22,676 nt of DNA from a virus. The position numbers and the translations under genes were made by a program. Below are positions 1-22,676 of the stretch, piece after piece (position 1 is the first letter of the stretch; every line of letters begins with the position of its first letter). The notes under the pieces were generated by a model that was not told the DNA's origin, made no database searches, and worked only from the letters and a program-made list of their open reading frames with translations. The stretch is from positions 1 to 22,676 of the IMG/VR virus record IMGVR_UViG_3300007734_000484; one strand, 5' to 3'.

Positions 1-125
1 ATAATAATTATTATACTGCGCTTGGAGGACTTAATTATGTCAAGTGCATGGTCTACGGTGGAGTCGGTCTTAACAATAACCTCATCAACCTTAGTGACTA
101 CCTTCTTAGCTTTATCTTTAATCAT
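1..125 (-). CDS. Partial gene running off the left edge, unknown
   Basis: Starts at ATG 125 inside the preceding stop (ATGA) and stays open to base 1, giving 41 residues: MIKDKAKKVVTKVDEVIVKT, DSTVDHALDIIKSSKRS, then IIII. The start is a basic amphipathic helix followed by what could be the beginning of a hydrophobic segment. A small membrane protein such as a holin would fit the place after fibre genes, but the fragment is too short to call. Confidence 0.6.
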   Translation of the reverse strand, partial: MIKDKAKKVVTKVDEVIVKTDSTVDHALDIIKSSKRSIIII

Positions 126-346
126 GCCGATAACGCCTTGAGTTCATCCAGCGTTTTAGCCGCATCTGCTAACTTAGTAATATCACGCAGTCTTTGTTTC
201 TCTGAGATGATAATGGTGGTATCTCTGCCATCTTCTGTTGCGCGTTGGTACTGTACGTCTAAGGCTGTTAGCAGTGGCGCACGTTCTTGGCGTAGGCGGT
301 CTTTTGTAATCCCTTGCGCTTTGGTGAAGTCTATTGTTATGCCCAT
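122..346 (-). CDS. Small fibre-module protein, 74 residues, helical
   Basis: Begins MGITIDFTKAQGITKDRLRQ. ATG at 346 is preferred to ATG at 352 because AGGGGAG ends only one base before 352 but seven before 346. The sequence is a charged helical protein (RLRQERAPLLTALDVQYQRA, IISEKQRLRDITKLADAAK) ending TLDELKALSA. It is the usual companion of the '..FRGAW' protein upstream, and the two may form a complex or assemble fibres (inference). The stop overlaps the start of the last gene in the window (ATGA). Confidence 0.8.
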   Translation of the reverse strand: MGITIDFTKAQGITKDRLRQERAPLLTALDVQYQRATEDGRDTTIIISEKQRLRDITKLADAAKTLDELKALSA

Positions 347-528
347 GTCCATGCTCCCCTAAAATCTCGTTCTGATGGAACTGTGTCGGTATCTACAATC
401 TCAAATAGAGTATTTGCCGGAACATCTTTAGCAGCAAGTTCTTCCATAGTGTGGTCTTGTAGGTATTCTGGTGATGGGACTAGAACTGCTACGCCGCCAT
501 CTTCTTGTTTGTATATTATTCTTTTCAT
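337..528 (-). CDS. Small fibre-module protein, 63 residues
   Basis: Start at 528 (MKRIIYKQEDGGVAVLVPSP) is chosen over an upstream ATG at 597, because AAGGA lies just before it and the earlier codons overlap the fibre end. The protein ends DTDTVPSERDFRGAWTWA. The 'Kr.iy....GgvaV..P' start and '..DR.FR.AW' end form a recognisable small family next to phage fibre or tail genes, of unknown function. It is the partner of the following gene, which overlaps it by ten bases. Confidence 0.82.
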   Translation of the reverse strand: MKRIIYKQEDGGVAVLVPSPEYLQDHTMEELAAKDVPANTLFEIVDTDTVPSERDFRGAWTWA

Positions 529-538
529 TGTTTTGTCC

Positions 539-1090
539 TTAGCGGAAGACTGAAGAATAAACTGTATCACAATCTGTCGTAGCCGATTGCCCTGCATTCA
601 AAGTGCGAATTGCGTAACTTCCAGTTAGTCTTGTGGCATTGGTGGAACCACCCGCGCTTCTGCCGACGGAGCCATAGTCTCCTGCCGTGACTAAACCAGC
701 ATAATTAGCATCAGGCATCGCAGTCGTGAAGTTCACCGTGTAATCACCCGTACCATTATCCGTAATACTACTCACATTCCCACTTGCACGAATAGCAACA
801 GTGCCAGTACCATTGAAGTTTACCCAAGCTCTACACATATAGAGTGGTGCAGTACCAGAGATTGTGACAAGTGAAGCAGAGTCAAATGTAGGGGTAGTCA
901 GAGTAGGACTAGTACCCAGCACATTAGCACCAGTACCAGTAGAAGTAGTTACGCCAGTGCCGCCACTCAATACTGGCAGAGCAGCGTTTAAACCACCAGT
1001 CAGCGTTGTTACTCCAGTAACGCTAAGTGTTCCCGTGTTGGTTTCGCTTGGTGTAGTAATTCCACTTGTGCCATCAATAATTATTGTCAT
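539..1090 (-). CDS. Short tail fibre protein
   Basis: A 183-residue fibre. The start at 1090 (MTIIIDGTSGITTP) is preferred over an upstream ATG at 1135, because 1090 is in an ATGA overlap with the 58-residue gene and follows an AGAGGA site. Residues 1-75 are shaft repeats (LSVTGVTTLTGGLNAALPVL, GTSPTLTTPTFDSAS). Residues 84-183 form a tip domain beginning PLYMCRAWVNFNGTGTVAIR, then VSSITDNGTGDYTVNFTTAM and a Gly/Ser/Thr-rich end. That tip is widespread at fibre ends of aquatic phages. Confidence 0.85.
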   Translation of the reverse strand: MTIIIDGTSGITTPSETNTGTLSVTGVTTLTGGLNAALPVLSGGTGVTTSTGTGANVLGTSPTLTTPTFDSASLVTISGTAPLYMCRAWVNFNGTGTVAIRASGNVSSITDNGTGDYTVNFTTAMPDANYAGLVTAGDYGSVGRSAGGSTNATRLTGSYAIRTLNAGQSATTDCDTVYSSVFR

Positions 1091-1263
1091 GCTAATTCCT
1101 CTGCTGGTAAAGGTGTGTTGCCATCTGCAAGCCATGCTAGATATTGCTGGTAGTCTGGATTAAATTCATCGAAAATAAATGACTTGCAGGGTTCAACACC
1201 GATAGTTATAACTGCATCTGGATTCAATTTATCTACATCTGTTTTATAAAGTTTATAACTCAT
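1087..1263 (-). CDS. 58-residue tail-fibre-accessory protein
   Basis: A short gene easily missed because of its length. It starts MSYKLYKTDVDKLNPDAVIT and ends DYQQYLAWLADGNTPLPAEE-LA. Both ends are ATGA overlaps: its ATG sits in the stop of the 388-residue fibre gene, and its stop sits in the start of the next fibre gene. This leaves no other room for translation of the 170 bases between them. The C-terminal 'Y..WLA.GNTP.pA' pattern is a well-known element in small proteins or domains beside phage tail fibre genes. Function unknown, probably fibre assembly or attachment. Confidence 0.85.
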   Translation of the reverse strand: MSYKLYKTDVDKLNPDAVITIGVEPCKSFIFDEFNPDYQQYLAWLADGNTPLPAEELA

Positions 1264-2426
1264 AGTTCACATCCAGTAAATTGAATAAACCCGCTTGTAT
1301 TTTGAGACCTTAAAATAGTAGCATTTCCCGCCGTTAGACCAGATGCAACAGCGCCAGTAACGCGTGAACCAGACAATCCACCAGCAGAAAAACTAATTGA
1401 GGAAACTGCAACGCCAGATGCTACGCTATTGATTACATTAAAATTAGCCGCTGCTCCAGTTGTAATTCCTGTTGGAGCTACTCTTGGCTGAACAATGTGA
1501 GGTATTTGAATAGCCCAGGAGGTTGTTCCGCTGCATTGTCCAACACCAATTTGGTCATCAGTAGCGAAACCGTACATTGGCAAATACCGCTGACACAAAG
1601 CCAACTCAGTACCATATGGCCGCAAGTCAAACGATGTGGCTGTGCTGCCTTTTTCTAGTTGAACATTACCAATTGTCCAAGTTAGACCTGCTGTTAATGC
1701 GCCCACAGTAAACACGATTTGTATGCCTGTTGTAGCCGCCGCTGGAATACTGATATTTGCAGAGAAGTTAGCGACTGCTGCGCCTACTGTAAATGTTCCC
1801 GTAGCAATTGAGGTAACTGTTGGGCTTGCCAATGAGCCAAAAGTATCTGCTGTTGTAGTGGCATAGTACGCTGTCCAAGTCACGGTAGTGAGTGTTGCCG
1901 ATATACCTAAGTCTGCGGATAGGGTACAAGTAGAGCCAGCTAAATCATAAGAGTTCTTCTGCTCAATACGTTGACCAAATCCCACTGCTGTAACAGATGC
2001 AGCACCCGTAAACCTGTATCTATTTTGAGTTACTGTTGGGGTCGTTCCCCCAGCTATTTGCTGACCTGTGACGTTTGCACCTGTGCAGTATCCATACCAT
2101 CTATCAACAGAGTAAGCCAAAGCTCCAGCCGCAGTAAATGTCTGTGATGCAGCAGCGTTACGCTGGTCGGTATTCATCCCACCATTTATGATGCGATTCT
2201 TGAAGCCATCGTAGTTTAATCCTGTACAACTTGTTAAAATTCCACTTGCAGGTGTACCAAGTGCTGGAGCAACCAGAGTCTTGTTGGTTAGAGTCTGAGT
2301 AGCAGCTATTCCCGCTAGTGTGTCTGTGGCTATTACTGGAAGTGTTAATACAGTTGATCCTGCGACCGATGGCGCACTGATAGTGATGCTGCCAGATGTG
2401 TCTCCCGCGACAATTACGCTTGCCAT
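1260..2426 (-). CDS. Tail fibre/receptor-binding protein with jelly-roll-like domain
   Basis: A 388-residue protein. The N-terminus (SVIVAGDTSGSITISAPSVA, then LTNKTLVAPALGTPASG) is a shaft module shared with the first fibre. NRIINGGMNTDQRN at 77-90 and VDRWY at 107-111 open a beta-sandwich domain (about 90-255) that resembles carbohydrate-binding folds. NVQLEKGSTATSFDLRPYGT then ELALCQRY at 254-281 is the usual closing motif. A final ~100 residues form a separate tip. It probably recognises a surface sugar (inference). The stop overlaps the following 58-residue gene as ATGA. Confidence 0.85.
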   Translation of the reverse strand: MASVIVAGDTSGSITISAPSVAGSTVLTLPVIATDTLAGIAATQTLTNKTLVAPALGTPASGILTSCTGLNYDGFKNRIINGGMNTDQRNAAASQTFTAAGALAYSVDRWYGYCTGANVTGQQIAGGTTPTVTQNRYRFTGAASVTAVGFGQRIEQKNSYDLAGSTCTLSADLGISATLTTVTWTAYYATTTADTFGSLASPTVTSIATGTFTVGAAVANFSANISIPAAATTGIQIVFTVGALTAGLTWTIGNVQLEKGSTATSFDLRPYGTELALCQRYLPMYGFATDDQIGVGQCSGTTSWAIQIPHIVQPRVAPTGITTGAAANFNVINSVASGVAVSSISFSAGGLSGSRVTGAVASGLTAGNATILRSQNTSGFIQFTGCEL

Positions 2427-2695
2427 TATTTATCTCCCTTTGGATGCTTGTCTTTGACTGCCTGTATCTCAGCTTTCCAAGCATCAAGACCACCGTGAAA
2501 GATGGTGTCGAACTGGTCTGCAAATGATGGATAGGCAGCAGCACGGAGTTCAGAATAGGTTGGTGGTACTACCTTTGATAGTCTAATAGTCTCTGCTTCA
2601 TCGTCAGTAATCTGTACGCAACCAACAGGCAAGAGATGCTCGAACTCTGCGTTATCAAGGAAGTGTAAGTTGTTTTCTAAGTCTTTATAGTTCAT
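2426..2695 (-). CDS. Small tail-fibre-associated protein, XkdW-like C-terminal motif
   Basis: An 89-residue soluble protein between two fibre genes. Its second half, YSELRAAAYPSFADQFDTIF then HGGLDAWKAEIQAVKDKHPK, matches the 'R..aYP...dQ.D....gg...W...I..vK..yP' pattern common in small proteins next to fibre genes. They are often annotated as fibre assembly or XkdW-like proteins, with no mechanism established. The stop overlaps the next fibre gene (TAATG). Confidence 0.75.
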   Translation of the reverse strand: MNYKDLENNLHFLDNAEFEHLLPVGCVQITDDEAETIRLSKVVPPTYSELRAAAYPSFADQFDTIFHGGLDAWKAEIQAVKDKHPKGDK

Positions 2696-2710
2696 TTTGT
2701 TTTCCTTTGA

Positions 2711-3631
2711 TTAACGGAGTTCAGACCATACGCCAAGTGCCGATCCGCTTGTTGCAGAATAACTCGCTCCGGGTGGGACTATAAATTGCGTCCCCGGCTG
2801 ATCGCCGCCTGTGGGGTTGCTAACATAACTAAAAACAGTAACCCCATTAACAACAAATGTTGAAGTATTGCTTGAGTTTGCTTGAGTTTGCACACTAACT
2901 TGGATAGGTTTTCCTGTTGTATTGTAGTAGGTTGTTGCTAATACCCTGCTTGGCAATTGCCAAGTCTGCCCATACCCCAAGCTACTCATAGCAGCCAATG
3001 CTTGACCACCGTAACCCTGTAGTGTGCTTGGAGTAGTTGCCCAAGTACCCGCAGTTGCTTGTGTGGATTCAACGTAACCGACAACACGGTAAGCCACGCT
3101 AGTTCTAGCAGTAGTCGAGTAATATGCTGTTGCTGAGTTACCTGCTGCCACTGCTGCTGTCGTAGTAATCAGAGTAGTCTCATCAAGTACAGAGCCACCA
3201 GAGATATTGACTGCTGCCAGTTCAACAGTACCAGCATTATTGATTGCTATTACTACTATGCGAGACTGAACAGCAGATACAGTACCCATTGTTGACGTAC
3301 TTGGAATCGTTACTGAGATTGCAGCAGGTACAGCGATAGTTGTTACTGTGCCGCTTGTTAGAGTAGATGCTCTAAAGTCTAGTATCGTAGGATTCAGAGT
3401 AACGGTTAACGCACTAGCAGCAACAGAAGCAGTGATTGGCTGAATCTTATCAGTCAAACCTGTTGCCGTTATGCCACCCGTAGCACTCAGAGTACCAGTT
3501 ACAGCCACACCAGTGCTTGTCACAGCAGCCACCGTACTCCCGCCACTTTGTATGTTTAGATTTCCGGTTGCGTCAGAGCTGACAATTACCCCTCCACCGC
3601 CAGACGTACTTGCATTTATCGAACTAGCCAT
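2711..3631 (-). CDS. Second tail fibre protein
   Basis: A 306-residue fibre-type protein, starting 15 bases after the first fibre gene. The N-terminal 60 residues (GGGGVIVSSDATGNLNIQSG, then STGVAVTGTLSATGG) are the repeat layout of trimeric fibre shafts. The C-terminal ~90 residues (SSLGYGQTWQLPSR, TTYYNTTGKPIQVSVQTQAN, FIVPPGASYSATSG, WSELR) form a compact tip domain found at fibre ends in many phages. The tip probably contributes to receptor binding. Confidence 0.82.
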   Translation of the reverse strand: MASSINASTSGGGGVIVSSDATGNLNIQSGGSTVAAVTSTGVAVTGTLSATGGITATGLTDKIQPITASVAASALTVTLNPTILDFRASTLTSGTVTTIAVPAAISVTIPSTSTMGTVSAVQSRIVVIAINNAGTVELAAVNISGGSVLDETTLITTTAAVAAGNSATAYYSTTARTSVAYRVVGYVESTQATAGTWATTPSTLQGYGGQALAAMSSLGYGQTWQLPSRVLATTYYNTTGKPIQVSVQTQANSSNTSTFVVNGVTVFSYVSNPTGGDQPGTQFIVPPGASYSATSGSALGVWSELR

Positions 3632-3646
3632 TTATATCTCCCTTAA

Positions 3647-4951
3647 TCACAAGATAACCCAACGTGAGCCGCTTGAAATTGTTACGCTTAGTCCACCCGG
3701 TATTGTGAAGCCACTTGTTCCACCAACACTGTTTGCACTTTGACCAGAAGCAATAGTATAGCTTGACACCAGCGTGGTTGCATTTACAAACAGTCCATTT
3801 AACGCTACTGGTACTCTCGCTTGCAATTCCCCGGTACTTGGTTTGTAGAGTAGATTAGCATTGCCTGTGTAGATTGCTGTAGCAGTGCCTGTTGTAGCAC
3901 CTAAGAATGCTGGATATAGGTTAGTCGCTGTGGTCGTATCGTTAGTTATTGCTGAACCACCAACGCTTGACCATGCTGTGCCATTATATCCCTCGAACTC
4001 TGTGCTGGTAGTATTAAACCGCAAGAACCCTGCTGACGGACTTGCATCTCTCTGCGCTGTCGTTCCAGTAGGTAAAATCTCTGAGCCTGTAGCAGCACTA
4101 ATTACAGCTAGGCTTATCTTTGCAGCAGCAGCCGTTACCGCGTTCGTGCCGCCATTGGCTATTGGCAGCGTGCCAGTTACACCAGTAGTTAGCGGTAGTC
4201 CTGTTACATTGGTCATTAGACCAGAAGCAGGTGTTCCTAGTGCTGGTGTCGTTAGCGAAGGGCTAATGGACATTACAACACTACCAGTACCCGTCATCGT
4301 GTTGCTTACCAGACCCTTAAATGCGTCTGTAAATACAGGTAGCGCCGCAGTCAGACTCGATACTATTGGCTGTGCTGTAAAAGTAGCTACACCAGTAACA
4401 CCCAGAGTTCCAGAGACTTTAAGATTGGTGAATGAGTTGCCGTTAACTAGTTGGAAGCGTGTACCGTCATAGATAATCTCGACTGCCTGACCTGCAACCA
4501 TGTCTCCAGCAACCAGAGCAGTAGTACCCGTCCTAGTAATTGCTTTAGCACCAATACCGTCTACATTCAGCGTTACAGCAGCAGTGTTTGTATTAGCTAC
4601 GACAAAGCTAAACTGATTGCCCGTAGCGTAAGCAGACAGAGCAGGTACTACAGTACCAGTCAGCGTATCTGTACCCGTTACCGTGATGAATGTCGCGCTA
4701 CCACCCTGTACCTGATCGAGCCTAGCAGCATCAGAGGCAACAGTACCAGCGGCAAGATTAGTGATCTTGAACGCGCCCATGCCAATGTTGGCGGTAGGAG
4801 TAGACTGACCATCCTTAGTCAGTGCTGTAGTCAGCCCAGTCGCTAGATCAGCCGTCAGATTGTTGAATACTGTGCTGGATATGGTTGTACCAGTAATGAC
4901 TGGTTGCCCAGCCGTGTTTATTGTGAATACCCCACTCCCGTTATAACTCAT
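3647..4951 (-). CDS. Tail fibre protein
   Basis: A 434-residue beta-rich protein beginning SYNGSGVFTINTAGQPVITG, an N-terminus typical of short tail fibres attached to podoviral tails. It includes NIGMGAFKITNLAAGTVASD and ARLDQV (fibre shaft segment), then an ALNVDG-type domain (NTNTAAVTLNVDGIGAKAIT) and the module LTTPALGTPASGLMTNVTGL. It ends GFTIPGGLSVTISSGSRWVIL, a terminal pattern seen in several aquatic phage fibres. As the first and longest of four fibre genes it may be the base on which the others assemble (inference). Confidence 0.85.
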   Translation of the reverse strand: MSYNGSGVFTINTAGQPVITGTTISSTVFNNLTADLATGLTTALTKDGQSTPTANIGMGAFKITNLAAGTVASDAARLDQVQGGSATFITVTGTDTLTGTVVPALSAYATGNQFSFVVANTNTAAVTLNVDGIGAKAITRTGTTALVAGDMVAGQAVEIIYDGTRFQLVNGNSFTNLKVSGTLGVTGVATFTAQPIVSSLTAALPVFTDAFKGLVSNTMTGTGSVVMSISPSLTTPALGTPASGLMTNVTGLPLTTGVTGTLPIANGGTNAVTAAAAKISLAVISAATGSEILPTGTTAQRDASPSAGFLRFNTTSTEFEGYNGTAWSSVGGSAITNDTTTATNLYPAFLGATTGTATAIYTGNANLLYKPSTGELQARVPVALNGLFVNATTLVSSYTIASGQSANSVGGTSGFTIPGGLSVTISSGSRWVIL

Positions 4952-6927
4952 TACTCACCCCCTGAAATTTGTCCAGCTCCAATACCAGTAGCACTTGCTC
5001 TACGCAAACGCTCTGCCGCTAATCTATCCATCATAGGCTTTAGGTTCTGTAACTCTTGCTGACCACCTTGACCACGCATCATAAGCAGTCTAGCCATCTC
5101 ATCTCTAGTAGCTTCTGGCATCCGTACCTTATTGTATATACCAGCTACCCCTCGTGCGCTCCCAGCTATTGCAGGTAGAGCCTGACCTGAGCCTATACTT
5201 GCAGCTACTTGAGCAGCGTTTGATACTGGTTGCGCGTCTAAGTCACCAGCGGCATATAGTCTTGATGCTGTCTGGCTACCTCTACCTACAGACTCTAGCT
5301 CTTTTAACCTAGCCTCTCTAGCTACATCTGCTGCGAATTTCTTGTAGTCGTTGCCAAATATCTCTTTGAGTTTTCCGCTAGTAGCAGGTTCTTTCCACAT
5401 TTTAAGCATTGATGTCTGACCAGACTCAGTGCCTACCTTGTCTCTAAGAGATTGCAATGCTCCTACCTTAAACGCTTCTACTTGGTCTTGAGTCATTCCC
5501 TTCATCATATCAGATACGCCAATAGCGTCTGTTTTCATCGCGCCACGCCCTGATTCTACTGCATCCTGTAGTTGAGCTGGGCCTGAGAAGGCATTTCTAG
5601 CCTGTTTGTAGATAGAACCTGCCTCGTTCTTAGGAGATAGGTCATCCATCTTATTAGTAAGAGAGATTCTTAGCTTGTTATAGGCAGCGCCTACTTCCTT
5701 GTTGCCAGCACGTTTAGAAGTCTCACCTAAGTCATACAAACTCTGTTTAATCTTATCCAGTGCAGCAAAAGGTATATCATCCCCAGCCTTCAGAGCAGAT
5801 ATGTTAATTGGCACTTCTTGTCTGAGCCTAGAAAGTAACTCTGCTCCACCATGTGCGCTATCAGCAGCCTTCAGTAAACCGCTTAATTCTGAGTCTACAC
5901 GGACGCTCATACCTTCTAGCTGTTTGTATAGTGGAGCGGCTTCTTTAGTCTTTCTATCAATTAAATTCTGTATGGTGTCTTGATATCCAGCACCTTTAGT
6001 GCCTAGAGATTCGTTAGCGGCAGAAGATAACCTACCAGAACGACCAGATTGACGCTCTCTAATAAGCCCCTCTACAAGTTGCTTTGTTCTGCCCGGCAAT
6101 GTAGCTAGAGTATCGAGTAACTGTCTTGAACTAGCGCCGCCAGCATCGGCTATCGTAGCCTCTGGGCCTAATTTCTGCATTCTACGAGCAGCCATGTCTG
6201 TAGCATTCGTTAAAGCACCCGGAGTCTGTGCCAATGCGCCTCTAGCATCTCTGCTTAGAGCCTCTGCCAGCTTCTCACGAGCTACCTGACCTGCACTACC
6301 CTGTGACACTCTTTGCGCTATGTTGCTGCCTACAGCACCTATTGCTGATCCTACACCGCTTAATGCTCCACCAGTTACAGCACTTAAAGCCGCGCCAGAT
6401 AGAGCATCACCGCCTAAGCCTTCTACATCTTGAGCAGTAGACTCGCCGACTCCTTGAGCTGCACCATATCCAGCGCCTACTTTTGCTGCTTGCAGAGCTT
6501 TAGCCAGTGTTGTAGCTGTACGAGCCTGACCACCGGGTATAAACGCCAATGGTAAAGATGAAATGCCTCTAGCTACTTGTGAGCCGATTGGATAGTCCTC
6601 TTCATGCTGCTTAACAGCGCCACGAACATAGTCACGACCAGACTCATAGCCCGAAGGGTATCCCTTTCCTTGTAGAGTAGATAACACACCAGAACCCACT
6701 CCAGCAGCTTCATCTAAGAATCCTAGTGTTGGGCCTTGCAATGCGCTTAAAACGCCACCAGTGAAGCCTCCAGTGCCTCTACCGCGTGTCATAGAGCTAG
6801 ATTCTAATGGCCCTTTAGAAACTTCCTGATCTGCACGAATGTAGTCAGCTAGTTTTTGTGCTGAGTCAGTATCTCCGGCTGCATGAGCAGCAAGTAGCGC
6901 AGCTTTTGCTCTCTCGATGTCTGCCAT
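4951..6927 (-). CDS. Large internal virion/DNA ejection protein
   Basis: A 658-residue protein, probably injected with the DNA. The N-terminus ERAKAALLAAHAAGDTDSAQ followed by KLADYIRADQE is a small helical motif frequent at the start of phage internal virion proteins. Residues about 50-100 and 150-210 are Gly/Ala-rich hydrophobic stretches (FTGGVLSALQGPTLGFLDEA, SGAALSAVTGGALSGVGSAI) suited to membrane insertion. The central 230-560 is helical and charged (LVEGLIRERQSGRSGRL, NLIDRKTKEAAPLYKQLEGM). No lytic transglycosylase or peptidase motif is seen. Neighbours are the helical 366-residue protein and the first fibre gene (TAATG). Confidence 0.72.
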   Translation of the reverse strand: MADIERAKAALLAAHAAGDTDSAQKLADYIRADQEVSKGPLESSSMTRGRGTGGFTGGVLSALQGPTLGFLDEAAGVGSGVLSTLQGKGYPSGYESGRDYVRGAVKQHEEDYPIGSQVARGISSLPLAFIPGGQARTATTLAKALQAAKVGAGYGAAQGVGESTAQDVEGLGGDALSGAALSAVTGGALSGVGSAIGAVGSNIAQRVSQGSAGQVAREKLAEALSRDARGALAQTPGALTNATDMAARRMQKLGPEATIADAGGASSRQLLDTLATLPGRTKQLVEGLIRERQSGRSGRLSSAANESLGTKGAGYQDTIQNLIDRKTKEAAPLYKQLEGMSVRVDSELSGLLKAADSAHGGAELLSRLRQEVPINISALKAGDDIPFAALDKIKQSLYDLGETSKRAGNKEVGAAYNKLRISLTNKMDDLSPKNEAGSIYKQARNAFSGPAQLQDAVESGRGAMKTDAIGVSDMMKGMTQDQVEAFKVGALQSLRDKVGTESGQTSMLKMWKEPATSGKLKEIFGNDYKKFAADVAREARLKELESVGRGSQTASRLYAAGDLDAQPVSNAAQVAASIGSGQALPAIAGSARGVAGIYNKVRMPEATRDEMARLLMMRGQGGQQELQNLKPMMDRLAAERLRRASATGIGAGQISGGE

Positions 6928-8027
6928 TATTTCCCCTTTGGTGCGTACATATCCATAATAGATTTTAGTCCCGCATCATTACTAGATTTTGCGCTAAAGT
7001 CAGGCTCAGTAAGGTCAAGACCTGCTGCCTTGCCCTTCTTGTAAAGATATTGCGTTATCCCCTTTAAGGAGTTTGCAAACTCTTCTTCTGGCATACCCCT
7101 ATCCAAAGCTCCGACAGCGGCAGATAGTTTCTTACCTTCAGCATCAGACAGAGCGCCCATTCCTTTAAGAGCAGATACCATTGGCAAGAATGTTTGAGCA
7201 TTAAATGTCTCTAATTTCGCTGCAAATCCTTTTGCCTCTGTACCGGGAACCATGCCCAATATAGAGCTTGCTCCAGTAGCAGCCTTTCTGCCCGGATGGT
7301 TATATAGGTCTACAGCGCCATTCAATACTTCTTGAGTAGATATAGACTTCTGTAAGTTATCTTGAGCTTTTGCAGCATCAACAGCCATATCAGCCTTTGT
7401 TGGCAACCTACCTTGCTTCAAACTCTCTAACTGTAGATTGTATGCTCTATCTGCATTACCTTGAGTTCGCTTTATTTCAGCCTCTTTATCTAATCTATTT
7501 TGCGCTCTCTCATCTAACCTTGTTTTCTCTTGAGCTTCAGCACCTCTTCTTTCGCTTGATGCACGAGCCATATTGCGTATCAATTCGTTATCACTTCCCA
7601 TGCCACTCAATTCGTGTGCCAATAGTTGCGCTGGCGATCTTGGAGTTGAAGTCATCTGAGTCTGTGGAGTGTAATTATTAACATCACCACCAGCGGAATT
7701 CGTGTAAGCAGTTTCAGGGCCAAATCCCTGACCGTAAGCAGCAACCTCACCTCTGCGCCGTTCCTGTTCAGCAACTAACTTCTGTTCAGCAGCAGCCTTC
7801 TCATTAGAATATCTTTCATCCATCTGATTCTGCTGGTGTCCAGCTAGTAATGCAGCAGCCAGTTTTGCAACGCCCTGTACTGGATGAAGAGGAGCTTCTA
7901 TACCTTTGTAACTAGCACGTTCAATAGGTGCGTTAGCCTGTTCCTGTAGCATTCTGGCGTACTGATTCCTCCTGTACATATCAGCAACATCTTGTGAATT
8001 GAAATTAATGAATTGATTATCTGCCAT
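6927..8027 (-). CDS. Probable internal virion/ejection protein, helical
   Basis: A 366-residue protein rich in charged helices. Residues about 75-95 (YSNEKAAAEQKLVAEQERRR) and 160-200 (AEAQEKTRLDERAQNRLDKE) predict coiled coils. The C-terminal third holds FAAKLETFNAQTFLPMVSAL followed by KGMGALSDAEGKKLSAAVGA, a segment I know as recurrent in phage proteins encoded after tail genes and thought to be DNA-ejection proteins. It has no enzyme motif or signal peptide. It ends in TAATG with the 658-residue gene, so the two are probably made in step. Confidence 0.72.
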   Translation of the reverse strand: MADNQFINFNSQDVADMYRRNQYARMLQEQANAPIERASYKGIEAPLHPVQGVAKLAAALLAGHQQNQMDERYSNEKAAAEQKLVAEQERRRGEVAAYGQGFGPETAYTNSAGGDVNNYTPQTQMTSTPRSPAQLLAHELSGMGSDNELIRNMARASSERRGAEAQEKTRLDERAQNRLDKEAEIKRTQGNADRAYNLQLESLKQGRLPTKADMAVDAAKAQDNLQKSISTQEVLNGAVDLYNHPGRKAATGASSILGMVPGTEAKGFAAKLETFNAQTFLPMVSALKGMGALSDAEGKKLSAAVGALDRGMPEEEFANSLKGITQYLYKKGKAAGLDLTEPDFSAKSSNDAGLKSIMDMYAPKGK

Positions 8028-8038
8028 GACTATCTCCC

Positions 8039-8467
8039 TTATGCGAAAAGTTTGCTAAAGCCGCTTGCAGCCGACTTGAGAGCGCCACCAACATTGCTTG
8101 CCCCTCTGCTAATTGCACCGCCAGCCCTTGCCGCAGAACCCATCATTCCGCGCTGTGCTGACATAGGTGCGCTTAGTTCATAACCCATCTTTGAGCCGCC
8201 ACTGGGTGCATTGTAGCTTTTCATAATTTGACCAGCTTGTTGTTGCTGTGGAGTCATAGGGGTGGCTTGTGCTTGACTCATTCCATCTTGAGCTTGCTGA
8301 TTAAATGAATTAGCAAAAGATTGTGGGCCGTTACTATCTTGATCTAGGCCATACTTCCTAAGCCTCTCAGCTAGTGACAAACGGTTTTGCTGTTGCACTC
8401 CAACTACTTGCGGATTAGCCATCTCGCCCGGTTGCTGCATCTGAAAATTTACTATTCTGTTTGGCAT
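8039..8467 (-). CDS. Small Gln-rich protein with Gly/Ala-rich C-terminus, probable virion component
   Basis: A 142-residue protein with no family I recognise. The first half is Gln/Asn-rich and disordered (VVGVQQQNRLSLAERLRKYG, TPQQQQAGQIMKSY). The end (SAARAGGAISRGASNVGG, then ALKSAASGFSKLFA) is an amphipathic Gly/Ala/Ser helix with spaced basic residues, like phage ejection or membrane-active peptides. It starts two bases after the reductase-like gene, between ejection-like genes. Confidence 0.65.
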   Translation of the reverse strand: MPNRIVNFQMQQPGEMANPQVVGVQQQNRLSLAERLRKYGLDQDSNGPQSFANSFNQQAQDGMSQAQATPMTPQQQQAGQIMKSYNAPSGGSKMGYELSAPMSAQRGMMGSAARAGGAISRGASNVGGALKSAASGFSKLFA

Positions 8468-8469
8468 AA

Positions 8470-9153
8470 CTACCTCATTAACTCAACGATTGGAATGATT
8501 GTACCCTTTAATTTGCTCATGTTTAACGCATACTTATCATATAGTTCTGGATGGTTAACTTTAGTCCATTCAACCCTATCTACTGAGTCCTTCATAAATC
8601 CAGTGCAGTCGTAACAGTCAAGGCTTGTATGGTTTAAGCTAAAGTGTTCTGGTAGTTGACCGCGCTGCGTTGCTACAAAGTCTAGTACCTGTTTGCCAGT
8701 CCACTTCTCTATAGGCTGTATGTACTCAATACCGTCTACAACTGCTCCATGCCTAGACTCACCCTTAAATGACTCGTCATTACGCTGACCCTTGATGAGC
8801 TGAGTAATACCCCTCTTTTTCATTGCTTCAAGCAGCGGTAGAGTAATATTCTCCATACAGCAGTTTAAGTGACTCTGTATCAGAACATCCTTCTTACCCG
8901 ATACAATCATTCCATCTAATGTGTTGGCAATCGGCACTATGTCGCTAGGTATGCCGTTAGCGTCAATCTGAGCCTGTTGATCTACATTAATCTCAATGAA
9001 TTCGACTGCTTCTGCCCTAATCTCTTCTACTATAGCTAATGTCTCAGGGTAAGCCTTGCCAGTATTGGCAAAGAAAACTATAGGATTCTTAGCTTTGTAT
9101 AGATACCAGCAAGCTAGAGAATCTTTACCACCTGAGAAAGCTAGTCCTAGCAT
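8470..9153 (-). CDS. PAPS-reductase-like PP-loop enzyme with CC-X80-CXXC iron-sulphur motif
   Basis: A 227-residue protein of the PP-loop ATP pyrophosphatase/PAPS reductase superfamily. SGGKDS at residues 8-13 is the PP-loop, FANTGKAYPET (28-38) the following conserved strand, and KGQRNDES (121-128) the sulphate/arginine motif region. Cys98-Cys99 and Cys180-X2-Cys183 are separated by exactly 80 residues, the spacing of the [4Fe-4S] motif of APS reductases. The C-terminus (GTIIPIVELMR) has no Glu-Cys-Gly, so the redox cysteine of true reductases is missing. Reduction of sulphate is therefore doubtful. A different sulphur transfer or adenylation role, for example nucleic-acid modification, is possible (inference). 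It is tightly embedded in the ejection-gene operon. Confidence 0.88.
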   Translation of the reverse strand: MLGLAFSGGKDSLACWYLYKAKNPIVFFANTGKAYPETLAIVEEIRAEAVEFIEINVDQQAQIDANGIPSDIVPIANTLDGMIVSGKKDVLIQSHLNCCMENITLPLLEAMKKRGITQLIKGQRNDESFKGESRHGAVVDGIEYIQPIEKWTGKQVLDFVATQRGQLPEHFSLNHTSLDCYDCTGFMKDSVDRVEWTKVNHPELYDKYALNMSKLKGTIIPIVELMR

Positions 9154-10310
9154 TACATCATACCCATTCCAGCGCCACCAAGAGAACCGCCAAGACTCAT
9201 TAAGCCGCTTGTAAGGTTATTTTTAGCTTGCTGTCTTATTCCGTACTGATCCATCTGACCTTGAAACGTATCTTGCACCCCTTGATAGATCGGAGCAGCA
9301 GCAACATTAGATGGCTGAAAGCCTTGAAACTGTGGCATCTGTATCTGTGACCCACTCATCAAGCCCGTGATCTGATTTAATGGCTGATTACGCAGTGCAA
9401 GTTGCTGCTCAAGACTTTGTTGCTGTGCTGCATTCCCAAACTGAGCTAAATTAAGTTGCTGGTTAAAGTTTTGTGCAACAGCAGCATTCTGTGCAGTTTG
9501 TGCAGCTAATTGATTCTGATAGTCTTGCTGTAGCGCAGTGTTACCCATGCCAGCATTCTGCAAAGCAGCGTTAAACTGTGATTGTTGCGCTTCATTGCCA
9601 AACTGACCACGAGCCTGAGCTTGTCCAAAACCTTGCTGATTCATCATTGCATCAAGATTGATACCCTGAGCAGCAGCTTGTAGCTCTAAGTCATTTCTGT
9701 TTTGGCCCATAGTACGCATTTCATTCTCGTAAGCCTCTCCACCAGAGACTAGACCTTGATTAGCAAGACGCTGCCTTGTTGCATTCTCATTCTGTGTTAA
9801 CTGAGGCTGTAACCTAGACATAATTGCTTGCTGACCAGTCATACCTGCGTTAACAGGCATTGCTGCTATTCCTGACGTATCTATACCTTGCTGAAAAGTG
9901 GGGCCAGCCACAGACCTCTGTGCGCTTCCAGCGTTGTATGCAGCTTGATTAACTGGTGTAACTGACTCTGCAATGCTTGTATCAATACCCGGCAGATTAG
10001 GGTTAAATGGAGTACCTAGTATTGTTTTAGCTTGTGCAACACCCTGCTGACCTAGCTCTGCAAGTGATCTCTCTACACCTTGTTGTGCATTTAACGTGGC
10101 CTGAGCGTCAGGAGTGAGTGTCTGCGTTATGGTTGGAGTGTACTGAGCATCACCAGTTCCGTAGGTAACTACCTGACTACCTAATGGCCCGTATGTATTT
10201 GGGTTAGATAGTTTAGACGTAGCTACAGCAGACTCTAAGTTAGCTACGCCTTGCTGTTTAGCTGCTGCGCCATAGTCTGGTACTGGCGGTGGAGTTGCTT
10301 TCTTACCCAT
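9153..10310 (-). CDS. Probable internal virion/DNA ejection protein, Gln-rich
   Basis: A 385-residue protein. The N-terminus (MGKKATPPPVPDYGAAAKQQ) has the Pro-rich start often seen in phage virion or ejection proteins. Residues about 215-310 are low-complexity Q, N, A and F (repeated QFNAALQNAG, QNFNQQLNLAQFGNAAQQQ). The C-terminus is Gly/Leu/Met-rich (GLMSLGGSLGGAGMGMM), resembling a membrane-interacting tail. No enzyme motif is visible. Placed after gp10-like and acetyltransferase genes and ahead of two more helical proteins, it probably belongs to the set injected with DNA. It ends in TAATG with the next gene. Confidence 0.68.
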   Translation of the reverse strand: MGKKATPPPVPDYGAAAKQQGVANLESAVATSKLSNPNTYGPLGSQVVTYGTGDAQYTPTITQTLTPDAQATLNAQQGVERSLAELGQQGVAQAKTILGTPFNPNLPGIDTSIAESVTPVNQAAYNAGSAQRSVAGPTFQQGIDTSGIAAMPVNAGMTGQQAIMSRLQPQLTQNENATRQRLANQGLVSGGEAYENEMRTMGQNRNDLELQAAAQGINLDAMMNQQGFGQAQARGQFGNEAQQSQFNAALQNAGMGNTALQQDYQNQLAAQTAQNAAVAQNFNQQLNLAQFGNAAQQQSLEQQLALRNQPLNQITGLMSGSQIQMPQFQGFQPSNVAAAPIYQGVQDTFQGQMDQYGIRQQAKNNLTSGLMSLGGSLGGAGMGMM

Positions 10311-10707
10311 ACTTGCCTCCTAAAAATTTACATTTATCTTTCAACAGCGTAAAAAATATCATATCACCGTTACTTCTCTTTATTCTGGCTTCTTCTGTAA
10401 AGCCCATATTCTTTACTAGCTTAATGCTTTTATCGTTCTCTTCAGTGATCGGTACTACTATCTTCTCTACGTTACATACTATAAACGGATAGTTAAATAT
10501 CGCAGCTATGAAAGTCTTATTCATTCTCCCTTCTACTGCAATATGACAGGTAATCGTGGTGTCCATAAAGCTCTCGTAGATCACCCCTGCAACTATCTGT
10601 CCTTCTCGTTCCAGCCCTATGGCTGATGAATTGCAATGGTACGATCCTGTGGTCTGTTCTGCTACCCATGCACCAACAGAATCGCCTTGTACTATATGCC
10701 AGCCCAT
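10303..10707 (-). CDS. GNAT-type acetyltransferase-like protein in the tail cluster
   Basis: A 134-residue protein starting inside the end of the gp10-like gene. It has a GNAT-like pattern: a central strand pair (AIGLEREGQIVAGVIYESF), ITCHIAVEGRMNKTF, a VCNVEKIVVPITEENDKSIK segment and LVKNMGFTEEARIKR, which matches the usual C-terminal 'N..s..l..k.GF' element of N-acetyltransferases. Substrate unknown. Similar small acetyltransferases lie in tail or ejection clusters of several podoviruses. It could modify a virion or host protein (inference). It overlaps the next gene by eight bases. Confidence 0.72.
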   Translation of the reverse strand: MGWHIVQGDSVGAWVAEQTTGSYHCNSSAIGLEREGQIVAGVIYESFMDTTITCHIAVEGRMNKTFIAAIFNYPFIVCNVEKIVVPITEENDKSIKLVKNMGFTEEARIKRSNGDMIFFTLLKDKCKFLGGKYG

Positions 10708-12236
10708 CCAGTTTGATAAACTACGTCAGTTGCCGCCCATTCAAGTTGCAGGGTCTGAGATGCGCTTTTAAGGTGTATACCGCCGCAATACCCTATCCCT
10801 GTAACTCCTTGAAAGTTATTAGTAATCATCAATCCTTGACCCCATGATGACGTATCCCATATTCCTGTATCCCATAGCCCATACGAGCTAGGAGAGTAGG
10901 ACAATGCCGCTGTAGGGTCAGATACATCGTAGTCAATGTTCATTGAGACTAGGATAGAAGGCAGACCGTCCGTAAAGATAGATGGTCTAGCCCTTGTAAA
11001 GTATTTCTTTACACCACGTTGCTCAAAGTAGTTAAACGCTTGCAGCACGTTAGTATTAATGTCTGTACCGTTGTCTGCATAGGTTGAGTCCCAAGCCCTG
11101 CCTACAACGCCATTGCCGCCGAAGTAAGGGTTATCTCCGAACGATTCCCAGCAGTTGGCTTCCCAGCCTTGAAACTTGCACCAAGACTTTGTAATCGTAT
11201 TCATTACATACTGTTCTTGATTGTTGCCTTCATCTACAGGCACATTGACCCATACAGCGTTATTCTTAGCTGAGTAATGTATCTGCCAGCCGAAGTGGTC
11301 TGCATAGAGCGTTGTGGCGGTTGTAATCGCTCCCTGTATCTTGTTACTCAAAGCCACTCGAGGATCGAGCCTAGAGCTTTGTAGTGAGGCTGCAAGTGGT
11401 ATTAATCCATCGTATGTAAGGATTAGAATGTCACCACCGTACTTCATGAAGCAGCGATCACCAATCGGAGCGCCTAGCTTCCATACACCGATCAATGCCC
11501 AAGTAGCGGAGATTGCTGGGTCTGTGCCTGAGTACACGATGACCTCACCGTTGCTGGTTATAAATACTAGGTTGTCATCAACCCCGTAGCCAGCGTCAAT
11601 CGTCCAAGTCGCTACGTCTGTAATGTGACCACCAAACTTAGCAATGGTACTTAGATCGAGAACATTAGCTGCTCCACCGACTGCATTAGTTGGCAAGTAC
11701 CAAGCCTTTAATGATTCCTTTTGCGTAAACCATACCCTGTTCTTGAACAGAGTAATATTATCTAGTGTTGTACTTGTAACGCCTGTTATAGCGATAGGCG
11801 ATACAGCAGTAATAGAGGCCCATGTAGTGCCATCAAATAACAGTGGTGCGTCTACACCATTGACTAGATATAGATAGCTACCGCCACCAGTAGTGACATT
11901 GATGAATTCCCATCGAGCGTTTGTCAGACCCGTCTTTACAGCAGCCCCTACTGGCCCAGCAGAAGTAACATCGTATATTTTAGTCTGTGCAATTGCGTAC
12001 AGCTCCTCACCCGTACCAGTCGAGTAGTTCATCAAAGTCTCAACCTGACCAGTTATGCCTGTAGCGTGATTAGAGTACCCGCCGCGTAGAACTACATTTG
12101 AGTAGGATGGAAAGAAGTTAATTAACTCGACAGCATCGGTCTGTTCCATGTTCGCAATAGAATCACGAGCATTCCAGCCACCTACTGGAGCAGGTACAGA
12201 AGCTACTTGTGCAGCGGTTCTCTGTGCTGGGAACAT
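10692..12236 (-). CDS. P22 gp10-like tail hub/packaged DNA stabilisation protein
   Basis: A 514-residue protein, close to P22 gp10 (472 residues). It starts with the typical PAPVGGWNARDSIANMEQTD segment, then AVELINFFPSYSNVVLRGGY and a series of repeated beta blades (LMNYSTGTGEELYAIAQ, YLYLVNGVDAPLLFDGTTW, KNRVWFTQKESLKAWYLP), as expected for a beta-propeller. Gp10-type proteins close the head below the adaptor and hold the needle or fibres. It directly follows the adaptor (TAATG), which is the P22 order. The C-terminal ~100 residues have a domain (DYDVSDPTAALSYSPSSYGL) common in this family. The stop overlaps the next gene by 16 bases. Confidence 0.82.
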   Translation of the reverse strand: MFPAQRTAAQVASVPAPVGGWNARDSIANMEQTDAVELINFFPSYSNVVLRGGYSNHATGITGQVETLMNYSTGTGEELYAIAQTKIYDVTSAGPVGAAVKTGLTNARWEFINVTTGGGSYLYLVNGVDAPLLFDGTTWASITAVSPIAITGVTSTTLDNITLFKNRVWFTQKESLKAWYLPTNAVGGAANVLDLSTIAKFGGHITDVATWTIDAGYGVDDNLVFITSNGEVIVYSGTDPAISATWALIGVWKLGAPIGDRCFMKYGGDILILTYDGLIPLAASLQSSRLDPRVALSNKIQGAITTATTLYADHFGWQIHYSAKNNAVWVNVPVDEGNNQEQYVMNTITKSWCKFQGWEANCWESFGDNPYFGGNGVVGRAWDSTYADNGTDINTNVLQAFNYFEQRGVKKYFTRARPSIFTDGLPSILVSMNIDYDVSDPTAALSYSPSSYGLWDTGIWDTSSWGQGLMITNNFQGVTGIGYCGGIHLKSASQTLQLEWAATDVVYQTGWAGI

Positions 12237-13147
12237 TAGTTAGGATTTCCGTAGCCAGTATCCGGGATGTTGTCATATCCTATGAGGACTGTACCCGGTC
12301 TTGGAGCGAACGATAGATTGGCTGAACTCTGATCTTGAGCCATAACCACTTCAAGCTCTGTCAGGAAGTTTCTATACATAGCTGTAGTATCGAAGCCCTT
12401 AGCCTCAAAATACTTCAGTTTCGTCATTAGAACGACTAAACGGTCTGGGTATATGCAGGTATCAGAGTCTACTGTAAAACTTGTCTTAGCCACACCTAGT
12501 GAGCTTTCGGCCCATCCATTGCTTCTATACTCATAGCCTAAGAACTCATTGTCTGAAACGCCCGGCCAGATTTGGAAGTATGCACCTAGCAAGCGCCAGC
12601 GTATGCGTGGGCCAGTAGAGATGTAGCCTGATAGCAGCCATTCCCATTGTTGAGCGTCAATTGGGCCAAGCATCTCCCAATGTTTGTCTTTATCCCAATG
12701 AGTTCTAGGTACTGTAGAGTCGTAATCGGCAGGAAGATCGTACTTTACCTTCATAAAGGTAACAGTAGCGTTTGTTCCTGAGTCTGTGAATTGTTGGGTG
12801 GCAGTTATTGCTGTGCCTGAGTCAACTGTCTGTATCTGGGTGTCGTTTGCCATACCTACGCCAGTTAGCTGGTAGGTGCTGTCTAGTCCAGTAGTTGAGG
12901 GTATTGCTGTGACTGTAGTCCCACCATCGGCCCATGTGCCAGTAGTAGTTAAGTATTGCGTGTAGAAGCGGTGCTGTTTTGTCAGTCTACGCCAATCATG
13001 CTTGCGGAGTAACTCGTACCCCGAAGCATTCATGAGCGCGAGAATCTGGATCACATCCTGATTTGTATTGCCTGCAACCGATGTTGGGGTACTAACACCT
13101 AGTTCGTTTGTTACTTGTGTGACCAGTTGCAGCATCGTGGATGACAT
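12236..13147 (-). CDS. Head-tail adaptor/head-completion protein (P22 gp4-type role)
   Basis: A 303-residue protein three bases after the previous gene. The N-terminus (MLQLVTQVTNELGVSTPTSV, then NTNQDVIQILALMNASGYEL and LRKHDWRRL) is characteristic of podoviral adaptor proteins that bind the portal ring and extend the DNA channel. A beta-rich insertion (TTTGTWADGGTTVTAIPSTT, about residues 70-130) follows, then the conserved HWDKDKHWEMLGPIDAQQWE and a C-terminal helical part. It resembles adaptor proteins of epsilon15- or P22-like phages by overall pattern; I cannot assign the subfamily. The stop overlaps the next start (TAATG). Confidence 0.75.
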   Translation of the reverse strand: MSSTMLQLVTQVTNELGVSTPTSVAGNTNQDVIQILALMNASGYELLRKHDWRRLTKQHRFYTQYLTTTGTWADGGTTVTAIPSTTGLDSTYQLTGVGMANDTQIQTVDSGTAITATQQFTDSGTNATVTFMKVKYDLPADYDSTVPRTHWDKDKHWEMLGPIDAQQWEWLLSGYISTGPRIRWRLLGAYFQIWPGVSDNEFLGYEYRSNGWAESSLGVAKTSFTVDSDTCIYPDRLVVLMTKLKYFEAKGFDTTAMYRNFLTELEVVMAQDQSSANLSFAPRPGTVLIGYDNIPDTGYGNPN

Positions 13148-13150
13148 ACT

Positions 13151-13675
13151 TTAATCCTCTTTTTTTGGCCTTCCCATTTTAGGCTTGCTAGTAAGAAGAG
13201 CCATCTGCTCTTTGAGCATCTCAATCTGCTTCTGAGCATCCTCTAAAGCAGTTGAAGCAGCAGTCTGGTTTTGTCTCGCCAGATATGCCCTAGCCTTGTC
13301 TCTTAATGCAAACCCACTCATACCAACACGCTGTAGCTGGGAGTCTGTTGATGTAGATACCTGCTCCACCGTCTGATACTTTAGAATCTGTAGCTCTTCC
13401 ATCTGGAACTTGTCGAACTCTTTAGGTTCGTCAGCATTCCACTTAGAAAGCATTGTACCGTAAACCTCTGCACCTTCATTGTTCTTCATCTGAAAGTACA
13501 GCCATTGCCTGACAAAACGCTCTTTGTGATCTTCCCGTACTGGCTGGTCGATTACTGTGGTCTTGTCACCCGGAATATGTATTCTTACGAATGGCACATC
13601 CTTGTAACCCTCTTCCTGACTCTTGTAAAACTCAACGTGTAACGAATTGTCTGCATTGCTGATGTCGCTTTCCAT
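13151..13675 (-). CDS. Hypothetical protein with C-terminal coiled coil and AT-hook-like tail
   Basis: A 174-residue, strongly charged protein. The first ~80 residues are mixed alpha/beta (HVEFYKSQEEGYKDVPFVRI, then RFVRQWLYFQMKNNEGAEVYG). The middle has a QRVGMSGFALRDKARAYLA segment, and residues about 140-160 form a likely coiled coil (LEDAQKQIEMLKEQMALL). The end, KPKMGRPKKED, carries a GRP core flanked by lysines as in AT-hooks, so it may touch DNA (inference). AAAAGGA precedes the ATG. Proteins of this layout occur downstream of capsid genes in related phages, with no known function that I recall. Confidence 0.75.
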   Translation of the reverse strand: MESDISNADNSLHVEFYKSQEEGYKDVPFVRIHIPGDKTTVIDQPVREDHKERFVRQWLYFQMKNNEGAEVYGTMLSKWNADEPKEFDKFQMEELQILKYQTVEQVSTSTDSQLQRVGMSGFALRDKARAYLARQNQTAASTALEDAQKQIEMLKEQMALLTSKPKMGRPKKED

Positions 13676-13711
13676 TTTACTGTCCTTTTTGAAATGGTCT
13701 TATCATTGAGG

Positions 13712-13735
13712 ACTAGGGAAGTCTCCCTCCCTAGT
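13712..13735 (-). other. Stem-loop just after the 14101-13739 gene
   Basis: A perfect eight-base-pair stem (ACTAGGGA with TCCCTAGT) with an eight-base loop, starting three bases after the stop codon. The following bases are not T-rich, so readthrough is expected. Its geometry matches the stem-loop at 14119-14142. Confidence 0.6.
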
Positions 13736-13738
13736 TTA

Positions 13739-14101
13739 TTACGCTGTTGTTATAGAAGCCCAAGTCGTTCCAGACATTCCATAAAATACTGCTGTCTTAG
13801 CTGTTGCCAGCGCAAGACTTGTTGCACCTGCATTGATTGTACTCGCTATTGAGTACGGGTACACAGTTACCGTCACGCCACTGTCATTACGGATTACTAC
13901 TTTAGCGCCATCTTCTGTAGGAGGTAAACGAACTCCTGTAGATGCTGACGAGGTTGTAATCGTGTTCTGACTGACTGATAGTAATAGTGCATCCGCAATC
14001 GTTGTCCCAAGAGCAACTAAGCCAACAGCGCCAGTTCCACAAATTGATTGTGTGGACAGAGGACTGTTACCTGCTCCTAAAACTCGTGATGGGAATGTCA
14101 T
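13739..14101 (-). CDS. Small hypothetical virion-type protein
   Basis: A 120-residue protein, not recognised as a named family. It has many small and hydrophobic residues, with strands such as GAKVVIRNDSGVTVTVYPYS and ATSLALATAKTAVFYGM, and ends in GTTWASITTA. This pattern (a short beta domain with a repeated value/fill layout) is common in phage surface or decoration proteins. AAGGAG lies upstream of the ATG at 14101. A stem-loop lies on each side of the gene (14119-14142 and 13712-13735). Confidence 0.68.
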   Translation of the reverse strand: MTFPSRVLGAGNSPLSTQSICGTGAVGLVALGTTIADALLLSVSQNTITTSSASTGVRLPPTEDGAKVVIRNDSGVTVTVYPYSIASTINAGATSLALATAKTAVFYGMSGTTWASITTA

Positions 14102-14118
14102 ATTAATCTCCTTAAAGA

Positions 14119-14142
14119 CTGGAGCGAGTTACCCCGCCCCAG
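14119..14142 (-). other. Stem-loop between two small virion-type genes
   Basis: An eight-base-pair stem (CTGGGGCG with CGCTCCAG, one G.U pair) closes an eight-base loop, in the 48-base gap after the gene ending at 14150 and just before the AAGGAG ribosome site of the gene starting at 14101. No T-run follows, so it is not a typical intrinsic terminator. It could be a processing or stability element. Confidence 0.55.
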
Positions 14143-14149
14143 AATTACA

Positions 14150-14419
14150 TTACAACGGTGAAGTCGTTTTACGAACCCAACCGTAATCGCCTGATGCAAA
14201 GGCTGTGTCGGCAGTGTAAGTACCAGCTGTGTCCGTCACCGTGAAAGCTGAATCTACGGTGCAAGTTCCAGTAGCTACTGTTCCACTTGCCAATACATAT
14301 ACCCAAGTGTCGTTCAGAGTGCCGATCTGCGGAGTCCCAACAGGCAAGACCGCAGCCGTATCACGTTGAGCAAACATAGGAGTAATAAATCCTAATACGC
14401 CAAAAGTTGAATTAGCCAT
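14150..14419 (-). CDS. Small beta-rich protein downstream of capsid, possible decoration protein
   Basis: An 89-residue protein starting 15 bases after the capsid stop, behind an AGGAGG-type site in that gap. The composition is dominated by T, A, G, V and S with few charges, and strands such as TWVYVLASGTVATGT and SAFTVTDTAGTYTADTAF. It ends in DYGWVRKTTSPL. There is no signal peptide or clear membrane helix. Position and composition suggest a head decoration or cement protein, but I recognise no family. Confidence 0.7.
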   Translation of the reverse strand: MANSTFGVLGFITPMFAQRDTAAVLPVGTPQIGTLNDTWVYVLASGTVATGTCTVDSAFTVTDTAGTYTADTAFASGDYGWVRKTTSPL

Positions 14420-14434
14420 TTTTATATCCTCCTA

Positions 14435-15355
14435 TTAAGCCAGCAGAACGCCGCAGAATTGCGGGCCGCTAGAGGTTAAGTTACCAGCGAAACCAATTAA
14501 TTTAACGATTGCGTCTTGATTAACCGCTTGACGTTCGCCACCAATTGGTACGAAGTTACGGTTAGCATTAGGACGGAACATAATGTATTTCGTGTTCAAC
14601 ATCCACATATGACTTGCGGTTGCTGCTGAACCGATACCACCGTCCAGAACAACATCAGAAGCCATACCAGCGCCGTAGTATTTGAGTGAGGCAAAACCAG
14701 CTCCAGCAGTGCTGCTTCCACCATCAGAAATACGCTGAATGCTTTGCAGCGATTGCAGGTACATACGATAGAAGATGTTATCAGCAACGATCAGATCAGG
14801 CTTGTCCGTACCCCGAATCAACTGAACAGCCAGTGAGTCCATGTAACCTTGAATGTTGGATGCTGATGTAGCCGATCCACCATCGGTAGTTCCACTAAAC
14901 TTAACTGAACGCCAGAAGCTATAGGTAGCACGGTTAATGCCGCCGTATGTTCCAGTAGTAGGTGCATCAGGCACAGCAGCGCCTAGACCAGTCAGGTTCT
15001 TGCCAGAGTTGCCAGTTCCGTCTAGGTAAATGTCACCACCAATACGGTTAGCCAACTGAGCTTCAGCAACATTCATACGACCGTCAAGCAGGTCAATGAT
15101 TGCTTCTTTACCGCTGTTCTGAATCATCTCAAGACCGCTGATTGAAACAGCAGCAGCGTATTGGGTGATTGAGAATTGAGCAGCAGAGATCGGGCTGTTT
15201 TGCGAAACATTCAATACCTCATAGCCCGAATAGCTATTGGTGTTGTTAGTTGCCGAATCTGAATACATGATTTCCTGAAGGATAACATTCCCACCAGAAA
15301 AGGTTTTTACATTGCCACGATCTTTCAAGCGGCGCAGTAGTGCGTTGTTGTTTGT
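14435..15355 (-). CDS. Major capsid protein, exon 2 (306 codons)
   Basis: The coat protein that builds the icosahedral head. After splicing to exon 1 the protein has 333 residues. The exon begins TNNNALLRRLKDRGNVKTF and continues with GGNVILQEIMYSDSATNN and SYSGYEVLNVSQ, then QYAAAVSISGLEMIQNSGKE (the helix that looks like the HK97-fold spine region), and ends in APQFCGVLLA-like residues (SSGPQFCGVLLA). The HK97 fold is presumed from family knowledge. The frame stays open back to an ATG at 15394, but those 13 extra codons (MQVRDKEPEHNTR) derive from intron P9 sequence and have no ribosome site. Scaffold lies upstream and small virion-like genes downstream. Confidence 0.9.
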   Translation of the reverse strand, partial: TNNNALLRRLKDRGNVKTFSGGNVILQEIMYSDSATNNTNSYSGYEVLNVSQNSPISAAQFSITQYAAAVSISGLEMIQNSGKEAIIDLLDGRMNVAEAQLANRIGGDIYLDGTGNSGKNLTGLGAAVPDAPTTGTYGGINRATYSFWRSVKFSGTTDGGSATSASNIQGYMDSLAVQLIRGTDKPDLIVADNIFYRMYLQSLQSIQRISDGGSSTAGAGFASLKYYGAGMASDVVLDGGIGSAATASHMWMLNTKYIMFRPNANRNFVPIGGERQAVNQDAIVKLIGFAGNLTSSGPQFCGVLLA

Positions 15356-15417
15356 CCTTGTGTTATGTTCAGGCTCTTTATCCCGAACCTGCATATTCCA
15401 TTTATATGCAGAGCAGA

Positions 15418-15882
15418 CTATCTCATCGCAAGTTTTATCGCTTTCTTGGTGGCACTAATCTTAGCACCGTGGCCTTTCGGCTTACCAATCTGCGCCAATC
15501 TACGCTTTAGGTTGCTTTCTGCGCTTGGTCTGTAGCCATTAGCTACCCTAGACTTTGATGCCATTGCAGGAGCGTTTGGAGGCGGTCTAAACGAATACTC
15601 ATTATCGTTTAGTAACAAATTACTGCCTCTGTAGTGCTTCATCCAAGACAACTCGCGCTCACGCTTCTCAATCACTGATACTTCTGCTGGCATTGTCTCA
15701 AGTACCTTCATCTGAAACTCACCAGCGTGATCGTTCCACGCTTCTTGCAACCTCTTAGAGCTATGCTTACCGGCTTTTAGTAGACTCCTATGCTCTCGCA
15801 TCCTCTTACCTATCTTGCCCGCTGTGCAGCCTACATACGCTGCTCCAGTGCTTGCATCCTCTAAACCGTACACTGTCACCAT
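15418..15882 (-). CDS. Intron-encoded GIY-YIG homing endonuclease (I-TevI-like)
   Basis: A 154-residue endonuclease expected to cut intron-less copies of the capsid gene so that repair copies the intron in. TVY (3-5) and YVG (16-18) stand for the GIY and YIG strands, with Thr replacing the first Gly. R27, H31, H40 and E75 fall at the same numbers as the I-TevI catalytic-domain residues, and the GKHSSKRLQEAW segment closely resembles I-TevI. The C-terminal part (about 115-145: YRPSAESNLKRRLAQIGKPK, then GAKIS) looks like a NUMOD3 DNA-binding module. AGAGGAG lies eight bases before the ATG. The stop TAG is inside the 3' strand of P7, so coding and ribozyme functions share bases. It is shorter than the 245-residue I-TevI. 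Confidence 0.9.
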   Translation of the reverse strand: MVTVYGLEDASTGAAYVGCTAGKIGKRMREHRSLLKAGKHSSKRLQEAWNDHAGEFQMKVLETMPAEVSVIEKRERELSWMKHYRGSNLLLNDNEYSFRPPPNAPAMASKSRVANGYRPSAESNLKRRLAQIGKPKGHGAKISATKKAIKLAMR

Positions 15883-15890
15883 TTGGAATA

Positions 15891-15897
15891 CTCCTCT
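15891..15897 (-). promoter_or_regulatory. Ribosome binding site of the intron endonuclease
   Basis: AGAGGAG, eight bases upstream of the ATG at 15882. It lies within intron RNA after the P3' strand (15918-15914), so it may be exposed or masked depending on folding of the P8 region. Confidence 0.7.
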
Positions 15898-16055
15898 TTG
15901 GTTGATACTTACGCTCCGCGCTCGTGGGACTCTGCTTCCGCTTTGTCCTAGTCGTTACACCTTACGCACCCATTGGGTATCCTGTGCGTCTTGGCTCGGT
16001 GTTGGCATCTCAGCTTTTCACCGAATTCACGGAGTTTTATAACGTCTATAAGTTA

Positions 16056-16136
16056 AACGTTGTCAGCTAGTTCACCCGTACGACTTTGAATGTTAGTCGC
16101 AATGATGTCTGAAACTGAACTATTGGCGAAGGCCAT
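16056..16136 (-). CDS. Major capsid protein, exon 1 (27 codons)
   Basis: Reads MAFANSSVSDIIATNIQSRT followed by GELADNV, preceded by a strong GAGGAG site. In frame, the next codon is TAA, which is the first three bases of the intron. On its own this would be a pointless 27-residue peptide. It has the character of a capsid N-terminus, and the protein at 15355-14435 lacks exactly such a start. Joining the last GTT (Val27) to ACA (Thr) at 15355 gives an uninterrupted frame through the junction (GELADNV-TNNNALLRR). The exon ends in T, as group I 5' exons do, and its last six bases pair with the intron guide. Confidence 0.85.
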
Positions 16137-16142
16137 AATTTA

Positions 16143-16148
16143 CTCCTC
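16143..16148 (-). promoter_or_regulatory. Strong ribosome binding site of the major capsid gene
   Basis: GAGGAG lies six bases before the ATG at 16136, in the 23-base gap between the scaffold stop and the capsid start. It marks the true capsid start in exon 1. No comparable site precedes the in-frame ATG at 15394 inside the intron. Confidence 0.8.
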
Positions 16149-16159
16149 AGTTTAAGTTA

Positions 16160-17131
16160 TCAAAAACGCTCATCTAGGTTAGCGAATTGTTCCACTAACA
16201 TTGAGCGCCTATCTTGCGCTTTGGTCGTTGTCGATACTCCGGGTGTGGAGCTTTTAACGCTAACCGCTGCCGCCTTAGCAGCTTTCGCTGCCTTGTCTAC
16301 CAGACCTATCTTTTGGACGTTTGCACTAGCCTGTTGGGCCTGTGTTTGTCTATCATATAGATCAGCGTCTAGGCGTAATGCCTTGTCGTAAGCCTCATCC
16401 AGCGTATTAGCCATACCGCCTTGTAGCAGTTGGATCATTGCTGGTCGAAGCTCCTCGAAATACTCTTTCTTTTGTGAGAATGAGTCTATTTCGCCGTTCA
16501 TAATCTTGCTAGATTCAGCTTCCTTCTCTTGCTTCCATTGCTGCATCTCGCCGCGCACTGAGTTTAACTCGTTGCGTAGTCCGTATACTATATCATGCTG
16601 TGGTGCTTGTTGCACACCATCAACAGATTGGCTGGCTGCACCCATGCCGTACTGCTCACGGAGTTGAGCGAAGTAATACTCCTTCTCCTCTGGAGAGCCA
16701 TTCCGCAGAATGTTATCCGCTTGCAATAACCCGCTAATGGCCTCGCTAGGCTTAATCCCTAGTCCGTGTATCGTGTTGAGATACGGCTGTACTACCCGTT
16801 CCATTTCGTCAGCGTACTGAGCTTTAGATATAAGCGGCTCAACACCAGCCCTCATCTGCTCTTCACGCTGCCAGGCGTATTCTTGTAATCGTGGAGATGC
16901 TGCTGCCCAATCTTCGTGGTGTTCCTTTATCCACGATTTAGGAGGTCTGCTCCACAACGGCGGTTCAACGGCCTCTACTGGAGCTTCTACGGGCGCGGTT
17001 GATGCGAACTTTCCATCAGCACTCCGTACTCTCTCAGCCTTTGGCTCTGCTTCCAATTCCTCAAACTGTTGTGCTAATAGGTCTTTTCTATCTATTACAT
17101 CTGCATCTGGTGTTACTTCTGGCAAGTCCAT
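16160..17131 (-). CDS. Probable capsid scaffolding protein
   Basis: A 323-residue, highly charged, mostly helical protein directly upstream of the capsid gene, where tailed phages usually keep the scaffold. The N-terminus is acidic and disordered (PEVTPDADVIDRKD, EELEAEPKAERVR), followed by an Ala/Pro/Val linker (residues about 45-60). A conserved WSRPPKSWIKEHHEDW segment comes next, then helices with many Glu, Gln and Lys, and a basic Lys/Ala-rich C-terminus that could bind coat protein. Scaffolds co-assemble with the coat and leave the procapsid. No protease is recognisable. The assignment rests on position and composition rather than a diagnostic motif. Confidence 0.72.
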   Translation of the reverse strand: MDLPEVTPDADVIDRKDLLAQQFEELEAEPKAERVRSADGKFASTAPVEAPVEAVEPPLWSRPPKSWIKEHHEDWAAASPRLQEYAWQREEQMRAGVEPLISKAQYADEMERVVQPYLNTIHGLGIKPSEAISGLLQADNILRNGSPEEKEYYFAQLREQYGMGAASQSVDGVQQAPQHDIVYGLRNELNSVRGEMQQWKQEKEAESSKIMNGEIDSFSQKKEYFEELRPAMIQLLQGGMANTLDEAYDKALRLDADLYDRQTQAQQASANVQKIGLVDKAAKAAKAAAVSVKSSTPGVSTTTKAQDRRSMLVEQFANLDERF

Positions 17132-17470
17132 TTATTTCTCCCTGTGGGGGTTAGTAAATCGTTGATTATCTCGCATACGATCCAGTAGCTTGTTGGCCTG
17201 ATTATGCGACATATTTGCTAATTGTGCGCTTAATACTTCTCTGCGTGTATCTTTTACTACAGGTGCGCGGCTTGTCATAGTCTCGTTACCGACTTCAAAG
17301 CAGTTATGCTTCCTTAAATGCTCACGGTGCATAGCCCTGCCGCTTATCATTGTTCCATCGGCCATAGACTTATAAGGAGCTATGTCCGGCATGATGTAGA
17401 CCTTAGCATCATATTGCACCGAACCTACCTCTACAGCTTCTCCGTCTATATATACCCAAGACTTTTTCAT
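17132..17470 (-). CDS. Conserved phage protein of unknown function, between portal and scaffold
   Basis: A 112-residue protein without signal or membrane segment. The N-terminus (KKSWVYIDGEAVEVG) predicts beta strands. The middle holds a Gly-Arg, His-Arg-Glu-His segment (SGRAMHREHLRKHNCFEVGN), and the C-terminus is helical and basic (LLDRMRDNQRF). I recall similar small proteins next to portals in P22-like phage genomes, but no function is established to my knowledge. It begins within the portal stop (ATGA) and its TAA is followed immediately by the ATG of the scaffold-like gene, so it is probably translated together with head assembly proteins. Confidence 0.75.
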   Translation of the reverse strand: MKKSWVYIDGEAVEVGSVQYDAKVYIMPDIAPYKSMADGTMISGRAMHREHLRKHNCFEVGNETMTSRAPVVKDTRREVLSAQLANMSHNQANKLLDRMRDNQRFTNPHREK

Positions 17471-19566
17471 GCTTGACCCAGAACGATAGCTACTTCAGTA
17501 TTAGCGGCTTCTTCTGCCTCACGCACCTTATCTACCTGTGCCTTTGCGCCTATCTCAGCGACCATGATGCGAGTAGATGAGTCCAGTTGTGCTTTGTAGC
17601 GATTAAACTGATCTAGGTATTGTAGCTCTTGCATCTTCATCTGCTGGCGCATCTGCTCTAGCTGTGCGTCTGCCTGTAGCTTCATCTGCTCGATCTGCAT
17701 ATCTGCCTGTACTCGTGCCTGTTGAGCCTGTACATCGATCTGTGCCTTCATCTGAGCTGCTTGAGCATCTGCCTGCATTCTCATCTGGTCAGACTGTTGC
17801 TGCGCTTGCATCTTCATCTGCTCAGGATCAGGCTGCGGCTGTTGTGGCTGCTGTGATGCTGCCTTCATCTGTTCTAAGGCTGTATCTAACGTACCCTCGA
17901 TAGGTTCTGCTTGCTTAAACGCTCCGATACCGAACTTCATCACCTCTACCAGCATTGGGATAAGCTCAGGTGACTCGCGCCCTACAGGTAAGGCTTGACC
18001 TAAGAAGCCGCCAAACGCTGTCAAGAACTCTACCCGGTTACGCTTGTTCTGATCTTCATCTAACTGCACCAGACTGTCAGCCTCTACATCTATCCTAAAG
18101 TTGGATAGCGGGGAATCTTGCAGTAACTCTATGGCTTGGGGTATCAATTGCTGATCTGCCTGAGACATTTGCTGTGCAGCGGCGTACTGTAATAGAGTTT
18201 GTGGCTGAAACTTAGTACACATGATCTGCGCTTTGAGCTTAATCAGGCTAGACGCAAACAATGCAACCTCTTCCTGTAACGCCCTTAATCTAAGCCCTGC
18301 ATACTGGCCCTTGATCTGTTGTGCCGTTGCAGTCTCGCTTGCACTGGTCTGACCACGAATGATGTCAGATATGCCTGTAATCTCGTAGATTTGACTCTTT
18401 ATGTCCTCTCTTGCCCGGTAGCAGTTGATGAGCGTAGCAGCTATTACATCAAGCGGTAGGATGTCTATACTGCCCTTCAGCCCACCCTTTTCACTGAATG
18501 CCATCCACTTATCCACAGGTATCAGAGTATTATTGTCTCCCTCTGTGAGCAGACGTTGTAGCGTTGGCTGGCTTGCGTCATATACTCCTCGTACCCTCAG
18601 AGCCTTGACCAGACCGTCAATTCTGTCGCTTAAAATGTCCAGTTCAGTAGCCTGATCTTGATACAGCACAAAGTCAGGCACAGGGATGAGAGAATCAGAG
18701 GTTAACGTAGCGTAGAGAGGTTTGCCACAAGGGAAGAAGCCTTCTACCTCTATCGGGTCATCACGCTCGTCTATGATGTAGTTGCTGTTCTTGCTAAACC
18801 AGTAGACCTTGCCTGTCTCTTTATCCCACAGTTCACATATCTTAGCTCTGGTATGTTCTTTGCTAGACTGACCATAGGAAGTTAGTGTCTGTGGGCCGCT
18901 GTCTAAAGGTATCTTCTTTGCAGACTTATCGCCAAAACGCTCTATAAGCGCCTCTCGAGTCATGTAAGCCCAGCGCCATACTATCGTGACCTCTTCCCAT
19001 GTCCTCGCTACTGAGTGACCAAAGTCCTTCCAGTGAACGTAATCGGTAGGAGCGCATTCATACTCAATCTCTTCATATGTCTGATTAGTCTCTGGGCCTG
19101 TCTCGTCCTCTGCGTTCTCTTCGTCTGTGTCCTCAGTGACCTGTAGCCCATCTTCTGGCATATCACGCTGTATTAGATGCGGCTCATAGCGTACCCATGC
19201 AACACCTCTGCCTCCAAGAAAACGATCTTGCACCGCGTTCTTCATGGTTGCTCTGAAGTCTGGGTAATGCTCAATCTCGTAGTCAATAGCTCTCTGAATG
19301 ATCTGTGAGGCTACACGACCTACTTGGTCATTGTCTCCAAACCTGCGCGATACGTCAGCCATAGGCAGCTTAGAGTAGACTGCTGGCACTAAAGTCTGTA
19401 CGTTTGACCAGAGAATATTAAACTTTGCAGTCTCGTTAGAGTTCTGGCTACGGTTGTCATCTCTGTAGCGTTTAACGATCTTTGCAGCACGAGCCTCCCA
19501 CTTCTTGTACTCGTTGTCGTATGCGCCGATTACGTTCAGATACTTCTCGATTGGAGTTTCGGTCAT
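17467..19566 (-). CDS. Portal protein (P22-like)
   Basis: A 699-residue protein, in the size range of P22-type portals, forming the dodecameric DNA gate at one capsid vertex. The N-terminus has a charged helical stretch (KKWEARAAKIVKRYRDD), then NILWSNVQTLVPAVYSKLP and a conserved RAIDYEIEHYPDFR region, all typical of P22-like portals. Residues about 580-660 are a long Gln/Met/Ala-rich helix with six 11-residue units, followed by a charged tail. It starts in an ATGA overlap with the ART-domain gene and ends in another ATGA overlap with the 112-residue gene. The position after terminase and before scaffold and capsid is the standard order. Confidence 0.92.
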   Translation of the reverse strand: MTETPIEKYLNVIGAYDNEYKKWEARAAKIVKRYRDDNRSQNSNETAKFNILWSNVQTLVPAVYSKLPMADVSRRFGDNDQVGRVASQIIQRAIDYEIEHYPDFRATMKNAVQDRFLGGRGVAWVRYEPHLIQRDMPEDGLQVTEDTDEENAEDETGPETNQTYEEIEYECAPTDYVHWKDFGHSVARTWEEVTIVWRWAYMTREALIERFGDKSAKKIPLDSGPQTLTSYGQSSKEHTRAKICELWDKETGKVYWFSKNSNYIIDERDDPIEVEGFFPCGKPLYATLTSDSLIPVPDFVLYQDQATELDILSDRIDGLVKALRVRGVYDASQPTLQRLLTEGDNNTLIPVDKWMAFSEKGGLKGSIDILPLDVIAATLINCYRAREDIKSQIYEITGISDIIRGQTSASETATAQQIKGQYAGLRLRALQEEVALFASSLIKLKAQIMCTKFQPQTLLQYAAAQQMSQADQQLIPQAIELLQDSPLSNFRIDVEADSLVQLDEDQNKRNRVEFLTAFGGFLGQALPVGRESPELIPMLVEVMKFGIGAFKQAEPIEGTLDTALEQMKAASQQPQQPQPDPEQMKMQAQQQSDQMRMQADAQAAQMKAQIDVQAQQARVQADMQIEQMKLQADAQLEQMRQQMKMQELQYLDQFNRYKAQLDSSTRIMVAEIGAKAQVDKVREAEEAANTEVAIVLGQA
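17623..17820 (-). repeat. Six 33-bp units encoding an 11-residue coiled-coil repeat in the portal
   Basis: Portal residues 583-648 divide into six 11-residue units, each beginning Q-M/A: QMKMQAQQQSD, QMRMQADAQAA, QMKAQIDVQAQ, QARVQADMQIE, QMKLQADAQLE and QMRQQMKMQEL. An 11-residue (hendecad) period predicts a nearly straight right-handed coiled coil. The DNA shows matching degenerate 33-bp periodicity rich in CATCTG and TGCCTG words on the plus strand. Confidence 0.8.
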
Positions 19567-21254
19567 TTTCTGTCCTGTTGTCTAAGTGCTTCAGCTATTG
19601 CTTGAGGGTCTAACATCCCGCCAACACCTACACCAGCGAGAATGTCTGCTTCATGTCTACGCATTGGGTCAAAGGCTGCAAATCGTGAACGCAGTTGGTT
19701 TGGAGCGACTGACATTATTTCTTTATGTAAATAACCGCTTGGTGAATAATCCATAGTTATTCCAGTTTTACCCAAACTATTCAGAGCGTCATTAACCTCG
19801 ATTGGAGTCATGTTACCCATTTCACCTAAAGCATCAGATACATTACTTCTTTTATCTTGCCCAAAGTTTGTATAAGGAACTTCTAAATTGTTTTGATCTG
19901 CAACGCGCATTGGCATGGAGACCTGTTTATTCCAGTTATCACCTAGTTTTTTATCAGTTGTTGTATAAAATCCACTTCCAAGCCACCCTTCATCAGTAGC
20001 GGAGCCGATAGATTTAGGGTCAAACTCTGAAAATCTAGCATTTGTAAAATGATAAGCATCTGTCGGATACATAGCATTAGCTCTGTCTATATAGGTATTA
20101 TTTGCTGGCAGTCCTAGTCCACCCTGCTCAACTGGTAGCGCAGCATTTCTCTGTGCTGTGTCGTGCAGTATCTCGAACTCTGTCTTAGGTCGTGGAATCA
20201 TTGCACCGCCTACACCATTGCGCTCAAGAATGTTCATGTGCTTAGGGTCAAATACTACAAAATTAGATGTACCTTTGCCAGCAGCATCTCTACTAGCAGC
20301 ATCTAGGTAGCGTATGCCTGTGATGCCAAGTTGCTGCAAGGCCCTTGATGCCTGTTGCACATTATGCCCGGATGCTGCGCCGGATGAAAACTTCCTGTAA
20401 ATATGCTCACCCGTATCTGTTGGGTTAAAGTTGTCCCCCCATTGCTGCACAGCCACTTGTACATCAGGATGCTGCTCACTCAATGGTTTATCCCAATCAA
20501 GCATCTTTGCAACGTGTTCGTCTGGTAGGTCTACTTTGTATAGGTTCTGACCGTATCCGCTTTGTAGTTCATTTGATAATTCTTGCGCTTTAGCTGTATC
20601 ACCTCTTGCAATAGCCGCATCTCGTTGGTATTGCAATTTAAACTTATCATCACTTACTCTTGCCGCTAAATTATTGGCGTATCCCTTAGCTAAAACTGGA
20701 GAATCAGATAAATATCCAGCCCCAACGCCATAGGCTTGTGCGCCCGTACCTGTTCCCGCCATCATTGGGTCAAACTCACCTAATGGATTATTAGCTGTTG
20801 GTGGGAAGGTATGAGGTGAGCCGTGCCAAGTGGTTATGGGTGATCTAAGGTCAACTACAGCTCTGCCGATACCAGTACCAGTCTCGATCTGCCTAGCACC
20901 CTCTCTCAAAGCGGCTTTAGTTAAATTCTTAGCAATTGGAAACATTGCGCCGCCAAGCCCCGCAACATCTAACAGCCTCGGGTCTACCTTTACTGTGTTT
21001 AGTGTCGCACCCCTAATAGGTGGCTTACCATAGCTAATGTCATTTACAAGGCTTTGCGTTCCCTTCAGCCCGGACAGGTCAGCAAAGCTCATACCGCCCA
21101 GCAACGGTATGCTCTCAGGTAGCTTGTCACGATCTGCAAACTCTGATACTGGAGCAAGAAAGTTAGCTACACCGCCTAGAAACCTGTTCTGTGGCGTGTT
21201 TCTGATCTCGCCCCGATACGCAAGAGCTTTGGCTAATTCTTTAGCGGAGGGCAT
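19563..21254 (-). CDS. Polyvalent protein with two ADP-ribosyltransferase-like domains
   Basis: A 563-residue protein. Residues 1-130 contain short Gly/Pro-rich hydrophobic stretches. Residues about 142-346 look like an ART-fold domain: WHGSPH (H144) starts it, a GVGAGYLSD segment supplies the aromatic Y181 followed by a helix (AKGYA), and it ends in a SNFVVFDPKHMNILERNG strand. Residues about 400-530 look like a second copy: YHFTNARF (H402), LGSGFYTTTD (Y430), and HKEIMSV (E512) before an RSRFAAFDP end. Each is followed by a GVGGxM motif (347-351 and 543-547). Such domains occur in phage polyvalent proteins that may be carried in virions and enter the host. The neighbours are a head protein and portal (TAATG upstream, ATGA downstream). 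Enzymatic activity is inferred. The second domain keeps a better candidate catalytic Glu than the first. Confidence 0.65.
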   Translation of the reverse strand: MPSAKELAKALAYRGEIRNTPQNRFLGGVANFLAPVSEFADRDKLPESIPLLGGMSFADLSGLKGTQSLVNDISYGKPPIRGATLNTVKVDPRLLDVAGLGGAMFPIAKNLTKAALREGARQIETGTGIGRAVVDLRSPITTWHGSPHTFPPTANNPLGEFDPMMAGTGTGAQAYGVGAGYLSDSPVLAKGYANNLAARVSDDKFKLQYQRDAAIARGDTAKAQELSNELQSGYGQNLYKVDLPDEHVAKMLDWDKPLSEQHPDVQVAVQQWGDNFNPTDTGEHIYRKFSSGAASGHNVQQASRALQQLGITGIRYLDAASRDAAGKGTSNFVVFDPKHMNILERNGVGGAMIPRPKTEFEILHDTAQRNAALPVEQGGLGLPANNTYIDRANAMYPTDAYHFTNARFSEFDPKSIGSATDEGWLGSGFYTTTDKKLGDNWNKQVSMPMRVADQNNLEVPYTNFGQDKRSNVSDALGEMGNMTPIEVNDALNSLGKTGITMDYSPSGYLHKEIMSVAPNQLRSRFAAFDPMRRHEADILAGVGVGGMLDPQAIAEALRQQDRK

Positions 21255-21577
21255 TATGCTGAGAATATACCTACGGCCATGACCTCAACTCCTGCTCCTG
21301 TTGTAATTTTCCATGCGCCAGTCGTAGAGACAGCGTTGATCTCGATATTGTAGACATTGATACCAGTGCCAGCTGATGCAGGTAACACGGTATGCGTCAA
21401 TATGCCTACGCCTGTTCCGTCAACTATCACTACATTGCCTGTAGCCGCTGTCGTGACTGTACAGATGATTCTATGCAAATAGTCACCTGCCGCACCTGTG
21501 CCACCCAAGACTTGTGCTGATTGACTCGCTGCAACGTGTTCGTACTGGTATCCGTAGGGATTTGCTATGCCACTCAT
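21254..21577 (-). CDS. Small beta-rich virion-type protein, possible head decoration
   Basis: A 107-residue protein with no named family that I recognise. The start at 21577 (MSGIANPYG) is chosen over an upstream ATG at 21613 because it forms an ATGA overlap with the terminase stop. The sequence is rich in G, T, V and A with alternating hydrophobic residues, no charged helices and no membrane segment. That is typical of small capsid decoration or stabilising proteins. Its place between terminase and portal supports a head role, but the function is inferred. The stop shares a base with the next start (TAATG). Confidence 0.7.
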   Translation of the reverse strand: MSGIANPYGYQYEHVAASQSAQVLGGTGAAGDYLHRIICTVTTAATGNVVIVDGTGVGILTHTVLPASAGTGINVYNIEINAVSTTGAWKITTGAGVEVMAVGIFSA

Positions 21578-22676
21578 ATTCTTCCTCTCTTTGGTTGATT
21601 TGCTTGCTCCCACACATCGTTAAGCGTTGCTGTGTTTTGCTCTCCTACCATTAGCGGCTTTGCTGCATCAGCCTGTCTGACTCGCGGCTCTGACCGCCAT
21701 GCTATTGCTAACATTCTAAAAGCGTCTGCCGGATGACTACACCAGTCATGTCGTGGTGTCTGCCGAAAAGCCTTCTTATCATCATCGTACTCTCTTTGAT
21801 ACTGACGTAAAGCCTCGACACCCTCGCTGCACTTGTCTGCATCAAACCAGCACTGCGGCAGTACCTTTCTGACAGCCTGTATACCGTCCTGTACGCTTAG
21901 ATCAGGCACGATAGCCAAACTATTTATGCCAAAATGTACCGCTAATTGCTCGATTACACTCTTACCAGCAGCCGCTAATGTCTTAGCTCGTGCATCGTGC
22001 GGCAAATGGTGCTTACCGAAATTATACGGCCTTGCTAGGATATTTGTAGCAATTTCATCAATATTTGCACCAGAAACGGCGTAAAAGTCGATTAAATGCA
22101 CCTCATCTCTAATTACCTGATAGAACCAGACAGCCGTATCATCCCTATATCCTAAGTCCCAAGCAGTGTGTACAGGCACGTTATTGTCATAGGCTACTCG
22201 TGTGATGCGCCCCTGCTCTGTAGCCTCACGCATCTCTGTGCCATAGAACGCGCCAAGGATAGCCGCCTCGAAGCTGCACTCATACTCTTGCATATACTGG
22301 TCAGGTGACAGTTGAGCCTTAGCAGCCGATAGCTCCCCATCTGGCAATAGCTTGCTGACCGATGCAGGCAGCTCCAAGCAAAACCACTCGCTAGGTATTC
22401 TCTGAGCTGTGCTGTAGATGTCCCAAAACTGATTCTTACCCTTCGGAGTACCGCTAAAGACGCACCAGCCTTGCTTGTCACTGAGTGCGGGTCGCAGAAT
22501 ACTGCCCCAGACGCTAGGCTTAAAATCTGCATATTCGTCCAGAAAAAGCCCATCAAAGCCTAGTCCTCGCATTGCATCTGCATTGTCAGCACCAAATAGC
22601 CTTATCCTAGCTCCGTTCAATAGGTCCACATATAGGTCAGACTCATTGACTGATGCGAGTATTGGTCTAGCGTAGT
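21574..22676 (-). CDS. Terminase large subunit (partial, 5' end beyond window)
   Basis: This is the packaging motor ATPase and nuclease that translocates and cuts phage DNA at the portal. The reading frame is open to the right edge, so the N-terminus with Walker A is outside the window. The first possible internal start is GTG at 22629, but in-frame codons upstream read naturally (Y-A-R-P-I-L-A-S-V-N-E-S-D-L-Y), so I treat it as truncated by the window. Counting from that GTG, LFLDEYADF at residues 28-36 is the Walker B motif (D31, E32) and FSGTPKG at 58-64 is the coupling motif. The RNase H-like nuclease acidic residues are probably D158 (TAWDLGYRDD), D212 (LPHDAR) and D301 (HPADAFR). The stop overlaps the next start as ATGA. 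Confidence 0.95.
   Translation of the reverse strand, partial: YARPILASVNESDLYVDLLNGARIRLFGADNADAMRGLGFDGLFLDEYADFKPSVWGSILRPALSDKQGWCVFSGTPKGKNQFWDIYSTAQRIPSEWFCLELPASVSKLLPDGELSAAKAQLSPDQYMQEYECSFEAAILGAFYGTEMREATEQGRITRVAYDNNVPVHTAWDLGYRDDTAVWFYQVIRDEVHLIDFYAVSGANIDEIATNILARPYNFGKHHLPHDARAKTLAAAGKSVIEQLAVHFGINSLAIVPDLSVQDGIQAVRKVLPQCWFDADKCSEGVEALRQYQREYDDDKKAFRQTPRHDWCSHPADAFRMLAIAWRSEPRVRQADAAKPLMVGEQNTATLNDVWEQANQPKRGRI

Follow-up and report, generated by a model that had tools for sequence, protein, structure and literature searches.

A CysH-like PP-loop Protein Family Lacking the Catalytic Cysteine of APS Reductases, Encoded among Phage Ejection Genes

Genomic Context of the CysH-like Gene

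The window analyzed is the whole 22,676-nt (22.7 kb) viral fragment of IMG/VR record IMGVR_UViG_3300007734_000484. Its minus strand encodes terminase, portal, major head, tail or head-completion and ejection-type genes, and among them an open reading frame at 8470..9153 (minus strand) for a CysH-like PP-loop protein of 227 amino acids (Pfam PF01507, phrog_424). The plus strand across 8470-9153 has many stops. Directly upstream lies a virion or ejection-type structural gene (9153..10310, minus strand, phrog_6121), and its TAA stop codon shares 1 nt with the ATG that starts the CysH-like gene (TAATG). On the other side, a small gene with no family match (8039..8467, minus strand) begins 2 nt past the CysH-like gene, and beyond it an ejection-type protein of the kind 'released from the phage upon host infection' is encoded (6927..8027, minus strand, phrog_2534). 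The ejection cassette also holds a GNAT acyltransferase gene (10303..10707, minus strand, phrog_4470), a position kept in Lessievirus and also in phages that have no CysH-like gene. The location among ejection and virion genes given in the preliminary description was thus confirmed by the families on both sides, and it is kept in relatives: the order GNAT, structural/ejection gene, CysH-like gene and virion genes is common to the window, Burkholderia Lessievirus and a Nitrosovibrio prophage.

The junction with the upstream gene is also a recurrent feature. Among 181 loci having an upstream neighbor, this gene is on the same strand in 175, and the two genes overlap at 157/181, by 1 nt at 134 loci and by 4 nt at 23. 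Such short overlaps between genes on the same strand point to translational coupling. No homology was detectable by hhalign among the upstream gene families or among the small downstream genes.

All phages (26/26) in which the gene three places upstream has a close copy (at least 83% identity) followed by at least 1.7 kb of sequence carry the CysH-like gene. In more distant phages (64%) the CysH-like gene is missing, with the ejection genes, and mostly GNAT too, present; at locus L303, the ejection genes adjoin directly with no CysH-like gene between them. This presence and absence at the same place indicates an accessory gene with one fixed site. GNAT and the CysH-like gene were also considered as an obligate pair, which was rejected because GNAT remains where the CysH-like gene is absent. 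In the L303 phage, the protein homologous to the upstream structural one (L303:3428-5110) has a Peptidase_S74 (endosialidase chaperone) domain at its C-terminus.

Partner genes were sought by annotated name. No Dnd/Ssp/BREX-type partner is annotated near the gene or in the complete phages BcepIL02 and ctyzp037, and neither of these two phages has a gene named as a desulfurase, DndD/E-like protein, SspB/C or reader. No sulfur donor or modification partner was seen in the neighborhoods.

Domain Assignment and Sequence Motifs

PAPS_reduct (PF01507) is the sole Pfam domain of the protein, with 52.7 bits against a cut-off of 22.5, and the PHROGs search places it in phrog_424 with 80.1 bits (E 3.4e-22). 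The NCBIfam models for APS/PAPS reductases matched well below cut-off, TIGR02055 for APS reductase with 33.2 bits against 235.3, and the best NCBIfam matches, the archaeal PRK13795 and PRK08557, were far under cut-off and mainly across the PP-loop. The SGGxDS loop, the domain score and the predicted Rossmann-like alpha-hydrolase fold together place the protein in the PP-loop ATP pyrophosphatase/PAPS_reduct superfamily.

Relatives were gathered from phage records, IMG/VR and bacterial genomes, giving 186 full-length sequences and an alignment of 187 proteins. The earlier reading of the gene as a single oddity was not upheld, since it belongs to a large phage family that is already sequenced and commonly annotated. 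The PP-loop SGGKDS (residues 7-12; 9118..9135, minus strand) is intact, as had been stated; a degenerate DNA pattern for it gave 1 match in the window with 0 expected, and in the 187 proteins S, G, G, D and S are essentially invariant, with K in 179/187. It is followed on the same strand by TGKAYPET (residues 31-38; 9040..9063, minus strand), which resembles the CysH TGxxxxET motif and shares TG and ET with the aligned APS reductases, and by GIPSDIVP (residues 67-74; 8932..8955, minus strand), representing a GxPxDxxP motif of the phage clade that is not present in the aligned APS reductases or CysD (G67 and P69 in 186/187, D71 in 184/187). GQRNDES (residues 122-128; 8770..8790, minus strand) is the counterpart of the CysH/CysD G-x-R element, with G122 invariant and R or K at position 124.

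The window protein has five cysteines, at residues 15, 98, 99, 180 and 183. The last four form a CC pair (residues 98-99; 8857..8862, minus strand), with N-I next to it, and a CXXC element, CYDC (residues 180-183; 8605..8616, minus strand), both putative ligands of a [4Fe-4S] cluster. The spacing is exactly CC-X80-CXXC, and the claim that it is that of iron-sulfur APS reductases proved correct: in APS-reductase controls taken from host genomes it is X79 to X81, and in a profile alignment the CC and CXXC sites pair one to one with those of the M. tuberculosis enzyme. Since all four cysteines are unchanged in 187/187 aligned proteins, the arrangement is not due to chance.

Conservation and Loss of Reductase Elements

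In the controls, R-K comes right after CC in all cases, ECG[LI]H stands 23-25 residues beyond CXXC and RxGRW is found toward the C-terminus. In the phage clade, N-I replaces R-K (N in 176/187) and RxGRW is absent. Past residue 183, the window protein contains no cysteine, no ECG and no RxGRW, and an ECG tail is present in 0/186 full-length relatives, the two ECG triplets that were found being both mid-protein. The absence of ECG first noted in the 227-residue window protein therefore holds throughout, and the lost catalytic cysteine is a family trait. Some cysteine beyond CXXC does occur in 61/186 relatives, at varying positions and in varying contexts.

Two other accounts of the missing residue were rejected. 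Truncation or frameshift is ruled out, as the relatives are equal in length and also lack ECG. The C-terminal cysteine of a sister group (in NCDA, DCDE or SDC) was considered as a displaced catalytic residue, but tail cysteines are found in only about one quarter of 52 clusters and at shifting positions.

Strong purifying selection acts on the protein, as 29 close copies have a median dN/dS of 0.076. Across relatives the SGGxDS loop hardly varies, and in a few distant members the lysine is replaced by arginine, alanine or another residue. Within the clade, a viral subgroup (L175-L178) has SGGADS (L176, L177) or SGGIDS (L175) and retains all four cysteines; to judge from the motif, replacement of the PP-loop lysine in this subgroup possibly reflects a change of ATP chemistry. 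In Aeromonas phage phiA008, a full-length clade member spans L003:7941-8663, and the annotated hypothetical gene begins too late, at 8130, thereby omitting the PP-loop half.

Phylogeny and Predicted Structure

Fifty-six proteins were placed in a maximum-likelihood tree, which is rooted at the midpoint and has some long branches; in it, the phage and prophage CysH-like proteins form a single clade with support 100/97. APS reductases (100/99), CysD, DndC (99/94) and SspD (100/99) group apart from it. The phage clade sits on the APS reductase/CysD side (96/82) and not with DndC/SspD.

The AlphaFold model, built from 49 sequences, has a mean pLDDT of 96 and a PP-loop alpha-hydrolase fold, although a model of this kind can show neither cluster nor substrate. 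The structure-based comparison proposed in the preliminary description gave CysH/APS reductases as the best matches. The top Foldseek match was the P. aeruginosa APS reductase 2goy (E 4e-8), and VIA-align gave Z 12-13.6 for CysH/APS reductases, Z of about 12 for GMP synthetase ATP pyrophosphatases, which makes a near tie (within 1 at several ranks), and Z 10-11 for the NcsA, LarE and TtuA thiolases. The shared fold is not enough to assign function.

Comparison with Known Systems

The closest named counterparts are the proteins called 'PAPS reductase' in Lessievirus (Bcep22-like) phages, namely BcepIL02 gp67, JC1 gp65 and those of DC1, Bcepmigl and CSP3, which belong to the same clade as the window protein. 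They share 37-38% identity with it over 94%, have common motifs, lack ECG and have an equal cassette order. The window phage itself is only distant kin of Lessievirus, and its 227-aa protein has a short N-terminus.

Assimilatory APS reductases (P. aeruginosa 2goy, M. tuberculosis 7lhr) resemble the phage proteins in fold, in CC-X~80-CXXC, and in the TG...ET and G-x-R elements. In contrast to them, the phage clade has no ECG, no R-K after CC and no RxGRW, keeps an intact SGGKDS and forms a clade of its own. CysD (sulfate adenylyltransferase subunit 2) has an SGGKDS-type loop and shares its side of the tree with the phage clade, but it falls outside that clade and has no CC...CXXC except in an unusual clostridial case; moreover, no CysN GTPase partner was seen near the CysH-like gene. 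This case, the CysD-like protein L230 (genome G012), contains CCKALKTDGL and CAPCTGK, that is, CC plus CXXC, unlike other CysD proteins of the set.

The DNA phosphorothioation proteins DndC and SspD share SGGKDS, the PAPS_reduct superfamily and cluster-type cysteines with the phage proteins, whereas their cysteine arrangement is another, they fall in another part of the tree, and partner genes of this type were not seen near the CysH-like gene. NcsA, TtuA and LarE likewise combine a PP-loop fold with a [4Fe-4S] cluster, with a lower structural match and another cysteine layout. In these sulfur transferases, the cluster has three ligands and an open iron. CasCysH of type IV-B CRISPR systems, placed beside the phage clade by its description, has also retained the PP-loop and lost the catalytic cysteine, in a different context, and has been interpreted as an adenylylating enzyme (PMC8175902).

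Proposed Function and Alternatives

On balance we favor, with moderate confidence, a non-reductase PP-loop enzyme that is specific to phages, belongs to the CysH/PAPS_reduct superfamily and would adenylate its substrate late in the infected cell. A sulfonucleotide reductase is argued against by the loss of ECG, of R-K after CC and of RxGRW, together with an SGGKDS loop that is unmodified; the earlier statement that APS or PAPS is not reduced by the known route is in line with this. The proposal that the protein binds ATP and uses a cluster stood as far as its PP-loop and four cysteines go, and the cluster, very probably a [4Fe-4S] cluster held by CC...CXXC, is predicted from these residues. 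The reading is built on the domain, the motifs and their conservation, the missing reductase elements, the clade, the predicted fold, synteny and gene overlap, from which we infer the cluster, adenylylation, the transfer step and late timing. No biochemical or activity data for any clade member were found in the literature searched.

In the mechanism that we propose, SGGKDS would bind ATP, and its conversion to AMP and PPi would activate (adenylylate) a substrate oxygen; sulfur or some other nucleophile from the host could then take its place. The cluster may organize the active site or carry sulfur. The most likely enzyme type is a sulfur or nucleophile transferase; nevertheless, with four cysteines conserved the cluster is more likely to be fully coordinated, like that of APS reductases, than to have the open site of NcsA/TtuA-type thiolases, which weakens the sulfur-transfer step, and the altered PP-loop lysine of a few members counts against the reading as well. 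Through translational coupling the protein would be made with the ejection proteins, probably in the late phase to judge from the gene's position, and would act within the infected cell, probably unpackaged. In the JC1 virion proteome, the neighbors gp64, gp67 and gp68 are listed and the homologue gp65 is not (PMC9144972), which suggests that the homologue is not packaged in JC1.

The published view of the Burkholderia phage relatives is that they are PAPS reductase moron genes with a proposed role in sulfate reduction (PMC9144972, PMC10269572). A genuine auxiliary APS/PAPS reductase, boosting sulfite and cysteine in infection by attack of another cysteine or an external thiol, would account for the APS-reductase fold, the cluster motif and the retained TG...ET and G-x-R elements, and the 61 relatives with a cysteine beyond CXXC could be cited in its favor. 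We consider it unlikely. The window protein offers no cysteine past residue 183 and those in other tails are sporadic and shifting, R-K and RxGRW are missing, and an SGGKDS loop stands in place of the modified SxGAED type. In addition, 7/10 prophage-carrying host genomes have their own APS-reductase-type CysH (164-297 bits, four above the curated cut-off), so that a simple boost to metabolism becomes a less attractive explanation. Action on nucleic acids, by a late thiolase or another ATP-dependent enzyme that modifies phage DNA or host tRNA in the manner of DndC/SspD or NcsA/TtuA, is a doubtful alternative, if one with real parallels: DndC, NcsA, TtuA and LarE combine an intact PP-loop with a cluster, thiolases are among the structural matches and weak SspD matches were obtained for 32/49 members. 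However, SspD and DndC lie elsewhere in the tree, their cysteines are not arranged as CC...CXXC, and the annotations of BcepIL02 and ctyzp037 list none of the expected accessory genes.

The near-constant place right after a structural/ejection gene with a 1- or 4-nt overlap, and the GNAT gene within the cassette, would fit modification of a virion or ejection protein (e.g., adenylylation, or at the N-terminus) or a chaperone-like partnership with the product of the coupled gene. This is quite improbable, as the upstream proteins belong to several families with no detectable mutual homology and the ejection cassette also occurs in phages that lack the CysH-like gene, which is thus not required for ejection as such. 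The nucleic acid or virion modification role suggested previously stays at the level of a suggestion, given that no Dnd/Ssp/BREX-type partner is annotated nearby or in BcepIL02 and ctyzp037, that the tree places the clade toward CysH/CysD, and that gp65 is missing from the JC1 virion proteome. A counter-defense or superinfection factor, with ATP-dependent chemistry on a host molecule, is very unlikely: accessory presence at one site, strong purifying selection and fold relatives within defense systems are compatible with it, but nothing specific favors it, an entry protein would not usually be encoded in a late operon, and JC1 apparently does not package its homologue. The nucleic acid and virion readings can be special cases, with a named substrate, of the non-reductase adenylating enzyme, so that these likelihoods are not exclusive. 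The broader proposal of a widespread phage class, co-made with ejection proteins, that would use ATP and a [4Fe-4S] cluster to modify phage DNA, host RNA or an ejection protein is held only tentatively and seems rather unlikely.

The non-reductase reading bears on how viral cysH genes are annotated. cysH is among the commonest viral auxiliary metabolic genes and is taken as sulfate assimilation (PMC9301287, PMC7785012). The authors of a Thermus phage study considered that homologues of PAPS reductase in phages may have roles outside sulfur metabolism (PMC11437467). In IMG/VR, a scan with true APS reductases as queries gave 7 viral loci and the scan for the CysH-like clade no fewer than 332, a ratio that is indicative only, since the two scans were unequal in sensitivity. 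A 'viral cysH' of this clade type should not be taken as a sign of sulfate assimilation. If the non-reductase reading is true, some of the literature on viral sulfur metabolism needs a second look, and a conserved phage enzyme would become a concrete and assayable target.

Other Features of the Window

The major head (capsid) gene is split into 14435-15394 and 16056-16137 (minus strand) by an insert of about 700 nt in the 15356-16055 region. Exon 1 (MAFANSSVSDIIATNIQSRTGELADNV) is followed by the insert and then by exon 2, TNNNALLRRL, and the intron-less capsid homologue L010:1729-2730 reads straight across the split point. The last nucleotide of the exon is T and that of the insert is G, a GIY-YIG open reading frame (15418-15882, minus strand) lies inside, and Rfam Intron_gpI matches 15908-16065 with 29.9 bits (E 1.3e-5), under the gathering score. 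By these sequence features, the insert is a predicted group I intron carrying a homing endonuclease gene. Between terminase and portal, a 563-aa open reading frame (19563-21254, minus strand) gave a sub-threshold match to ART-PolyVal (ADP-ribosyltransferase), with 23.3 bits against a cut-off of 31.2.
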